A stretch of DNA of 64,000 nucleotides from Albibacterium bauzanense. GTDB taxonomy: Bacteria > Bacteroidota > Bacteroidia > Sphingobacteriales > Sphingobacteriaceae. The DNA lies in NCBI RefSeq assembly GCF_004339765.1, contig NZ_SMGO01000001.1, positions 310,001 to 374,000 of the forward strand. Reading direction: 5' to 3'. Below, piece by piece: positions 1 through 64,000 of this stretch (position 1 is the first letter of the stretch; every line of letters begins with the position of its first letter). The translations under genes were made by a program, and so were the position numbers. The notes under the pieces are model-generated. The model did no database searches, was not told the DNA's origin, and saw only the letters and a program-made list of their open reading frames with translations.

Positions 1-430
1 CTTGTTCTCCCAATCTATGAAAACCTGAGACAAACGTTTCTGTACCGCTTACACGTTCATTACCAGCTCTTCTTGGCATAGAATTACAGTGAATAGAGAT
101 AAACAGATCGGCATTATTATCATTGGCTACTGCGATTCTCTCATATAATTTTACAAAGACATCTGTTTTGCGGGTATAAATTACTTTCACGTCTTTCATC
201 TCGCTTTCAATCTTTTTTCCAAGCTTTAAAGCAACTTGCAGAGCTACGTCTTTTTCCCGCGCTATTGCTCCACGCGTTGCTCCATCTTCTCCACCATGGC
301 CAGCATCAATTACAATTGTTTTTATTCGAAAATCAGGTTTATCCTCTTGGTTGCTAAAACTTAGAAAGGGTATAAGAAAACATAAAAAGATAACGTTTAA
401 TATTTTTTGTTGCGTATTTTTGATTTTCAT
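1..430 (-). CDS. N-acetylmuramoyl-L-alanine amidase (Amidase_3), 3' end outside window
   Basis: Zinc-dependent amidase that cleaves the bond between N-acetylmuramic acid and L-alanine in peptidoglycan. Read on the minus strand from ATG at 430, it begins with a basic then hydrophobic signal peptide (MKIKNTQQKILNVIFLC...). The catalytic core follows: VIDAGHGGEDGA supplies the first zinc His and nearby Glu, and LFISIHCNSMP supplies another zinc His. These are hallmarks of the AmiC/CwlV-type family. About 143 residues are visible; the C-terminal part lies beyond base 1. It is divergent from lptD, an arrangement I recall as common in Bacteroidota. Family assignment is secure; localisation to the periplasm is inferred from the signal peptide. 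Confidence 0.9.
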   Translation of the reverse strand, partial: MKIKNTQQKILNVIFLCFLIPFLSFSNQEDKPDFRIKTIVIDAGHGGEDGATRGAIAREKDVALQVALKLGKKIESEMKDVKVIYTRKTDVFVKLYERIAVANDNNADLFISIHCNSMPRRAGNERVSGTETFVSGFHRLGEQ

Positions 431-538
431 AGCGGGAATAACAATTTTGTATTATTATTATTGTTTTAATAAATAGAGTTAAGCATTATCGTATTTTCGC
501 AAATCTGAGATTTAAGAAATAGCTAGCTTAATTTTCAT

Positions 539-546
539 TAATTTTG
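539..546 (+). promoter_or_regulatory. Candidate -7 box for lptD
   Basis: TAATTTTG fits the Bacteroidota -7 consensus TAnnTTTG. No clear TTTG sits 19-20 bases upstream, so this is a half-promoter call. Transcription would start near 553, which favours the TTG at 591 over the one at 558 as the lptD start codon. Confidence 0.35.
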
Positions 547-590
547 GCATTTTCAGTTTGTTTTACAAAAGTACTATTCAAAGTCATATT

Positions 591-3248
591 TTGAAATTGA
601 TTATAAGCATTTTTCAACAAATATTTTTCATTATAACGTTTTTTACGGTACTTTCTGTATACGGGCAAGATACAACAAACACGAATATAACTGGAATACA
701 GGATACTTTAAAAAATGATGCAGACTCTATAGCTGCTAAAGATACGGTATTAGCCACTGAATTTCAGGATACCACAGCACAAACTACTAGTCCGCAAGAA
801 AGAGCTAATGCGTTAAACTCTGCTATTAATACTGCTGCCAGCGATTCCTCCTGGATGGATTATCGTAACAATGTTATTCACTTTTTCGGAAACGCTAAGA
901 TAAAGTATGAAGACTTTGAGTTAACAGCCGATTATATTCGCATCGATAATAACTCTCATTTGCTTTTTGCAAGTGGTTCTTATGACCATAATCACAAATA
1001 CAGAGGTCGTCCTATCTTTAAAACAGCAGCCGAACCACCGGCAACTACTGATTCTTTATACTATAACTTTGATACTAAAAAAGGTAAAGTCTATGGCACC
1101 TTTTCGGAAGTAGAAGGTGGATTTATACAGGCGCAGCAATTAAAGAAGAATGAATTTAATGAGGCATCTATCAAAAATGCCATTTATAGTACATGTAATT
1201 TACCTGAACCTCATACCCACTTTGGTATTTTTATCAGCAGGGGTCTTGTCACGGAAAAGAATGTAATTACCGGGCCTGCTTATTTAGTAATTGAAGATGT
1301 ACCCTTACCTTTTATAACGGTTCCATTTGCCTTTTTTCCGAAAATGAATAAAAGAACTTCCGGATTCTTATTCCCATCTTTTGGAGAGGACTATACGCGT
1401 GGTTTCTTTATGCGTGATATTGGTTGGTATATAGGCTTAAACGATTATTGGGACGCGGAAATCAGAGGTTCCCTCTATTCTAAAGGATCATGGGAGACGT
1501 CTTTAAGAACGCGTTACCGTAAAAACTATAAATACGACGGTGGCTTTAGTATGCGTTTTGCCAGTACCAGAACAGGAGTAGAGGGTACGCCAGGGTATAA
1601 ACCGAGTAAAGATTTCAATATTACATGGAATCATAGTAAGCGGCAAGAATCAAACCCAGGAACGACTTTTAGTGCCTCTGTAAATGTGGGTACAGGTTCT
1701 TATTTTTCTAAAACTGCTGCTGGCGGAAGTTATGATTATGACCAAATTACCCGTAATAGCATGTCTTCAAGTATTAGTTATGGTAAAATATTTGGCGATG
1801 GCCGTTTTAACTTTACTTCTTCTTTATCACACCGGCAAGATATTTCGGCAGGTACGGTTTTCTTAGAACTGCCTTCCTTTAACTTGAATATGACCTCTTT
1901 TAATCCTTTTGATTCTAAAGATAGGATTGGAGAACAAAAGTGGTATCAAAGAATTAACGTAGGGTACAGTTTACAGGGGCGTAATTCAATAAGTTCTACT
2001 GAGTCAGAATTGTTTAAAAGTGAAACGCTAAAAAAATTCAGGAATGGCCTGCAACATAATATTCCAATAAGCCTTTCATTAAATCCATTGCAATTTCTCC
2101 AATTCAATACCAGTGTCAATTACACCGAGAGCTGGTATCTTCAAACTATAAGAAAGAGATTGGATAATACAGCCGGAGGCTTTGTTCAAAAAATTGATAC
2201 AGTACCCGGATTTAGCCGTGCTTATGATTATTCTCTCTCGAGTGGATTTTCAACCAAATTCTATGGAATGAAGGAGTTTAAAGGTAAGCTAGCTGCTATA
2301 CGACATGTTGTAACACCTTCAATAAACTTTAATTACCGCCCTGATTTTTCAGATGCACGCTTTGGTTTCTATCGCAGATATCAAGATGTTAATGGAAATG
2401 AAGCAATGTACTCTATCTACGAGAACTCTGTTTTTGGTGGCCCCGGAGCTGGAGAATCCATGGGTATTGGATTCTCGATCGACAATAATATCGAAGCTAA
2501 AGTGCGTAGTACAGAGGACAGTACGGGCTTTAAGAAGATCCCGATACTACAGGGTTTATCTTTTAATGGTAATTATAACTTTGTTGCTGATTCATTTAAA
2601 TTATCCAATATAAACTTCTCAGGAAGAACTTCTTTGTTTGATCAAAAATTAGGGCTTAGCTTTAATGGTAGCTTTGATCCATACCAATATGATCCGGTAA
2701 ATATGCGGCGGGTCAATCAGTTCTCTGTTAAGGATGGAGTTTTAGCTCGCTTGGTCAATTTTGGTTTATCAATGGATTATAGCTTAAACTCTGAAGCCAG
2801 GAATAGCAGAAATGAGAATATTGAGGAATTGAACAATGCTTCGAATGGTGCTATGACACCAGAACAAAGCCAGCAATTAGCACGAATATCATCAGATCCT
2901 AATGCCTTTGTAGATTTTAAAGTACCGTGGAATATAGCAGCGTCCTTTAGTTTTTACTATTCGAAGCCGGGAGTTGTGTCTTCAATTACCAGTACTTTAA
3001 ATCTCTATGGGGATGTAAATTTAACACCTAAATGGAAGGTACAGTATAATACTGGTTATGATTTTAAAGCACAAAAAATTATTCTAACCCAGTTTAATAT
3101 TTACCGCGATTTACATTGCTGGGATATGTCGTTTGGGTGGATTCCATTTGGTACTTATCGAAGCTATACCTTCACATTACGTGTAAAAGCATCTATACTT
3201 CAAGATCTTAAGCTTAATAAGCGTAATGATTATTACAATAGCTTTTAG
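591..3248 (+). CDS. lptD: LPS-assembly outer membrane protein LptD
   Basis: Outer-membrane beta-barrel that inserts lipopolysaccharide into the outer leaflet, working with LptE at the end of the Lpt bridge. About 885 residues, normal for the Bacteroidota form. After a signal peptide ending near SVYGQ, an OstA/LptA-like periplasmic domain (roughly residues 85-180; WMDYRNNVIHFFGNAKIKYE) leads into a long aromatic-rich barrel that runs to the C-terminus. No ATG lies near the N-terminus. TTG at 591 gives a compact signal peptide starting MKLIIS; TTG at 558 would add 11 residues (896 aa). I prefer 591 because a candidate -7 box lies at 539-546. Kdo-pathway genes at the other end of the window belong to the same envelope programme. 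Confidence 0.88.
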   Translation: MKLIISIFQQIFFIITFFTVLSVYGQDTTNTNITGIQDTLKNDADSIAAKDTVLATEFQDTTAQTTSPQERANALNSAINTAASDSSWMDYRNNVIHFFGNAKIKYEDFELTADYIRIDNNSHLLFASGSYDHNHKYRGRPIFKTAAEPPATTDSLYYNFDTKKGKVYGTFSEVEGGFIQAQQLKKNEFNEASIKNAIYSTCNLPEPHTHFGIFISRGLVTEKNVITGPAYLVIEDVPLPFITVPFAFFPKMNKRTSGFLFPSFGEDYTRGFFMRDIGWYIGLNDYWDAEIRGSLYSKGSWETSLRTRYRKNYKYDGGFSMRFASTRTGVEGTPGYKPSKDFNITWNHSKRQESNPGTTFSASVNVGTGSYFSKTAAGGSYDYDQITRNSMSSSISYGKIFGDGRFNFTSSLSHRQDISAGTVFLELPSFNLNMTSFNPFDSKDRIGEQKWYQRINVGYSLQGRNSISSTESELFKSETLKKFRNGLQHNIPISLSLNPLQFLQFNTSVNYTESWYLQTIRKRLDNTAGGFVQKIDTVPGFSRAYDYSLSSGFSTKFYGMKEFKGKLAAIRHVVTPSINFNYRPDFSDARFGFYRRYQDVNGNEAMYSIYENSVFGGPGAGESMGIGFSIDNNIEAKVRSTEDSTGFKKIPILQGLSFNGNYNFVADSFKLSNINFSGRTSLFDQKLGLSFNGSFDPYQYDPVNMRRVNQFSVKDGVLARLVNFGLSMDYSLNSEARNSRNENIEELNNASNGAMTPEQSQQLARISSDPNAFVDFKVPWNIAASFSFYYSKPGVVSSITSTLNLYGDVNLTPKWKVQYNTGYDFKAQKIILTQFNIYRDLHCWDMSFGWIPFGTYRSYTFTLRVKASILQDLKLNKRNDYYNSF

Positions 3249-3275
3249 AAAGTTTTCTTTTCTTAATTAAATTTT

Positions 3276-4523
3276 ATGCGAGCAGAACTCATAGTTATCG
3301 GTGATGAACTTTTAATAGGTCAGGTTCTTGATACAAATTCAAGTTGGATTTGTGCACATCTCAATGAAATCGGTGTTCAGGTAAAGCAGATTTCCACTAT
3401 TTCTGACGATGGAGAGGAGATAATCAATGCCTTAGCTTTAGCCACTTCTCGTTCAGATGTAATTTTAATGACAGGTGGTTTAGGCCCCACGAAAGATGAT
3501 GTGACCAAGCAAACTCTATCGAGATACTTTAATTCTGAATTAGTATTTGATGAGAAAGTACTTGCACATGTTAAAGGGATTTTTGAGAAATACGATCGAC
3601 CAATGCTCCCTGAGAATATAAAACAGGCTGAGGTTTTAAAGATCGCAGAAGTTCTTTTTAACAAAGCAGGTACAGCACCGGGTATGTGGATTAAGCAAGG
3701 CAAAAGCCATGTGGCTATTATGCCAGGGGTTCCATCTGAAATGAAATATTTAATGGAGCATGAAGTATTGCCTCGAATAAAGGTACTTCCAGGTAGAAAA
3801 GAATTGATACAAAATCATATTTTAACAGCCGGACTTGGAGAGTCTTTCCTGGCAGAAAGGATTGCGCATATTGAAGATCGTTTACCAGCCTATATTAAAC
3901 TCGCCTACCTTCCTGCGCCTTTGCAGGTACGTTTACGCTTGAGTGCAGAAGGCGATAATCATCAATTATTAAAAGAAGAGCTGGATAGTTTTACTAAAGA
4001 GATTAAAGATGAATTAAAAGAGTACTGCATCAATGATAATGAACAGACATTGGAAGAAACTTTATTAGATGAGATGAAGAATCTGAACCTGAGCCTGGCT
4101 TTAGCAGAAAGCTGCACAGGAGGTTATGTTTCTCATTTAATTACTGAAATACCAGGTAGTAGCCAGGTTTTTTTAGGTAGTATTGTGAGTTACGACAATT
4201 CGGTGAAGGTTAATTCATTAGGAGTAGAACAAAAAACATTAAATGATTTTGGTGCAGTAAGTGAGCAAACAGCGATAGAAATGGCAGAGGGTGTAAGACA
4301 AAAACTTGGCAGCAGTTATTCGATAGCTATTACCGGAATTGCAGGTCCGGGTGGGGGTTCTGTTGAGAAACCAGTAGGAACAGTATGGGTGGCTATTGCT
4401 GGGATTAAAAAAACTTATACTTTTAAGTATTTGTTTAAGAATAGTCGCAATGGTACTATTATAAGGGCATCTAAGAATGCTTTATACCAACTAATTCAAT
4501 TAGTTAGGGAAGAGAATAAATGA
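3276..4523 (+). CDS. cinA: CinA: competence/damage-inducible protein, NMN deamidase
   Basis: Two-domain CinA of 415 residues. The N-terminal MoCF-like domain (residues 1-170) has the opening ELIVIGDELLIGQ and the TGGLGPTKDD loop. The C-terminal PncC/CinA domain (about 265-410) has ALAESCTGGYVS and ITGIAGPGGG. Family members hydrolyse nicotinamide mononucleotide to nicotinate mononucleotide (pyridine nucleotide salvage), and the N-terminal domain acts on ADP-ribose-like substrates. The gene starts 27 bases after lptD, so it may be co-transcribed with it. The start is the only suitable ATG and matches the family N-terminus. Confidence 0.93.
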   Translation: MRAELIVIGDELLIGQVLDTNSSWICAHLNEIGVQVKQISTISDDGEEIINALALATSRSDVILMTGGLGPTKDDVTKQTLSRYFNSELVFDEKVLAHVKGIFEKYDRPMLPENIKQAEVLKIAEVLFNKAGTAPGMWIKQGKSHVAIMPGVPSEMKYLMEHEVLPRIKVLPGRKELIQNHILTAGLGESFLAERIAHIEDRLPAYIKLAYLPAPLQVRLRLSAEGDNHQLLKEELDSFTKEIKDELKEYCINDNEQTLEETLLDEMKNLNLSLALAESCTGGYVSHLITEIPGSSQVFLGSIVSYDNSVKVNSLGVEQKTLNDFGAVSEQTAIEMAEGVRQKLGSSYSIAITGIAGPGGGSVEKPVGTVWVAIAGIKKTYTFKYLFKNSRNGTIIRASKNALYQLIQLVREENK

Positions 4524-4601
4524 TTTTTGAAATATAGAATGGCTTATAGTTAATTATGGCAAATAATATTCCGTAAAAATAAATGTCTGCAATTATTTAA
4601 T

Positions 4602-4609
4602 TAACTTCG
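4602..4609 (+). promoter_or_regulatory. Candidate -7 box (TAACTTCG variant) for the E2 gene
   Basis: TAACTTCG differs from TAnnTTTG at one base and lies 24 bases before the ATG at 4634. The same variant occurs before rlmB at 56101. No convincing -33 element is visible. Confidence 0.3.
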
Positions 4610-4633
4610 CCTTAATACAGAATCTTTAAGTTT

Positions 4634-5971
4634 ATGGCAAAATATAATTTACTTCTTCCACGTATGGGGGAGAGCGTTTCTGAAGCAACTGTAGTTAAAT
4701 GGCTCAAACAACCTGGAGATTCAATTGAAATTGATGATTCAGTTTTAGATATAGCAACCGATAAGGTTGATTCTGAAGTACCTTCACCCATTGCCGGAAC
4801 GCTTGTTGAACAGCTCTTTAAAGAAAATGAGATTGCTCAGGTAGGTGAGGCGATAGCGATTTTAGAAGTTAATGAAGAAGACCTTGAGCAAGAGCCTGAA
4901 ATACCATCCAAAGAACCTTTTGTTAGTAAACCTGCTGAAGATAAAGTTGAAACACATACAAGTATTCCTATTCCAGGAATAGATCTGTTAGCGAATGAAA
5001 GTAAAGAAACGATTATAGATTCCTCCAACCGTTTTTACTCTCCTTTAGTAAAGAATATAGCTGCAGAAGAGGGTATAAGCCTGGAAGAATTGGATAAAAT
5101 TAAAGGATCTGGCTTGGAAGGCCGTGTTACAAAACAGGATGTTCTTGATTTTGTTGCCTTCAAAACAGGTAATACTCCACCTGCAACAAAACCTTCAAGC
5201 TCTGAGTCAATTAGCACGAATACAGAACCAGCTCCTCAGGCTCAACCAGTTTCTATTTCAGAAGGAGATGAAATTATAGAAATGGACCGTATGCGTAAGC
5301 TTATTGCAGGACATATGCTCACAAGTGTTCAAACTTCGCCTCATGTTTGTTCTTTTATAGAAGCGGATGTAACAAACATTGTTCATTGGAGGGATCGTGT
5401 TAAAAATGCTTTTGAAAAGCAGGAGGGGACTAAAATTACATTTACACCTATTTTCATTGAGGCTATCGCAAAAGCTATAAGAGATTATCCGATGATTAAT
5501 ATTTCTGTCAATGGTTCACAAATCATTAAAAAGAGAGATATTAATATTGGAATGGCAACTGCTTTACCTTCGGGTAACCTGATTGTTCCGGTTATTAGAA
5601 ATGCTGATCAATTAAACCTGGTTGGTATTACTAAGGTCGTAAACGATATGGCGGCCAGAGCCCGCATAAATAAATTAAAACCAGATGAAACACAAGGAGG
5701 TACTTTTACAGTAACCAATGTAGGTTCATTTGGAACGGTAATGGGAACACCTATTATAAACCAGCCGCAAGTTGCAATATTGGCTTTAGGTGCAATTATA
5801 AAGAAGCCTGCGGTTCTCGAAACAGAACAGGGCGATGTAATCGCAATCCGCCAACGAATGTTCTTATCTCTTTCTTATGACCATCGTGTTGTTGATGGCG
5901 CTTTAGGTGGAAAGTTCTTGAAAAGAATAGCTGAATATTTAGAAAACTGGGACGTTAAAAGAGAAAGCTAA
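4634..5971 (+). CDS. 2-oxo acid dehydrogenase complex E2 (dihydrolipoamide acyltransferase)
   Basis: E2 core enzyme that transfers an acyl group from lipoyl-lysine to CoA in a 2-oxo acid dehydrogenase complex. Domain order is classical: an N-terminal lipoyl domain (1-78) with the lipoylated Lys44 in ATDKVDSE, an acidic and proline-rich linker, a peripheral subunit-binding domain (about 133-173; SPLVKNIAAEEGISLEEL), a second linker rich in Ser, Thr and Pro, and a catalytic domain ending in SYDHRVVDGALGG with His417 and Asp421. Length 445. No E1 or E3 gene is adjacent, so I cannot decide between pyruvate, 2-oxoglutarate and branched-chain complexes; similarity of layout favours a branched-chain or general type. 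Confidence 0.9.
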   Translation: MAKYNLLLPRMGESVSEATVVKWLKQPGDSIEIDDSVLDIATDKVDSEVPSPIAGTLVEQLFKENEIAQVGEAIAILEVNEEDLEQEPEIPSKEPFVSKPAEDKVETHTSIPIPGIDLLANESKETIIDSSNRFYSPLVKNIAAEEGISLEELDKIKGSGLEGRVTKQDVLDFVAFKTGNTPPATKPSSSESISTNTEPAPQAQPVSISEGDEIIEMDRMRKLIAGHMLTSVQTSPHVCSFIEADVTNIVHWRDRVKNAFEKQEGTKITFTPIFIEAIAKAIRDYPMINISVNGSQIIKKRDINIGMATALPSGNLIVPVIRNADQLNLVGITKVVNDMAARARINKLKPDETQGGTFTVTNVGSFGTVMGTPIINQPQVAILALGAIIKKPAVLETEQGDVIAIRQRMFLSLSYDHRVVDGALGGKFLKRIAEYLENWDVKRES

Positions 5972-5983
5972 GTTTTCTCTTTT
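5957..5983. terminator. Bidirectional terminator between E2 and ABC permease genes
   Basis: AAAAGAGAAA (5957-5966) and TTTCTCTTTT (5974-5983) form a perfect 10-bp stem with a 7-base loop. A/T-rich flanks serve as the U-run on either strand. It overlaps the last codons of the E2 gene and suits the convergent arrangement. Confidence 0.7.
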
Positions 5984-5994
5984 AATCATTCCTA

Positions 5995-7311
5995 TTATTT
6001 ACGGTAATTAAACCATTTGATAAGTTCTTTATAACTTGCTTTTTTACCATACATTAAAATTCCTACTCGATAAATACGCGAAGCAACCCATGTTGTTAAA
6101 ATAAAACCAGCTATCAGTAAAATAATGGATAGGGATAATTGCCATAATGGGACTCCAAATGGCACGCGTACCATCATTGCGATGGGTGAAGTAAAGGGAA
6201 TCATGCTTAGCCAAAAAGCCAAAGGACCATGTGGATCTTTAATAAGTACGCCAAAAGACATTACATAGGTAAAAAGCAAGGGCATGGTAATGGGTAGCAT
6301 AAATTGCTGAGTTTCTGTTTCGTTATCAACCGCAGAACCTACTGCAGCAAATAAGGCGCTATAGAGTAAGTACCCTCCAATAAAGAAGATTAAAAAACAG
6401 CTAATCAAATAAGGGAAGTCAATACCTGCCAGCGTTCCTTGTACATCACCCAACAAGCTATTTTGTTGAGCAAATGCTGCTGAATTGGGAACAGATGATG
6501 AAATAGAACTTAGCTCTTCTGGAGAAAAAGCATCGGGCATCTGGCTTGCCATAATTAATCCTCCTACTGTCAGAAGTGTACCCGATAAAACGATCCATAA
6601 AAGAAACTGGGTTAAACCAACCAAGCCGATACCTACTATTTTACCTAGCATTAATTGGAAGGGCTTGACTGAAGATATGATAATTTCTACAACGCGATTA
6701 TTTTTTTCTTCAATAACGCCTCGCATAACCTGCGCACCGTAAATAAACAAAGTTAAATAGATCATAATGGATGCAAACATCCCGATTCCCATAGCAACAC
6801 CAGCATTTGATTCTTGCTCTCCTTGTTCTGTTATTTCAAGCGATGTTACTTTTACCTTAGGCTGAATGCTATCTAAGGTCTGAATATCAATTCCTGCATT
6901 GTTTAATAATATCTTACGTAAGATATTATCTACTTGATTACTTATTTCGCCCTGAACAAAAATACTTGCTTTTTGAGAGGAGAGAAGGTCTAATTTTTGA
7001 GACTCTAAAATATTTTCAGGGATCACTAACAGAAACTGGTTTTCTTGCAGATAACTTTTCTCTTCATTTGCAGAACGGGTAGCCTTTTCAAATGAAAGGC
7101 TCTCTGTATCCTTTAAATCATTAATAATAAGATTGCTATTATCAATTACATAAACTGTTGATGAAGATCCAGAATCTTGTATAGATAGGGCTATTACACC
7201 ACCCCACATTCCGAGAAACAATAGAGGGACCAAAAAAGTAATGATTAAAAACGATTTCTTTTTAACCCGACTTAGGTACTCACGTTTGATGATAAGAAAT
7301 ATTTTCTTCAT
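5995..7311 (-). CDS. ABC-2 type transporter permease (NatB-like)
   Basis: Membrane subunit of an ABC exporter, 438 residues. It has one N-terminal membrane segment (about 22-45, FLIITFLVPLLFLGMWGGVI), a large extracytoplasmic domain (about 50-180) and five or six C-terminal membrane segments, the layout of the NatB/YhaP (COG1668) family. The family exports Na+ or other small compounds; the substrate here is unknown. Its ATG overlaps the ATPase stop codon by one base (TAATG), so the two are translationally coupled. Confidence 0.85.
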   Translation of the reverse strand: MKKIFLIIKREYLSRVKKKSFLIITFLVPLLFLGMWGGVIALSIQDSGSSSTVYVIDNSNLIINDLKDTESLSFEKATRSANEEKSYLQENQFLLVIPENILESQKLDLLSSQKASIFVQGEISNQVDNILRKILLNNAGIDIQTLDSIQPKVKVTSLEITEQGEQESNAGVAMGIGMFASIMIYLTLFIYGAQVMRGVIEEKNNRVVEIIISSVKPFQLMLGKIVGIGLVGLTQFLLWIVLSGTLLTVGGLIMASQMPDAFSPEELSSISSSVPNSAAFAQQNSLLGDVQGTLAGIDFPYLISCFLIFFIGGYLLYSALFAAVGSAVDNETETQQFMLPITMPLLFTYVMSFGVLIKDPHGPLAFWLSMIPFTSPIAMMVRVPFGVPLWQLSLSIILLIAGFILTTWVASRIYRVGILMYGKKASYKELIKWFNYRK

Positions 7312-8222
7312 TAGTTCTCTTTAACCTGTTTTACAAATATATCATGAATACTAGGAATAATTTCAATAAGCTCCTGGAGCTGAACCTGATTTATCAGATG
7401 GGCTAAAGCATCATTAATATGATGGCCATTCAATAATTCGATGGTTGCTTTATTTCCTTCTTCATATTCTTGGGTATCTAAAACCTGAAACAATTCATAC
7501 CCTTCCGGATTTTTAAGCTGTATTCCTTTATTGCTATATTTTATTAGATATTGATGTTTTCTATAGGCATTCTTGATTTCAGAAACCTTGCCATCTAATA
7601 TCTTTTTTGATTTATTGATAAGTACAATCGAATCACATAGTTCTTCAACAGATTCCATCCGATGTGTAGAAAAAATGATAGTTGCTCCTTTCTTATTCAG
7701 GTCTATAATTTCATTTTTAATCACATCTACATTTACAGGATCAAAACCTGTAAACGGTTCATCCAGAATAATTAATTCAGGCTGATGGATAACTGTAGCA
7801 ACAAATTGCACTTTTTGCTGCATTCCTTTACTTAAATCTTCTACCCGTTTATTCCACCAGGTTTCCATTTCCATCTTCTCAAACCAGTGCTTTATTCTTT
7901 CTGTAGCATCTGCTTTGCTTAATCCCTTTAGTTGGGCAAGGTAAAGCATCTGTTCTCCAATCAGCATTTTTTTATAAAGACCGCGTTCTTCGGGCAGATA
8001 GCCAATTCGAGATATATGTTTTTCGCTTAATGCTTCTCCATTAAATAAGATCTCACCATGATCGGGTGCTGTAATTTGGTTGATAATACGAATTAAAGAT
8101 GTTTTTCCAGCTCCATTAGGACCCAGAAGGCCAAATATACTTCCTTTCTTTATCGTGAACGATACATGATCTAATGCGAGATGTTTTGCATATTGCTTAA
8201 CGATGTCTTTTACTTCTAGCAT
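7311..8222 (-). CDS. ABC transporter ATP-binding protein (NatA-like)
   Basis: Cytoplasmic ATPase partner of the downstream permease. Walker A GPNGAGKT is at 34-41, a Q-loop follows, the signature is LSKGMQQKV, and Walker B LIILDEPFTG ends in the catalytic Glu; the switch His is in STHRMESVEE. A C-terminal extension of about 80 residues after the nucleotide-binding domain matches the COG4152 group (about 300 aa). Gene order ATPase then permease with a 1-base overlap indicates an operon. Substrate not deducible. Confidence 0.88.
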   Translation of the reverse strand: MLEVKDIVKQYAKHLALDHVSFTIKKGSIFGLLGPNGAGKTSLIRIINQITAPDHGEILFNGEALSEKHISRIGYLPEERGLYKKMLIGEQMLYLAQLKGLSKADATERIKHWFEKMEMETWWNKRVEDLSKGMQQKVQFVATVIHQPELIILDEPFTGFDPVNVDVIKNEIIDLNKKGATIIFSTHRMESVEELCDSIVLINKSKKILDGKVSEIKNAYRKHQYLIKYSNKGIQLKNPEGYELFQVLDTQEYEEGNKATIELLNGHHINDALAHLINQVQLQELIEIIPSIHDIFVKQVKEN

Positions 8223-8273
8223 CCAGATGGGGTTTATTGGATTAGATTCAATAGAGGTTATTTTGTTACGTAT

Positions 8274-8304
8274 AAAAAAAGCCTAACGTTCAGTTAAGCT
8301 TTTT
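8274..8304 (-). terminator. Rho-independent terminator of grpE-dnaJ
   Basis: On the minus strand, AAAAAGC-T-TAAC and GTTA-G-GCTTTTT form a 12-bp stem (one U-G wobble) around a 5-base loop, followed by a run of seven Ts. It lies 10-40 bases after the dnaJ stop codon. Confidence 0.8.
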
Positions 8305-8314
8305 ATTTATATTT

Positions 8315-9475
8315 TTATTCGAAATACTCTTTCATGCGTTCAAAAAAGCTTTTTTCGTTTTTACCAGGCTGAGGCTTAAAGTTAGAAGACTCACGCAAAT
8401 TTTCTAACTGAGCTCTTTCTTCCTTGGATAATGCTTTTGGCGTCCAAATGTTGATATAAACTAATTGATCACCTTTAATATAAGAATTAACCTCTGGTAT
8501 ACCTTTACCTTTTAGTCGAAGGATTTTGCCTCCTTGTGTACCTGGTTCAATCTTTATTTTTGCCTTTCCATCAATGGTAGGTATCTCAGATGTTGTTCCC
8601 AATGCTGCATCTACAAAACTTACATGCAGGTCATAAATAATGTTAATTCCATCACGCTTTAAAACTTCATGAGGAATTTCCTCAATAAGAATTATCAGAT
8701 CACCGGGAATACCTCCCCGAGGAGCAGCGTTCCCTTTACCACTCATAGAAAGTTGAATGCCTTCGCTTACACCTGCAGGAATATTTATGGTAATTGTTTC
8801 TTCACCTTTGGTTAAACCTTCACCATGACATTCTGAACATTTAGCAGTAATTTCAACACCCTCGCCATTACATGTAGGGCAGGTGCTGGTAGTTTGCATT
8901 TGGCCTAAAATAGTATTGGTAACTCGCCTAACAGATCCTGTTCCTGAGCAAGTTGAACAAGTATGAAAAGAAGATTTATCTTTTGCACCAGAACCATCAC
9001 AAGTTTTACAAACAACGTTCTTATTAACCTTGATTTTCTTTTCTACACCTTTCGCTATTTCTTCAAGAGTAAGTTTTACTTTGATTCGTAAATTACTTCC
9101 ACGAATAACGCGACGACCGCCACCACGTGAACGAGATCCTCCAAAGAAACTTTCGAAAGGACTGCCCCCATCACCGCCAAAGATATCTCCAAACTGACTG
9201 AAGATATCTTCCATATTCATTTCTCCACCATAGCCGCCTCTTCCATTAGCGTTTGCGCCTGCATGGCCAAACTGATCATAGCGTTTACGTTTTTCCGGAT
9301 TGCTTAATATTTCATAAGCTTCTGCAGCTTCTTTAAATTTATCTTCGGCTTTCGGATCATCCGGGTTTTTATCCGGATGAAACTTGATTGCTAGTTTTCG
9401 GTAAGCTGATTTAATTTCTGCTTGATCCGCAGCACGAGCAACCCCTAATATATCGTAATAATCTCTCTTTGACAT
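8315..9475 (-). CDS. dnaJ: Chaperone protein DnaJ
   Basis: Hsp40 co-chaperone that delivers unfolded substrates to DnaK and stimulates its ATPase. Residues 1-70 are the J domain with the HPD triad at 33-35; a Gly/Phe-rich linker follows (about 75-125). The zinc-binding region has four CxxCxGxG repeats ([32 protein letters not shown]), then come the two C-terminal substrate-binding domains. Length 386, typical. It lies 9 bases after grpE in the same operon; dnaK is not in the window. Confidence 0.97.
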
Positions 9476-9484
9476 CTTTTTATA

Positions 9485-10093
9485 CTAACTGCCTACAACT
9501 ACTTTTGCATAACGAAGTACCTTATCGTTCAGGTAGTAACCCTTCTCTATTTCGTCTAGTACTTTACCTTTTAAATCATCTGTAGGAGCAGGAATATTAG
9601 TTATTGCCTCATGAATTTCGGCATCAAAAGGTTGATTAATAGATTCCATTTCCTTAAGGCCTTTTTGTTGAAGGGTCTTTTTTAATTTTTGAGAAACCAG
9701 CGTAACGCCTTCTTTTATAGAATCAACACTATCACTTAATTCCATCGCTTTTAAGGCACGATCGAAATCATCTAAAGTTGATAAAAGATCACCGATAACT
9801 TCTTTTCCTGCAGTTTGTAAAAGTTCAATACGCTCTTTAGAAGTACGCCTTTTATAATTATCAAATTCTGCATATAAACGCAGATATTTATCATTCGCTT
9901 CTTTTAACTCAGCTTTCAATAATATTTCTGGCGATAAATCATCGGCTTGATCTGCTTCATTCAGGTGCGAATCATCTTTACTATGTAAACGAGCTTCATT
10001 TACTGATTCTAATTCGTCAATAATCTTTTTATTTTCCAAATGTTCTTCAGGGTTAGTATTCTCCAAATGTCCCTCAGGATGTTTATTTTTCAT
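9485..10093 (-). CDS. grpE: Nucleotide exchange factor GrpE
   Basis: Dimeric exchange factor that releases ADP from DnaK. The N-terminal 60 residues are charged and low in complexity, with a near-repeat (HPEGHLENTNPEEHLENKK). A long coiled-coil region follows (about 55-140, with YLRLYAEFDNYKRRTSKER), then a beta-wing domain with the conserved end GYYLNDKVLRYAKVVV. Length 202. First gene of the grpE-dnaJ operon, with a 160-base promoter region upstream. Confidence 0.96.
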   Translation of the reverse strand: MKNKHPEGHLENTNPEEHLENKKIIDELESVNEARLHSKDDSHLNEADQADDLSPEILLKAELKEANDKYLRLYAEFDNYKRRTSKERIELLQTAGKEVIGDLLSTLDDFDRALKAMELSDSVDSIKEGVTLVSQKLKKTLQQKGLKEMESINQPFDAEIHEAITNIPAPTDDLKGKVLDEIEKGYYLNDKVLRYAKVVVGS

Positions 10094-10170
10094 TTGAATA
10101 ATTAATTAATTCACTTTTATTTAATAACTCTAATCCATACTATTCTATTAAAATAGCATAAACTAAACTT

Positions 10171-10187
10171 CAACAATTGTTTTGCCA
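10171..10187 (-). promoter_or_regulatory. Sigma-54-like element upstream of grpE
   Basis: The minus strand reads TGGCAAAACAATTGTTG. The TGGCA and TTG blocks have exactly the spacing of a -24/-12 promoter (TGGCAC-N5-TTGC), but the -12 GC is GT here. A 7-base inverted repeat CGTCAAC/GTTGACG (10200-10206 and 10237-10243) lies upstream. No CIRCE element is visible. Role in heat control is inference. Confidence 0.3.
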
Positions 10188-10257
10188 ATTGTGCTTCTGC
10201 GTCAACATGTCAGTCAAAAACATAAATGTCTAACCAGTTGACGTAAAATTAGGATAA

Positions 10258-10938
10258 TTATAGGCTGATATTATCCAATAATGAACCAGTTTGTGTCTTG
10301 ATTATTCGAGATGGTAGATTTTTGATAATCTGATAATCATGTGTGGCCATCAAAATGGCAGTTCCAGAACGACTAATTTCACGTAAAAGAAGAACAATCT
10401 CTTCGGATGTATCAGGGTCAAGGTTACCAGTAGGCTCATCGGCTAAAATAACGTCAGGGTTATTTAAAAGAGCCCGGGCAATTACAACACGTTGTTGCTC
10501 TCCTCCTGATAACTCATGTGTCATCTTTTTTAGCTTAGAACGCAAACCAACCTTTTCAAGCACATCCAACATCCGATCGTTCATAAGTTTCTTATCTTCC
10601 CATCCGGTAGCCCGCATAACGAATTCTAAATTCTTTTCAATAGTACGGTCTGTTAAAAGATGAAAGTCCTGAAAAACGATTCCTAACTTCCTTCTCAGGA
10701 AAGGAATATCGCGCTCATTCAGCTTTTTTAAATCGAAGCCAGCAACCATTCCCTCGCCAGCTCCAATAGGAAGTTCTCCGTAAATCACCTTTAACAAACT
10801 ACTTTTACCTGAACCGGTCTGACCTATTAAATAAACGAATTCACCCGATTGGATCTGGAGGTTTACATTGGATAATACTAAATGTTTCGGCTGATATATA
10901 TCAACATTCTTTAATGTTATTACTACGTTTTGATCCAT
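10258..10938 (-). CDS. ftsE: Cell division ATP-binding protein FtsE
   Basis: ABC ATPase of the FtsEX complex, which signals through FtsX to peptidoglycan hydrolases during division. Length 226. Walker A GQTGSGKS is at 39-46, signature LSGGEQQRV, Walker B VILADEPTG, and the H-loop is in MATHDYQI. Overall resemblance is to FtsE rather than LolD, although the two families are close. ftsX is not adjacent, so the partner must be encoded elsewhere. It begins one base after the small upstream gene, so the two are probably co-transcribed. Confidence 0.82.
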   Translation of the reverse strand: MDQNVVITLKNVDIYQPKHLVLSNVNLQIQSGEFVYLIGQTGSGKSSLLKVIYGELPIGAGEGMVAGFDLKKLNERDIPFLRRKLGIVFQDFHLLTDRTIEKNLEFVMRATGWEDKKLMNDRMLDVLEKVGLRSKLKKMTHELSGGEQQRVVIARALLNNPDVILADEPTGNLDPDTSEEIVLLLREISRSGTAILMATHDYQIIKNLPSRIIKTQTGSLLDNISL

Positions 10939-10939
10939 T

Positions 10940-11161
10940 TTAAAGTTCTAATTTTGTTATTTTACCAAAAGGAATGTCACTAACTAATTTCATGATAACA
11001 TCCTTTTTGGAGCCTAAACCAACCTTATCTAATGATTTATCAGGTCTATCTACCCGAAAATAGGCCAATAAAGTAAATTCATCATCACGTAATTGAACAT
11101 AGTCTGGAATTTTTGCAACGCCTTTTACTTTAATGATGTACATATCTTCAAAGTTAACCAT
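10940..11161 (-). CDS. Small conserved protein of unknown function
   Basis: A 73-residue soluble protein between the acyl-CoA reductase and ftsE genes, spaced 3 bases and 1 base from them, so very probably translated as part of the same operon. It is predicted alpha/beta, with IIKVKGVAKIPDYVQLRDD near the start and the end FGKITKLEL. No signal peptide, membrane segment or cysteine is present. I recognise it as resembling small proteins seen in Bacteroidota genomes but know of no function. Tight packing and normal codon use support its reality. Confidence 0.75.
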   Translation of the reverse strand: MVNFEDMYIIKVKGVAKIPDYVQLRDDEFTLLAYFRVDRPDKSLDKVGLGSKKDVIMKLVSDIPFGKITKLEL

Positions 11162-11164
11162 AAA

Positions 11165-12229
11165 CTAGCTATTGGCCTTTAAAAAATCTAAAATATTTAC
11201 ACCATCAGCATAATCAACTAAACCAGGTAACTGACTTGTACCAAAGCCTGTCAAGGGAATTTCCAAATCTTGCATTGAATTTGATCCCTGAATAGCTTCT
11301 TCACATACAACGCATTGGATACTATCTTTATTCTCCTCTAAATGAGTTTCTACGAAACTGAACAAGTCATACTCTTCAAAATAAACAACACCAAGAGGGG
11401 AGGCAAAACGGGTATCTGCTTTTAATAATAAGAAGCCATTATCAAGATGTTTATCTCCGTTCACTAAATAAATGGCCTTATTATATTCATAATTATTATT
11501 GTATTTATAATGATTACTGATGGATGAAAATGACTCTATTGCTTCAAAAAACAAAGAATAATTATAATTCTTTGGAAAGAATATCTTGGAAACATTCCGA
11601 CATCCCAAACCAAAATAGTCAAATAAATCATGCCCTAATTTCCCTAAATCACTCTTAGTTTCCTTACCTGTGATAATAGCTACTGAATTTCTGTTCTTTC
11701 TGATTATATGAGGAGTCTTTTTAAAGTAATAATCAAAATAGCGTGAACTGTTATTGCTGCCGGTTGCAATCACCAGATCAAAATTTGACAGGCGATCTAC
11801 CAAGTTGATTTTAGCTTTAAAAGCGGGTTCGATTTCTATTAACCTTTTTAATAAATAGGGAATAAGAAGTTTATCATCGGCCGAAGCCTTAACCTGGACA
11901 TTAAATCCTGCTATTAAACACGATAATACATCATGAAAGCCTACCATAGGAATATTTCCAGCCAATATTAAACCAACCGTTTTATCACTATCATTTTGGA
12001 AATACTTTGAATAGGGTTCAATCCATGCTCTCAAATCCACCAGATTTAAAAGTGCAAGATTTGCTTGCAAAGCCTGCTCAACATTGCCAGGTGTAAACCA
12101 AGGGTTTTGAAACTGAGACGATTGAATTATTTCATTTAGCGTTTGAGTTCCTTCGGAGAATGTTTGAATTTCATTAGATAACTGAGATCCAAGATTTACA
12201 AATGCCTCAATGCGTTGATTACTTGTCAA
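11165..12229 (-). CDS. Acyl-CoA reductase (LuxC-like)
   Basis: 354-residue member of the LuxC-type acyl-CoA reductase family, related to aldehyde dehydrogenases, which reduces acyl-CoA or acylated enzyme to aldehyde with NADPH. Visible features are the nucleotide-binding part GLILAGNIPMVGFHD, the region DLVIATGSNNSSRYFDYYF and the putative catalytic cysteine in GLGCRNVSK. No luxD/E/A/B homologues are present, so this is not a luminescence operon; the substrate is unknown. It heads a minus-strand operon (reductase, small protein, ftsE) and is divergent from a ferredoxin gene. Confidence 0.8.
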   Translation of the reverse strand: MTSNQRIEAFVNLGSQLSNEIQTFSEGTQTLNEIIQSSQFQNPWFTPGNVEQALQANLALLNLVDLRAWIEPYSKYFQNDSDKTVGLILAGNIPMVGFHDVLSCLIAGFNVQVKASADDKLLIPYLLKRLIEIEPAFKAKINLVDRLSNFDLVIATGSNNSSRYFDYYFKKTPHIIRKNRNSVAIITGKETKSDLGKLGHDLFDYFGLGCRNVSKIFFPKNYNYSLFFEAIESFSSISNHYKYNNNYEYNKAIYLVNGDKHLDNGFLLLKADTRFASPLGVVYFEEYDLFSFVETHLEENKDSIQCVVCEEAIQGSNSMQDLEIPLTGFGTSQLPGLVDYADGVNILDFLKANS

Positions 12230-12245
12230 AATATGTGTTTTTTAC

Positions 12246-12274
12246 TTGAATGTCTTAAGAATACTTTATATTTG
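12246..12274 (+). promoter_or_regulatory. Promoter of the ferredoxin gene
   Basis: TTG (12246-12248), an 18-base spacer and TATATTTG (12267-12274) form a near-consensus Bacteroidota promoter. The leader to the ATG at 12363 would be about 80 bases. Confidence 0.6.
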
Positions 12275-12278
12275 TCTA

Positions 12279-12286
12279 CAAAAGTA
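12279..12286 (-). promoter_or_regulatory. Candidate -7 box for the acyl-CoA reductase operon
   Basis: On the minus strand TACTTTTG fits TAnnTTTG and lies 50 bases before the reductase ATG. It sits back to back with the ferredoxin promoter, so the two transcription units could compete or be co-regulated. Confidence 0.45.
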
Positions 12287-12362
12287 GGAAACTTATTCCA
12301 CGCATTAGAAACGTTTTCTATTTAGGATAAAATATAATATTTAAACAATATTTCAAATAATA

Positions 12363-12713
12363 ATGGCAATTATAATTACAGACGAATGTATTAACTGTGG
12401 GGCTTGTGAACCTGAATGTCCAAATAATGCAATCTACGATGCAGGTGAATCTTGGCGTTACTCAGATGGTACATCATTAACCGGAATGATTGATTTCGGT
12501 GGTGGAAAAACAGCCGATGCCGACGAACTTCAAGCTGCCATTTCAGATGAAGTGTATTATATAGTTCCCGACAAATGTACAGAATGTGTTGGGTTTCATG
12601 ATGAACCTCAATGTGCAGCTGTATGTCCTGTTGACTGCTGCGTTGATGACGAAGATAGACGTGAAACAGAAGAAGAACTGCTTGCAAAGAAAGCATTCTT
12701 ACACGCTGAATAA
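12363..12713 (+). CDS. 4Fe-4S dicluster ferredoxin
   Basis: Small soluble electron carrier of 116 residues with two cysteine clusters. The first is CINCGACEPECPNNA. The second, CTECVGFHDEPQCAAVCP, has a longer insertion between its second and third cysteines, as in YfhL/FdxA-type ferredoxins. A segment of about 45 residues between the clusters (FGGGKTADADELQAA) is longer than in minimal 2[4Fe-4S] ferredoxins. The redox partner is unknown; the divergent acyl-CoA reductase normally uses NADPH, so a link between them is only suggestive. Confidence 0.9.
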   Translation: MAIIITDECINCGACEPECPNNAIYDAGESWRYSDGTSLTGMIDFGGGKTADADELQAAISDEVYYIVPDKCTECVGFHDEPQCAAVCPVDCCVDDEDRRETEEELLAKKAFLHAE

Positions 12714-12731
12714 ATAAATACAAAACTTAAT

Positions 12732-12768
12732 AAAACAGACCTGTAATTCCTTATTATTGGTCTGTTTT
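12732..12768. terminator. Bidirectional terminator between ferredoxin and usp genes
   Basis: AAAACAGACC (12732-12741) and GGTCTGTTTT (12759-12768) form a perfect 10-bp stem with a 17-base loop. The right arm is inside the last codons of the usp gene. Confidence 0.7.
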
Positions 12769-13224
12769 GTTAGGCACAATAAGAACCGGACATATAGAAC
12801 GTCGTGCCACTCCTTCAGCAACACTTCCTGAAATGAAATGATCGAAACCAGTCCTTCCATGTGTTCCTAAAATAATAAGATCAGCATTCCATTCATTGGC
12901 TGTTGCTAAAATTTCAACTCTTGGATTTCCAACTTTGCTAAAAGTAACAAGCTCTTTATCACTATCCCAAATAGATCCGTAACGCTCCAATACAGATTTT
13001 GAAGTTTCCTCTTGCATATCTATTATTTCAGGCATAACCAAAGGTTGCTGACCTAAAAGGGGATCTCCTGAATAAGTAGAAGAGGGCGGATCCATCACAT
13101 TTAATAAGGCAACATGTGCATCCATAAGACGCGCTAAATGAAAACCATATTGAGCAGCCTTTTCAGAATAAGGAGAATCATCGATAGCAATCAGGATTCT
13201 TTGAAAATTATTAATAGCAGCCAT
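12754..13224 (-). CDS. Universal stress protein (UspA family)
   Basis: Single Usp domain, 156 residues. It begins RILIAIDDSPYSEKAAQYG and ends with the ATP-binding motif GTHGRTGFDHFISGSVAEGV (G-x2-G-x9-G-S), so it is expected to be an ATP-binding Usp of the MJ0577 type. Cytoplasmic; these proteins accumulate under starvation or stress. Monocistronic by layout: convergent with the ferredoxin and divergent from the NlpC/P60 gene. Confidence 0.93.
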   Translation of the reverse strand: MAAINNFQRILIAIDDSPYSEKAAQYGFHLARLMDAHVALLNVMDPPSSTYSGDPLLGQQPLVMPEIIDMQEETSKSVLERYGSIWDSDKELVTFSKVGNPRVEILATANEWNADLIILGTHGRTGFDHFISGSVAEGVARRSICPVLIVPNKTDQ

Positions 13225-13285
13225 AACTTTAGTTTTTATTTTAAAGATAACAAATAATGATTAATCGGGTTTTAAATAGTAGTTT

Positions 13286-13293
13286 TATATTTG
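13286..13293 (+). promoter_or_regulatory. Candidate -7 box for the NlpC/P60 gene
   Basis: TATATTTG matches TAnnTTTG exactly and lies 16 bases before the ATG at 13310, leaving a very short leader. No good -33 element is seen. Confidence 0.45.
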
Positions 13294-13309
13294 CCCTCAA
13301 AATAGATTT

Positions 13310-14104
13310 ATGACACAATATGGAATTTGCAGTTTATCCCTAATACCTCTGCGTGCAGAACCTTCACATAAAAGTGAAATGACTTCCGAGGTTTTATTTG
13401 GCGACTGTTTTGAAATTTTAGATGAGCAGCAGTCTTGGTCATTAATAAAATTAGCCCACGATAATTATGAAGGTTGGGTAGACACTAAACAAATCACGCC
13501 TGTAAATTTTGATTTATACAAAGAGATAACGCATCATGTACAAGCTGTTTCAGATCTTTCTTCGCATGGTATCTTGATGAGATTAGGGCATGACGAGATG
13601 TTACATATATTACCAGGAAGCACACTTCCATTATTACAGGAAGATGGTTTATTTACCATTGGTGAAACCGAATATATGTTTTTAGGGCTTTCCATAAATC
13701 CAGATGCACGTAATATCACCAAAGAAATAGAAGAAGTTGCAAGGTTCTATATTAATGCACCTTATTTATGGGGTGGACGCAGCATGTTTGGCATCGATTG
13801 TTCCGGATTTACGCAAATAGTATATAAGCACTTTGGTGTAAAAATTCCAAGAGATGCATATCAGCAAGCAGGTGAAGGAAAAACTATTGATTTCTTACAA
13901 AAAACACTTCCGGGCGATCTGGCATTCTTTGATAGCGAAGACGGTAAAATTGTTCACGTCGGAATTCTACTTAACGATTCAGAAATTATTCACTCATCAG
14001 GTAAAGTGAAAGTCGACAAAATAGATGAAAACGGAATATTTTCTTTAGAAGAACAGAAATACACACACAAGCTTAGAATCATTAAGAGGCTGGCTCATTA
14101 TTAA
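13310..14104 (+). CDS. C40 family peptidase with SH3 domains (NlpC/P60)
   Basis: Cysteine peptidase of 264 residues resembling YkfC-type gamma-D-glutamyl-L-diamino acid endopeptidases, which trim peptidoglycan peptides. An N-terminal bacterial SH3 domain (about 5-65, ending GWVDTKQI) and a second SH3-like part (about 75-130) precede the catalytic domain. Nucleophile Cys164 lies in GIDCSGFTQ and the catalytic His in KIVHVGILL. There is no obvious signal peptide, which fits the cytoplasmic recycling group. Its 3' end overlaps the convergent WD40 gene by 23 bases. Confidence 0.87.
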   Translation: MTQYGICSLSLIPLRAEPSHKSEMTSEVLFGDCFEILDEQQSWSLIKLAHDNYEGWVDTKQITPVNFDLYKEITHHVQAVSDLSSHGILMRLGHDEMLHILPGSTLPLLQEDGLFTIGETEYMFLGLSINPDARNITKEIEEVARFYINAPYLWGGRSMFGIDCSGFTQIVYKHFGVKIPRDAYQQAGEGKTIDFLQKTLPGDLAFFDSEDGKIVHVGILLNDSEIIHSSGKVKVDKIDENGIFSLEEQKYTHKLRIIKRLAHY

Positions 14105-15017
14105 GCCCTACACTCCAAACGAAAGCCAACTTCTCGTCTCCGACAGATATTAACTGATTAGCATTACTATTCCATACTATTTTATTAATAGAAAGCTTAT
14201 GGGCATCGTATCCTTTTTCAAAACTAACCGTTTTTAAAAGCTTAAAATCGTTTGCATCCCATAGTTTAATACTTTTGTCGCGACTACCTGTTGCGAAAAC
14301 AGGTAGGGTAGGATGATAGGCAATGCTGTAAACAGTATACATATGCGCTGTTATGTGCTCTATTCTTGAAAAATCAGAAGTAAGATAAATATTGAGTTTA
14401 GCATCGCGCCCTCCGGATAAGAAGTATTTTCCATCAGGAGAAAAGCACAAAGAAGTTATTGGCATGGTATGATCCTTTAAAAGATATTTAAAGCTGTAGT
14501 CATGCGCATCATAAATATAAATTCTCGCATCTTTGGTCCCAAAGGCAATGGTTGCTTCCGTAGGATCTATCGCAATTACACGCACTGTTTGATTGGAAAT
14601 ATCAAGGTGATGAACTTTTTTATAGGTCTTCAAGCACCATACACTAACTGTGCCGTCTTCAGAAGAGGCAATTAATTCATTCTTGCTCGCCAAAAATTTA
14701 AGATCAAAGACCGGTTTAGCATGAAATAACAATGTTTCAATTACTTCATGAGAATCAAAGCTGAAGATATTTATTTTACCGCTTCGCTCTCCAATGGCAA
14801 GAAAGTTTAAGGAAGGAATATAATGAAGTGCATATACGGAAGACTCAACAGGTAAGAGTACCTTATCGAAAGTCATTTTATCTAAATCCCAAAGTACAAT
14901 ACCCTTGTCGTTTCCAGCTGTTAATAGCTGATTAGGCTTAGCACCATTTTCAACAGTATATATGGGATTTTGATGCCCACTTAAAATGGCATCTAACTGC
15001 ACGGAAAGCTTCAACAT
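14082..15017 (-). CDS. WD40 repeat protein
   Basis: 311 residues made almost entirely of WD40 repeats, giving a predicted beta-propeller of about seven blades. Clear repeats include HQNPIYTVENGAKPNQLLTA...DKGIVLWDLD, ISLCFSPDGKYFLSGGRDAK, and IAYHPTLPVFATGSRDKSIK with LWDAND. There is no signal peptide or enzymatic domain, so it is likely an intracellular protein-interaction scaffold whose partner is unknown. It lies 44 bases after hisIE on the same strand and may receive read-through from the his operon. Confidence 0.88.
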   Translation of the reverse strand: MLKLSVQLDAILSGHQNPIYTVENGAKPNQLLTAGNDKGIVLWDLDKMTFDKVLLPVESSVYALHYIPSLNFLAIGERSGKINIFSFDSHEVIETLLFHAKPVFDLKFLASKNELIASSEDGTVSVWCLKTYKKVHHLDISNQTVRVIAIDPTEATIAFGTKDARIYIYDAHDYSFKYLLKDHTMPITSLCFSPDGKYFLSGGRDAKLNIYLTSDFSRIEHITAHMYTVYSIAYHPTLPVFATGSRDKSIKLWDANDFKLLKTVSFEKGYDAHKLSINKIVWNSNANQLISVGDEKLAFVWSVGLNNEPAS

Positions 15018-15030
15018 AGCAATAATCTTT

Positions 15031-15053
15031 TTCGTAAAAATATACTTTACGAA
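15031..15053 (-). other. Hairpin between hisIE and the WD40 gene
   Basis: TTCGTAAA (15031-15038) and TTTACGAA (15046-15053) form a perfect 8-bp stem with a 7-base loop. In the direction of his transcription no T-run follows, so it is not a canonical terminator; it could be a processing or pause site. Confidence 0.35.
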
Positions 15054-15061
15054 GATATTGG

Positions 15062-15646
15062 TTATTTATGTCTGCTTTCTAAGTTCTTTGCAATCTTTTT
15101 AAGTGAAATCTTTTTTTCCTGTAATAAAACCAATAAATGGAACAATAAATCGGACGACTCATTGATGAAATCCTTATCAGTTTCTCTCAATGCTGCAATT
15201 ACCGTTTCAACAGCTTCTTCACCAACTTTTTGTGCAATCTTAGTTACTCCTTTTTTCCTTAACTTATTTACATACGATTCCTCGCTTGGGAATTCATAGC
15301 GCTGACTAACAATTTGCTCCAGCTCAAATAAGAAATTCTGATTATACTCAGTATTAAAGCAACTGCGTGATCCTGTGTGGCAAGTAGGCCCTTCGGGTTT
15401 TGCTTTAATCAACAGGGTATCATTATCACAATCTATATGCGTAGATTTAACTTCAAGAAAATTCCCACTCTCTTCACCCTTAGTCCATAATCTATTTTTA
15501 GAACGGGAGAAAAAAGTTACCCTTTTATCTTTTTGAGTAAGCTCCCAGGCTTCAGCATTCATATAGCCTAACATAAGAACTTCTAGCGTTTGAAAATGCT
15601 GTATAATTACAGGAACTAGTCCATTATTTTTACTAAAATCAATCAT
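15062..15646 (-). CDS. hisIE: Bifunctional phosphoribosyl-AMP cyclohydrolase / phosphoribosyl-ATP pyrophosphatase
   Basis: Catalyses steps 2 and 3 of histidine synthesis: pyrophosphate removal from PR-ATP (HisE) and ring opening of PR-AMP (HisI). The HisI domain is N-terminal, with the Mg site DCDNDT and zinc cysteines in PTCHTGSRSCF. The HisE domain is C-terminal, with KVGEEAVETVIAAL. The longest frame starts at 15688 (208 aa) and overlaps hisF by 20 bases. I prefer the internal ATG at 15646 (194 aa), which begins MIDFSKNNGLVPVI as the family does. Last gene of the his operon. Confidence 0.93.
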   Translation of the reverse strand: MIDFSKNNGLVPVIIQHFQTLEVLMLGYMNAEAWELTQKDKRVTFFSRSKNRLWTKGEESGNFLEVKSTHIDCDNDTLLIKAKPEGPTCHTGSRSCFNTEYNQNFLFELEQIVSQRYEFPSEESYVNKLRKKGVTKIAQKVGEEAVETVIAALRETDKDFINESSDLLFHLLVLLQEKKISLKKIAKNLESRHK

Positions 15647-15668
15647 GATTTCTTTTTTATTCTTCTTT

Positions 15669-16460
15669 TTATCTTGTACAGATTCCATTTCTTTTTAATT
15701 CTTTCTTTAAGTCGGGAATACTTATTTCTCCATAATGAAAAACCGAAGCAGCTAATGCGGCATCCACATTTGCTTTTTGGAATACATCTGTAAAGTGCTG
15801 CATATTGCCAGCGCCACCGGATGCTATAAGAGGAATAGTAAGATTTAAGTTAATTTCACTTAGTAAATCGCAATCAAATCCATTTTTGGTGCCATCATAA
15901 TCCATAGAAGTGAGTAGAATTTCTCCAGCTCCTAGTTCCTCAGCTCTTTTAACCCATTTAAAGGTTTCCCAATCTGTTTTTAACCTTCCACCATTTAAAT
16001 GAACATAATTCTGCCCATCAATAAATCGGGTATCTACAGCAACCACAACAAACTGCTTTCCAAATGCATCTGCTAATTGCTTAATTAGATCAGGATTTCG
16101 AACAGCAGCAGAATTGATTGATATTTTATCAGCACCAGCATTCAACAAAGCATCGGCATCCGCTATTTCAGATATTCCTCCACCGATCGTAAAAGGAATA
16201 TTAATCTGCTCAGCTACAGCCTTTACCAAGTCAAGCGTAGTTTTTCTCCCTTCATTCGTAGCAGAAATATCCAAAAACACGAGTTCATCGGCACATTGCT
16301 GAGAATATTGCCAGGCCAATTCTACCGGATCTCCGGCATCTCGTAAATTTATAAAATTAACACCTTTAACAGTACGGCCATCTTTAACATCTAAACAAGG
16401 AATGATGCGCTTGGCAAGAGTAGAGGAATTTAAAATTTTATCAGTGAACGTAGGTTCCAT
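15669..16460 (-). CDS. hisF: Imidazole glycerol phosphate synthase subunit HisF
   Basis: Cyclase (TIM barrel) that uses ammonia from HisH to make imidazole glycerol phosphate and AICAR. The catalytic aspartates are in CLDVKDG and VVAVDTR. The family normally begins at [11 protein letters not shown]; here 14 extra residues ([14 protein letters not shown]) precede it, because the only available start lies within hisA. Its ATG is 31 bases upstream of the hisA stop, which suggests translational coupling. Length 263 against about 250 usual. Confidence 0.95.
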
Positions 16461-17164
16461 TCTTTTATTTCTTCAATGCTAATTCGGTTCTCATAAATGG
16501 CTTTCCCTACAACAGTAGATTCAACTCTTAACTGAGCAAGTTCTCTCACATCATCCATAGAGCTTATACCGCCAGAAGCGATGAGTTTGATAATAGGGGA
16601 GTGATCCAGTAATTTCTTATACAATTCGATTCCTGCACCTCCCAATTTACCATCCTTATTAATATCTGTACATAGAAAACGGAAAAAACCAAGCGATAGG
16701 CAACGATCTATGTAATCGATTAATTTCACAGGAGAACTTTCCATCCACCCTGAATATTTAATAACTTCATCTAATACATCGATAGCAATTATAACCTGAT
16801 CTGAACATTTTAGCTCACTCAGTTCGTCTAGAAAACTTGGATTAGTAACTGCCTGGGTTCCTACAATAACTCTAAAAACACCTTCATCGGTTAGTTTCTT
16901 TACCATATCAATACTACGGATTCCACCGCCATATTGAATCTTCATATCTACTTTCTTTACAATATCAAAAAGATGTTGTTGATTTGTAAAATCTCCTTTA
17001 GCACCATTTAAATCAATGATGTGAATAATTTCGGTACCATTTGCCTGGTACTTCTCAATCATCTCTTCAAGGCTAACATCATAGGATGTTACGTCTTTAT
17101 AATTACCCTCTCGTAAACGAACAACTTTTTTGTCTAAAATATCTATAGCCGGTATGATATACAT
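16430..17164 (-). CDS. hisA: Phosphoribosyl-formimino-AICAR phosphate isomerase HisA
   Basis: TIM-barrel isomerase, 244 residues, for step 4 of histidine synthesis (ProFAR to PRFAR). The N-terminal catalytic Asp is in [13 protein letters not shown] and the second in IIAIDVLDE; phosphate-binding loops are YGGGIRS and IASGGISS. It sits between hisH and hisF in the operon, and its end overlaps the hisF start by 31 bases. Confidence 0.95.
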
Positions 17165-17181
17165 GTTATGCTCCTGATTGG

Positions 17182-17787
17182 TTATATTGTTGAAAAATTC
17201 TTAAGTATTAATTCTCCTGCATCTCCTGATTTCTCGGGGTGAAACTGTACACCATAGAAATTATTATTCTGTACTATAGCAGAGAATGAAATTCCATAGT
17301 TGCAAGAAGCGACGGTAAATTTAGGATTATATTCAATATAAAACGAGTGTACAAAATAAAAGTATGTTTCTTGAGGAATACCTTTCATTAATTCTGATTC
17401 ATTCACCTGTTTTATGGTATTCCAGCCCATATGTGGAACCTTTAAATCAATTCTTCCTTCAAAATTAAGAGTCCGCAAAGGAATCAATTTAAGTAAATCA
17501 ACATTTCCCTCTTCTGAATAATCAGTCAAAAGCTGCATACCTAAACAAATGCCCAACACAGGCTTCTTCAATTGCAGGATAGAATCAATCATTCCACTTG
17601 CTTTTAATTTCCCCATTGCCTTAGCAGCATGCCCAACACCGGGAATAATTATTCGATCGTAATTATCAAGCTCTTCAGGTCTATTAACCATTCCATATCT
17701 CAATCCTTGCCGCTTTAAAGCTGCAGTCAATGAGAAAATATTCCCAGCCCCGTAATTAACAATTCCTATAGAAGAATGTTTTTTCAC
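17182..17787 (-). CDS. hisH: Imidazole glycerol phosphate synthase glutaminase subunit HisH
   Basis: Class I glutamine amidotransferase, 201 residues, that supplies ammonia to HisF. The nucleophile Cys81 is in GICLGMQLL, and the His and Glu of the triad are in VQFHPEKSGD. The oxyanion region PGVGHAAKAM is conserved. It begins 8 bases after hisB and is followed by hisA. Confidence 0.96.
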   Translation of the reverse strand: MKKHSSIGIVNYGAGNIFSLTAALKRQGLRYGMVNRPEELDNYDRIIIPGVGHAAKAMGKLKASGMIDSILQLKKPVLGICLGMQLLTDYSEEGNVDLLKLIPLRTLNFEGRIDLKVPHMGWNTIKQVNESELMKGIPQETYFYFVHSFYIEYNPKFTVASCNYGISFSAIVQNNNFYGVQFHPEKSGDAGELILKNFSTI

Positions 17788-17795
17788 TTTATTAA

Positions 17796-18950
17796 TTATA
17801 ATAAGCCCTTGGTACTTGGTAATTGCATATTATCTGCATCTCGTTTAATAGCCATCTTTATTGATTTTGCGAAAGCTTTAAAAATAGCTTCAATCTTATG
17901 ATGCTCATTTTGACCCTCTGCTTTAATATTGAGATTACATTTAGCAGCATCTGAGAATGATTTAAAGAAATGATAGAACATCTCAGTAGGCATTTCTCCA
18001 ATCTTTTCACGTTTAAATTCTGCATCCCATACTAGCCAGCTTCTTCCACCAAAATCAATTGCAACCTGGGCCAGGCAGTCGTCCATTGGTAAACAGAATC
18101 CATAACGAGCTAAACCTCGCTTATCTTGCAGTGCCTCTAAAAAAGCTTCTCCCAAAGCAATACCTGTATCTTCAATAGTATGGTGCTCATCAATATGTAA
18201 ATCGCCTTTAGTCGAAATCTTTAAATTAACTCCTCCATGACGTGCTAATTGATCAAGCATATGATTAAAAAATGCAATTCCGGTTGATATATCAGACTTT
18301 CCTGAACCGTCTAAATCCAATTCAATTTCAATATCAGTTTCGTTTGTCTTTCTAGTATGTTTTACTTTTCTCTTTCCTAACTTCAAGAATTCGTAAATAG
18401 CTCGCCAAGAACCTGTTTCAATAGCTACCGTAGCTGGGTCAATCTCTAAATTCTCATTAATACCAAGCGCAGGGTTATTGTTTAACCAAATAGCCTTTGC
18501 TCCTAAATTCTGTGCTAATTTCACATCGTTTACCCTATCCCCAATAACGAATGAATGTTTTAGATCATACAATTCGGAATTAAAATACTCAGTAAGTAAA
18601 GCTGTTCCAGGTTTACGGGTAGGAGCATTTTCATGAGGAAAAGTTTTATCAATGTGTTCTGCAATAAAGTTAATACCTTCTCCTTTTAATGTATTTATGA
18701 TAAAGTCGTGAACAGGATGAAATGTTTCTTCAGGATAAGAATCAGAACCTAAACCATCCTGATTACTTACTAAAACTAATTTAAAATCAAGTTCTTTCGC
18801 AATACGGGAAAGATATTGAATAGCTTCAGGGTAAAAGGTTAATTTTTCAAAGCTATCAATTTGCTCATCTTCAGGTTCTTTGATTAACGTTCCATCACGA
18901 TCAATGAACAATAATTTATAAGCCTGACTTCTAAGTGTACTTTCTGACAT
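17796..18950 (-). CDS. hisB: Bifunctional histidinol-phosphatase / imidazoleglycerol-phosphate dehydratase
   Basis: Fusion enzyme for steps 6 and 8. The N-terminal HAD phosphatase (about 1-170) has the nucleophile Asp17 and Asp19 in FIDRDGTLI. The C-terminal dehydratase (about 193-384) has the metal-binding motifs [10 protein letters not shown] and [11 protein letters not shown]. Length 384. The fused form is known from enterobacteria and Bacteroidota, so the second phosphatase gene found in many bacteria is not needed. It starts one base after hisC. Confidence 0.95.
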
Positions 18951-18951
18951 G

Positions 18952-20004
18952 TTATTTGTAATTATTTAAAGACTCAAGCAATAAATCGTTCTCTGCCGGT
19001 GTTCCAATAGTAATTCGTAAACAACCTTCACATAATGAGACTTTAGAACGATCACGAACAATTATTTCATGATCAGCCAAATGGTTGTAAATGGAAATAG
19101 CATCTTTAGTTTTCACTAAAATAAAATTAGCATCTGAAGGATATATCTTCTCCACAAAAGTAAGCTCAGCTAACTTTTCAATCAGCCTGTCTCGTTCCAA
19201 TGTAGTTTCCAAAATCCATTTATTAACCATATCAACTTGCTGAAGGCCTTCAAGTGCTAGTTCCTGAGAAGATTGATTGATATTATAAGGCGGCTTTATT
19301 TTATTAAATACCTCTATAATCTCTTCACTTGCAAAAGCTATTCCTACACGTAAACCAGCTAAACCCCAAGCCTTTGATAAAGTTTGAAGAACAACCAGGT
19401 TTCCATACTCTGTAAGTTCTTGAATAAAAGATTTCTGACGTGAGTAATTGATATATGCCTCATCTACTACAACCAATCCGTTAAAATTCGCTAACAGCGT
19501 TTCTATGTCCTCTCTATAAATTGAATTCCCCGTCGGATTATTAGGAGAACATACAAAGATAATGCGAGTATGTTCATCAATTGTTTCTGCAATTGCTTCT
19601 AAATCCAGTTGGTATTCTGAATTCAGATTAACATGCTTAACTTCAACATCATTAATCGCCGCTGCCACTTCATACATCCCATAAGTAGGAGGTAGGATTA
19701 GGATATTATCATGCTGAGGATTGCAAAATGCACGAATAAGAATATCAATAGCTTCATCACTGCCATTACCTAAAAAAGTATTGGCCACAGGAACTCCTTT
19801 AATTTTACTGATTGCCTCTTTTACACTAATTTGTAAAGGATCAGGGTAACGATTAAAGTTTTTATCGAGAGGAGATCCGTAAGCATTTTCATTTGCATCT
19901 AAGAAAACAGATGCCTTCCCCTTAAACTCATGTCTGGCACTTGAATAAGGAGTGAGATTCTTTATATTTTCTCTAAGAATCGACTGAATATTAAAATTAG
20001 ACAT
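18952..20004 (-). CDS. hisC: Histidinol-phosphate aminotransferase
   Basis: PLP-dependent aminotransferase (fold type I), 350 residues, step 7: imidazole acetol phosphate to histidinol phosphate with glutamate. The PLP lysine lies in [16 protein letters not shown]. Also present are CSPNNPTGN and the PLP-contact VVDEAYINY. Tight spacing (1 base) to both hisD and hisB. Confidence 0.96.
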
Positions 20005-20005
20005 G

Positions 20006-21313
20006 TTATTTATTCTTTGATTGTAAATGTTTTAATCGTATGCTAACTGCATTCTTGTGTGCTTGTAAACCTTCGATCTCGGCAAGTATTTCTATCGTAG
20101 GACCTAAGTTAAGGATTCCATCTTCATTAATTTGTTGAAAGGTAATTTTCTTAATAAAGGAATCAACCGAAACTCCCGAATAAGCCTTCGCATGCGCACT
20201 TGTTGGCAAAGTATGATTAGTTCCAGATGCATAATCTCCCGCACTTTCAGGAGTTAAATGACCATAAAATACAGAGCCGGCATTCATTATCATCCTGCTA
20301 TAAGCTTCCGGCTCATCTACTGATACAATAAGATGCTCAGGAGCATAATCATTACAAAATATCATAAGATCCTGTTTAGAATCAAACAATATACTATAAG
20401 AGTTTTCAATGGCTTTTTTAGCAATCTCTGCACGAGGCAAAACCTCTATCTGTTCCCTCAGCTCTTGCTGAACCTGTTCAATAAGAGTTTTACTGGTACT
20501 TAATAAAACAGCCTGACTGTCTTTACCGTGTTCTGCCTGAGCAAGTAAATCGGCAGCAACAAAGGCCGGGTTACTTGTATCATCACCGATAACTATTACT
20601 TCTGAAGGTCCGGCAGGTATATCAATAGCTGTATTGGCATTCAATTGTACCAGCGTTTTTGCTTGTGTAACGTATTGATTTCCTGGCCCAAATATCTTGT
20701 CTACTTTAGGAATACTTTCTGTACCATAGGCCATAGCTGCAATTGCTTGTGCCCCTCCTGCACTATAAATCGTATCTATTTTTAATAGCTGTGCACAATA
20801 AGCGATGTAGGGATTTATTTTACCATCCGGCTGCGGAGGCGAACAAACTACTATTTCTTTACAACCTGCTATACGTGCTGGAACAGCCAACATTAAGAAT
20901 GTACTAGGCAAAACAGCTGTTCCACCAGGAATATAAAGTCCAACCCGTTCAATAGGCCTATTTTCTCGCCAGCAGCTTACACCGTTTGTAGTTTCAACCT
21001 GTTTCTCTTTAGTCAATTGATAACGGTGAAACATATAGATATTATTAAACGCAATTTCTAACGCTCTTTTCTGATTACGATCTACTGTCTCTGCTTGCTG
21101 ATTAATTTCGTCTTCATCAATTATTAAAGATTTCAATGAAACCTTATCGAATTTTTCAGCATAGGATATCAATGCCCGATCTCCGTTCTCTCTTACTTCA
21201 GCAATGATTTCCTCAACTTGTTTTTGAATCTTGTGATCTGAATCAGAGTTACGTAATACCAGCTTCTTTTTATCTTCAATAGTTAATTGACTATATTCAA
21301 AATACGCTAACAT
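20006..21313 (-). CDS. hisD: Histidinol dehydrogenase
   Basis: Zinc- and NAD-dependent enzyme, 435 residues, for the last two oxidations from histidinol to histidine. Family landmarks are RVGLYIPGGTAVLPST, GPGNQYVTQAK, the zinc Gln and His in LLAQAEHGKDSQ, and the catalytic pair in DYAPEHL. The C-terminal zinc ligands are in AGDYASGTNHTLPT and the His-rich end. It starts 20 bases after hisG. Confidence 0.97.
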   Translation of the reverse strand: MLAYFEYSQLTIEDKKKLVLRNSDSDHKIQKQVEEIIAEVRENGDRALISYAEKFDKVSLKSLIIDEDEINQQAETVDRNQKRALEIAFNNIYMFHRYQLTKEKQVETTNGVSCWRENRPIERVGLYIPGGTAVLPSTFLMLAVPARIAGCKEIVVCSPPQPDGKINPYIAYCAQLLKIDTIYSAGGAQAIAAMAYGTESIPKVDKIFGPGNQYVTQAKTLVQLNANTAIDIPAGPSEVIVIGDDTSNPAFVAADLLAQAEHGKDSQAVLLSTSKTLIEQVQQELREQIEVLPRAEIAKKAIENSYSILFDSKQDLMIFCNDYAPEHLIVSVDEPEAYSRMIMNAGSVFYGHLTPESAGDYASGTNHTLPTSAHAKAYSGVSVDSFIKKITFQQINEDGILNLGPTIEILAEIEGLQAHKNAVSIRLKHLQSKNK

Positions 21314-21333
21314 TTATTCTTTATTAACCAGAT

Positions 21334-22185
21334 TTACACAATAATTTTTTCTATTGGCATAACCACAATTCCTTGTGCACCAGATGCTTTTAAAGCATTG
21401 ATTTTTTCCCAAAAATCTTGCTCAGAAATAACTGTATGTACTGCAACCCATCCTTCTTCTGCAAGAGGGATAATAGTTGGGCTTTTCACACCTGGTAAAA
21501 GGGTTAAAATAGAAGGTAGATTTTTGCGCTCTACGTTTAATACCACATATTTAGTTTCACTGGCACGTAAAACAGATTGAATTCTTTGTAATAATTCTTC
21601 AACGATCGAATCATGTTTGATATCTTTCTTACCGATCAAGACCGCTTGCGAAGATAATACATCTGCAAAAGGTTCTAAGCCGTTACTTTTTAAAGTCCCG
21701 CCGGTTGATACAATATCACAGATAGCATCACTCAAACCTAACCCGGGTGAAATTTCAACCGACCCTGAAATCGTACGAATACTAGCATCAATCTTATTCT
21801 CTGTCAAGAATTTCTGTAAAATTATCGGATTAGAAGTAGCAATTGATTTGCCATTCAACTCTTGTAACGATTCATAATTCTTTCCCTTTGGAATAGCAAT
21901 TTTTAAAGTGCATTTCCCAAATCCAAGTTTTTGAAGGTATTCAACATCTACCTCTTTTTCCTGAATTACGTTTTCTCCAACTATACCCAAATCGGCAATG
22001 CCATCTTGAACATATTCAGGAATATCGTCATCGCGCAAGAACAGAATTTCAAGCGGAAAATTATTAACAGAAGTGATAAGTGAACTTTTATAGTTCTCGA
22101 AGTTTAATCCGCAATTTTTAAGAAGTGCTACAGATTTTTCGTTTAGACGGCCAGATTTTTGTATGGCAATTTTTAATGCTTTCAA
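21334..22185 (-). CDS. hisG: ATP phosphoribosyltransferase, long form
   Basis: First committed enzyme of histidine synthesis, condensing ATP with PRPP. 283 residues: the long HisG form with a C-terminal ACT-like regulatory domain (about 205-283; IIPLAEEGWVAVHTVI), so it should be inhibited by histidine and need no HisZ. The start is TTG at 22185 (MKALKIAIQKSGRL). An in-frame stop lies just upstream and no ATG or GTG intervenes, so the rare start is forced. First structural gene of the operon, 55 bases after the leader peptide stop. Confidence 0.95.
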   Translation of the reverse strand: MKALKIAIQKSGRLNEKSVALLKNCGLNFENYKSSLITSVNNFPLEILFLRDDDIPEYVQDGIADLGIVGENVIQEKEVDVEYLQKLGFGKCTLKIAIPKGKNYESLQELNGKSIATSNPIILQKFLTENKIDASIRTISGSVEISPGLGLSDAICDIVSTGGTLKSNGLEPFADVLSSQAVLIGKKDIKHDSIVEELLQRIQSVLRASETKYVVLNVERKNLPSILTLLPGVKSPTIIPLAEEGWVAVHTVISEQDFWEKINALKASGAQGIVVMPIEKIIV

Positions 22186-22221
22186 AAGATATATTATTAA
22201 TAAAATTAAACATTGGGGTTA

Positions 22222-22309
22222 CGCTCCACGTAGAAACATACTATTTTATATCGCCACAATGGCGATGGAAATGTAAGTGATGTGTGAAGGTGTAATTCAT
22301 GTTGTGGAG
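22222..22309 (-). promoter_or_regulatory. Candidate attenuator RNA of the his operon
   Basis: The transcript has mutually exclusive pairings. (1) ATCGCCA/TGGCGAT, a perfect 7-bp hairpin with a 3-base loop at 22250-22266. (2) CCACAA (22302-22307) with TTGTGG (22254-22259). (3) CTCCAC (22304-22309) with GTGGAG (22224-22229). (4) CATTGTGG with CCCCAATG just before hisG, 7 of 8 paired. A ribosome on the His codons would disrupt some of these. No classical GC stem plus U-run is seen, so the output could be termination or translation. Confidence 0.5.
22241..22300 (-). CDS. hisL: Histidine operon leader peptide
   Basis: A 19-codon reading frame upstream of hisG, read on the minus strand: MNYTFTHHLHFHRHCGDIK, then TAG. 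Five of eight consecutive codons (residues 7-14) are His, as expected for a ribosome-stalling leader that senses charged tRNA-His. It lies about 28 bases downstream of the predicted start of a consensus promoter and ends 55 bases before hisG. A 7-bp hairpin (22250-22266) overlaps its last His codons. The reading frame and His run are directly visible; control by attenuation is inferred by analogy with enterobacterial hisL. Confidence 0.85.
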   Translation of the reverse strand: MNYTFTHHLHFHRHCGDIK

Positions 22310-22335
22310 ATAATTATTAATAGCACTATATATTG

Positions 22336-22366
22336 CAAATATAATTGCAATTTAGACAATACCAAA
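22336..22366 (-). promoter_or_regulatory. his operon promoter
   Basis: On the minus strand TTTG (22366-22363), a 19-base spacer and TATATTTG (22343-22336) match the Bacteroidota TTTG-N19-TAnnTTTG promoter exactly. Transcription should start near 22329, giving a leader of about 143 bases before hisG. Confidence 0.75.
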
Positions 22367-22595
22367 TAAAAATCTAAATAATAACTCGCTTTAGTTGAAA
22401 TATTCCAAAATCACGAGAATAATTCATTCATTTAATTCTACGACCAATTAAACAATGGTTGTTATCATCAAAGTCTTACAAAAAGAACATCGGAAACTCA
22501 AGCCAATATTTTATAGTAAAATACGATTTGTTTACTAATGTAAATAATGTAATTTGCTTACGATATATCTTAAAAAAAAACAGAATCGAATTAAT
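22367..22595. other. Intergenic region between his leader and GH31 gene
   Basis: Upstream region of the glycogen operon. A small palindrome AACAA-TGG-TTGTT (22451-22463) could be an operator. TACGATTTG (22522-22530) resembles a -7 box with one extra base. No gene and no consensus promoter for the plus strand were found. Confidence 0.35.
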
Positions 22596-25046
22596 ATGGT
22601 GGAAGAGTTTAGAGTGACTAAAAGTTTAAAAGAAAAAATAAGCGATCAATATGAAGAGGACATACATCATGTTAATAATCCTGTACTTGATCCTCCCAAA
22701 ATTGAAAAGAAGTATTTGGGTAGAATAACTCAGTATCTTCAGAAAGGTAATAGCTTTTATTTCCATGATAATAAAGCTACAGTAGAAATTAAAGTTGTAA
22801 GCGATGAGATCATCAGAGTTCGTTTGGCTCCTAACTCCAGTTTTCTTTCCGATTTTTCATACGCAGTTGATAATGTAAATCAACATGTAGACTTGTATGA
22901 ACTAGATGAAGATAATGAGAACTATCGGGTGAAAACCAACACGGTAACCTGTGTACTGAATAAAGAAAACTTTCATATTTCTTTTGAAAATAGAGATGGA
23001 AAAATAACCAATCAAGATCACGCTCCCATGCACTGGGAAGAAAACGATGACTTTGGAGGTTACTACGTTTATTGCACCAAACAAGCAAAGGAAAATGAAG
23101 GTTTCTTTGGATTAGGGGATAAGGCTAGCCATTTAAATTTAAAGGGCAGGCGCTTAACGAATTGGAATTCTGATACTTATTCATTTTCATTTAATCAAGA
23201 TCCTCTATATAAAAGCATTCCTTTCTATTTGAGTCTACACGAAGGAGAATCTTATGGAATTTTCTTTGATAATACATTTAAAACTTACTTTGACTTTGCT
23301 AGTGAAAAAACAGATCAAACTAGCTTTTGGTCAGAAGGAGGAGAGCTTCAATATTATTATATTCACGGACCCTCTATGACGGATGTAATAAAACGTTACC
23401 ATAATCTTACAGGCACCCATTATTTACCACCTACCTGGGCATTGGGCTATCACCAATGTCGGTGGAGCTATTACCCGGAAAGTAAAGTAAGAGACCTTGG
23501 ACTTCAATTCCGGAATCGCCAAATTCCTTGCGATGCGCTCTATCTCGATATTGATTATATGGAGGGATACCGGTGTTTTACATGGAATAAGCGTTATTTT
23601 CCTGATCCAAAAGGGATGATTCAGGATTTAGCTAAAGATGGTTTTAAAACTGTCGTAATGATTGATCCTGGAATAAAAGTAGATGATAATTACTGGGTAT
23701 TTCAGGAAGGTAAAAAAAACAACTACTTCTGTAGAAGAGGGGATGATTATTTTATGGAAGGATATGTATGGCCTGGTCGTTGTCAATTCCCTGATTTCAC
23801 CAACCCACAAGTCCGCGCCTGGTGGGGAGGTTTGTATGAAGGATTAGTTGAAAGTGGAGTAGCGGGTGTTTGGAATGATATGAATGAACCTGCTGTTTTT
23901 GGTGGCAGGGTATTTCCAAATGATGTTCGTCATAATTACGATGGTCACCATGGGTCTCATAGAAAAGCACATAACATCTATGGAATGCAAATGGTTAGAG
24001 CAACATACGATGGATTGAAAAAACTTCAACCCAACAAAAGGCCTTTTACCATTACCAGAGCCGCCTATGCAGGCACTCAACGCTATGCATCAGTATGGAC
24101 AGGTGATAATGTTGCAACCTGGGAGCATTTAAAAATGGGATCCTTGCAGTTACAGCGCTTATCGATGTCAGGCTTGCCTTTTTGTGGAACTGACATTGGT
24201 GGCTTTAGTGGCGAACCTACTGCAGAATTGTTTACAAGATGGATTCAATTTGGGGTCTTTTCTCCTTTTATGCGTGCACATTCTGCAGGCGATACAGCAG
24301 AAAGAGAACCTTGGAGCTTTGGTGAAGAATACGAGAAACTAAATAGAAAGTTTATTCAACTAAGATATAAACTGTTACCCTACATCTATACTGTTTTCAG
24401 GCAACATGCCCATGATGGCTCACCCATTCTAAATCCTCTAATTATGCTTGAGCAAGAGGAGGTAAGTAATCTGCAACGAGAAGAAGAATTTGCTTTTGGT
24501 GATAAAATACTTGTTTCCCCTGTTTTAGAAGCCGGTCAGCAACAGAAAACAATCTACCTTCCAAAAGGCAAGTGGTATGACTACTGGACACATGCTTTAA
24601 TACCTGGAGGTATGGAGCATCAATTTGACACTCCACTAGATAAAATGCCGATTTTTATTAAAGCAGGCACTGTATTGCCAGAGCATCCTGTCATGCAATA
24701 TGTAAATGAGAAAACAATTGAGATCCTTGATTTAAATGTATTCTATTCAGAATCACATGTTGAATCAAGTTTATACGAAGATGAAGGAGATTCATTTGCT
24801 TATGAACATCAGGGATACGTAAATAAGAAATTCATAGTTAAGGGTACTGCAAGTTCCTTAGAGATTACACAAGAGGTTGAAGGTTTATATACAGAGTCGT
24901 ACCATGAATACCGTGTTAATATTATTGGCTTACCTTTTGAATTAAAGACTGTACTTGTTGACAATGAAATAATCAACTTTAGTCAAAACGAACTTGGTAG
25001 TACAGTTGTTATAGGAAAAAGGTTTAAAAGCATGCTACTTAAATAA
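22596..25046 (+). CDS. Glycoside hydrolase family 31 (alpha-glucosidase)
   Basis: 816 residues from the ATG at 22596. A TTG at 22554 would add 14 residues that do not look like family sequence, so I prefer the ATG. An N-terminal beta-sandwich (about 60-270, FFGLGDKASHLN) precedes the catalytic barrel. The nucleophile is Asp428 in WNDMNEP and the acid/base Asp is in WTGDNVATWEHLK; the -1 subsite has LDIDYMEGY. No signal peptide, so cytoplasmic. The family removes alpha-linked glucose (or xylose, galactose) from non-reducing ends. Heading the glgB-glgA-glgC operon, it probably works on maltodextrin or glycogen-derived oligosaccharides. Confidence 0.9.
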   Translation: MVEEFRVTKSLKEKISDQYEEDIHHVNNPVLDPPKIEKKYLGRITQYLQKGNSFYFHDNKATVEIKVVSDEIIRVRLAPNSSFLSDFSYAVDNVNQHVDLYELDEDNENYRVKTNTVTCVLNKENFHISFENRDGKITNQDHAPMHWEENDDFGGYYVYCTKQAKENEGFFGLGDKASHLNLKGRRLTNWNSDTYSFSFNQDPLYKSIPFYLSLHEGESYGIFFDNTFKTYFDFASEKTDQTSFWSEGGELQYYYIHGPSMTDVIKRYHNLTGTHYLPPTWALGYHQCRWSYYPESKVRDLGLQFRNRQIPCDALYLDIDYMEGYRCFTWNKRYFPDPKGMIQDLAKDGFKTVVMIDPGIKVDDNYWVFQEGKKNNYFCRRGDDYFMEGYVWPGRCQFPDFTNPQVRAWWGGLYEGLVESGVAGVWNDMNEPAVFGGRVFPNDVRHNYDGHHGSHRKAHNIYGMQMVRATYDGLKKLQPNKRPFTITRAAYAGTQRYASVWTGDNVATWEHLKMGSLQLQRLSMSGLPFCGTDIGGFSGEPTAELFTRWIQFGVFSPFMRAHSAGDTAEREPWSFGEEYEKLNRKFIQLRYKLLPYIYTVFRQHAHDGSPILNPLIMLEQEEVSNLQREEEFAFGDKILVSPVLEAGQQQKTIYLPKGKWYDYWTHALIPGGMEHQFDTPLDKMPIFIKAGTVLPEHPVMQYVNEKTIEILDLNVFYSESHVESSLYEDEGDSFAYEHQGYVNKKFIVKGTASSLEITQEVEGLYTESYHEYRVNIIGLPFELKTVLVDNEIINFSQNELGSTVVIGKRFKSMLLK

Positions 25047-25063
25047 CCACCAAAAATCTAACT

Positions 25064-26983
25064 ATGCTAAATTCTGTACAAGCTTATTCTAAGTTTTCTG
25101 ATTTTGATATCAGTCTATTTCGCGCAGGCAAACACTATAAGCTTTACGAAAAATTTGGCGCTCATGAGCTGCAATTTAACCAGCAAATAGGAACTTATTT
25201 TGCTGTTTGGGCTCCCAATGCTGATGCCGTTTCAGTCATAGGAAATTTCAATGGTTGGAATCGTTTTTCCCATCCGTTATTGTTACGCTGGGACCAATCA
25301 GGCATTTGGGAAGGCTTTATTCCTCAAGTAAAGAATGGAGAAATCTATAAATATGCCATTAGTACAAAAACGGGTGAGGTACTTGAAAAAGGAGATCCAT
25401 TCGCTTTTCAATGGGAAGAACCACCTTTAACAGCGTCTGTAGTAAATACTACCTGGTATGAATGGAAAGATAATGATTGGATGACAATCCGTCATTTGAA
25501 AAATGCTTTGAATGTGCCACTAGCTGTTTATGAAATGCATTTAGGCTCGTGGATGCGAAATATATCTAATCCATCTAAGTTTCTGACCTATGAAGAAATA
25601 GCTGAAAAACTGATTCCTTATATCTTAGAGGCTGGCTTTACACATGTAGAGTTTATGCCTGTTATGGAGCATCCTTACAGTCCGTCATGGGGCTATCAAA
25701 TTACAGGCTTTTACGCTCCAACAGCTCGCTTTGGCTCACCACAAGGATTAATGTACTTAATAGAACAACTTCACTTGAATGATATTGGAGTAATTTTAGA
25801 TTGGGTGCCATCTCATTTTCCGGGAGACGCCCATGGTTTGCATAAGTTTGATGGAACCTTTTTATATGAACATGCAGATCCTAAACAGGGCTATCATCCC
25901 GATTGGAATTCATACATTTTCAATTATGGCAGAAATGAGGTAAGATCTTTCTTAATCAGCAATGCTATTTATTGGTTAGACAGATATCATGTTGATGGCT
26001 TAAGGGTAGATGCGGTCGCTTCTATGTTATACCTCGATTATTCTCGAAAAGAGGGAGAGTGGATACCCAATGAGCTGGGTGGCAGAGAAAATTTAGAGGC
26101 AGTATCGTTCCTTAAAGAATTTAATGAAACAGTATATAGCGAATTTCCAGATGTTCAAACCATCGCAGAAGAATCAACAGCTTGGACAGGCGTTAGCAGT
26201 CCGACTTTTCAAAATGGATTAGGTTTCGGAATGAAATGGATGATGGGATGGATGAATGACACACTTGATTATTTTAGTGGAGATTCTCTCTTTCGAAGAT
26301 ATGACCATGGAAAAATAACGTTCAGTACCGTTTATGCCTTTACTGAAAATTTCATGTTACCGCTCTCTCATGACGAGGTAGTACATGGAAAGAAATCGCT
26401 TGTATACAAAATGCCAGGCGATAATTGGCAACAATTCGCTAATCTTCGTGCACTTTATTTATATATGTACACGCATCCGGGAACAAAGCTATTATTTATG
26501 GGCTCTGAGTTTGCTCAAACTTCTGAATGGAACTTTAATCAGTCGCTCGATTGGCATTTGATGCAATATGAACCACATATTGGTATATTTAAATTTATCC
26601 AAAAACTAAATACCATTTATAAATCTGAACCGGCATTATATGAAGTATCTTTTCGACAAGAAGGTTTTGAATGGATAGAATATGGAGATGCTCAAAACTC
26701 TGTACTTGTTTACCTTCGAAAGGGCCATCATGTAGATGCAAACTTATTAGTAATCCTAAATTTAACACCAGTTACACACAATGATTACCGGGTTGGTTTA
26801 CCCGCATCCGGACAATGGGATGTTATTCTTAACTCAGACGATCTCGAGTTTTATGGCTCTGGAGTTGTCCAGGACTCTGTTTTAAGTGAACCAATCGCTT
26901 GGATGGGACATGCACACTCTGCCATTATAAAACTACCACCATTAGGAGGATTAGTTTTAAAGCGACAACCAAATCTAATTTAA
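25064..26983 (+). CDS. glgB: 1,4-alpha-glucan branching enzyme
   Basis: Transfers alpha-1,4 glucan segments to alpha-1,6 positions during glycogen synthesis. 639 residues, somewhat shorter than the E. coli enzyme, lacking its N1 domain. Layout: a CBM48 domain (about 35-130, VWAPNADAVSVIGNFNGW), then a GH13 barrel with VDGLRVDAVASM (nucleophile Asp), TIAEESTAW (acid Glu) and PLSHDEVVHGK (Asp), then a C-terminal beta domain. 17 bases after the GH31 gene and 7 before glgA, in the same operon. Confidence 0.95.
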   Translation: MLNSVQAYSKFSDFDISLFRAGKHYKLYEKFGAHELQFNQQIGTYFAVWAPNADAVSVIGNFNGWNRFSHPLLLRWDQSGIWEGFIPQVKNGEIYKYAISTKTGEVLEKGDPFAFQWEEPPLTASVVNTTWYEWKDNDWMTIRHLKNALNVPLAVYEMHLGSWMRNISNPSKFLTYEEIAEKLIPYILEAGFTHVEFMPVMEHPYSPSWGYQITGFYAPTARFGSPQGLMYLIEQLHLNDIGVILDWVPSHFPGDAHGLHKFDGTFLYEHADPKQGYHPDWNSYIFNYGRNEVRSFLISNAIYWLDRYHVDGLRVDAVASMLYLDYSRKEGEWIPNELGGRENLEAVSFLKEFNETVYSEFPDVQTIAEESTAWTGVSSPTFQNGLGFGMKWMMGWMNDTLDYFSGDSLFRRYDHGKITFSTVYAFTENFMLPLSHDEVVHGKKSLVYKMPGDNWQQFANLRALYLYMYTHPGTKLLFMGSEFAQTSEWNFNQSLDWHLMQYEPHIGIFKFIQKLNTIYKSEPALYEVSFRQEGFEWIEYGDAQNSVLVYLRKGHHVDANLLVILNLTPVTHNDYRVGLPASGQWDVILNSDDLEFYGSGVVQDSVLSEPIAWMGHAHSAIIKLPPLGGLVLKRQPNLI

Positions 26984-26990
26984 TACAGCT

Positions 26991-28409
26991 ATGAAGGTAT
27001 TTCATATCAGCGCAGAATGCTATCCTGTTGCAAAAACTGGTGGCTTGGGCGATGTAGTAGGAGCATTGCCAAAATATCAAAACCTATTGGGTATCCAGGC
27101 AGCTGTTATTATGCCTTGGTATGACAAGCCATTTGTAAGAGACCATAAGTTCGAGAAAGTATACGAGTCAGAATTTAAGCAAGGTTCACAATTTTACTCA
27201 TTCGCAATTTTAAAAGAAACCACAAATATTTTGGGTTTTGAAATCTATTTGGTCAAAATTCCCGGACTATTAGATCGTACTGAAATATATAGTTATCCGG
27301 ATGAAAGTAATCAATTCATAGCCTTCCAGCACGCATTGCTGAAATGGATAAGTGATCAAAATATTGCACCCGATTTATTTCATTGTCACGATCATCATAG
27401 TGGCCTTGTTCCTTTTTTTATTGAAAATGCAGAAGAATTTAAATCATTAAAAGGCATCCCGACCCTTGCTACCATCCATAATGCTCAATACCAGGGATGG
27501 ATGGGCTGGCAACAAGCTATTTTAATGCCCTCCTTTGATTCCAATAAATGGGGTTTATTAGACTGGGATAAAAATATTAATCCATTAGCTTCTCTCATTA
27601 AATGCTGTTGGGCTTATAATGCAGTTTCGACGGGTTATTTAAAAGAACTTTTTAAAGAAGCAAACGGTCTTGAAAGTCTTTTCTTTTCTGAAAAAGAGAA
27701 AGGCTATGGAATTATCAACGGTATCGATGAAGAGATATGGAATCCTGAAACAGATCCATTCCTTCATAAAAACTACAGTGTTAGAACAGTAATAACGGGT
27801 AAAAAAAGCAATAAAAAGGCCTTATGTGAAAGCTATGGTTTAGATCTGGAATTACCATTATTGGCATTTATCGGGCGCTTTGCACTCGAAAAAGGAGCAG
27901 ATTTATTACCAGGCTTTGTTCAGGAATTAGCGCAAAAATTTACCGGAAAAATAAACTTTATCGTCTTAGGATCTGGAGATATACATATACAGGAAGCCTT
28001 AACCCACCTACGTGAGAAAGGAAATACAGCAGTAATTATTGGATATAATGAAAAACTTTCGCATCAAATTTATGCATCTGCTGATTATTTAATTATGCCT
28101 TCCAGAGTAGAACCCTGTGGCCTAAATCAATTATATGCCATGCGTTATGGCACCATTCCTATTGTTCGGAGCATTGGAGGTTTAAAGGATACAGTAACCG
28201 ATTTATCGAAGAATAAGGCCAACGGAATTGTTTTTGAAGAAGTTTCCTTACGTAATATGGTTCAAGCAATAAAACGCGGATTAAAACTGTATGAAGAGTC
28301 AAAAGTATTTAATAAATTACAAAGAGAAAACATGAAGCTGGATTATTCATGGAAAAGCTCTACAATGAAATATATACAGTTATATGAAAACTTAATTAAT
28401 CGCTTATGA
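26991..28409 (+). CDS. glgA: Glycogen synthase (ADP-glucose)
   Basis: GT5 retaining glycosyltransferase, 472 residues, that elongates alpha-1,4 glucan from ADP-glucose. The N-terminal KTGGLGDVVGALP carries the nucleotide-sugar lysine (Lys15). The C-terminal half has the GT-B motifs FIGRFALEKGADLLPG and PSRVEPCGLNQLYAMRYGT (with the catalytic Glu) and SIGGLKDTV. The stop codon overlaps the glgC start (ATGA), so the two are coupled. Confidence 0.95.
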   Translation: MKVFHISAECYPVAKTGGLGDVVGALPKYQNLLGIQAAVIMPWYDKPFVRDHKFEKVYESEFKQGSQFYSFAILKETTNILGFEIYLVKIPGLLDRTEIYSYPDESNQFIAFQHALLKWISDQNIAPDLFHCHDHHSGLVPFFIENAEEFKSLKGIPTLATIHNAQYQGWMGWQQAILMPSFDSNKWGLLDWDKNINPLASLIKCCWAYNAVSTGYLKELFKEANGLESLFFSEKEKGYGIINGIDEEIWNPETDPFLHKNYSVRTVITGKKSNKKALCESYGLDLELPLLAFIGRFALEKGADLLPGFVQELAQKFTGKINFIVLGSGDIHIQEALTHLREKGNTAVIIGYNEKLSHQIYASADYLIMPSRVEPCGLNQLYAMRYGTIPIVRSIGGLKDTVTDLSKNKANGIVFEEVSLRNMVQAIKRGLKLYEESKVFNKLQRENMKLDYSWKSSTMKYIQLYENLINRL

Positions 28410-29680
28410 AACCCAATGTGATTTCCATTGTTTTAGGGGGAGGAAGAGGAACTCGTTTAAATCCTTTAACGTTAACGCGTTCAAAGCCGGCTGTGCCCAT
28501 AGCCGGAAAATACCGATTGGTTGATATACCTATTTCTAACTGTTTAAATGCAGGTTACAACCGTATTTTTGTTCTTACACAGTATAATTCAGCTTCCTTA
28601 AATTCACATATTAAAAACACCTATAATTTCAGTGTTTTTGAGAAGGGTTTTGTTGATATTCTTGCTGCTGAGCAAACAAACGATGGGGATAAATGGTATG
28701 AAGGAACAGCCGATGCTGTTCGACGAATAAACAGGTATCTTGAAGCGCATGAATATGAATACATTCTTATTCTTTCAGGAGATCAACTCTATCAAATGGA
28801 TTTCCAAAAGTTGATTGATTTTCACATCGAAAAGAATGCAAAAATTACCTTAGCAACTATTCCGGTAAATGCGAAAGATGCTACCTCATTTGGAATTCTA
28901 AAATCGGATGAAAACGACCGGATAACTTCCTTTATAGAGAAACCAAAAACTGAGTTGTTGGTCGACTGGAGCTCTGAAGTAAGCGATTCAATGAAAGGGC
29001 AGGGCAGAGAGTATCTGGCTTCCATGGGAATTTATGTATTCAATAAACATGAGTTATTAAATTTATTGGAAACAACCGATGGACTTGACTTTGGCAAAGA
29101 ATTAATACCTCATGCAATCGAACATTCAGACGTATATAGCTTTCAATATGATGGATACTGGACAGATATCGGGAATATTGATTCTTTCTTTGAAGCAAAT
29201 ATTGGTTTAACAGACGATATTCCTCTATTTAACTTATTTGATTCAAACACAATATATTCACGCTCAAGAATGCTTCCACCTTCAAAATATGCAGGTTGTT
29301 TACTTGATCGTGTAATCGTAGCAGGAGGATGCATTATTAATGCAGATAAAATAGAACGGTCAGTAATAGGCGTACGTTCCAGAATCGGAAAGGGAACAGT
29401 AATACGAAATACTTACATGATGGGTTCAGATCATTATCAAAACCTGGACGATATAGTGGCAGCTCAAAAGGCAAATAGGCCACTTGTTGGTGTAGGCGAA
29501 CGTTGCTATATTGATAATTGCATTATCGATAAAAGTGCTTGTATTGGAAACGATGTTCGAATTACTGGCGGAGAACACATAGAAGATGGTGATTTTGAAA
29601 CACATACCGTAAAAGATGGTATTGTTGTTATTAAGAAAAAAGCTATTCTTCCAAACAATACAGTTATTGGATCTAAGTAA
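28406..29680 (+). CDS. glgC: Glucose-1-phosphate adenylyltransferase
   Basis: Makes ADP-glucose, the glycosyl donor for GlgA and usually the regulated step. 424 residues. The nucleotidyltransferase domain starts ISIVLGGGRGTRLNPLTLTR, with the sugar-phosphate lysine in FIEKPK and LASMGIYVF. The C-terminal left-handed beta-helix (about 300-424) has hexapeptide-like repeats such as CIIDKSACIGNDVRI. Last gene of the operon, followed by a strong terminator. Confidence 0.95.
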   Translation: MKPNVISIVLGGGRGTRLNPLTLTRSKPAVPIAGKYRLVDIPISNCLNAGYNRIFVLTQYNSASLNSHIKNTYNFSVFEKGFVDILAAEQTNDGDKWYEGTADAVRRINRYLEAHEYEYILILSGDQLYQMDFQKLIDFHIEKNAKITLATIPVNAKDATSFGILKSDENDRITSFIEKPKTELLVDWSSEVSDSMKGQGREYLASMGIYVFNKHELLNLLETTDGLDFGKELIPHAIEHSDVYSFQYDGYWTDIGNIDSFFEANIGLTDDIPLFNLFDSNTIYSRSRMLPPSKYAGCLLDRVIVAGGCIINADKIERSVIGVRSRIGKGTVIRNTYMMGSDHYQNLDDIVAAQKANRPLVGVGERCYIDNCIIDKSACIGNDVRITGGEHIEDGDFETHTVKDGIVVIKKKAILPNNTVIGSK

Positions 29681-29687
29681 TTTTGAG

Positions 29688-29740
29688 AAATACAAAATAT
29701 TCGTTATTCATTAACGAGTATTTTGTATTTTTGTTCTTTA
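29688..29740 (+). terminator. Terminator of the glycogen operon
   Basis: AAATACAAAATAT-TTCGTTA (29688-29707) pairs with TAACGAG-TATTTTGTATTT (29713-29731): a 19-bp stem with one G-U wobble and one bulged T, loop TTCAT, then a T-rich tail TTGTTCTTT. It is AT-rich but long. The right arm also contains a TATTTTTG (29727-29734) that could act as a -7 box for the next operon. Confidence 0.75.
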
Positions 29741-29876
29741 ATGGAAGATATCCAAAAGCAATCTTTGTTTTGTCTTAAACAAATTTCTTTATTCCTTCTC
29801 GCAAGGAATAGTTCTGAATTATTGATGACCTTCCATTTCTCAAGATTATCTCAATCCCTAAACTTCACCTACACCT

Positions 29877-31145
29877 ATGGAAAGACTGATTATTCAATCT
29901 GCTAATATTCTTTTTCCTGATTCTAAGTTCTATAAACAATCAGCTGATGTTTTAATTGAAGATGGAATTATAAAAGCCATTGAAGCACCTGGAAAACTTA
30001 CGGTTAGCAAGGGAACTAAGCTTATAGCTGGTGAAAACCAGTTCCTGGCACCTGGCTTTTTTGATTTGAATGCAAATTTTGGAGAACCGGGTTTCGAAAC
30101 AAAAGAAGATTTTATAACAGGTTGCGCTACCGCAGCAGCCGGTGGTTTTACAGGGGTGGTTTTACAACCCAATACCAATCCTCCTTTACACAGTCGTTCA
30201 GAGATTGCATTTATTGTTAACAGTGCCAAAGATGCACCGGTTGATATATATCCCTTAGGAACTATTACCAAGAACAGAGAAGGAAAAGAGCTTGCAGAAT
30301 TATATGATATGAAATTGGCTGGTGCTGTCGCTTTCAGTGATGGAGACCGAAGCTTACAACATGCAGGATTAATGAGCAGAGCCCTTTTATATAGTCAAGG
30401 CTTTGACGGGTTGATATTCTCATATTCAGAAGACAAGTCGATTGCAGGAAAAACTAAAATGAATGAAGGAGAAATGAGTACCTATCTCGGGATGAAAGGA
30501 AATCCGAATATGGCAGAGGAGCTCATGATTTCCCGTGATCTGTTCCTGGTTGAATATAACGACTCTCCTATCCATTTTAGCACAATCAGTACAGCAGGGG
30601 CCGTAGAGCAAATTCGAAAGGCGAAGAAGAAAGGTCTTAAAGTTACATGCGATGTTGCCGCTCATCATTTACTTCTAACAGACGATGAGTTAATTTCATT
30701 TGACAGCAACCTGAAAGTAAGACCTCCTTTACGATCTAAGGCTGATAGAGATGCATTGATAAAAGGATTAAAAGATGGAACCATTGATGCCATCGTATCT
30801 CAGCATACCCCACACGAAGTTGAATATAAAAAAGTAGAGTTTGAAATAGCCGAATTCGGAATAGCCAGCTTACAAACTGTTCTACCTATGTTGTTAAAAG
30901 CAAAACTATCACTTGAATTGATTATAGAGAAGCTAGCTATAAATTCACGGAAGGTGCTAAACATAGAACCAATCCAACTTAAAGTTGGTGAACAGGCGAA
31001 TCTAATTTTGATTAATCCGAATGAATTATGGATATTTGACAGCAAGTCTAATCGCTCAAAAGCAAACAATAACCCTCTTTTTAATTCAGAGTTAAAGGGA
31101 AAGGTAAGTTTATTAATACATAAAAATAAAACTTTAATCCTTTAA
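29877..31145 (+). CDS. Dihydroorotase-like protein, catalytic residues lost
   Basis: Amidohydrolase-fold protein of 422 residues, clearly homologous to class I dihydroorotase (GEPGFETKEDFITG, GGFTGVVLQPNTNPP, AAHHLLLTDDE, VRPPLRSKADRDAL). Every metal or catalytic position I can align is changed. The HxH of DxHxH is Asn65 and Asn67, the His before ED is Tyr183, the metal His of the CHVST block is Thr236, and the catalytic Asp of TDHAPH is Gln309. It is therefore unlikely to hydrolyse dihydroorotate; it may be a structural partner of aspartate transcarbamoylase, as PyrX-type proteins are. The frame is intact, so this is not a decaying gene. First gene of a run continuing to the DUF4199 and glycosyltransferase genes. 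Confidence 0.85.
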   Translation: MERLIIQSANILFPDSKFYKQSADVLIEDGIIKAIEAPGKLTVSKGTKLIAGENQFLAPGFFDLNANFGEPGFETKEDFITGCATAAAGGFTGVVLQPNTNPPLHSRSEIAFIVNSAKDAPVDIYPLGTITKNREGKELAELYDMKLAGAVAFSDGDRSLQHAGLMSRALLYSQGFDGLIFSYSEDKSIAGKTKMNEGEMSTYLGMKGNPNMAEELMISRDLFLVEYNDSPIHFSTISTAGAVEQIRKAKKKGLKVTCDVAAHHLLLTDDELISFDSNLKVRPPLRSKADRDALIKGLKDGTIDAIVSQHTPHEVEYKKVEFEIAEFGIASLQTVLPMLLKAKLSLELIIEKLAINSRKVLNIEPIQLKVGEQANLILINPNELWIFDSKSNRSKANNNPLFNSELKGKVSLLIHKNKTLIL

Positions 31146-31155
31146 AATCATCACT

Positions 31156-31827
31156 ATGAATCCTCAAATAGAACAAGCACTTAAAGCCTCTATTCACGAA
31201 TATAGTCTAGCAAACAATCAGAAATCAGATGTATTTAGCAGACGCATTCTAGAAGCTTTCAAAATAGATAAGCCCTATCTCGAAAAAGTTGAATACTTAG
31301 ATCGCGTGTTCGATGACTTTATTCATTTCGATGATTTACGTGAAATATTTTTTGATCTACTGTTAATTAACTTCTTTACAGTTGATGCAGAAAAACTTGA
31401 AGCAGATTATCTTGAGTCTCCTGAATGGGAGCGTATCGAAGATCAAACTATTGACCGTGGAACTGAATTATTAAACGTTCTTCTCTATTTACGAGAATGC
31501 AAAGACGAAAAAATAAGTCCTGAATTAGATGATTTTCTAAAAGAGTTCTTATTAGTCGAAGAAGATGAATTTCAAGATGAATATCGAATCTATGAACCTT
31601 TTATTGAAAACCAGATCCTGGTAGATAGTGATTTCGAAGGAATAGCAGCTGTTGCCGGAAAGCTTGATCCAGATCAAGAAGTTGCAGATCTGTTTTATCC
31701 GGTTATGTGTTTTTTCTCAGAACCTGAACCAACTGAACAGCAATTCGATAGCTATGTTAAATCAAGTAGAAATAAATCTTTTGACGCGGCGATACTTGCT
31801 TTAATCGTTGCTTATAATCAATCTTAA
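31156..31827 (+). CDS. Acidic protein of unknown function
   Basis: 223 residues, not recognised. Strongly acidic, mostly helical by composition, with repeated Asp/Glu-Phe stretches (FDDFIHFDDLREIFFD, FLLVEEDEFQDEY). No signal peptide, membrane segment or cysteine cluster is present; there is a single Cys in RECKDEK and one near PVMCFF. It starts 10 bases after the dihydroorotase-like gene and ends 11 bases before the DUF4199 gene, so the three are probably an operon. Cytoplasmic by inference. Confidence 0.75.
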   Translation: MNPQIEQALKASIHEYSLANNQKSDVFSRRILEAFKIDKPYLEKVEYLDRVFDDFIHFDDLREIFFDLLLINFFTVDAEKLEADYLESPEWERIEDQTIDRGTELLNVLLYLRECKDEKISPELDDFLKEFLLVEEDEFQDEYRIYEPFIENQILVDSDFEGIAAVAGKLDPDQEVADLFYPVMCFFSEPEPTEQQFDSYVKSSRNKSFDAAILALIVAYNQS

Positions 31828-31838
31828 ACTTAAATACG

Positions 31839-32426
31839 ATGGATTCAAACACCCTTATCTCCGCAAGATCGCTGGCCATCAAATATGGTCTAGTCTGGAC
31901 AGCAATTAATCTAGTTATATTTTTACTCGTTTATTATGCAGGCCCACAATTAATGGGTACATGGAAATACTCTGCAATCCAATTAGTTATTGGCTTAGGA
32001 TTAGCTGTATATTTCACATTAGAAATAAGAAAGCAAATAGGAGGTTTCTGGTCATTTAGCGAAGCACTGAAATCTATCTTCATCCTGTTCATTATTCCTA
32101 CAATTATTTTGTTTTTCTTTTCAATAGTCTTTGCACGGTGGATAGAGCCTACTTATGAATCAAAGATTACTGAAATGACATTAAACGCGACAACCGAATT
32201 AATGGAAAGGATTACAGATGATCAGGAAATCATTGATAAAGCCATTTCAGATGCTGAAATAGCCATGGTTAAACAGTTTCATCCATCCTTTATGGATATC
32301 GTTAAAAGTATCGGTTTTTCAGTCATCATCTACTTTATAGGTGCTATGATATGGGCGGCTATCTTTAAAAAAGACAGACCTACTTTTTACCGTGCAGAAG
32401 AAACTAATGACGAGCTGAACGACTAA
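31839..32426 (+). CDS. DUF4199 family membrane protein
   Basis: 195 residues with four predicted membrane segments: about 17-33, 45-60, 76-100 and 150-172. A soluble loop (about 105-145) between the third and fourth carries AEIAMVKQFHPSFMDI. This matches the Bacteroidota DUF4199 family, whose function is unknown. It abuts the following glycosyltransferase with no gap (stop at 32426, ATG at 32427), suggesting coupled production and perhaps a shared membrane process. Confidence 0.8.
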   Translation: MDSNTLISARSLAIKYGLVWTAINLVIFLLVYYAGPQLMGTWKYSAIQLVIGLGLAVYFTLEIRKQIGGFWSFSEALKSIFILFIIPTIILFFFSIVFARWIEPTYESKITEMTLNATTELMERITDDQEIIDKAISDAEIAMVKQFHPSFMDIVKSIGFSVIIYFIGAMIWAAIFKKDRPTFYRAEETNDELND

Positions 32427-33380
32427 ATGATGAATATTTCTATTGTCATACCCTTATACAACGAAGACGAGTCTTTACCAGAACTAACTGCATGGATTGA
32501 TCGGGTAATGTGGGAAAATAAGTTTAGCTATGAACTTATTTTTATTGATGATGGTAGTACCGATGACTCTTGGCTTGTCATTGAAAGACTTAAAGAAAAG
32601 TTTCAATCAGTTACAGCTGTAAAGTTCAGGAGAAATTATGGTAAGTCAGCAGCACTCAATGTTGGCTTTGCAATGGCACAAGGAGATGTTGTCATTACCA
32701 TGGACGCTGATTTACAAGACAGTCCGGATGAGATCCCGAAGCTGTATAATAGAATTAAAGAAGAAGGCTTTGACTTAATTTCCGGATGGAAACAGAAACG
32801 GCACGATCCACTATCAAAAACTCTTCCCACAAAATTATTTAATTCAGCAACACGCAAAATGTCGGGGATAAATAATTTGCACGATTTCAATTGCGGATTA
32901 AAGGCCTACAGAAAAGAGGTAGTGAAAAATATTGAGGTATATGGTGAAATGCACCGTTATATACCTGTAATTGCAAAATGGGCAGGATTTAAAAAAATAG
33001 GGGAGCAGGTTGTACAACACTATCCTAGAAAATATGGTGAAACAAAATTTGGAATGAGCCGGTTTATCAATGGGTTCCTTGATTTAATCTCCATCTTCTT
33101 TGTAGGTAAATTCAGCAAGCGGCCCATGCATTTCTTTGGTACGATGGGTGCGGTGAGTTTTTTTGCAGGATTTCTTATCACCATTTGGCTATTGATCCAA
33201 AAACTCAGTGCAATTTCATCACATATCACATATCGAGATGTAACCGACCAGCCCTTATTCTATTTAGCTCTGGTAGCTATTATCGTTGGGTTCCAGCTTT
33301 TCCTAACAGGCTTTGTTGCAGAATTGGTTTCAAGAAGCTCCACCGAACGAAATAATTATCAAATCGAAAAGGTAATATAA
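32427..33380 (+). CDS. Family 2 glycosyltransferase, DPM/GtrB type
   Basis: 317 residues. The N-terminal GT-A domain (1-225) has SIVIPLYNEDESLPEL, the nucleotide site FIDDGSTDDSW and the metal motif MDADLQDSPDE. Two C-terminal membrane helices (about 236-258 and 275-300) place it with dolichol-phosphate-mannose-like and GtrB-like polyprenyl-phosphate glycosyltransferases. The likely product is a lipid-linked monosaccharide for envelope glycan modification. One base separates it from the next glycosyltransferase. Confidence 0.88.
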   Translation: MMNISIVIPLYNEDESLPELTAWIDRVMWENKFSYELIFIDDGSTDDSWLVIERLKEKFQSVTAVKFRRNYGKSAALNVGFAMAQGDVVITMDADLQDSPDEIPKLYNRIKEEGFDLISGWKQKRHDPLSKTLPTKLFNSATRKMSGINNLHDFNCGLKAYRKEVVKNIEVYGEMHRYIPVIAKWAGFKKIGEQVVQHYPRKYGETKFGMSRFINGFLDLISIFFVGKFSKRPMHFFGTMGAVSFFAGFLITIWLLIQKLSAISSHITYRDVTDQPLFYLALVAIIVGFQLFLTGFVAELVSRSSTERNNYQIEKVI

Positions 33381-33381
33381 T

Positions 33382-34344
33382 ATGTTTTTTTCGATTATTA
33401 TTCCACTTTATAATCGTCCTCAAGAGATCGACGAGTTGCTTTTTACGTTAGAGCAACAAGAATATAAAAACTTTGAAGTCCTGATAATAGAGGATGGCTC
33501 TAAACAAGATGCACGCACTATTGTCGAAAGCTACTCTGATAAAATCAATATTCAATATTTTTACAAAGAGAATGCTGGTCAAGGCTTTGCTCGTAATTAT
33601 GGCTTTGAGCGTGCAAAAGGCGATTACTTTATAATCTTTGATTCCGACTGCCTGATACCAATCGATTATCTAAATATTGTAAATGACTATCTAAAAGAAC
33701 ATTATTTAGATACTTATGGTGGCCCGGATGCAGCGCACGACTCTTTTACACCCATTCAAAAGGCAATTAGTTATTCCATGACATCTCCATTTACTACCGG
33801 AGGTATCCGTGGTAACAAAAGCCATATTGGCACCTTTCATCCCCGAAGTTTTAATATGGGAGTTTCCAGAAAAGCATGGGAACAAGTTGGCGGTTTTAAA
33901 TTAACTCGTTTAGGAGAAGATATAGAATATAGCATCAGGATACAAAAGGCAGGCTTTAAAATTGGGCTTATTCCAGAAGCCAAAGTCTTCCATAAAAGAA
34001 GAACTGATTTCAAACAGTTTTACAAACAGCTACATTTTTTTGGAAGGGCAAGAATAAATATTTACAAGCATTTTCCTAGCGAATTAAAGCTTGTTCATTT
34101 CTTTCCATCAGCGTTTGTATTGTTCTTATTCACGACTCTTATCGCAAATTTGCTTTCCCTTCCCATAGCCCAGCTTGGTAACTTACTATTAGCTATCTAT
34201 ATTCTTCTTTTATTCTTTCATGCCTGGAATAATACAGCTTCACTAAAGATTGCTTTTTTAAGTGTATTTACTTCTTTAATTCAGTTAGTTGCCTATGGCT
34301 TAGGTTTTATTCAAGACTTCTGGAGGCGAATTATTCTTCAATAA
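33382..34344 (+). CDS. Family 2 glycosyltransferase
   Basis: 320 residues. GT-A core with FSIIIPLYNRPQEIDELL, IIEDGSKQDA, the metal motif IFDSDCLIP and the acceptor-side LGEDIEYSIRI. Two or three hydrophobic segments in the last 90 residues (from LVHFFPSAFVLFLF on) anchor it in the inner membrane. Substrate unknown. It follows the DPM-like transferase by one base and precedes galactokinase by 11, all in the same direction. Confidence 0.87.
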   Translation: MFFSIIIPLYNRPQEIDELLFTLEQQEYKNFEVLIIEDGSKQDARTIVESYSDKINIQYFYKENAGQGFARNYGFERAKGDYFIIFDSDCLIPIDYLNIVNDYLKEHYLDTYGGPDAAHDSFTPIQKAISYSMTSPFTTGGIRGNKSHIGTFHPRSFNMGVSRKAWEQVGGFKLTRLGEDIEYSIRIQKAGFKIGLIPEAKVFHKRRTDFKQFYKQLHFFGRARINIYKHFPSELKLVHFFPSAFVLFLFTTLIANLLSLPIAQLGNLLLAIYILLLFFHAWNNTASLKIAFLSVFTSLIQLVAYGLGFIQDFWRRIILQ

Positions 34345-34355
34345 GATAATAAAAT

Positions 34356-35537
34356 ATGAAAACAATCATGCCTGAACTTGCAAAGATCGTTCATGATATA
34401 GAGCAAACTTTCAATAAAAGATATAATTCAGATCCTTTGATATTCTGCTCTCCGGGTAGAATAAATTTAATCGGTGAACATACTGACTATAATAATGGAT
34501 TAGTATTACCTGCGGCAATTGATAAATACATTATTCTTGCTATAGCAGCCAGGGAAGACAACGAAGTTCATATTTTCTCTCAGGACTATCAAGATAGCTA
34601 TATAGCATCTTTATCTCATATAGAAAATTCAGACAAATTATGGCCTGATTACATTATGGGAGTAATTGACCAGATGCAAAAACTAGATAAAAAAGTAAGC
34701 GGAGTTAACATTGTTTTTGGAGGCAATATACCTCAAGGAGCCGGTTTATCATCTTCTGCAGCAGTTGAATGTACAACTGCTTATGCTTTTAACAATCTTT
34801 TTAATCTCGGATTCAGTTCTCTCGAACTAGCTAAAATATCTCAGGCAGCAGAGAATGAATTTGTTGGTGTAAAATGTGGCTTGATGGATCAATTTGCAAG
34901 CACTTTCGGCAAAGAAAACAAGCTCATTAAATTAGATTGCGAAACCTACGAGTATAAATATGTTCCATTTGATACCAACGACTATAGCCTGATCTTATTC
35001 GACACACAAGTAAAACACTCTTTAGCATCATCCGCTTATAATGAGAGAAGGCAACAATGTGAATATGGAGTTGAACTTATCCGTAAACATCATCCTGAAG
35101 TTACAAGCTTAAGACAAGCTACGTTAGAAATGATTGATAAGTTCGTTAAACCAGTCGATAAAATAACATACAATCGTTGCGAATTTATTATTCAAGAAAT
35201 AAAACGTGTTGAAGACGCTTGTAGCGATCTATTAGAAGCTAATTACACTCAGTTTGGACACAGAATGTTCCAGACTCATGAAGGATTAAAAAATCAATAC
35301 GAAGTAAGTTGTGAGGAACTCGATTTCTTAGTTGAGTTTGTAAAAAATTATCCGGAAGTTCTTGGTGCAAGAATGATGGGAGGGGGGTTTGGCGGATGTA
35401 CAATTAACCTGATAGAAAATTCAGCAATTGATCGAATCTCAAATAGCACAGCCCTGGCATATGAAAAAGCCATGGGAAAACAGATGAAAATATATCCAGT
35501 GTCTATAGTTGATGGAACAAGGTTATTAAGAAAGTAG
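34356..35537 (+). CDS. galK: Galactokinase
   Basis: GHMP kinase, 393 residues, that phosphorylates galactose to galactose-1-phosphate (Leloir pathway). The galactokinase signature GRINLIGEHTDYNNG is at 34-48, the ATP-binding GHMP motif is PQGAGLSSSAAVE, and the third motif is GARMMGGGFGGCTI. galT and galE are not beside it, which is unusual; the surrounding genes are for glycans, so it may feed galactose into nucleotide-sugar synthesis. Confidence 0.95.
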   Translation: MKTIMPELAKIVHDIEQTFNKRYNSDPLIFCSPGRINLIGEHTDYNNGLVLPAAIDKYIILAIAAREDNEVHIFSQDYQDSYIASLSHIENSDKLWPDYIMGVIDQMQKLDKKVSGVNIVFGGNIPQGAGLSSSAAVECTTAYAFNNLFNLGFSSLELAKISQAAENEFVGVKCGLMDQFASTFGKENKLIKLDCETYEYKYVPFDTNDYSLILFDTQVKHSLASSAYNERRQQCEYGVELIRKHHPEVTSLRQATLEMIDKFVKPVDKITYNRCEFIIQEIKRVEDACSDLLEANYTQFGHRMFQTHEGLKNQYEVSCEELDFLVEFVKNYPEVLGARMMGGGFGGCTINLIENSAIDRISNSTALAYEKAMGKQMKIYPVSIVDGTRLLRK

Positions 35538-35540
35538 AGA

Positions 35541-36356
35541 ATGAATTCGAATAATAAACTATTAACTGTTAGCATATTAGGTTGTGGATGGTATGGATTA
35601 GCTCTGGCAAAGTCACTCATAGAAAAAGGATACCATGTAAAAGGATCAACAACATCCGGTGAAAAGTTAAATGCCCTTAAGGAATCAGGAATTGATAGCT
35701 ACCAGGTCAACTTTTCCACAGAAGACGCGGTATACAATCCTCAATTCTTTCAAAGCGACGTGCTTTTTATCGCCATTCCTCCTAAAAGAAAATCAGGAGA
35801 ATCAGATTACTATCCTCAAAAAATTAAAGCTATTTGTAAAGCAGCCACTAGCAATAAAGTAAAACATGTTATCTTAATCAGTTCTACAGGCGTATACGAA
35901 AATACTGGAAAGGAATTTAATGAGCTAGATTCTCCACAACCTACCAGCGAATCAGGTAAGGCATTGTTCTCTGCAGAAAATATTGTACTTGCTCAGAAAG
36001 ACTTTACTACTACCATTCTCCGTTTTGGTGGTTTATTTGGCCCAGGTAGAAATCCGGGAAGATTCTTAAAAGGCAAGAATTCAATTCCAAACGGTTTGGC
36101 TCCTGTTAATATGACCCATTTAAATGATTGTTTAGCAATTAGCCATGCCATTCTAGAACAAGAATCATTCGGAAAAATTTACAATGCTTGCTCTCCTCAA
36201 CACCCAAGCCGTATTGATTTTTATACTCATTATTCCATAAGCGCTAATGAAGAAGCCCCTGATTTCGTCCATGAATTACATGAATGGAAGATCATAAATA
36301 GCGTTAATATACCTTTATATTTAAAATATATCTTTCAGGAAGCGTTAATTTCTTAA
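35541..36356 (+). CDS. SDR/NAD-dependent epimerase-like protein (YeeZ-like)
   Basis: 271 residues with a Rossmann fold. The dinucleotide motif is GCGWYGLALAKSL (GxGxxG), followed by VILISSTGVYENTG, where a Ser and Tyr occupy the usual catalytic region, and LRFGGLFGPGRNPG. It belongs to the extended short-chain dehydrogenase group often annotated as nucleoside-diphosphate-sugar epimerase or YeeZ-like. Substrate not deducible. Three bases after galK. Confidence 0.78.
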   Translation: MNSNNKLLTVSILGCGWYGLALAKSLIEKGYHVKGSTTSGEKLNALKESGIDSYQVNFSTEDAVYNPQFFQSDVLFIAIPPKRKSGESDYYPQKIKAICKAATSNKVKHVILISSTGVYENTGKEFNELDSPQPTSESGKALFSAENIVLAQKDFTTTILRFGGLFGPGRNPGRFLKGKNSIPNGLAPVNMTHLNDCLAISHAILEQESFGKIYNACSPQHPSRIDFYTHYSISANEEAPDFVHELHEWKIINSVNIPLYLKYIFQEALIS

Positions 36357-36435
36357 TAAAAGGTTAAATTTATATTGAATTAAACCAAGGATTGCTTAAT
36401 TGGTGTACCTACACTTAGGTATTTTTATAAAAAAG

Positions 36436-36466
36436 TTTAATGGTTACTTAAGTTAATTTAACTTTG
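36436..36466 (+). promoter_or_regulatory. Promoter of the CapD-like gene
   Basis: TTTA (36436-36439), a 19-base spacer and TAACTTTG (36459-36466) are one base from the ideal TTTG-N19-TAnnTTTG. The ATG at 36524 lies about 50 bases downstream of the predicted start. Confidence 0.55.
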
Positions 36467-36523
36467 TTAACCTGGTTATTATGAATTAATTAATAATTAG
36501 GAGCATAACAATTAATAAATTGT

Positions 36524-38491
36524 ATGAAAAACCTTTCTCCTTTAAATGTAAACCCGATTAAGAATTTCTTATTAAACGATAAGCATCTTCACCCCTTAAT
36601 CATTCTGTTTATCGATATGGTACTTATTTCCTGTGCATTTACCCTGTCGTTTTTTATTGTAGAGTGGTTCGAATTTTTCCGCATAGACCTTGAACGTTAT
36701 TCTGCTTACATAGTCCTTTTCAATTTAGCGGCTCTACCAATAATCTTTTTATTAAAATTACATACACGGCTTCTCCGATTTTCAAACACAATTGACCTAC
36801 TTCACATATTCTTCGCTACACTCATTGTTACATTATTATTTCTAAGCGGAGTATTACTATTTGGAGACCATATTATTAAAGGTAATTATAAGGCCTTATA
36901 CCAGGTCTTAATAATTAATATATTCGTTTGTTCCACCTTATTAATCATTTTCAGACTGCTTGCCAAATCATTTTATTTATCAATGGTTCAGCATTTCTCT
37001 AATAAAAAAGCTCATCGCGTCTTAATCTATGGATCTGATAAAAATGCAGTATTAGTTAAGCGAGCGTTAGAAAACGACCAGGAAATGAACTATATCATAG
37101 AAGGATTCATAGATATAGAACAAAACCGATTTAACAGCTATGTAGAACAAAAAAAGGTCTATCACTTTAGTGATATGGAACGTCTTAAAAAACAAAAGAA
37201 TATTGACGAGCTTTTAATAGTCAACGAAAACCTAGATCAAAAGTCAAAACAAACAGTAATTGAGTGTTGTATGCGATTGGGTATCCAGGTTCTCACCATT
37301 CCACCTTCTAAAAACTGGCTTTCTGGAAAAGTTGCCAAAAAGCAGATCAGAGAACTACAAATCGAAGATCTACTGCAACGTAAGCCCATTAATATTTCCT
37401 GCAATATGGTAAAGAAGCATATAAAAGGAAAGCGAATTTTAATAACCGGCGCTGCAGGTTCGATAGGCTCTGAAATCGTCCGTCAGGTACTTAGTTACAA
37501 ACCCTCGTTCCTAATATTGTGTGATAATGCCGAATCGCCTTTATACAATATTCAGTTGGAAATAGAAGAGAACTTTCCTAATGCTAATATTGAAATTGTA
37601 ATTGCCGATGTAAAAGAATATGACCGGATGTATAAACTTTTCGATGTGTGCAGGCCCGAAGTTGTATATCATGCAGCAGCATATAAGCATGTACCTTTAA
37701 TGGAAAATAATCCCTTTGAAGCCATTGCTGTAAATGTGGGCGGTACTAAAAACATTGCTGACCTATCCGTAGAATTTGATATCGAGAAATTCATTATGAT
37801 ATCTACCGATAAGGCAGTAAATCCAACCAATGTAATGGGAGCATCCAAGCGATTGGCAGAAATCTATACTCAATCACTTGATTCTTTTCCCCATGGTAAA
37901 ACCCGTTTTATTACCACTCGTTTTGGCAATGTTTTAGGCTCAAATGGCTCTGTTATCCCTCGCTTTCGTGGACAAATTGAAAAGGGCGGACCTATTACAG
38001 TTACCCATCCTGAAATTACACGTTATTTTATGACCATTCCAGAAGCAGTACAACTAGTTTTGGAAGCTGAAACAATGGGGCAGGGTGGAGAGATTTTCGT
38101 GTTTGATATGGGGAAACCAGTAAAGATATTGGATATGGCTAAAAAGATGATCCAGCTTGCAGGTTTAGAAGAAGGAAAAGATATCGAAATTGTATTCACC
38201 GGATTACGCCCTGGCGAAAAACTATATGAAGAATTACTGGCTTCTACAGAGTTAACTATAGCTACCCATCATAAGAAAATCAATATTGCCCGTGTTCAGA
38301 ATTATCCTTACAAACAAGCTAACAAGGCAATAGAGGAATTGCTAAAAGTGAATTTACATCATAATAACGAAGAGGTAGTCCGTATGATGAAGAAGATCGT
38401 TCCTGAGTTCTTAAGCAAGAACTCTGTTTATGAAGATTTAGACCCAAACACAAATCAGCAGATATCTCAATCCATAGAAGAAGTAGGTTAA
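36524..38491 (+). CDS. CapD/WbpM-type nucleotide-sugar 4,6-dehydratase
   Basis: 655-residue membrane enzyme of the FlaA1/CapD family. Four membrane helices lie in residues 20-150. A CoA/NAD-binding-like domain follows (about 160-270), then a catalytic SDR domain with ITGAAGSIGSEIVRQ (about 305-320) and ISTDKAVNPTNVMGASKRLA. The family converts UDP-GlcNAc to 4-keto-6-deoxy sugars (UDP-QuiNAc or FucNAc precursors) for O-antigen and capsule. It has its own promoter and ends next to a convergent small gene. Confidence 0.92.
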   Translation: MKNLSPLNVNPIKNFLLNDKHLHPLIILFIDMVLISCAFTLSFFIVEWFEFFRIDLERYSAYIVLFNLAALPIIFLLKLHTRLLRFSNTIDLLHIFFATLIVTLLFLSGVLLFGDHIIKGNYKALYQVLIINIFVCSTLLIIFRLLAKSFYLSMVQHFSNKKAHRVLIYGSDKNAVLVKRALENDQEMNYIIEGFIDIEQNRFNSYVEQKKVYHFSDMERLKKQKNIDELLIVNENLDQKSKQTVIECCMRLGIQVLTIPPSKNWLSGKVAKKQIRELQIEDLLQRKPINISCNMVKKHIKGKRILITGAAGSIGSEIVRQVLSYKPSFLILCDNAESPLYNIQLEIEENFPNANIEIVIADVKEYDRMYKLFDVCRPEVVYHAAAYKHVPLMENNPFEAIAVNVGGTKNIADLSVEFDIEKFIMISTDKAVNPTNVMGASKRLAEIYTQSLDSFPHGKTRFITTRFGNVLGSNGSVIPRFRGQIEKGGPITVTHPEITRYFMTIPEAVQLVLEAETMGQGGEIFVFDMGKPVKILDMAKKMIQLAGLEEGKDIEIVFTGLRPGEKLYEELLASTELTIATHHKKINIARVQNYPYKQANKAIEELLKVNLHHNNEEVVRMMKKIVPEFLSKNSVYEDLDPNTNQQISQSIEEVG

Positions 38492-38494
38492 CAC

Positions 38495-38776
38495 TTACTT
38501 ATATTTAGCTACATACCTCAGCAACTCCTGTTTATTAGTCAAACTATAAACCATATCCAACGTTAACTTTCTGAATGCTGAAATAATTTGATCGATAGTA
38601 AAGTTATTCGTCAAGTTGGCTGCTGCACTATACACTATCTCGCAAAAGTTCCTCATCTTATACTTAAATACATAGAGATCATGATAACCTTTCAATTTAC
38701 CATTCTCGAAGAATAACAATTCATTTAATGATTTAATCTGAAGCAGACGCAGTAATTCCTTGAAGTCCTTTTCCAT
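38495..38776 (-). CDS. Small hypothetical protein
   Basis: 93 residues, not recognised. Basic and mostly helical (MEKDFKELLRLLQIKSLNEL; RYVAKYK at the end) with one Cys and no signal peptide. It lies 3 bases from the end of the CapD-like gene, convergent with it, and has 206 bases of sequence without a gene upstream. Intact start and stop and normal composition support it, but coding status is not certain. Confidence 0.55.
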   Translation of the reverse strand: MEKDFKELLRLLQIKSLNELLFFENGKLKGYHDLYVFKYKMRNFCEIVYSAAANLTNNFTIDQIISAFRKLTLDMVYSLTNKQELLRYVAKYK

Positions 38777-38982
38777 ACTTTATCGGTTTTCTGGTTATAA
38801 ATTAGGTTTATGCATTAAAAATGCCGATTAAAGCCGAGAAAGCTATATTTCGGAACATATTGCTAAATATTATACCAAATTCGGGAGTATTTTGATGAGT
38901 TTGTATCTAATTCTTCCTAAGACCTCTCTTGATTTAAATAAACTTTAATAATAGAACAAGAACCTAAGGATCATTGACCTTT

Positions 38983-39387
38983 TTAAAACTTATACCCGAC
39001 ACCAACACCAACATTCCATTTACCATCACTGCTTGCTGTCTTACCATTATAAAAAAGGGGTATTTGAATAGCGAAGTGTTTATAAACGCTTGTTAGACCA
39101 AAACCTAGCGTTGGTGTAATCAATGAGTTTTTTGTCCCACTATCGGATTTATCTTCTTTGAACTTCAAACTTGGCAATAAACCCACTAACACCGTCAAAG
39201 GTTTATTAGTAAATTTAATAGCAGGCCCTACCAGGTTTAAGTAGCCTCCATTATCTGCATACCCAGCAACTATAATTCCCTCTATTAAAGTAGCTTTCGT
39301 TTCATTTACTTGTGCTTTCAAAAAAACAGTTGGCATAAAACACAGGATACAACCAAAAAAAATCGTTTTTACTTTACTTACTTGCAT
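38983..39387 (-). CDS. Secreted or outer-membrane protein of unknown function
   Basis: 134 residues with a clear signal peptide (VKTIFFGCILCFMPTVFLKA, cut near KAQ|VNE). The mature part of about 108 residues is rich in Gly and alternating hydrophobic strands (LNLVGPAIKFTNKPLTVLVG, VYKHFAIQIPLFYN) and ends in GVGVGYKF with a terminal Phe, typical of small outer-membrane barrels. Not assignable to a named family. Its upstream region is extremely AT-rich. Confidence 0.65.
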   Translation of the reverse strand: MQVSKVKTIFFGCILCFMPTVFLKAQVNETKATLIEGIIVAGYADNGGYLNLVGPAIKFTNKPLTVLVGLLPSLKFKEDKSDSGTKNSLITPTLGFGLTSVYKHFAIQIPLFYNGKTASSDGKWNVGVGVGYKF

Positions 39388-39868
39388 AATATTTATTTAA
39401 TAAATCAATAATTGTGAATTTCTATATATCAAATATATTATATTTTATATATATTATATATATCAATATAATATATATACATATTTTAATAATTTTTATT
39501 GCAATTAAAATAAATTAATATGTTTTAATACATATTATAACATATATATAAATTAAAATATAAATAATACAAGTTTTATAAACAAAATATATAATATAAT
39601 CACATATAATTATTATAAATTAAAATAATTATGATAATTTATATAGAGATACACCTTTACTATTAAATAAAACACCTAAAAATTCCATAATCAATAACAA
39701 AATCAACCTCTATTTTAGAATTAATGCCAGATATACCTACAATCTACATTCCTTTACTTAAGATCGCTATAGAAAATCATTAACAAGTGGTCTGATGTTA
39801 ATAAGTTCTAGTCCTTTTTCCTACTTATTTTTTTCTAAAAACTCTATATTGCACATTAAACCCCAACT
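39388..39868. other. 481-bp divergent spacer with extremely AT-rich core
   Basis: Between the outer-membrane-like gene and the gluconate operon. Bases 39421-39600 contain only 12 G or C in 180 (about 7%), with many overlapping TATATA tracts, against roughly 35-40% in nearby genes. No open frame or consensus promoter is visible in the core. It could be a nucleoid-protein binding or easily melted regulatory region. Confidence 0.7.
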
Positions 39869-41362
39869 ATGAAGTATGTTTTAGGAATAGACATCGGTAC
39901 AGGCAGTGTAAAAGCTGTATCGGTTGATCTTCAATGCAAGTCGTTTGAAACTTCTCAACAGTATTATTCCTTCAATTCCCCAAAACCAGGTTATCATGAG
40001 CAAGATCCTGAACAGATATGGGCAGCCTTTTTAGAGAGTATTAAAGAGATTATCATTAAAATAGGCTCACAACCTTTGGCTATCAGTTTAAGTAGCGCTA
40101 TGCATAGTTTACTTGCTGTAGATAAAGATTGTAAACCACTGTCAACCATGATGACATGGGCGGACAGTAGAAGTTCCGATATAGCAAAAAGATTAAGCGA
40201 TTCTGCCGAAGGTCTTGCTATTTATAACGATACTGGCACTCCGCTTCATGCCATGTCGCCTTTATGCAAGCTGATCTGGATAAAAGAAAACCAGCCAGAA
40301 TTACTTAACAAAGCCCATAAATTCATCTCTATCAAAGAATACCTTTGGTATAAACTCTTTCAGGAATATAAAATTGATCATTCAATAGCATCCTGCACTG
40401 GCTTATTTGATATCAATAAATTAACTTGGCACAAATCCGCATTGGCATTAATTGGCATTAATAATAACGTATTGTCTGAACCAGTGCCTACAGATTATAC
40501 AAAAGAATTTAATGGTACTAGTCAAAACCCTGAACTTGGTTTTCTTCAAGCAGGCATTCAATTTGTAATAGGTGCCAGCGATGGTTGCCTGGCAAATCTT
40601 GCCAGCATGGCCAATAAACCGGGAGTAGCGGTAATGACTATTGGCACAAGCGGTGCTATTCGAATTGCCAGTAAAACACCTTTGCCAAACGAAAAATCAA
40701 TGCCCTTTAGTTATATTCTAGATCGGGAGACTTTCATTTGTGGTGGCCCGATAAATAATGGTGGTATTACTCTGCAATGGTGGCTAAAAAATATTACAGA
40801 AGGCAAGCCGACAGAAGAAAGTTATGATCAACTTTTCAAACAAATAGGAGAGGTGCCAGCAGGTAGCAGCGGATTAATCTTTTTACCTTACTTAACCGGA
40901 GAGCGCGCACCTATCTGGGACAGTGAAAGTTGCGGTACTTTCTTTGGAGTTAAACTTCAACACGGTCAGCAACATTTTTCAAGAGCTGTTTTAGAAGGAG
41001 TTTGCTATGCAATGAGAGATGTTCTGGATACCGTTCAGCAAAATGCTGAACCCATTACACAAATCAACATCAGTGGCGGATTTGTGAAGTCAGATATATG
41101 GGTACAAACACTTGCTGATATAACCGCAAAGAAATTGGTAGTTGTTCAAACTGAAGATGCATCTTCAGTAGGCGCCGCTTTTTTAGCTATGAAAACCCTG
41201 AATTTAATCCAGGAATATCCAACTTCAAATTATGCCAATCTAAAAACCATTGAACCAAACCCAATAAATTCTAAAATTTATTCAGAGAATTTTACCATCT
41301 TTAGACTCCTTTATTCCAATTTAAAGGAAACCATGCATCAGTTTTACCAAATGAACAATTAA
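39869..41362 (+). CDS. FGGY-family carbohydrate kinase, probable gluconokinase
   Basis: 497 residues. The ATP-binding N-terminus is VLGIDIGTGSVKAV, followed by ISLSSAMHSLLAVD and MTWADSRS. The C-terminal FGGY domain has LPYLTGERAPIWD and INISGGFVKSDIWVQ. FGGY kinases phosphorylate gluconate, xylulose, glycerol and similar. The adjoining GntP permease (3 bases downstream) makes gluconate the best guess, giving 6-phosphogluconate for the Entner-Doudoroff or pentose phosphate route. Confidence 0.85.
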   Translation: MKYVLGIDIGTGSVKAVSVDLQCKSFETSQQYYSFNSPKPGYHEQDPEQIWAAFLESIKEIIIKIGSQPLAISLSSAMHSLLAVDKDCKPLSTMMTWADSRSSDIAKRLSDSAEGLAIYNDTGTPLHAMSPLCKLIWIKENQPELLNKAHKFISIKEYLWYKLFQEYKIDHSIASCTGLFDINKLTWHKSALALIGINNNVLSEPVPTDYTKEFNGTSQNPELGFLQAGIQFVIGASDGCLANLASMANKPGVAVMTIGTSGAIRIASKTPLPNEKSMPFSYILDRETFICGGPINNGGITLQWWLKNITEGKPTEESYDQLFKQIGEVPAGSSGLIFLPYLTGERAPIWDSESCGTFFGVKLQHGQQHFSRAVLEGVCYAMRDVLDTVQQNAEPITQINISGGFVKSDIWVQTLADITAKKLVVVQTEDASSVGAAFLAMKTLNLIQEYPTSNYANLKTIEPNPINSKIYSENFTIFRLLYSNLKETMHQFYQMNN

Positions 41363-41365
41363 ACC

Positions 41366-42658
41366 ATGTCGTCTTTACTAATTGTACTCCTAGGCATTGT
41401 ATTGCTTTTTATTCTTATTCTTAAGAAGCTAAGTCCAATGATTGCCCTTCTTATTGTTGCTATCCTTACTGGTTTATTCCTCGGAATGCCAGTATTAACG
41501 GTGATGGATTCTATCGGAAATGGAATAGGAAGCACACTCGGGAGTATGGTTATGGTGCTTGCACTGGGCGCTATGATGGGTAAACTGATTGAAGACAGCG
41601 GAGCCGCTAAAAAGATCGTATTTGTACTAATGAAATCTTTTGGATATGATAATATCCAATGGGCAGTATTACTTACCGGCCTATTAGTAGGTATCCCATT
41701 ATTCTACAATGCAGGCTTCGTAGTATTGATTCCACTGGTTTTTGCAATAGCTTCAGCTACCGGATTACCAAAATTATACATCGGTATACCCATGGCAGCA
41801 GCATTATCGGTTACACATGGTTTTTTACCACCCCATCCAGGTCCGGTTGCTTTAGCAGCGATTTTGGATGCTGATTTAGGAAAAACACTCTTATACGGAC
41901 TTATTCTAACAGTGCCGATCTCTATCATAGCAGGTGTTTATTTCCCCCGATTAGTCATAAAAAGAGAAAAGGGAGTGAGCTTTGATATGGGTTCTTTTTC
42001 TTCGGATACAAGCTTACCATCTGGCTTTAAAAGTTTTGTAGTTGCACTATTACCCGTATTCATTATCATTGCAGGAACAATTGGCGCCAGCGTTATTCCC
42101 GAATCAATTACGCATACATTTTTTGCATTTATCGCCGACCCAACTGTTGCTTTACTTGCATCGGTCTTAATCGCTGTAATTGTGCAGGATACGCCTATTA
42201 AGGAAGCCATGGAATCTTGTTCTGAAGGAGTAAAAAGCATTGCCATGATCATTCTGATTATTGCTGCCGGTGGCGCCTTTAAACAGATACTGGTAGATAG
42301 CGGAGTAGGAGAAACTGTGAAAGAAATTGCAGCAACCATACAATTATCTCCTTTATTACTTGCCTGGATAATTACCGCACTATTACGCGTCACTTTAGGA
42401 TCAGCAACTGTAGCTGCATTAACTGCCTCAGGAATGGTTCTGCCAATGATCGGACCCGATGCTCCAGCCGAATTAATGGTTCTTTCTGTAGGCGCCGGAA
42501 GCTTAATGCTCTCTCACGTAAACGATACAGGCTTCTGGATGTTTAAAGAGTATTTCAATCTATCACTTAAAGAAACCTTTACCACCTGGACCGTCATGGA
42601 AAGTATCGTGTCGATACTTGGTTTATGTGGTGTATTGCTATTAAGTCATTTCGTGTAA
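41366..42658 (+). CDS. Gluconate:H+ symporter, GntP family
   Basis: 430-residue inner-membrane permease with about 12 membrane helices. Family landmarks are the N-terminal LSPMIALLIVAILTGLFLG, the GLPLFYNAGF-like VGIPLFYNAGFVVLIPL, THGFLPPHPGPVALA, and the C-terminal SVGAGSLMLSHVNDTGFWM. It imports gluconate or a related sugar acid with protons and is co-transcribed with the kinase. Ketogluconate or fructuronate are alternative substrates. Confidence 0.9.
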   Translation: MSSLLIVLLGIVLLFILILKKLSPMIALLIVAILTGLFLGMPVLTVMDSIGNGIGSTLGSMVMVLALGAMMGKLIEDSGAAKKIVFVLMKSFGYDNIQWAVLLTGLLVGIPLFYNAGFVVLIPLVFAIASATGLPKLYIGIPMAAALSVTHGFLPPHPGPVALAAILDADLGKTLLYGLILTVPISIIAGVYFPRLVIKREKGVSFDMGSFSSDTSLPSGFKSFVVALLPVFIIIAGTIGASVIPESITHTFFAFIADPTVALLASVLIAVIVQDTPIKEAMESCSEGVKSIAMIILIIAAGGAFKQILVDSGVGETVKEIAATIQLSPLLLAWIITALLRVTLGSATVAALTASGMVLPMIGPDAPAELMVLSVGAGSLMLSHVNDTGFWMFKEYFNLSLKETFTTWTVMESIVSILGLCGVLLLSHFV

Positions 42659-42719
42659 TCCACTCTTCAACCAATAATAATTCAGATAAGTTTCGATTTT
42701 TTAGTACTTTAAAACAGTC

Positions 42720-42814
42720 ATGTAAAGACATTGCTTTACATACTCGAGTAGTTATCGAATGATCTCTTCGTTGTGTCTACGTTTTTTTAGGCTAAACAAC
42801 GTAGTTACAACGAA
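42720..42814. repeat. Cluster of three inverted repeats (REP-like)
   Basis: Three palindromes in 95 bases. ATGTAAAG/CTTTACAT with a 6-base loop is at 42720-42741, and the perfect palindrome TACTCGAGTA at 42741-42750. A 48-base inverted repeat is at 42767-42814: outer arms TTCGTTGT/ACAACGAA, inner arms CTACGTT/AACGTAG, and an innermost TTTAG/CTAAA. It looks like a dispersed extragenic palindrome or remnant of a small mobile element; no transposase is present. Confidence 0.6.
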
Positions 42815-42867
42815 CCCTATACTCCGCAAATTTTGAAAGATGTAAAACAATGAGATAGGGAAGAGTA

Positions 42868-43164
42868 ATGCTACTATTTAAAACAAGAAGTGCTTATGAT
42901 TGTATTAAGTATATGCGCAACGATGAAGAAATAAAGAAAAAAGCCTACGAAGAGTTATCAAAACTCGACCATACTGAACTGGAGTCAGAACATGAGATCA
43001 ATCTCGAAATTTACTTTCAAGACCCAGAAGGAATCGTCGAAAGGTTTACTGTATTCTTTGAAAGAGGTTTTGATGACGGTAAAGAAGGATGGATAATCCG
43101 CCACATCATTAGTCCGGATAAGCTGCAAAGCCCTGCCGACAAAGAAGACGATAGTATTGAATAG
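42868..43164 (+). CDS. Small acidic hypothetical protein
   Basis: 98 residues, not recognised. It has an N-terminal helix-rich part (TRSAYDCIKYMRNDEEIKKK) and a beta-rich middle (INLEIYFQDPEGIVERFTVF, GKEGWIIRHIISPDK), then an acidic tail. No signal peptide or membrane helix. It stands alone, downstream of the palindrome cluster and convergent with the MATE gene. Probably real because the frame is clean and the composition protein-like. Confidence 0.6.
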   Translation: MLLFKTRSAYDCIKYMRNDEEIKKKAYEELSKLDHTELESEHEINLEIYFQDPEGIVERFTVFFERGFDDGKEGWIIRHIISPDKLQSPADKEDDSIE

Positions 43165-43188
43165 ACTGAACTTAATTATTCAAACAGT

Positions 43189-44541
43189 TTATTTAAGTAA
43201 ATGGCGTGTTTTTGTGCGATAGCGAAGAAAGAGCAGAAGCGATGAAGCCATTAATCCGATAGTTAAACCATACCAAATACCTTCCAGACCATAGCCAAGG
43301 TGGATTCCTAAGTAGTAACTAATAGGTAAACCGATGATCCAGTAAGCAACAAATACGATAAAAGTAGGTTTGTTAACATCACTCATACCTCTTAATATAC
43401 CTAAACCCACTGACTGGGTACCATCAAACAGCTGAAATAAACCAGCAATGATTAATAACTGTGCAGCCAAATAAATTACAGCTTCATCGGCTGTGAATAT
43501 CCAAGGTAATTGTTTATTAAAAACAACAAAAACAAGTGCAGTAAAAACCATAAATACCAGCACAATATGATAGCTTGAAGCAGAGAAGTTAAAGAGACGA
43601 TTCAAGTTATTCTTCCCAAAGCTATTGCCTACTTGTATGGTTGCAGCCGAAGCTATTCCTGTTGCTACCATATAGGTTATGGCCGCTAAGTTAATTGCTA
43701 CTTGATGAGCAGCTTGCTCTACAGCACCTAATTGTCCGGCTAAAATAGAAGCTGCTGCAAAAGCCCCGATTTCAAAGACATACTGCATAGCAACCGGCGA
43801 CCCGATTTTCAGGATATTAATAGAACGAACCCAATCAACTTGTTTCCAAACAAAGTGCTTAATATAGGGGCGGAAGTCTTTTGAATTAAAAATATAGACT
43901 CCCATTACCAATGCCATCAAGCAACGATCTATTAAGGTAGCATAACCAACACCGCTAACTCCCATAGGCTTAATACCAAACATCCCTTTAACGAATATAA
44001 TAGCGATGATAACATTCAATACATTTCCCCAGATGGTAATTCGCATAGCTTGTCTGGTAAACCCTAAACCTTCTGCAAACTGTTTGAAGGCACTGAATAT
44101 CATGATTGGAACGATGGAAATACTCAATATCAGCAAATAGGGTTTGGCTTCTACTACAACTGCCGGGTCTTGATCAAGGTGAGTTAACATAGCCATAGAG
44201 CCATAATAAACTATAAAGAACAGAACTACCCCTGAAATGATATTTAGAAAAATACTGTTTGAAAATAATCGGGCACATTCTTCTTTATTACTACGGCCGT
44301 TTTCTTGAGCAATTAAAGGAGTTAAGCCAAAGGCAATTCCCAAACCGACTACCATAACGATCATAAAAACACTATTTACCAAAGACACAGCAGCTAAAGG
44401 AACGGTACCTGCAAAGTGCCCAACAATAACACTGTCAGCAGTATGAACCAATGTATGACCTAACTGAGAGATCATAATGGGGCCAGCCAAATGCAAGTTG
44501 GAGCGGTAATAAGGTAAGTACTTTGAGAAATATGCTTTCAA
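43189..44541 (-). CDS. MATE family efflux transporter
   Basis: Multidrug/cation antiporter of 450 residues with 12 predicted membrane helices. Landmarks are ISQLGHTLVHTADSVIVGHFAG, GLGIAFGLTPLIAQENG and the second-half GIASAATIQVGNSFGK. The frame stays open to a TTG at 44568 (459 aa), but a TATCTTTG -7 box lies on top of that codon. The TTG at 44541 (MKAYFSKYLPYYRSN) is therefore more likely. Substrate unknown. Divergent from tatA. Confidence 0.9.
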   Translation of the reverse strand: MKAYFSKYLPYYRSNLHLAGPIMISQLGHTLVHTADSVIVGHFAGTVPLAAVSLVNSVFMIVMVVGLGIAFGLTPLIAQENGRSNKEECARLFSNSIFLNIISGVVLFFIVYYGSMAMLTHLDQDPAVVVEAKPYLLILSISIVPIMIFSAFKQFAEGLGFTRQAMRITIWGNVLNVIIAIIFVKGMFGIKPMGVSGVGYATLIDRCLMALVMGVYIFNSKDFRPYIKHFVWKQVDWVRSINILKIGSPVAMQYVFEIGAFAAASILAGQLGAVEQAAHQVAINLAAITYMVATGIASAATIQVGNSFGKNNLNRLFNFSASSYHIVLVFMVFTALVFVVFNKQLPWIFTADEAVIYLAAQLLIIAGLFQLFDGTQSVGLGILRGMSDVNKPTFIVFVAYWIIGLPISYYLGIHLGYGLEGIWYGLTIGLMASSLLLFLRYRTKTRHLLK

Positions 44542-44565
44542 TGTCTGTTTTTTTTTATAATCCGG

Positions 44566-44573
44566 CAAAGATA
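44566..44573 (-). promoter_or_regulatory. Candidate -7 box for the MATE gene
   Basis: On the minus strand TATCTTTG fits TAnnTTTG; transcription would start near 44559, downstream of the outermost TTG. No clear -33 element. Confidence 0.4.
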
Positions 44574-44680
44574 CGGATATCTTATGTCCTATGGAATCAA
44601 CGAATGAAATAGGTTATTTATACCCTGATAAACAGCAATCATTTATCCGATTTATATTCATCATTATTCCTAAAAAATAA

Positions 44681-44688
44681 TAACTTTG
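44681..44688 (+). promoter_or_regulatory. Candidate -7 box for tatA
   Basis: TAACTTTG fits TAnnTTTG, 28 bases before the ATG at 44717. The -33 region is poor. Confidence 0.45.
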
Positions 44689-44716
44689 AAGAATCAATAA
44701 CCAATACTAGAAAAAT

Positions 44717-45262
44717 ATGTACAGTTCAATTCTTTTATTTTTAAACATAGGCGGGCAGGAAATGATTTTCATTTTCGTGATTGCGTTGTTTCTCTTTGGA
44801 GGCAAGAAGCTTCCAGAATTAGCGCGCGGTTTGGGCAAAGGGTTAAGGGAGTTTAAAGATGCTTCAGAAACCATTAAACGCGATATTAACGATCAAATTA
44901 ACGACTTTGAAAAGGATGTTGAGAAAAAATCTGCACCAAAAGCTATAGCAGAAAATTCATCGACTCCTGCTAGCAGCGATGCAAGCGTTGTAGCAGAAAG
45001 TGAAAGGCCTTCTTCGGAGGAAGCAGCCAATGCAGATGACCCGACAGGAAGTTCTGCTGAGGCAGCTGCAACAAAGGATTACAGCGATCCTACGTTAGAT
45101 CCAAACTACAATCCGGAATATGATGGCTTTTATCAGCCGAATTATGATTACAGCGTCCATTCAGATGAGGCAACGTCAGCATCGGCTACTGAAACTCCTG
45201 AACCAGCTGACAGCACAGAACCTCTTAAAAACACAGAGGATCCGAATTCTAAAACAGAGTAA
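44717..45262 (+). CDS. tatA: Sec-independent translocase component TatA/TatB family
   Basis: 181 residues. One N-terminal membrane helix (MIFIFVIALFLFGG) is followed by the FGGKKLPELARGLGKGLREF amphipathic helix, the TatA/E signature. The rest (about 70-181) is an unusually long, acidic, Ala/Ser/Pro/Thr-rich tail with a Tyr-rich patch (PNYNPEYDGFYQPNYDYS), where standard TatA has 20-40 residues. It forms the pore for folded twin-arginine substrates; tatC is not in the window. A TatB role cannot be excluded. Confidence 0.87.
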   Translation: MYSSILLFLNIGGQEMIFIFVIALFLFGGKKLPELARGLGKGLREFKDASETIKRDINDQINDFEKDVEKKSAPKAIAENSSTPASSDASVVAESERPSSEEAANADDPTGSSAEAAATKDYSDPTLDPNYNPEYDGFYQPNYDYSVHSDEATSASATETPEPADSTEPLKNTEDPNSKTE

Positions 45263-45291
45263 CCAATATAATCCCTTTACACATATTGATG

Positions 45292-45316
45292 AGCCGGAAT
45301 TTATTTTCGGCTTTTC
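45292..45316 (+). terminator. Terminator after tatA
   Basis: AGCCGGAA (45292-45299) and TTTCGGCT (45305-45312) form an 8-bp stem with one G-T pair and a 5-base loop, followed by TTTTC. It separates tatA from tex. Confidence 0.65.
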
Positions 45317-45353
45317 TATTCAAAAAATTAAGATTTCATTCCCTTGTAAATTC

Positions 45354-47585
45354 ATGAATTACGAATCTAAAATCTCTCAAGAGCTTGCCTTGGCAGGCAA
45401 TCAGGTGAAAAGCACTATTTCTTTACTTGAAGAAGGAGCAACCATTCCTTTTATAGCACGCTATCGAAAAGAAATGACCAATGGGCTCGATGAGGTACAA
45501 ATAACGGCCATCCGAGATTTATTAAAACAATTACAAGAGCTTGATAAAAGGAGGGAAGCAATCTTTAAATCGATTGAAGAACAGCAGAAATTAACTCCTG
45601 AGCTAATTAAGATGCTCAATGAAGCAGAAACGCTCAGTATTTTGGAAGACATCTACCTGCCTTATAAACCAAAAAGAAAAACCAAAGCAAGTGTAGCGAG
45701 AGAAAAAGGTTTAGAACCTTTGGCAGATGCATTACTCTTACAGGAAGATGGCGATGTTTTAAAAATAGCTAGTGAATTTATTGATCAGGAAAAAGAAGTT
45801 GAATCGGCTGAAGATGCTCTGCAAGGTGCGCGGGATATTTTAGCTGAATTATTTTCTGAAAATGCATCTATACGCTCTAAAGTTCGAGAATTGTTCTATG
45901 AGAAAGGTGATTTTAAATCAACTCTGATTGCAGAAAAAGAAGAAAGCGCACAGAAATACAAAGACTATTTTGATTGGAAAGAGCCTGTTAAGGCAGTAGC
46001 TTCTCATCGATTACTGGCTATGCGCCGCGGAGAAAAGGAAGGTTTATTAAAGCTGGAATTAATTGTTAATGAAGATGATGCCATCGATATATTAAACAAA
46101 GAATTTAAGAAGGGAAATAACGATAGTTCTAAGCAAATAGCACTTGCTACGCAAGACAGTTATAAAAGATTGATTAAACCCTCTATTGAAACAGAGATCC
46201 GGGTATTAACAAGGCAAAAAGCAGACGATGAAGCTATCAGGGTATTTACTGAAAATGCCAGACAATTGCTATTAGCAGCTCCTTTAGGGCAAAAAAGATT
46301 AATGGCCATCGATCCGGGTTTCCGCACCGGATGCAAAATTGTTTGTTTAGATGAACAAGGCAAGCTACTTGATAATAGTGTTATATACCCGCATACCGGA
46401 CAAGGAAAGTTAAAAGATGCTGAAAAGATTGTTAACGATTTAATAAGCAAATTTTCAATCCAGGCTATCGCCATTGGTAACGGTACTGCAGGAAGAGAAA
46501 CAGAAACGTTTATTCGCAGCGTTGTTCCTTCTTCGGTCATTGTAGTAATGGTGAATGAAAACGGAGCTTCTATTTACTCGGCATCACCTGTAGCAAGAGA
46601 AGAGTTTCCGGATTACGATATTACTGTTAGAGGAGCTATATCTATTGGTAGAAGATTGATGGACCCACTGGCAGAGTTGGTAAAAATAGACCCCAAATCA
46701 ATAGGGGTAGGGCAATATCAACACGATGTAGACCAAGCAAAATTACAATCATCATTGGATGAAACGGTAAGTAGCTGTGTAAATGCAGTTGGAGTTTCAT
46801 TAAATACAGCTTCCAGGCAGATTTTGGCTTATGTATCTGGTTTAGGCCCTGCGTTAGCCAATAATATTATTTCTTACAGAAATGACAACGGTCCTTTTAA
46901 ATCACGTGAGGATTTAAAAAAGGTTCCGCGACTAGGAGGGAAGGCATTTGAACAGGCAGCCGGATTTCTAAGAATTACCGATGCTGAAAATCCTTTGGAT
47001 GCCAGTGCAGTTCACCCTGAGCGTTATTCGCTGGTTGAGCAAATAGCAAAAGACTCTAAAAGTTCAGTTTCAGAGCTTTTAAAGGACGATAAGCTGAGAA
47101 AAAGTATCAAACTGCAAGACTATGTGAATGATACCGTAGGTTTGCCGACATTGAATGATATCTTTTCTGAGCTGGCAAAACCAGGAAGAGATCCGCGCGA
47201 TCAATTTGAAGCCTTTGTTTTTGCAGAAGGCATAAATGGCATTGACGATCTAAAAGAAGGAATGGTTTTACCTGGCCTGGTTACCAACATTACAAACTTT
47301 GGAGCCTTTGTAGATATTGGCGTTCACCAAGATGGATTGGTTCATTTGAGTCAACTTTCAAATCGATATGTGAAAGACCCGAATGAAATTTTAAAGGTTA
47401 ACCAACAAGTAGAAGTGCGGGTTACCGGTGTGGATGTCGCCCGAAAGCGAATTGCGTTATCAATGAGAAATGAACCAGCACCGATTCCTAAAAAGAAGCC
47501 TGTTAAAATTAAAAAGCGTACAAATAATGATAGTCAATTAGATATGCAAGCAAAACTAGCTGCCTTAAAAGAGAAATTTAAGTAA
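45354..47585 (+). CDS. tex: Tex-family RNA-binding transcriptional accessory protein
   Basis: 743 residues from the ATG at 45354 (MNYESKISQELALAGNQV). The frame stays open back to 45120, but that extension overlaps tatA and the terminator and is not family-like. Order: N-terminal helical Tex domain, YqgF/RNase H-like domain (RLMAIDPGFRTGCKIV), helix-hairpin-helix motifs (LGPALANNIISYRNDNGPF) and a C-terminal S1 domain (GLVTNITNFGAFVDIGVHQD). Tex binds nucleic acid and affects transcription and stress survival. Confidence 0.95.
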   Translation: MNYESKISQELALAGNQVKSTISLLEEGATIPFIARYRKEMTNGLDEVQITAIRDLLKQLQELDKRREAIFKSIEEQQKLTPELIKMLNEAETLSILEDIYLPYKPKRKTKASVAREKGLEPLADALLLQEDGDVLKIASEFIDQEKEVESAEDALQGARDILAELFSENASIRSKVRELFYEKGDFKSTLIAEKEESAQKYKDYFDWKEPVKAVASHRLLAMRRGEKEGLLKLELIVNEDDAIDILNKEFKKGNNDSSKQIALATQDSYKRLIKPSIETEIRVLTRQKADDEAIRVFTENARQLLLAAPLGQKRLMAIDPGFRTGCKIVCLDEQGKLLDNSVIYPHTGQGKLKDAEKIVNDLISKFSIQAIAIGNGTAGRETETFIRSVVPSSVIVVMVNENGASIYSASPVAREEFPDYDITVRGAISIGRRLMDPLAELVKIDPKSIGVGQYQHDVDQAKLQSSLDETVSSCVNAVGVSLNTASRQILAYVSGLGPALANNIISYRNDNGPFKSREDLKKVPRLGGKAFEQAAGFLRITDAENPLDASAVHPERYSLVEQIAKDSKSSVSELLKDDKLRKSIKLQDYVNDTVGLPTLNDIFSELAKPGRDPRDQFEAFVFAEGINGIDDLKEGMVLPGLVTNITNFGAFVDIGVHQDGLVHLSQLSNRYVKDPNEILKVNQQVEVRVTGVDVARKRIALSMRNEPAPIPKKKPVKIKKRTNNDSQLDMQAKLAALKEKFK

Positions 47586-47704
47586 TATTAGCTTTTATCA
47601 GGTCCTTAAAAACTGAAAATAAGCTAATTGGTAATCCAGTTGTAAATTCTGAATAAAAATTTAATTATAATTGGTGTCTTTTATTTAAATTTTGCTACTT
47701 TTAG

Positions 47705-47717
47705 ACGTTCTGAACGT
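47705..47717. other. Palindrome upstream of gltA
   Basis: ACGTTC-T-GAACGT is a perfect palindrome around one base, about 126 bases before the gltA start. It could be a regulator site for citrate synthase; no regulator is identifiable here. Confidence 0.3.
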
Positions 47718-47815
47718 GAAATTCGTAGTTAGTAATTTCTTAACATCATTTTTACATTTATAGCAGATTAGAATTTATTCTGTATACGTACATCCTAAAT
47801 TTTAATCGAATTAAT

Positions 47816-47823
47816 TACTTTTG
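47816..47823 (+). promoter_or_regulatory. Candidate -7 box for gltA
   Basis: TACTTTTG matches TAnnTTTG and lies 19 bases before the ATG at 47843. No good -33 element is seen. Confidence 0.45.
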
Positions 47824-47842
47824 TATAAAACCAAATTTAAAT

Positions 47843-49129
47843 ATGTCTGAAACTATTTCTTTAAGAATTGGGGAAAATAACTTAGAATTACCTGTAATTA
47901 CTGGAACAGAGAATGAGAAAGCGATCGATATTTCAAAACTCCGTGATCAAACAGGATATATTACTCTTGACCCTGGATTTAAAAACACAGGTGCCGCAAA
48001 AAGTGCCATTACATTCTTAGACGGTGAAAAGGGTATTCTTCGTTATCGTGGTTATGCCATTGAAGAATTAGCTTCAAAATCAACTTTTGTTGAAGTTGCT
48101 TATTTATTGATTTATGGAGAGTTGCCAACTGGAAACGAACTGGAAACTTTTCGTATGACAGTAAGAAGGCATACACTTATTCATGAAGACATGAAAAAGT
48201 TCTTTGATGGTTTTCCATCAAAGTCACACCCAATGGGTCTGTTGTCTGCATTGGTAGGTGCATTATCTGCATTTTATCCCGAATCTCTGAATGCACACGC
48301 AACAGAGGAAGAGGAAGACTTAACGGTTATACAGCTTTTGGCAAAGATGCCAACCATTGTTTCATGGATATATAAAAAATCATTGGGCCATCCGCTAATC
48401 TATCCTTCTAACGATTTAGATTATGTAACCAACTTTTTAAATATGATCTTTGGTCAAAGAACCGAGCAGACTGAAATTGATCCGGTAATGGTTTCTGCCA
48501 TGAATACCTTATTAATCCTTCATGCCGACCATGAGCAGAATTGTTCAACTTCTACGGTTCGAATTGTAGGATCATCACAAGCTAATTTATTTGCTTCTAT
48601 TTCTGCAGGGATATCTGCTTTATGGGGGCCACTTCATGGAGGAGCGAACCAGGCGGTAATTGAAATGCTTGAAAAGATTAAAAATGATGGAGGAGATTGT
48701 GATAAATGGATTGCAAAGGCAAAAGACAAAAACGATCCGTTTCGCTTAATGGGTTTTGGTCACCGTGTATATAAGAACTTTGATCCCAGAGCTAAAATTA
48801 TTAAGAAAGCTTGTGACGAAGTATTGGAGAAATTAGGAATTAATGACCCGGTATTGGAAATTGCGAAGAAACTAGAAAATGCTGCTCTTAACGATCCTTA
48901 TTTTATAGAAAGAAAACTATATCCGAATGTTGATTTCTATTCAGGAATTATTTACAGGGCATTAGGCTTTCCAACAGATATGTTTACCGTTTTATTTGCA
49001 CTGGGCAGACTTCCGGGATGGATTGCTCAATGGCGTGAAATGCGTACTAACAAGGAGCCAATTGGTCGTCCTCGTCAGGTATATGTAGGTGCACCTGAAC
49101 GTAACTATGTTGATTTAGCTAAACGATAA
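47843..49129 (+). CDS. gltA: Citrate synthase
   Basis: 428 residues, the size of type II hexameric citrate synthase. It condenses oxaloacetate with acetyl-CoA at the entry of the TCA cycle. Landmarks are GILRYRGYAIEELA, the oxaloacetate/CoA site with His in LWGPLHGGANQAVIE, the catalytic GFGHRVYKNFDPRA, and the Asp in NVDFYSGIIYRALG. It stands alone with its own candidate promoter and a bidirectional terminator. Confidence 0.97.
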   Translation: MSETISLRIGENNLELPVITGTENEKAIDISKLRDQTGYITLDPGFKNTGAAKSAITFLDGEKGILRYRGYAIEELASKSTFVEVAYLLIYGELPTGNELETFRMTVRRHTLIHEDMKKFFDGFPSKSHPMGLLSALVGALSAFYPESLNAHATEEEEDLTVIQLLAKMPTIVSWIYKKSLGHPLIYPSNDLDYVTNFLNMIFGQRTEQTEIDPVMVSAMNTLLILHADHEQNCSTSTVRIVGSSQANLFASISAGISALWGPLHGGANQAVIEMLEKIKNDGGDCDKWIAKAKDKNDPFRLMGFGHRVYKNFDPRAKIIKKACDEVLEKLGINDPVLEIAKKLENAALNDPYFIERKLYPNVDFYSGIIYRALGFPTDMFTVLFALGRLPGWIAQWREMRTNKEPIGRPRQVYVGAPERNYVDLAKR

Positions 49130-49130
49130 T

Positions 49131-49168
49131 AAAAAGGGCCCCGTTGAATATTCAACGGGGCCCTTTTT
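49131..49168. terminator. Bidirectional terminator after gltA
   Basis: A perfect 38-base palindrome: AAAAAGGGCCCCGTTGAAT followed directly by its reverse complement. It is GC-rich in the middle with A and T runs at the ends, so it terminates transcription from both sides. Confidence 0.9.
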
Positions 49169-49173
49169 ATAAA

Positions 49174-49392
49174 TTAAACTTTCTTTTTATCAACCAATAT
49201 TAAAACTACTCCGGCTACAAGTAAAATACCACCCGTATAAGAAGGCCAGTTAACTTGTTTTTCTTTATCGGCATTTACCTCCAATGGGCCGATATCTACT
49301 ACCTTTTCTTGTTTGGTATAACTAAAACCAGTCCATATGAGCATAACGATACCCAAAATAGTAAGAATAATTCCAAAAGTTTTCATAAGCAT
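49174..49392 (-). CDS. Small membrane protein of unknown function
   Basis: 72 residues with two membrane helices (about 4-22, FGIILTILGIVMLIWTGF; 50-67, YTGGILLVAGVVLILV) joined by a polar loop carrying VVDIGPLEVNADKEKQVNW. Both termini should face the same side. ATGs at 49392 and 49386 are both possible starts. It resembles small membrane proteins common in Bacteroidota, function unknown. It ends five bases from the shared terminator. Confidence 0.72.
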   Translation of the reverse strand: MLMKTFGIILTILGIVMLIWTGFSYTKQEKVVDIGPLEVNADKEKQVNWPSYTGGILLVAGVVLILVDKKKV

Positions 49393-49498
49393 GTTTGATT
49401 GATTAGAATAACAACAGCGTCTTTATTAAAATGTTTTAAAATGCGTTAAATCATCTTTACTCTTTTCTGCTTATCTTTAAAAACTATATCTTTATCCT

Positions 49499-50677
49499 AT
49501 GTTTCCAACCCTATCACACCTTATAGAATATATTACAGGAATTTTTGTTCCTCTACCTATTCAAACCTTTGGTTTGTTTGTTGCAATCGCTTTTGCCTGC
49601 GGATATAGTATGTTCGTTAAAGAGTTAAAACGAAAGGAAAAGGAGGGCTTAATCAAGCCTTTTCAACGAACACGCATAGAGGGAGAACCTGCTGGCACAA
49701 CTGAATTAGTTCTAAATGGTATTTTAGGATTTTTGTTAGGCTTTAAGGTTGTTCATGCATTTTTCAATTATGAAAGGCTGGTTCAAGACCCACAAGGTTT
49801 TATTCTTTCGGGTGAAGGCAATATAGTAGGAGGGCTTGTATTAGGAGCTTTATTTATTTACTGGATATGGAAAGATAAAAAACGAACTCAACTTGCCAAG
49901 CCTAAAAAGGTTACCGAGACTGTGCATCCTTATGAATTAATGGGCAATGCATTGGTTTGGGCAGCTGTTTTTGGATTATTAGGTGCTAAGATTTTTCATA
50001 ATCTGGAATATTGGGATGAGTTTATGGCTAATCCGATAGAAGGGATATTCTCATTTAGCGGATTAACATTTTACGGCGGACTGATATGTGGTGGTGCGGC
50101 AGTTTTATATGTTACAAACAAACATGGTATAAAGCCTGCTCATATGCTGGATGTTGGAGCACCCGGAATGATGCTGGCTTATGGAGTAGGAAGAATGGGT
50201 TGCCATATGTCTGGCGATGGAGACTGGGGGATTGAAAACACAGCCGCTAAGCCCGGTCTGTTATCCTGGCTTCCGGATTGGGCATGGTCTTTCAAATTTC
50301 CTCATAATGTCATAGATGCTGGTGTGCCTATTGAAGGATGCGTTGGTAGATTTTGCCATACGTTACCAGTAGGAGTATACCCAACATCTTTATATGAATT
50401 TACTGCTTGTTTAATACTATTCGGAATTCTATGGTTCTTAAGAAAGAAGATCAGGTATGCAGGCATGTTATTTGCCATTTACCTGATCTTTAGCGGACTG
50501 GAGCGTTTCACGATTGAACTTATCCGTGTTAACTCAAAATACCATGCCTTTGGCTTAGACTTTACTCAAGCAGAACTGATTTCAGTAATCATGGTTCTTG
50601 CAGGTATTGTTGGTATATTCTGGAGTATTAAATACACTAAAAAGAACCCGGAAACAATGGCTCCTTTATCTGTTTAA
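49499..50677 (+). CDS. Lgt-like protein (prolipoprotein diacylglyceryl transferase family paralogue)
   Basis: 392 residues, against 260-300 for typical Lgt, with seven or eight membrane helices. Family features are recognisable: [17 protein letters not shown] at the signature, [15 protein letters not shown] and [14 protein letters not shown] near the end. However, the usual GRIGNFINGE reads [10 protein letters not shown] (Asn to Cys235), and the HGG motif is Tyr192-Gly-Gly. Insertions (about 40-70 and 125-145) add the extra length. It may transfer diacylglycerol to lipoproteins, or be a paralogue with another role beside a standard Lgt elsewhere. Convergent with the nfu gene. Confidence 0.8.
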
Positions 50678-50683
50678 TTCTGA

Positions 50684-51238
50684 TTAAAGGGAATCGGCAA
50701 CTACTTCCTGAACTTCGGGAACCATTCTTTTTAATAAACCTTCTATACCTGCCTTTAAGGTTACTATAGAAGAAGGGCAACCGCTGCATGAACCACGTAG
50801 TTCAACAGTAACCGTACCTTCGTTATAATTTAAGAAATGGATAGCGCCGCCGTCTTGCTCAACAGCCGGTCTTACATAATCGTGCAGAATTTGTTGAATC
50901 TTAACTTCAATGTCTGTGCCTTCAAAGTTTACATTCATATCGGTAACAACTTCCTGAACTTTTAGATCAGACTCTACTGCTCCTTTTACAAATTCTTTAA
51001 TGATTGCTTCAATATCTTCCCAGGTGCTGTCGGCTGATTTTGTAACGGTTACAAAATTACTTGCAAAGAAAACACCATCAACAAAATTGAATTTATATAA
51101 CTCGCTTGCAAAGGGTGATACTTGTGCAGACTCACGTGTAGGGAAATCTAAACTACCATTCATTAATAGCTTATTTACTAAGAATTTACGTGTAGCTGGA
51201 TTAGGGGTTTCTTCGGTATATACTTTTATATTAGCCAT
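50684..51238 (-). CDS. Nfu/NifU-type iron-sulfur cluster carrier
   Basis: 184 residues. The N-terminal Nfu domain (1-88; ETPNPATRKFLVN) is followed by a NifU C-terminal domain (about 110-184) with the cluster-binding CxxC in RGSCSGCPSS. Such proteins carry 4Fe-4S clusters to apo-enzymes such as aconitase and lipoyl synthase. It starts 24 bases upstream of a candidate -7 box's transcription region and is convergent with the Lgt-like gene. Confidence 0.93.
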   Translation of the reverse strand: MANIKVYTEETPNPATRKFLVNKLLMNGSLDFPTRESAQVSPFASELYKFNFVDGVFFASNFVTVTKSADSTWEDIEAIIKEFVKGAVESDLKVQEVVTDMNVNFEGTDIEVKIQQILHDYVRPAVEQDGGAIHFLNYNEGTVTVELRGSCSGCPSSIVTLKAGIEGLLKRMVPEVQEVVADSL

Positions 51239-51261
51239 AATTTTATAAATAGAATCAAATG

Positions 51262-51269
51262 CAAAAGTA
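51262..51269 (-). promoter_or_regulatory. Candidate -7 box for the nfu gene
   Basis: On the minus strand TACTTTTG matches TAnnTTTG and lies 23 bases before the ATG at 51238. No -33 element is evident. Confidence 0.45.
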
Positions 51270-51301
51270 CGAAAAAAACACGAGGCATCGTCAGCTACAA
51301 G

Positions 51302-51907
51302 TCAGGAAGACTTTCTTCTGGAAATTTCATCACGGATCTTAGCAGCCTTTTCATAAGCTTCGTCATCCAATGCCTGATGGAGTTTCTCTTTTAATTCTTC
51401 ATCAGAAAATGTAGAGTAAGAAATGGGACTTTCTTTCTCTTTTGAGCCAATATCTTTTGAGTCAGAATCCATATTCTCAAGAAATGCAAAATCATTTCCT
51501 TCGATTATAATGCCAGCAGATGACAAAATGAATTCATAGGTATAAATAGGGCAATTAAAACGAACGGCTATGGCAATGGCATCTGACGTGCGGGCATCAA
51601 TCTCAACGATTCTACCATCATCATTACAGATTAGTTTGGCAAAGAAAATGCCGTCTACCAGATTATATATTAAGATCTCTTCTATTGTAATATCAAAGGT
51701 ATCTGCAAATGATTTAAACAAATCATGAGTTAGCGGCCTGCTTGGAGTCATTTTCTCGATCTCTATAGCAATAGCTTGAGCTTCAAACCCACCGATAATG
51801 ATCGGTAATCTCCGACGTCCATTCACTTCCCCCAAAACTAATGCATAAGCACCTGACTGGGTTTGGCTATATGATAAGCCAATAATCTCTAATTTGATTT
51901 TATCCAT
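51302..51907 (-). CDS. Bifunctional nuclease (BFN/DUF151) with UVR motif
   Basis: 201 residues. The BFN domain (about 1-130) shows LEIIGLSYSQTQSGAYALVL, GGFEAQAIAIEIEKM and the conserved DARTSDAIAIAVRFNCPIYT. A C-terminal UVR motif (about 168-200; EELKEKLHQALDDEAYEKAA) is like those in UvrB/UvrC. Plant and Thermotoga relatives are reported to have DNase/RNase activity; the biological role in bacteria is unclear. It follows etfA after a strong terminator, so it is probably expressed separately. Confidence 0.88.
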   Translation of the reverse strand: MDKIKLEIIGLSYSQTQSGAYALVLGEVNGRRRLPIIIGGFEAQAIAIEIEKMTPSRPLTHDLFKSFADTFDITIEEILIYNLVDGIFFAKLICNDDGRIVEIDARTSDAIAIAVRFNCPIYTYEFILSSAGIIIEGNDFAFLENMDSDSKDIGSKEKESPISYSTFSDEELKEKLHQALDDEAYEKAAKIRDEISRRKSS

Positions 51908-51919
51908 ATAATCTTTAAA

Positions 51920-51973
51920 TAAAAAAGTCTTCGATAAATAGAATTCAGATTCAAATAATATTTATCGAAGGCT
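51920..51973 (-). terminator. Terminator after etfBA
   Basis: On the minus strand AGCCTTCGATAAATA (51973-51959) pairs with TATTTATCGAAGACT (51940-51926): a 15-bp stem with one G-U pair and an 18-base loop, followed by a T-run. Confidence 0.85.
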
Positions 51974-51982
51974 CCCTTATAA

Positions 51983-52954
51983 TTACCCCGCCTTATAAGA
52001 TTTTATTGCAGCAATTAATTGAGGAACTACCTCAAATGCATCGCCTACAATTCCATAATCAGCTACTTTAAAGAAAGGAGCTTCAGGATCCTTATTTATA
52101 ACAACTATGGTTTTAGATGCACTCACGCCTGCAAGGTGTTGAATGGCACCAGATATACCAATTGCAATATACAAATTTGGCTGCACAGAAATACCAGTTT
52201 GACCAACATGTTCTTCATGAGGGCGCCATCCAGCATCAGAAATAGGCTTTGAGCAAGCAGTAGCAGCTCCTAATGCGTCGGCAAGTTCTTCTATCAATCC
52301 CCAGTTTTCAGGTCCTTTTAAGCCTCGTCCACCCGACACAACAATTTCAGCATCTGCAAGTGATACTTTATCTGTTGAACGTACAATATCTTTAATAATG
52401 GTATTCAGATCATTTGTTAACTGAGGATCAAAATCAATGATCTCTGGCTGAACTTGATCTACTTTTAGCTCAAATGAGTTTGGAGTTAGGGATAGTACCT
52501 TATTGGCTGCTTTCAATTCTGTAAAAGCAAATGCTTTGCTAGAGAAAGCAACTCTTTTAACAATCAGATTATTGCCACTTATTTCAGGAAGAGCTACTGC
52601 ACCAGGTGCAAATGCCGCCTCAAGCTTAGCTGCAACACGAGGAGCTAAACCTTTACCACTGAAAGAGTTTGAAAGAATAACAACAGCCGAATTTTCGCTC
52701 TTGGCTGCAGAAGCAATAACGGATGCATAAGAATGGCTAACAAATGATTTTAACTGATCAGAGTTAACATTTAATATTTTTGAGGCTCCATATTGCCCCA
52801 ATAGATTCAGGTTAGATGGATCAACAGTTCCAATGGAGATGGCAGTTAAATCGGTATTCAATAAACCTGCAATTGCTTTGGCATAAGAAACCACTTCAAA
52901 TACAGATTTTTTAAATTCACCTGCGGTATTTTCTACATATACTAATACAGACAT
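51983..52954 (-). CDS. etfA: Electron transfer flavoprotein subunit alpha
   Basis: 323 residues. The C-terminal FAD-binding domain (about 195-320) has VSGGRGLKGPENWGLIEELA, SDAGWRPHEEHVGQTG and NLYIAIGISGAIQHLAG. With EtfB it accepts electrons from acyl-CoA and other dehydrogenases and passes them to ETF-quinone oxidoreductase. It follows etfB by 39 bases and is closed by a strong terminator. Confidence 0.96.
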   Translation of the reverse strand: MSVLVYVENTAGEFKKSVFEVVSYAKAIAGLLNTDLTAISIGTVDPSNLNLLGQYGASKILNVNSDQLKSFVSHSYASVIASAAKSENSAVVILSNSFSGKGLAPRVAAKLEAAFAPGAVALPEISGNNLIVKRVAFSSKAFAFTELKAANKVLSLTPNSFELKVDQVQPEIIDFDPQLTNDLNTIIKDIVRSTDKVSLADAEIVVSGGRGLKGPENWGLIEELADALGAATACSKPISDAGWRPHEEHVGQTGISVQPNLYIAIGISGAIQHLAGVSASKTIVVINKDPEAPFFKVADYGIVGDAFEVVPQLIAAIKSYKAG

Positions 52955-52993
52955 TTCTTCTTTGATTTTACGTATAACATGTTTGGCCAGAGC

Positions 52994-53731
52994 CTATATA
53001 ACATGTGATTTACTGTGCAACAATTCTACCAATTTTTCTGGCTCATTGGCAGCTATTAATGTTACTTCGCCTCTGGGTTGAGGAGTTTCAAATTTAGTAA
53101 CACTTGAAAGTTCAGCTACTTCAACAGCTTCAATAACCTGCAGGGGTTTAGTGCGCGCCGACATGATACCACGCATATTTGGAATACGTGATTCTGCAAC
53201 ACCTTCTGCAACACCAATTATGCAGGGTAGAGAAATACTTAATACTTCCTTTCCTCCCTCAACTTCCCGATCAACTAAAGCTGTCTGATCCTGAACTTCA
53301 ATTTTTTTAGCAATAGATACAGAAGGAATGTTCATTAGTTCACCAACGAAACCTGCAACTTGTGTTCCGTTATAATCAATTGACTCTCTTCCTGTTAATA
53401 TTAAATCGAAGTTATTTTCTTTGGCATATTTTGCTATCTGATGGGCTACGAACCAGGCATCTCTAGGTTTTGCATTAACGCGTACAGCATCATCTGCACC
53501 GGTAGCCAGGGCCTTTCTAATCGTAGGATCTGTTTCGGCTTCTCCAACATTAATTACAGTTACTGTTCCTTTTCCACCTTCACTTAACTCAATAGCTCTT
53601 GCTAAAGCTATTTCATCATAAGGATTTACAATAAATTGTACACCCGTCGAATTGAACTGGGCATTATCATTTGTAAAGGTTATTTTTGTGGTTGTATCAG
53701 GAACACTGCTAATACATACTAATATTTTCAT
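52994..53731 (-). CDS. etfB: Electron transfer flavoprotein subunit beta
   Basis: 245 residues; it binds AMP and holds the dehydrogenase contact. It begins ILVCISSVPDTTTKI, with FIVNPYDEIALARAIEL, DLILTGRESIDYNGTQVAG and the EtfB signature region VAEGVAESRIPNMRGIM. First gene of the etfB-etfA operon. Confidence 0.96.
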   Translation of the reverse strand: MKILVCISSVPDTTTKITFTNDNAQFNSTGVQFIVNPYDEIALARAIELSEGGKGTVTVINVGEAETDPTIRKALATGADDAVRVNAKPRDAWFVAHQIAKYAKENNFDLILTGRESIDYNGTQVAGFVGELMNIPSVSIAKKIEVQDQTALVDREVEGGKEVLSISLPCIIGVAEGVAESRIPNMRGIMSARTKPLQVIEAVEVAELSSVTKFETPQPRGEVTLIAANEPEKLVELLHSKSHVI

Positions 53732-53759
53732 CAGAATAAATTGTTTTTAAATGGTGATA

Positions 53760-53817
53760 AAACTATCATGGGTGTTTATTATTTCGGTTTGTGAAGTTTA
53801 TAAACTCATGATGGTTT
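53760..53817 (-). other. Inverted repeats in the etfB upstream region
   Basis: AAACTATCATGGGT (53760-53773) is the inverted match of ACTCATGATGGTTT (53804-53817), 12 of 14 bases. Overlapping the right arm, AGTTTATAAACT (53795-53806) is a perfect 12-base palindrome. Either could be a regulator site or a leader structure. Confidence 0.4.
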
Positions 53818-53849
53818 CATTTAGTTAAATTATTAAAAATTCCTTTTTA

Positions 53850-53857
53850 CAAATCTA
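53850..53857 (-). promoter_or_regulatory. Candidate -7 box for etfBA
   Basis: On the minus strand TAGATTTG matches TAnnTTTG. A TTG occurs 22 bases upstream. The leader to etfB would be about 110 bases and would contain the inverted repeats at 53760-53817. Confidence 0.45.
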
Positions 53858-53881
53858 ACAAAAAAAAACAACGACTGAACA

Positions 53882-54226
53882 ATGAGTAAGGAACGTTTAG
53901 AGCAATTAATGAACTTTTTAAACGAGGGTTCAACAGATCCATTTATACGCTACGCGATTGCCACAGAACACGTAAAACTAAAGCAATATGATTTAGCTTT
54001 AAAGTTTTATCAGGATCTACTTTTGAACAACCCGGATTATATAGGAACCTATTATCATACAGGAAAACTATTAGAATTACTGGATAGAAGGGATGAGGCT
54101 ATATCGGTTTATGAAAAGGGGATGCAGATAGCCAAAAAAGCAAGAAACATGCATGCCTTTTCAGAGCTGCAGGGAGTTTATAATATGGCTTTGGGATTAG
54201 ATATAGATGATGACGATGATTATTAA
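53882..54226 (+). CDS. Tetratricopeptide repeat protein
   Basis: 114 residues, essentially two to three TPR units (PFIRYAIATEHVKLKQYDLA, NPDYIGTYYHTGKLLELLDR with RDEAISVYEKGM), ending in an Asp-rich tail (DIDDDDDY). Small protein-interaction module, cytoplasmic, partner unknown. Convergent with dnaB, 6 bases apart. Confidence 0.85.
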   Translation: MSKERLEQLMNFLNEGSTDPFIRYAIATEHVKLKQYDLALKFYQDLLLNNPDYIGTYYHTGKLLELLDRRDEAISVYEKGMQIAKKARNMHAFSELQGVYNMALGLDIDDDDDY

Positions 54227-54232
54227 CGAAAT

Positions 54233-55792
54233 TTAAAATGGTAGTGGTTCGTCACTATTCATATCGTTCATTTTTGACGAACGTGTAATAACGCCCGGAC
54301 TGTTAAACTCTTGAGAAGGGGCCATTCCTGCTGAAAATGAACTGGCTGGTGTTCCAAAATCATCATCCAAATCGGTAAATTTCACATATTTACCGACGAA
54401 CTTCAATGGAACTGTTGCAATCTCACCGTTTCTATGCTTGGCTATAATTACTTCTCCAACACCAGCTGTACTGTTACCACTTTCATCTTCAGTAAGTCCA
54501 TAATATTCTGGCCTGTAAAGGAATAAAACCATGTCGGCATCTTGCTCAATAGATCCCGACTCACGTAAATCTGAAAGCATAGGACGCTTGCTATTTCCAG
54601 GGCGACTTTCAACAGCTCTACTTAATTGAGAAAGTGCAATTACGGGGATATTTAACTCTTTTGCCACTGATTTTAAAGCACGTGAAATGCTACCAATTTC
54701 TTGTTCACGATTTCCGCCTTTTCCATCTACCTTTCCGTGCATTAATTGAAGGTAATCGACAATGACCATTTGAATGTCAAATTGAGCCTTTAATCTTCTG
54801 CACTTTGCACGAAACTCAAATACGTTCAATGCAGGTGTATCGTCGATTAATAAAGGAGCTTCTGTTAGTTTTCCTATACGGGAATGCAGTTGAGTCCATT
54901 CATGATCGGCTAAATTACCTTTTCTCAACTTCTCTTGTTCAATCTCTGTTTCGCCCGAAATCAAACGATTTACCAATTGAACGGACGACATTTCTAAAGA
55001 GAACACAGCAACGGGTTTATCATATTGTACTGCTGCATTTCTGGCACAAGTTAAAACAAAAGCAGTTTTACCCATAGCTGGCCTTGCAGCAATAATAACA
55101 AGATCTGAAGGCTGCCAACCAGAAGTAATTCGATCTAATGCAGTAAATCCTGAAGGGACACCTGTTAAAGAATCCTTTCGATCACGAAGCTTCTCCAAAG
55201 CATCCACAGCATTCCGCATGATATCATCTATCTTTTGAGTATCGCGACGTAAATTATTTTGAGCAATGTCGAATAAGCTCTTTTCAGCACTATCTAATAG
55301 ATCGAATATATCGGAAGTCTCATCGTATGCTTTGGTGATAATTTCAGATGAGATCTGAATAAGTTCTCTTTGAATGTATTTTTGAGATATTATCCGCGCA
55401 TGGTATTCAATGTTTGCAGCAGATACAACCCTGTCTGTTAATTGTGTAAGGTAATAAGCTCCGCCAACCAGTTCTAATGAACCCATTTTACGAAGTTCAG
55501 CTGTTACTGTCAATATATCTACCGGAGAAGATTTCTGAAACAAATTGGTAATAGCTTCAAATATCTTACTATGCGCATCGCTATAAAAGGTTTCTGTTTT
55601 TAAAATATCAATCACCACTGATAGTGCATCCTTTTCAAGCATTAAAGCACCAAGAACCGCTTCTTCTAAATCTAAAGCCTGAGGAGGCAATTTACCCAAT
55701 CCGCCTGTTAATTGTGAGTACTTTGATTTGCGATCAATAAAGGCAGGTTTGTTAGATCTGTTAGAAGAGGGGTTAAATTCATTGGTACTCAT
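54233..55792 (-). CDS. dnaB: Replicative DNA helicase DnaB
   Basis: Hexameric 5'-3' helicase that unwinds DNA at the replication fork and binds primase. 519 residues. The N-terminal helical domain (about 35-140; LPPQALDLEEAVLGALML) and a linker precede the RecA-like ATPase. Walker A ARPAMGKT is at 236-243, Walker B is in MVIVDYLQLM, and ALSQLSRAVE and DLRESGSIEQDADM are conserved. No intein. The C-terminal 40 residues are low-complexity. Confidence 0.96.
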   Translation of the reverse strand: MSTNEFNPSSNRSNKPAFIDRKSKYSQLTGGLGKLPPQALDLEEAVLGALMLEKDALSVVIDILKTETFYSDAHSKIFEAITNLFQKSSPVDILTVTAELRKMGSLELVGGAYYLTQLTDRVVSAANIEYHARIISQKYIQRELIQISSEIITKAYDETSDIFDLLDSAEKSLFDIAQNNLRRDTQKIDDIMRNAVDALEKLRDRKDSLTGVPSGFTALDRITSGWQPSDLVIIAARPAMGKTAFVLTCARNAAVQYDKPVAVFSLEMSSVQLVNRLISGETEIEQEKLRKGNLADHEWTQLHSRIGKLTEAPLLIDDTPALNVFEFRAKCRRLKAQFDIQMVIVDYLQLMHGKVDGKGGNREQEIGSISRALKSVAKELNIPVIALSQLSRAVESRPGNSKRPMLSDLRESGSIEQDADMVLFLYRPEYYGLTEDESGNSTAGVGEVIIAKHRNGEIATVPLKFVGKYVKFTDLDDDFGTPASSFSAGMAPSQEFNSPGVITRSSKMNDMNSDEPLPF

Positions 55793-55846
55793 TGATATCT
55801 AAATAACTAGGTTTATGCTCTAAAACGTATTGATTTTCTGTACAAA

Positions 55847-55854
55847 CAAAGATA
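55847..55854 (-). promoter_or_regulatory. Candidate -7 box for dnaB
   Basis: TATCTTTG on the minus strand, matching TAnnTTTG, 54 bases before the dnaB ATG. Confidence 0.45.
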
Positions 55855-56077
55855 TCTAAATTTTACTCGATTCGGTCATTTCATTTATAAACACCCAATT
55901 TATAAAGCTGAGTAATGTTTCATTTTGATATTTAAAAACGGAGCTGCTAATTAACATTCGTTGTTGATAAAATGTTAGCATTACACATAAATACCTTATA
56001 GTGAATATTTTATATATTGTGTTAATAAGTTTAAAATTGTGTATTATATTGAGTTTTATTTTAATTACAATGAATTA

Positions 56078-56108
56078 TTGTTCACCTATAATTAATGCTG
56101 TAACTTCG
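56078..56108 (+). promoter_or_regulatory. Promoter of rlmB
   Basis: TTG (56078-56080), a 20-base spacer and TAACTTCG (56101-56108), one base from the Bacteroidota consensus. The leader would be about 12 bases to the ATG at 56126. Confidence 0.5.
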
Positions 56109-56125
56109 TAGCGAAAATAGAATAT

Positions 56126-56893
56126 ATGCAAGATTTTTCCAGACCTATTAAGAAAGAGACCAATCAGTTCATTTTTGGTATCCGAGCAGTCATTGAAGCA
56201 ATTGAAAGTGGTAAAGAGCTAGAGTCTTTATTTATTCAAAGAGGTTTAAATGGTGGGTTATTAATAGAATTAAAAACATTGATAAGAGAAAGAAATATCT
56301 CTTATCAGCAAGTACCAATTGAAAAGCTTAATAGGCTTACACGGAAGAATCATCAGGGCGTTGTTGCTATTATATCTCCAATTACCTATCAGCACATTGA
56401 AGACATCATTCCACTTGTGTATGAAAGGGGAGAGGTGCCCCTTATTCTTATGTTAGACGGAGTAACTGATATCCGTAACTTTGGAGCTATTGCAAGAACT
56501 GCAGAATGTGCGGGCGTACATGCGATTATCGTACCTCAAAAAGGTTCTGCAGAAATTAATCCTGACGCTATAAAGACTTCAGCGGGGGCCTTATTTAAAA
56601 TCCCGGTATGCAGGGTTGATAGCCTTTATAAAACGGCCAAATTCTTACAGGAGTCTGGCTTACAATTAATTTCTTGTACAGAAAAAACAGATGATACTAT
56701 TTATCAACCTGATTACACCTCACCAAGTGTTTTAATTTTAGGATCAGAAGAGAGAGGTATTTCAGATGATTTAATCCGGATATCAGAACACTTAGCTAAA
56801 ATACCGCTCTTTGGTGAAATAGCTTCACTCAACGTATCCGTTTCTACCGGAGTAGTCGTTTATGAAGCAATCCGTCAACGTACAAAGAAATAA
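56126..56893 (+). CDS. rlmB: 23S rRNA 2'-O-ribose methyltransferase RlmB (TrmH family)
   Basis: SPOUT methyltransferase, 255 residues. The N-terminal substrate-binding domain (about 1-80; FIFGIRAVIEAIESG) is followed by the knotted SAM domain with GVTDIRNFGAIARTAECAG, EINPDAIKTSAGALFKIPV, LGSEERGI and LNVSVSTGVVVYEA. RlmB methylates G2251 of 23S rRNA; other TrmH relatives are possible but length and the N-terminal domain fit RlmB. Convergent with manC, one base between them. Confidence 0.9.
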   Translation: MQDFSRPIKKETNQFIFGIRAVIEAIESGKELESLFIQRGLNGGLLIELKTLIRERNISYQQVPIEKLNRLTRKNHQGVVAIISPITYQHIEDIIPLVYERGEVPLILMLDGVTDIRNFGAIARTAECAGVHAIIVPQKGSAEINPDAIKTSAGALFKIPVCRVDSLYKTAKFLQESGLQLISCTEKTDDTIYQPDYTSPSVLILGSEERGISDDLIRISEHLAKIPLFGEIASLNVSVSTGVVVYEAIRQRTKK

Positions 56894-56894
56894 T

Positions 56895-57977
56895 TCACAG
56901 ATATTTACTTCCGTGCTTTGATTTAACATCGGTCAGAATTTGCTTAAGATTCTGTTCCTGATCTCGTGGAATAATCAATAATACATTATCAGATTCTGCA
57001 ATAATTAAATTGTCGACGCCCTGTAATACAACTAGTTTTTCTTTTTTTACGCTAACCATGCAATTCTTCGAATCGTAGAACATTACGTTCTTTGAAGGAA
57101 TGGACAAATTACCAGAGAAATCTTTCTCTGCCAGGTCATAAACAGAACTCCATGTTCCAAGATCTGACCAACCAAAGGTTACGGGTAAAACATATACATT
57201 ATCTGCTTTTTCCATAATGGCAAAATCAATGGAAATATTAGGACAACGTTGATATGCAAGTGCTATAAACTGCTTTTCTGTATCTGCATTGAGGTGTCTT
57301 TCTCCTTCAGCGAATATCTCATTCAATTCATAAACATACTTACCTAATGCTTTTATAATAGATTTTGCAGACCAGATAAATATACCCGAATTCCATAAAA
57401 AGTCTCCGCTCTGAAGGAAGGTTTTTGCTATTTCTAAACTGGGCTTTTCTGTAAATGTTTTTACTTTTTTAAACTCTTCCTTAGCCGACCCATCCAGATA
57501 TTGAATGTAGCCATAACCTGTATCGGGTCGTGATGGTCTGATACCTAAAGTAATTAATCGATCTTCTTCTGACGCAGTATCGAGTGCTTTAATGATAGAC
57601 TCATTAAAGTTTTTCTCATCGAGAATTAAATGATCTGAGGGCGATACAACAATGGTAGCCTCAGGATTAATTGCTTTGATTTTATGACAGGCATAAGCAA
57701 TACAGGGAGCTGTATTACGCATGATTGGCTCTGCAAGTATTTGATTATCTGATACGGAAGGAAGTTGTTCTTTTAGTATTTCTAAATGAGATTCGTGCGT
57801 TATTATAAATATATTTTCAACGGGAACAATTTCACTGAATCGTTGATATGTAGACTGGATAAGGGATTTTCCTGTACCAAATAAATCTAAGAATTGTTTA
57901 GGATATAAAGATTTGCTAACAGGCCAGAAACGACTTCCAATTCCTCCTGCCATGATAACCACAAAGTTGTTTTTCAT
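56895..57977 (-). CDS. manC: Mannose-1-phosphate guanylyltransferase
   Basis: 360 residues, the short form lacking the fused phosphomannose isomerase domain. It makes GDP-mannose from GTP and mannose-1-phosphate for surface glycans. The signature MAGGIGSRFWPVSKSLYPKQ is at the N-terminus, with VVSPSDHLI, TFTEKPSLEIAK, FLWNSGIFIWS and VTFGWSDLGTWSS following. A C-terminal cupin-like tail is short. Upstream lies kdsD, 64 bases away on the same strand. Confidence 0.93.
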   Translation of the reverse strand: MKNNFVVIMAGGIGSRFWPVSKSLYPKQFLDLFGTGKSLIQSTYQRFSEIVPVENIFIITHESHLEILKEQLPSVSDNQILAEPIMRNTAPCIAYACHKIKAINPEATIVVSPSDHLILDEKNFNESIIKALDTASEEDRLITLGIRPSRPDTGYGYIQYLDGSAKEEFKKVKTFTEKPSLEIAKTFLQSGDFLWNSGIFIWSAKSIIKALGKYVYELNEIFAEGERHLNADTEKQFIALAYQRCPNISIDFAIMEKADNVYVLPVTFGWSDLGTWSSVYDLAEKDFSGNLSIPSKNVMFYDSKNCMVSVKKEKLVVLQGVDNLIIAESDNVLLIIPRDQEQNLKQILTDVKSKHGSKYL

Positions 57978-58041
57978 TGATGCTAATTAATGAGTAACGA
58001 TAAAATAATAGAATTTTACCAAATCAAATGTAAGCTTTTGA

Positions 58042-59007
58042 TTAGATAATTCCTTCTTTAAGTAAATCGTGAAGATGAACGATTCCTGCATATACTTTAC
58101 CATCTGTAACAATTACCTGTGTAATATGATTTTTTCGTAGTAAATCAAGAGCATTTACAGCAAGCTCGTCTTTTTGAATTTTAATAGGATTGACTCCCAT
58201 AATATCTTTTGCCGTCAGGTTAGCGATATTCTCATGGTTCTCTATCATTCTACGAATATCCCCATCTGTAATAATTCCGACGATGGTATCGTTTTCTAAA
58301 ACAGCAGCAGCTCCTAAGCGGTTCTTCGTTATCTCTACCAAAACCTTCTTAATAGAGTCATGAATTAACACGCTTGGCTTTTCATTTTGAGATGCCAAAT
58401 CACCAACCTTAAGATATAGTTGCTTTCCAAGAGAACCTCCCGGATGATACCTTGCGAAATCTGTATTACTAAAAGATCTGCATTCTAATAAAGATATTGC
58501 TAAAGCATCGCCCATAGCCAATTGTGCTGTTGTGCTGGTTGTAGGGGCCAAATTTAACGGACAAGCTTCCTTTTCAACTGTCGTATTTAATACAAAATCG
58601 GCCTGCTTAGCTAAATATGAGTTTATATCGCCAACTAATGCAATCAATTTGTTACCCAGCTGTTTTAATAAAGGAATAAGGACTTTTATTTCAGGGGAGC
58701 TGCCACTTTTGGAAATAGCTATCACCAAATCATCGGATTGTAACATGCCTAAATCGCCATGTATCGCATCTGCAGCATGCATAAAGATTGCCGGGGTTCC
58801 TGTAGAATTCATGCTAGCTACAATCTTTTGAGCTATAATTGCACTTTTCCCAATTCCTGTAATAATAACCCTACCTTTGATATTTAAAATTTCAGTAACA
58901 ACCTTAACGAAGTCATCATTAATGTGTTCAGTTAATTTCAGAACAGCTTCCGCTTCGGTTTTTAAAGTATTGATGGCAATGTTTTTTATTTCCGAATTAG
59001 TTTTCAC
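58042..59007 (-). CDS. kdsD: D-arabinose 5-phosphate isomerase (KpsF/GutQ family)
   Basis: First enzyme of Kdo synthesis, converting ribulose 5-phosphate to arabinose 5-phosphate. 321 residues. A SIS domain (about 30-170; GIGKSAIIAQKIVASMNSTG, HGDLGML, SGSSPEIKVLIP) is followed by two CBS domains (about 205-320; LGAAAVLENDTIVGIITDGD, DLLRKNHITQVIV). KdsA, which uses its product, is encoded 2.3 kb away beyond recQ, supporting the assignment. Confidence 0.92.
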   Translation of the reverse strand: MKTNSEIKNIAINTLKTEAEAVLKLTEHINDDFVKVVTEILNIKGRVIITGIGKSAIIAQKIVASMNSTGTPAIFMHAADAIHGDLGMLQSDDLVIAISKSGSSPEIKVLIPLLKQLGNKLIALVGDINSYLAKQADFVLNTTVEKEACPLNLAPTTSTTAQLAMGDALAISLLECRSFSNTDFARYHPGGSLGKQLYLKVGDLASQNEKPSVLIHDSIKKVLVEITKNRLGAAAVLENDTIVGIITDGDIRRMIENHENIANLTAKDIMGVNPIKIQKDELAVNALDLLRKNHITQVIVTDGKVYAGIVHLHDLLKEGII

Positions 59008-59100
59008 AATTTTTTTTTATATTTAGTACAGAATTCACACAAAAATATGTTATTTTGAGTAATCTAATGTACATATTAGACATTTTCCTTGAGGACAACA

Positions 59101-61290
59101 ATGCAAATAGAAAAATCATTATTCGATAATCTGCAAATATTTTTTGGTTTTGATACTTTTAAAGGTGAGCAAGAGGCAATCATAACTAACATTCTGCAAA
59201 AGAAAGACACTTTTGTTATTATGCCTACAGGTGGTGGGAAATCGATTTGTTATCAATTACCTGCATTAATGAGTAAAGGAACAGCTATTGTAATTTCTCC
59301 TCTTATCGCTTTAATGAAAAACCAGGTCGACCAATTACGTGCATTTGGAGGCTCTGAAAGTATCGCTCATTTCTTAAACTCTTCCCTTAATAAAACAGAA
59401 ATAGCTCAGGTAAAGAAAGATGTAATAGATGGTAAAACGAAATTACTATATGTTGCACCTGAATCGTTATCAAAAGTTGAGAACATTGAGTTTCTACGTT
59501 ATATAACGGTTTCTTTCGTTGCAGTTGATGAAGCCCATTGTATTTCAGAATGGGGCCATGATTTCCGTCCGGAGTATCGTAAAATAAGACAGGTTATCAA
59601 TAATATTGGTGATAATATTCCTATCATAGCACTTACAGCAACAGCCACACCGAAGGTTCAATCGGATATCCGCAAGAACTTGAATATGGTTGACGCCAAA
59701 TTGTTTAAATCATCCTTTAATCGTCCAAATTTATATTACAAAGTACAGCCAAAGGTTGACGTTGTAAAAGAGATTGTTCGCTTTATAAAAAACAATACAG
59801 GAAAATCGGGCATAATTTACTGCTTAAGCCGAAAAAAGGTAGAAGAAATTGCTGAGATTCTAAAAATCAATGGAATTAGAGCTTATCCGTATCATGCAGG
59901 CTTAGACGCCAAAACCAGGGCAGAGACCCAGGATCTGTTTTTAATGGAAGGAGCTGATGTTATCGTTGCTACCATTGCCTTTGGTATGGGGATTGATAAA
60001 CCGGATGTCCGATATGTAATTCACCATGATATCCCCAAAAGTATGGAAGGGTATTATCAGGAAACAGGACGAGCAGGAAGAGATGGTGGGGAAGGGGTTT
60101 GTTTAGCTTTTTACTCTGAAAAAGATGTTGAAAAGCTCACCAAATTCATGAAAGATAAACCTGTTGCGGAGCGAGAAATTGGAACTCAAATATTAAAGGA
60201 AGTAATTGACTACTCCGAATCTGCTGTATGTAGACGGAAACAGATATTGCATTATTTCGGGGAAGATTTTGATGCAACCGGATGTGATTGCATGTGTGAT
60301 AACTGCAATGCCGAAAAGACTTATTTTGAGGCACAGGATTCTCTATTAAAAGTATTAAAGTTTATACAAGAGCAGGGTGATAAATTTGACGATCATCATA
60401 TTACCAATGTAATGATGGGTCAGAATAACCAGCCTGTATCTTCCTATAAACATGATGAACATCCTTTCTTTGGTTATGGAAAAAATGAAGGGATTGTATA
60501 TTGGAAATCCTTCTTTAGACAGGCTGTTCTTGAGAATTTTCTTTCAAAAGACATAGAAAACTACGGTTTGCTTCAGTTAACCGAAAAAGGGAAGTCTTAT
60601 TTAAAAAATCCATATTCAATTAAGTTCATTCTTAACAATACAATGGAGAAGGCTTCAAACACAGGTGAAGCTAGTTCTGGTGAAGGGGGGAATGCTGTAG
60701 ATTCAGTCCTTCTTAAGATGTTAAAAGATCTAAGAAAAAAAATAGCCAAGCAAAAAGGTTTACCTCCATTTGTTATTTTTCAAGATCCTTCTTTGGAGGA
60801 AATGTGTATACATTATCCGGTATCAATCGATGAATTAAAGCAAATTCAGGGAGTAGGGGCAGGTAAAGCATTAAAGTTTGGAACTCAATTTATTTCTCTC
60901 ATTAAGAATTACGTTGAAGAGAATGAAATTGACCGTCCGGTTGACCTAATTATTAAAAGTACTGCTAATAAATCAGCATTAAAAGTATCCATAATTCAAA
61001 ATATTGATAGAAAAATAGGTTTGGATGACATTGCTTCAGCAAAAGGGATAACTTATGAAGAGATTTTAAAAGAGGTAGAATCGATTGTAAATTCGGGTAC
61101 CCGATTGAATCTTAATTATTTTATCGATGAAGTCTTGGATGAGGATCGTCAAAATGAGATATTTGATTACTTTAAAGAGGCAGATTCAGATTCCATTGAA
61201 TCAGCTTTAGATGAGCTGGGGAATGACGATTATTCATTCGAAGAAATAAAACTAATGCGAATTAAATTCATGTCTGAACTCGGAAATTAG
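59101..61290 (+). CDS. recQ: ATP-dependent DNA helicase RecQ
   Basis: 3'-5' helicase of recombination and replication repair. 729 residues from the ATG at 59101; a TTG at 59089 would add only four residues and is less likely. Walker A MPTGGGKSICYQLPAL, DEAHCISEWGHDFRPEY, ALTATATPKV and the QTGRAGRDGG-like YYQETGRAGRDGGEG give the helicase core. Zinc cysteines CRRKQILHYFG...CDCMCDNC come next, then winged-helix and HRDC domains, and a C-terminal extension of about 100 residues. Divergent from kdsD; kdsA follows by 24 bases. Confidence 0.95.
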   Translation: MQIEKSLFDNLQIFFGFDTFKGEQEAIITNILQKKDTFVIMPTGGGKSICYQLPALMSKGTAIVISPLIALMKNQVDQLRAFGGSESIAHFLNSSLNKTEIAQVKKDVIDGKTKLLYVAPESLSKVENIEFLRYITVSFVAVDEAHCISEWGHDFRPEYRKIRQVINNIGDNIPIIALTATATPKVQSDIRKNLNMVDAKLFKSSFNRPNLYYKVQPKVDVVKEIVRFIKNNTGKSGIIYCLSRKKVEEIAEILKINGIRAYPYHAGLDAKTRAETQDLFLMEGADVIVATIAFGMGIDKPDVRYVIHHDIPKSMEGYYQETGRAGRDGGEGVCLAFYSEKDVEKLTKFMKDKPVAEREIGTQILKEVIDYSESAVCRRKQILHYFGEDFDATGCDCMCDNCNAEKTYFEAQDSLLKVLKFIQEQGDKFDDHHITNVMMGQNNQPVSSYKHDEHPFFGYGKNEGIVYWKSFFRQAVLENFLSKDIENYGLLQLTEKGKSYLKNPYSIKFILNNTMEKASNTGEASSGEGGNAVDSVLLKMLKDLRKKIAKQKGLPPFVIFQDPSLEEMCIHYPVSIDELKQIQGVGAGKALKFGTQFISLIKNYVEENEIDRPVDLIIKSTANKSALKVSIIQNIDRKIGLDDIASAKGITYEEILKEVESIVNSGTRLNLNYFIDEVLDEDRQNEIFDYFKEADSDSIESALDELGNDDYSFEEIKLMRIKFMSELGN

Positions 61291-61314
61291 TTCAAAAATA
61301 TATTATAATTAAAA

Positions 61315-62130
61315 ATGAAAATAAACCCTTTATCAGGCATCAAGAATTCAGATTCAAGCAATTTCTTTTTAATGGCAGGCCCTTGCGCAATAGAAGGTGA
61401 GGATATGGCCTTACGCATTGCGGAAAGAATTATTCAAATTACCGACAAGTACAATATTCCCTATATATTTAAAGGATCGTACCGTAAAGCTAATCGCTCA
61501 AGAATAGATTCATTTTCAGGTATTGGTGATGAAAAGGCATTGAAAATCCTTAGAAAAGTTGGTGAAACCTTTAATATTCCTACAGTAACGGATATTCATG
61601 AAAGTCATGAAGCAAGTATTGCTGCAGAATTTGTAGATGTATTACAAATTCCCGCGTTTCTATGCCGTCAAACCAATCTACTAATTGCTGCTGCCGAAAC
61701 AGGTAAAGTAGTAAATGTTAAGAAAGGACAATTCTTATCAGCTGAGTCAATGCGATTTGCGGTAGATAAAGTTAAAGAATCAGGAAATGATCAAATTATT
61801 CTAACTGATAGAGGAAATACATTTGGTTATCAAGACCTTATTGTGGATTTTCGTTCAATTCCACAAATGCAGTCATTTAATGTTCCTGTAGTAATGGATT
61901 GCACACATTCTTTACAGCAACCTAACCAGGCAACCGGAGTTACAGGAGGTAAACCTCAGCTTATAGAAACCATTGCAAAAGCTGCTATAGCAGTTGGCGC
62001 AGACGGTATATTTATTGAAACGCATCCTGAACCAGCTATGGCCAAGTCTGACGGAGCAAACATGTTACAGTTAGATCTTTTAGAAGGTTTAATAGATAAG
62101 CTTGTTCGTATAAGATCTGCGATTCTTTAG
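61315..62130 (+). CDS. kdsA: 3-deoxy-8-phosphooctulonate synthase
   Basis: Condenses arabinose 5-phosphate with phosphoenolpyruvate to Kdo 8-phosphate. TIM barrel, 271 residues. Landmarks are FLMAGPCAIEGEDMALRIAE, FKGSYRKANRSR, LQIPAFLCRQTNL, KKGQFLSAESM and VMDCTHSLQQPN, with HPEPAMAKSDGANML near the end. The Cys of AGPC and others fit the metal-dependent subclass, which I did not verify further. Likely co-transcribed with recQ. Confidence 0.95.
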   Translation: MKINPLSGIKNSDSSNFFLMAGPCAIEGEDMALRIAERIIQITDKYNIPYIFKGSYRKANRSRIDSFSGIGDEKALKILRKVGETFNIPTVTDIHESHEASIAAEFVDVLQIPAFLCRQTNLLIAAAETGKVVNVKKGQFLSAESMRFAVDKVKESGNDQIILTDRGNTFGYQDLIVDFRSIPQMQSFNVPVVMDCTHSLQQPNQATGVTGGKPQLIETIAKAAIAVGADGIFIETHPEPAMAKSDGANMLQLDLLEGLIDKLVRIRSAIL

Positions 62131-62471
62131 AATAGTATATTCTGTTTCTGACATCTACACACTCTGATTATATTACATGATATATACCTATCTTTTAATC
62201 TTTCTAAGATTAAGATAGGAGCCTCTGAAATGAGCCATTCTGAATTGCATATATTTCTATTTAACATAATATGTATTATAAGTACAATTAAACATAAGAT
62301 ATTAACCAGGGTATTTAATTAATAAAAATCAAGACTAATTGAAATTCCAATTACACAATTTTTAACATACATATTTGAAATAATATGAAGAATATATCTA
62401 CAAATTTGAATAATACGCATATTATAATTATTATTGTTGACAAAATAAAAATCAAAACAAATTATAGTAAT
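62131..62471. other. 341-bp spacer between kdsA and gdhA
   Basis: Contains the hairpin at 62187-62219 and is otherwise AT-rich. An in-frame extension of gdhA (from 62385) lies here but is low-complexity (NTHIIIIIVDKIKIKTN) and not family-like. No consensus promoter box was found, though CATATTTG near 62370 is one base off. Confidence 0.5.
62187..62219. other. Hairpin after kdsA
   Basis: CCTATCTT-TT-AATCTT and AAGATT-AAGATAGG form a 14-bp stem with a 2-base bulge and 3-base loop. No T-run follows on the plus strand, so termination is possible but not canonical. Confidence 0.45.
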
Positions 62472-63815
62472 ATGTCCCAAAAATTTAAGTCTTTCATAAA
62501 ACTTCTTAAAGAAAGAAATCCTAATCAACCGGAATTTATTCAGGCTGTAACTGAGGTAGCCGAAGATGTTATTCCATATATGGAAGAATGTAACCCTGCT
62601 TTTCTGGATGAAAAGATTTTAGAGCGCATTATGGAACCAGAGCGTGTAGTTAGTTTCAGGGTATGTTGGGAAGACGACAATGGTGATATTCAAATCAATC
62701 GAGGATTTCGTGTTCAAATGAACAGTGCGATCGGTCCTTATAAAGGCGGCTTACGCTTTTCTCCTACCGTAAACTTAAGCATATTAAAATTTTTAGCCTT
62801 TGAGCAAGTTTTCAAAAACAGCTTAACAGGATTACCACTTGGTGGTGGTAAAGGAGGATCTGATTTCGACCCTAGAAACAAGTCTAATAAAGAAATTATG
62901 CGTTTCTGCCAAAGTTTTATGACAGAGCTATCTCGTCATATTGGCTCTAATGTTGATGTTCCGGCTGGTGATATTGGTGTTGGAGAAAGAGAAATTGGTT
63001 ACCTTTTCGGACAATACAAGAGAATAAGAAACGAATTTACAGGAATATTAACAGGTAAAGGACCAGGTTGGGGTGGCAGTTTAATTAGACCAGAGGCAAC
63101 AGGTTATGGCCTTTTGTATTTCGTAGAACAAATGCTATATGAGAGAAACATCTCTATAAAAGGTAAAGTAATCACAATTTCTGGTAGTGGAAATGTTGCC
63201 CAGTTCGCTGCAATTAAAGCCGTAAACCTTGGAGCTAAAGTTATTACTGTATCAAATAGTGATGGTGTACTTCATGACAAAGATGGTTTTACGATTGATA
63301 AGATTCATTTTATCACGAAACTAAAAAACAAAGGATCAAGAGACTTTAAGGAATATACAGATCTATATGATTCGACCTTTACACCTGGTAAAACTCCTTG
63401 GATTTATCCATGTGATATAGCCCTACCCTGTGCTACCCAAAATGAATTAGATACTGAAGATGCAGCTTTTTTAATAAAGAATGGATGTTTCTGTATAGCA
63501 GAAGGTGCTAATATGCCTTGTACTATGGGAGCAGTAAAATTAATATTAAAATCGGGTATTTCTTATGCACCAGGAAAAGCGGCAAACGCAGGTGGTGTTG
63601 CTGTATCAGGATTAGAGATGTCACAAAACAGAATTGGTCAATGCTGGACTGAGGAAAAAGTCGATGCTAAATTAAAACACATCATGCATGACATCCATAA
63701 TACATGTACTCATTACGGTAAAGAAGAATCGGGTAAAATCAATTATTTGAAAGGTGCCAATATTGGAGGATTTATTAAGGTCGCCAAAGCAATGTGCGCT
63801 CAAGGAATTGTATAA
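62472..63815 (+). CDS. gdhA: NADP-specific glutamate dehydrogenase
   Basis: Assimilates ammonia onto 2-oxoglutarate to give glutamate. 447 residues from the ATG at 62472 (MSQKFKSFIKLLKERNPNQP), matching hexameric class I GDH. The catalytic Lys region is GLPLGGGKGGSDFDPRN, with the substrate pocket PYKGGLRF and the Asp in VPAGDIGVGEREIG. A Rossmann motif GSGNVAQFAAIK follows at about 240-260. A longer frame starts at 62385 but adds 29 AT-driven residues. Its stop overlaps the next ATG by one base. Confidence 0.96.
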   Translation: MSQKFKSFIKLLKERNPNQPEFIQAVTEVAEDVIPYMEECNPAFLDEKILERIMEPERVVSFRVCWEDDNGDIQINRGFRVQMNSAIGPYKGGLRFSPTVNLSILKFLAFEQVFKNSLTGLPLGGGKGGSDFDPRNKSNKEIMRFCQSFMTELSRHIGSNVDVPAGDIGVGEREIGYLFGQYKRIRNEFTGILTGKGPGWGGSLIRPEATGYGLLYFVEQMLYERNISIKGKVITISGSGNVAQFAAIKAVNLGAKVITVSNSDGVLHDKDGFTIDKIHFITKLKNKGSRDFKEYTDLYDSTFTPGKTPWIYPCDIALPCATQNELDTEDAAFLIKNGCFCIAEGANMPCTMGAVKLILKSGISYAPGKAANAGGVAVSGLEMSQNRIGQCWTEEKVDAKLKHIMHDIHNTCTHYGKEESGKINYLKGANIGGFIKVAKAMCAQGIV

Positions 63816-64000
63816 TGAGAAGTATTGCAGAATTACCTCATCCTGATTGTAAGATCACTATCTTTTCAATGAATCAAAAGTTTATTATCAAGATAGAACA
63901 AGGTAGTCTTGAACAAACTTATAAGATATCGGAAATGGATGTAACGGATGGAGTTAATGGTGTATTTCAATTGATCGACGAAACCTTCATCAATCAAGCA
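63815..64000 (+). CDS. Hypothetical protein, 3' end outside window
   Basis: The reading frame opens with ATG at 63815, sharing one base with the gdhA stop codon (TAATG), and stays open for 62 codons to the window edge. It begins MRSIAELPHPDCKITIFSMN and continues with FIIKIEQGSLEQTYKIS. Not assigned to a named family; I recall similar small proteins after gdhA in related genomes. One-base overlap suggests translational coupling to gdhA. Confidence 0.7.
   Translation, partial: MRSIAELPHPDCKITIFSMNQKFIIKIEQGSLEQTYKISEMDVTDGVNGVFQLIDETFINQA

Follow-up and report, generated by a model that had tools for sequence, protein, structure and literature searches.

The hisG gene of Albibacterium bauzanense is preceded by a genuine histidine-sensing leader, which is more than a chance feature of the DNA. 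We regard it as rather probable that this leader is part of a leader-peptide attenuator which reads histidine supply and most likely controls the initiation of hisG translation. Comparison of related loci establishes, in the Sphingobacteriaceae, the leader itself, the predicted helices P1, P1b, P2 and P3, of which P1b and P3 are mutually exclusive, the lack of a terminator and a GTG or TTG start codon for hisG. The best reading of this evidence is that the his attenuator of the Sphingobacteriaceae is translational and derived from a transcriptional one, the classical terminator-type His leaders of other Bacteroidia being probably the ancestral form. There is about an even chance that on the Sphingobacteriaceae branch the output of the his system, and not that of pheA, moved from termination to translation initiation, with the terminator lost, a helix between the leader start and hisG taking over, and the hisG start codon changing to GUG or UUG.

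Layout of the his leader region

The features of the leader region, all on the minus strand, are given in Table 1. Positions are those of the window, the whole 64-kb stretch of DNA that was analysed. The gene cluster begins with hisG, whose reading frame extends back to a stop codon without any ATG, as judged by eye, and continues with frames which read, from their translations, as hisD, hisC, hisB, hisH and hisA. A divergent cluster of glycogen type occupies the plus strand at 22554-29680, its translations reading as a glucosidase, a branching enzyme, a glycogen synthase and an ADP-glucose pyrophosphorylase, and the intergenic region is common to this cluster and the his promoter.

The promoter has a pattern which we take to be of the Bacteroidota type. 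It lies where the initial annotation had placed it, and all 135 Sphingobacteriaceae loci examined have the element TANNTTTG in the 75 nt that precede the leader ATG, compared with 6% of single-base shuffles. The same annotation had described a 19-codon frame encoding HHLHFHRH, a first hairpin over its last His codons and a TTG-started hisG, each of which is found at the positions in Table 1 and, as set out below, has its counterparts in the family.

Table 1. Observed and predicted features of the A. bauzanense his leader region.
Feature	Position	Strand	Details	Basis
Promoter TTTG-N19-TATATTTG, -33/-7 elements	22336..22366	(-)	TTTG 22366-22363, 19-nt spacer, TATATTTG 22343-22336	Sequence
P1 5' strand, UAUUAAUAA, in the 5'UTR	22314..22322	(-)	Partner 22203-22195	Minimum-energy fold; family-wide swap tests; A. 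bauzanense signal weak
P1 5' strand, block two, AACAU, which takes in the A and U of the leader start codon	22299..22303	(-)	Partner 22213-22209	Minimum-energy fold
his leader peptide gene, MNYTFTHHLHFHRHCGDIK*, 19 codons, HHLHFHRH	22241..22300	(-)	ATG 22300, TAG 22241	Sequence and family survey
Strand a in the early leader (UUAC, CUUCAC), forming P1b with c	22284..22295	(-)	22291-22284 with 22229-22221	Swap test; minimum-energy fold
P2 hairpin AUCGCCA-UUG-UGGCGAU over the last His codons	22250..22266	(-)		Pair forms across 135 family loci
Strand b, GUUUC, 5' half of the P3 hairpin	22233..22237	(-)	Begins 4 nt past the leader stop	
Strand c, GUGGAGCGUAA	22219..22229	(-)	Partner b (P3: 22237-22233 with 22227-22223) or a (P1b)	Swap tests
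P1 3' strand, AUGUU (22213-22209) and UUAUUAAUA (22203-22195)	22195..22213	(-)	End 9 nt before the hisG start	
hisG, ATP phosphoribosyltransferase, first gene of the cluster	21334..22185	(-)	TTG start at 22185	PF01634 match, E 3.5e-50

The leader peptide and its distribution

Of the 1669 short frames counted on the two strands of the window (8-45 codons), the his leader alone has at least five His in eight codons. For the comparison 267 loci were read, 1, 29, 80, 28, 29 and 100 across successive genome sets; hisG was present in 40 of 60, 174 of 396 and 247 of 250 genomes in the sets sampled and confirmed in 80 of 132 in another. The amino end of HisG was recognisable in 261 of the loci, the other six being dropped, and these comprise 147 from the Sphingobacteriaceae and 114 from outside the family, as raw counts uncorrected for kinship which include a few duplicates (for example L021/L031 and L023/L052).

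A His-rich leader, with at least three His in eight codons, precedes hisG in 145 of the 147 Sphingobacteriaceae loci and 106 of the 114 other Bacteroidia loci, and frames of this quality arise in 7.5% and 4.4%, respectively, of the shuffled upstream regions. A frame with at least four His is present at 144 of the 147 family loci as against 0.4-0.7% of shuffled regions. The two family loci without a leader, L081 and L083, are contigs which end 20 nt before hisG. This distribution, obtained by the inspection of relatives that the initial annotation had proposed, indicates that histidine sensing is general in the class Bacteroidia. It also bears on the suggestion that the His-rich frame is a chance feature absent from related genomes. 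The folding energy of the single A. bauzanense sequence is indeed unremarkable (z -1.49, with 15 of 200 shuffles as good), as that suggestion would have it, but the occurrence of the leader at so many loci, against 4-7% of shuffles at three His and fewer than 1% at four, refutes it and leaves its probability negligible. A search of RNA family models, also proposed at the outset, gave no Rfam match in the whole 64-kb window at the gathering score and none in 22100-22580 at E values up to 5.

Terminators and hisG start codons

No GC-rich terminator hairpin with a U-run precedes hisG in A. bauzanense. The initial annotation had remarked on this, and two scans extend it to the family. The first was strict, overlooking at least one terminator evident by eye (L024), and was passed by 92 of 114 loci outside the family versus 2 of 147 in the Sphingobacteriaceae, both of which proved to be the P2 hairpin at the His codons followed by A/T-rich sequence. 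The second, which ran from the leader stop codon onward and called for a stem of at least three GC pairs before the U's, returned none of 135 loci in the family and 89 of 106 outside.

The start codon of hisG differs along the same line: outside the family 111 of 114 loci have ATG, and within it 136 of 147 have GTG or TTG. Where hisG lies no more than 95 nt from the leader stop, its start is GTG or TTG in 133 of 135 family loci; where it is displaced further, ATG is found in nine of ten, these nine falling in four genus groups and being uncorrected for kinship. The displaced loci with an ATG start include the Parapedobacter-type L023, L025, L041, L052 and L069, together with L256. By eye, a short TTG-started frame sits at the usual place of the hisG start in these loci, and L025 has a further short frame whose stop codon overlaps the hisG ATG, as if translation were relayed. 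Two loci of genus g5, L019 and L250, have long leaders with about ten His, an ATG-started hisG and a layout of P1 and P3 that is unclear by eye, L019 carrying in addition a weak terminator-like stretch; they possibly represent an intermediate or a secondary change.

A tree was made of 81 HisG proteins, 45 drawn by thinning from the 147 rows of the family and 36 from elsewhere; in it the family lies beyond a long branch with full support. The pheA gene served as a control. Of 24 Sphingobacteriaceae pheA loci 23 were readable, and among them a terminator with a U-run was found in 22, an ATG start in all 23 and a Phe-rich frame above threshold in 17. A. bauzanense is itself an example, its pheA locus (L283, near 98181 of contig C3) having a Phe/Tyr-rich leader (...AYWYFGFFYFSSNSRD), a terminator, a run of eight U's and an ATG. 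The presence of terminators and ATG starts at pheA in genomes of the family indicates that the change at his is not general to their attenuators.

Conserved helices and their mutual exclusion

Helices were assessed chiefly by a swap test, in which the duplex energy of a locus's own strands is compared with that of strands exchanged between representatives. Statistics for P1 and P3 are drawn from 135 of the 145 leader-bearing family loci, the ten with hisG more than 95 nt past the leader stop being left out, and the swap tests from representatives less than 80% similar, 54 for P1 and 49 in which P3 was found (it was not found in 6 of the 135). A MAFFT alignment was made of 45 of the 49 (without L015, L017, L253 and L255); P3 of Pedobacter is out of register in it, and for this reason no pair counts were taken from the alignment.

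P2 takes the form CGC/GCG in 66 of the 135 loci, CAC/GTG in 60, a GU form in three and other forms in six, and overlaps a His codon in 132. The interchange of CGC/GCG and CAC/GTG is a clear compensatory change, of the kind which the initial annotation had thought should be looked for in the stems; P1, P1b and P3 also pass their swap tests. P3 is recognised in 129 of the 135 loci, as GUUUC with GAAAU, GAAAC, GAAGC or GGAGC, or as GCUUC/GGAGC, GUUUUG/CAAAAC or GUUUU/GAAAU, and favours its own strands in 38 of 49 representatives (z -6.0). Its loop, UACGU or UACGC (22237-22223 and relatives), is conserved beyond any apparent need of pairing. P1b, which joins the early leader to the 3' half of P3, gives the same z of -6.0, with the own strands favoured in 39 of 49, and the control pairing of the early leader with the 5' half of P3 gives -2.3. 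Strand c thus covaries with two mutually exclusive partners, a and b, which is the mark of a switch.

For P1, a first set of 38 representatives gave an energy of -12.71 with own strands and -8.98 with exchanged ones (z -8.4). Among all 54, the 5'UTR and AUG paired with their own pre-hisG segment at -13.49 versus -9.10 kcal/mol on exchange (sd 0.40, z -11.1), and the own pair surpassed the additive expectation from both partners in 53. Exchange with the nearest neighbour only left the own pair better in 35 and worse in 19 (p 0.0007). A strict version confined to the 5'UTR gave z -6.7, the own pair being favoured in 42 of 49, and the negative control against the hisG coding sequence z +1.1; for the Mucilaginibacter-like leaders alone the strict signal was not significant (z -0.8, n=17), the other representatives giving z -5.8. 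Outside the family, at terminator-bearing loci, there was a small excess in favour of own pairs (z -2.9). Of 54 representatives, 48 have a helix that runs on into the AUG of the leader, and P1 pairing persists in the displaced loci L010, L023 and L025 even though hisG is not adjacent to it.

The A. bauzanense copy of P1 is weak. Its value in the set of 38 was -7.6 kcal/mol, and exchange of the 3' partner gave a better one in 10 cases, exchange of the 5' partner in 13; the enlarged test gave -6.1 versus a mean of -7.2 for exchanged partners, and the strict 5'UTR test favoured the own pairing by 1.4 kcal/mol.

These results uphold the mutually exclusive pairings that the initial annotation had seen in the single sequence, in that swap tests favour b:c and a:c alike, but the helices it listed are, apart from the first hairpin, not the conserved ones. 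A 5' CTCCAC:GTGGAG pairing among them is absent from L014, a relative of the same genus. Two further candidates were dropped after inspection of relatives by eye: a pairing of CCCCAATG with CATTGTGG, for which no consistent counterpart appears, and a reading of P3 as a second conserved reading frame (ATGTTTCTACGT...), since it is the pairing and not the frame which relatives keep.

Modelled effect of ribosome position

The influence of a translating ribosome was modelled in 49 representatives: counted from the first base of the codon in the P site, 14 nt on the upstream side and 17 nt on the downstream side were masked, and the pairing was then recomputed. For a transcript that ends just beyond P3, P3 pairing averaged 0.23 in the absence of a ribosome, 0.84, 0.80, 0.70 and 0.54 when the A site was occupied by the first, second, third and last His codon, and 0.10 when the stop codon stood there. 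Values above 0.5 were reached by 43 of 49 representatives at the first His codon and by 4 of 49 at the stop. For the full-length transcript, an index of P1 pairing, taken as the expected number of pairs over 20, was 0.86 without a ribosome, 0.47, 0.65 and 0.76 at the first, second and third His codons and 0.83 at the stop, and P1b was 0.40 without a ribosome, 0.01, 0.02 and 0.08 at these codons and 0.39 at the stop. In the model, therefore, P3 and P1 depend on where the ribosome stands. This behaviour is partly built into the mask, which lies over the early leader when the ribosome is stalled and over b when it is terminating; such coverage would at the same time be a physical argument for the switch. 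For A. bauzanense itself the picture is mixed, with modelled P3 at 0.21, 0.62, 0.72, 0.04 and 0.14 for stalls from the first to the fifth His and at 0.00 for the stop; this copy is accordingly predicted to switch only for stalls at the second and third.

P1 ends a median of 12 nt ahead of the hisG start codon, leaving the codon itself uncovered. Masking the 5' strand of P1 lowered the cost of opening positions -18 to +12 of hisG from 4.78 to 3.29 kcal/mol, the cost being lower in 33 of 54 representatives. The masks for stalling at His codons produced no significant change in this cost at equilibrium (p 0.09-0.80), and the proposal that His stalling directly lowers it is in that respect unsupported.

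Proposed mechanism and alternatives

A scheme may be drawn from these features. When charged tRNA-His is plentiful, the ribosome would reach the leader stop codon and cover b, which would lie beneath it because b begins so close to that codon. With b covered, c would pair with a as P1b, running on into the long AU-rich helix P1, which would tie the stretch immediately ahead of hisG to the 5'UTR and the start codon of the leader. P1 would then hinder both the initiation of hisG and further translation of the leader, giving the OFF state. When histidine is short, the ribosome would stall at the His codons and cover a; c would instead pair with b in P3, blocking P1b and weakening P1, and hisG would be translated (ON). 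From the lack of U's after P1, the position of P1 against the hisG initiation region and the weak start codon beside it, we infer that the output is translation initiation and not transcription, and the sign of the response is arrived at likewise.

The initial annotation had also supposed that the output differs from the classical one and is perhaps translational, and in this it agrees with what is still the best reading. It had given occlusion of the hisG start as one example, whereas the partner of the pre-hisG strand in P1 is the 5'UTR with the leader start codon. The CCCCAATG stretch supplies the AUGUU which pairs with AACAU at the leader start codon (Table 1), and in the fold with this pairing it does not lie over the hisG start.

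A transcriptional attenuator with a non-canonical terminator, in which transcription would stop at P1 or P3 despite the lack of a GC-rich stem, is an unlikely alternative on the following grounds. P1 was rejected as a terminator for want of a U-run after it (a mean of 2.8 T in 8 nt, and at least six in only 1 of 54). A hairpin with at least two GC pairs before U's does occur at 27 of the 135 family loci versus 3.3 in shuffles, which would suit this alternative, as would the transcriptional appearance of the His leaders in other Bacteroidia, with their terminators at 92 of 114 loci. Twenty-six of the 27 are P3 as defined, 22 of them of the CAAAAC type, and a P3-like hairpin followed by U's looks like a weak terminator; P3 is predicted to form on stalling at the His codons, however, and the sign would then be wrong in the favoured model. 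Furthermore, the same genomes have canonical terminators at pheA (22/23), and the GTG and TTG starts of hisG would be left unexplained.

It is quite improbable that leader translation governs Rho-dependent termination between the leader and hisG, with P1 hiding or exposing a C/U-rich segment. Untranslated mRNA is open to Rho, and by eye the segment from P3 to hisG is C/U-rich in many relatives. Stalling would nevertheless free the segment from P1 and so bring about termination in starvation, the wrong sign unless hisG were then translated, and P1, P1b and P3 would not be required together. More improbable again is translational coupling or reinitiation, whereby ribosomes finishing the leader would proceed to hisG and the RNA folds would merely tune the process. 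In 135 of 145 loci a gap of 26-88 nt separates the leader stop from the hisG start, and the available text of PMC4833913 proposes reinitiation at leader peptides; the Bacteroidetes peak given there, at 11-14 nt, is however shorter than every spacing in these loci, a biosynthetic operon would call for the opposite sign, and the His codons would have no explanation.

Relation to known systems

As a kind, the leader-peptide attenuator is known. The variant proposed here for the Sphingobacteriaceae, in which a helix to the leader start codon replaces the terminator and hisG has a non-AUG start, is not described in the literature searched. Enterobacterial hisL is a transcription attenuator, and the likeness to it which the initial annotation had drawn holds for the run of His codons in a short leader, the mutually exclusive pairings among which a stalled ribosome would choose and the operon with hisG first. 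The Sphingobacteriaceae leader differs from hisL in lacking a terminator and U-run, in its putative repressing long-range helix to the leader start codon, in the GTG or TTG start of hisG and in having no Rfam match. The missing terminator is a feature of hisG in this family, terminators being usual elsewhere in the Bacteroidia: the other His leaders of the class share the gene and the sensor, and differ by the GC-rich terminator with U-run and the ATG-started hisG counted above.

The ermC leader is a translational attenuator in which a stalled ribosome frees a downstream initiation region and no terminator is needed. The proposed Sphingobacteriaceae switch would resemble it in just this respect, whilst the signal here would be charged tRNA-His rather than an antibiotic, and the leader start codon together with sequence upstream of it would form the sequestering strand. 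When sequestration of the ermC kind was tested for, P1 was found within 20 nt of hisG in 44 of 54 representatives, and masking its 5' strand changed the opening cost only by the fall already given (4.78 to 3.29 kcal/mol). Shine-Dalgarno pairing is hardly used for translation initiation in the Bacteroidota.

The LEU element of Actinobacteria, as presented in the available text of PMC1262725, is predicted to pair with the Shine-Dalgarno box of leuA, and leader peptides without obvious terminators are predicted there also. It resembles the present case in having codons for the end product in a leader peptide and in the position of its base stem, at the initiation site of the downstream gene; it differs in its pseudoknot, and the authors, in that text, deem leader translation an unlikely mechanism. 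The Bacteroid-trp motif (RF01692), in the available part of PMC2864571, is likewise a proposed cis-regulatory RNA of Bacteroidetes, but at Rfam thresholds the window yields no match to it, and the A. bauzanense leader contains no tryptophan codon. The accessible portion of PMC9723704 notes that in Flavobacterium psychrophilum and other Flavobacteriaceae operons for amino acids are preceded by leader-peptide attenuation, as well as noting a structured element 5' of hisG without an Rfam match in F. psychrophilum and its relatives. In the available text of PMC8305728, a survey of his genes in Bacteroidota, the word 'leader' does not occur and attenuation is named once, for enterobacteria. Across the open-access literature, to which most subscription journals do not belong, no paper was found on a his leader of the Sphingobacteriaceae or on a translational his attenuator.

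Significance

The his leader is a textbook attenuator, and a clade which keeps the sensor whilst seemingly swapping the output would amount to a natural experiment on how the output of an RNA switch changes. The classical form persists both in the sister families and, in these genomes, at pheA, and the proposal is testable in the culturable genera Pedobacter, Mucilaginibacter and Sphingobacterium. If the change of output is true, the Sphingobacteriaceae would possess a his leader peptide that acts on translation, with the old form kept both in the sister families and, within the same cell, at pheA.
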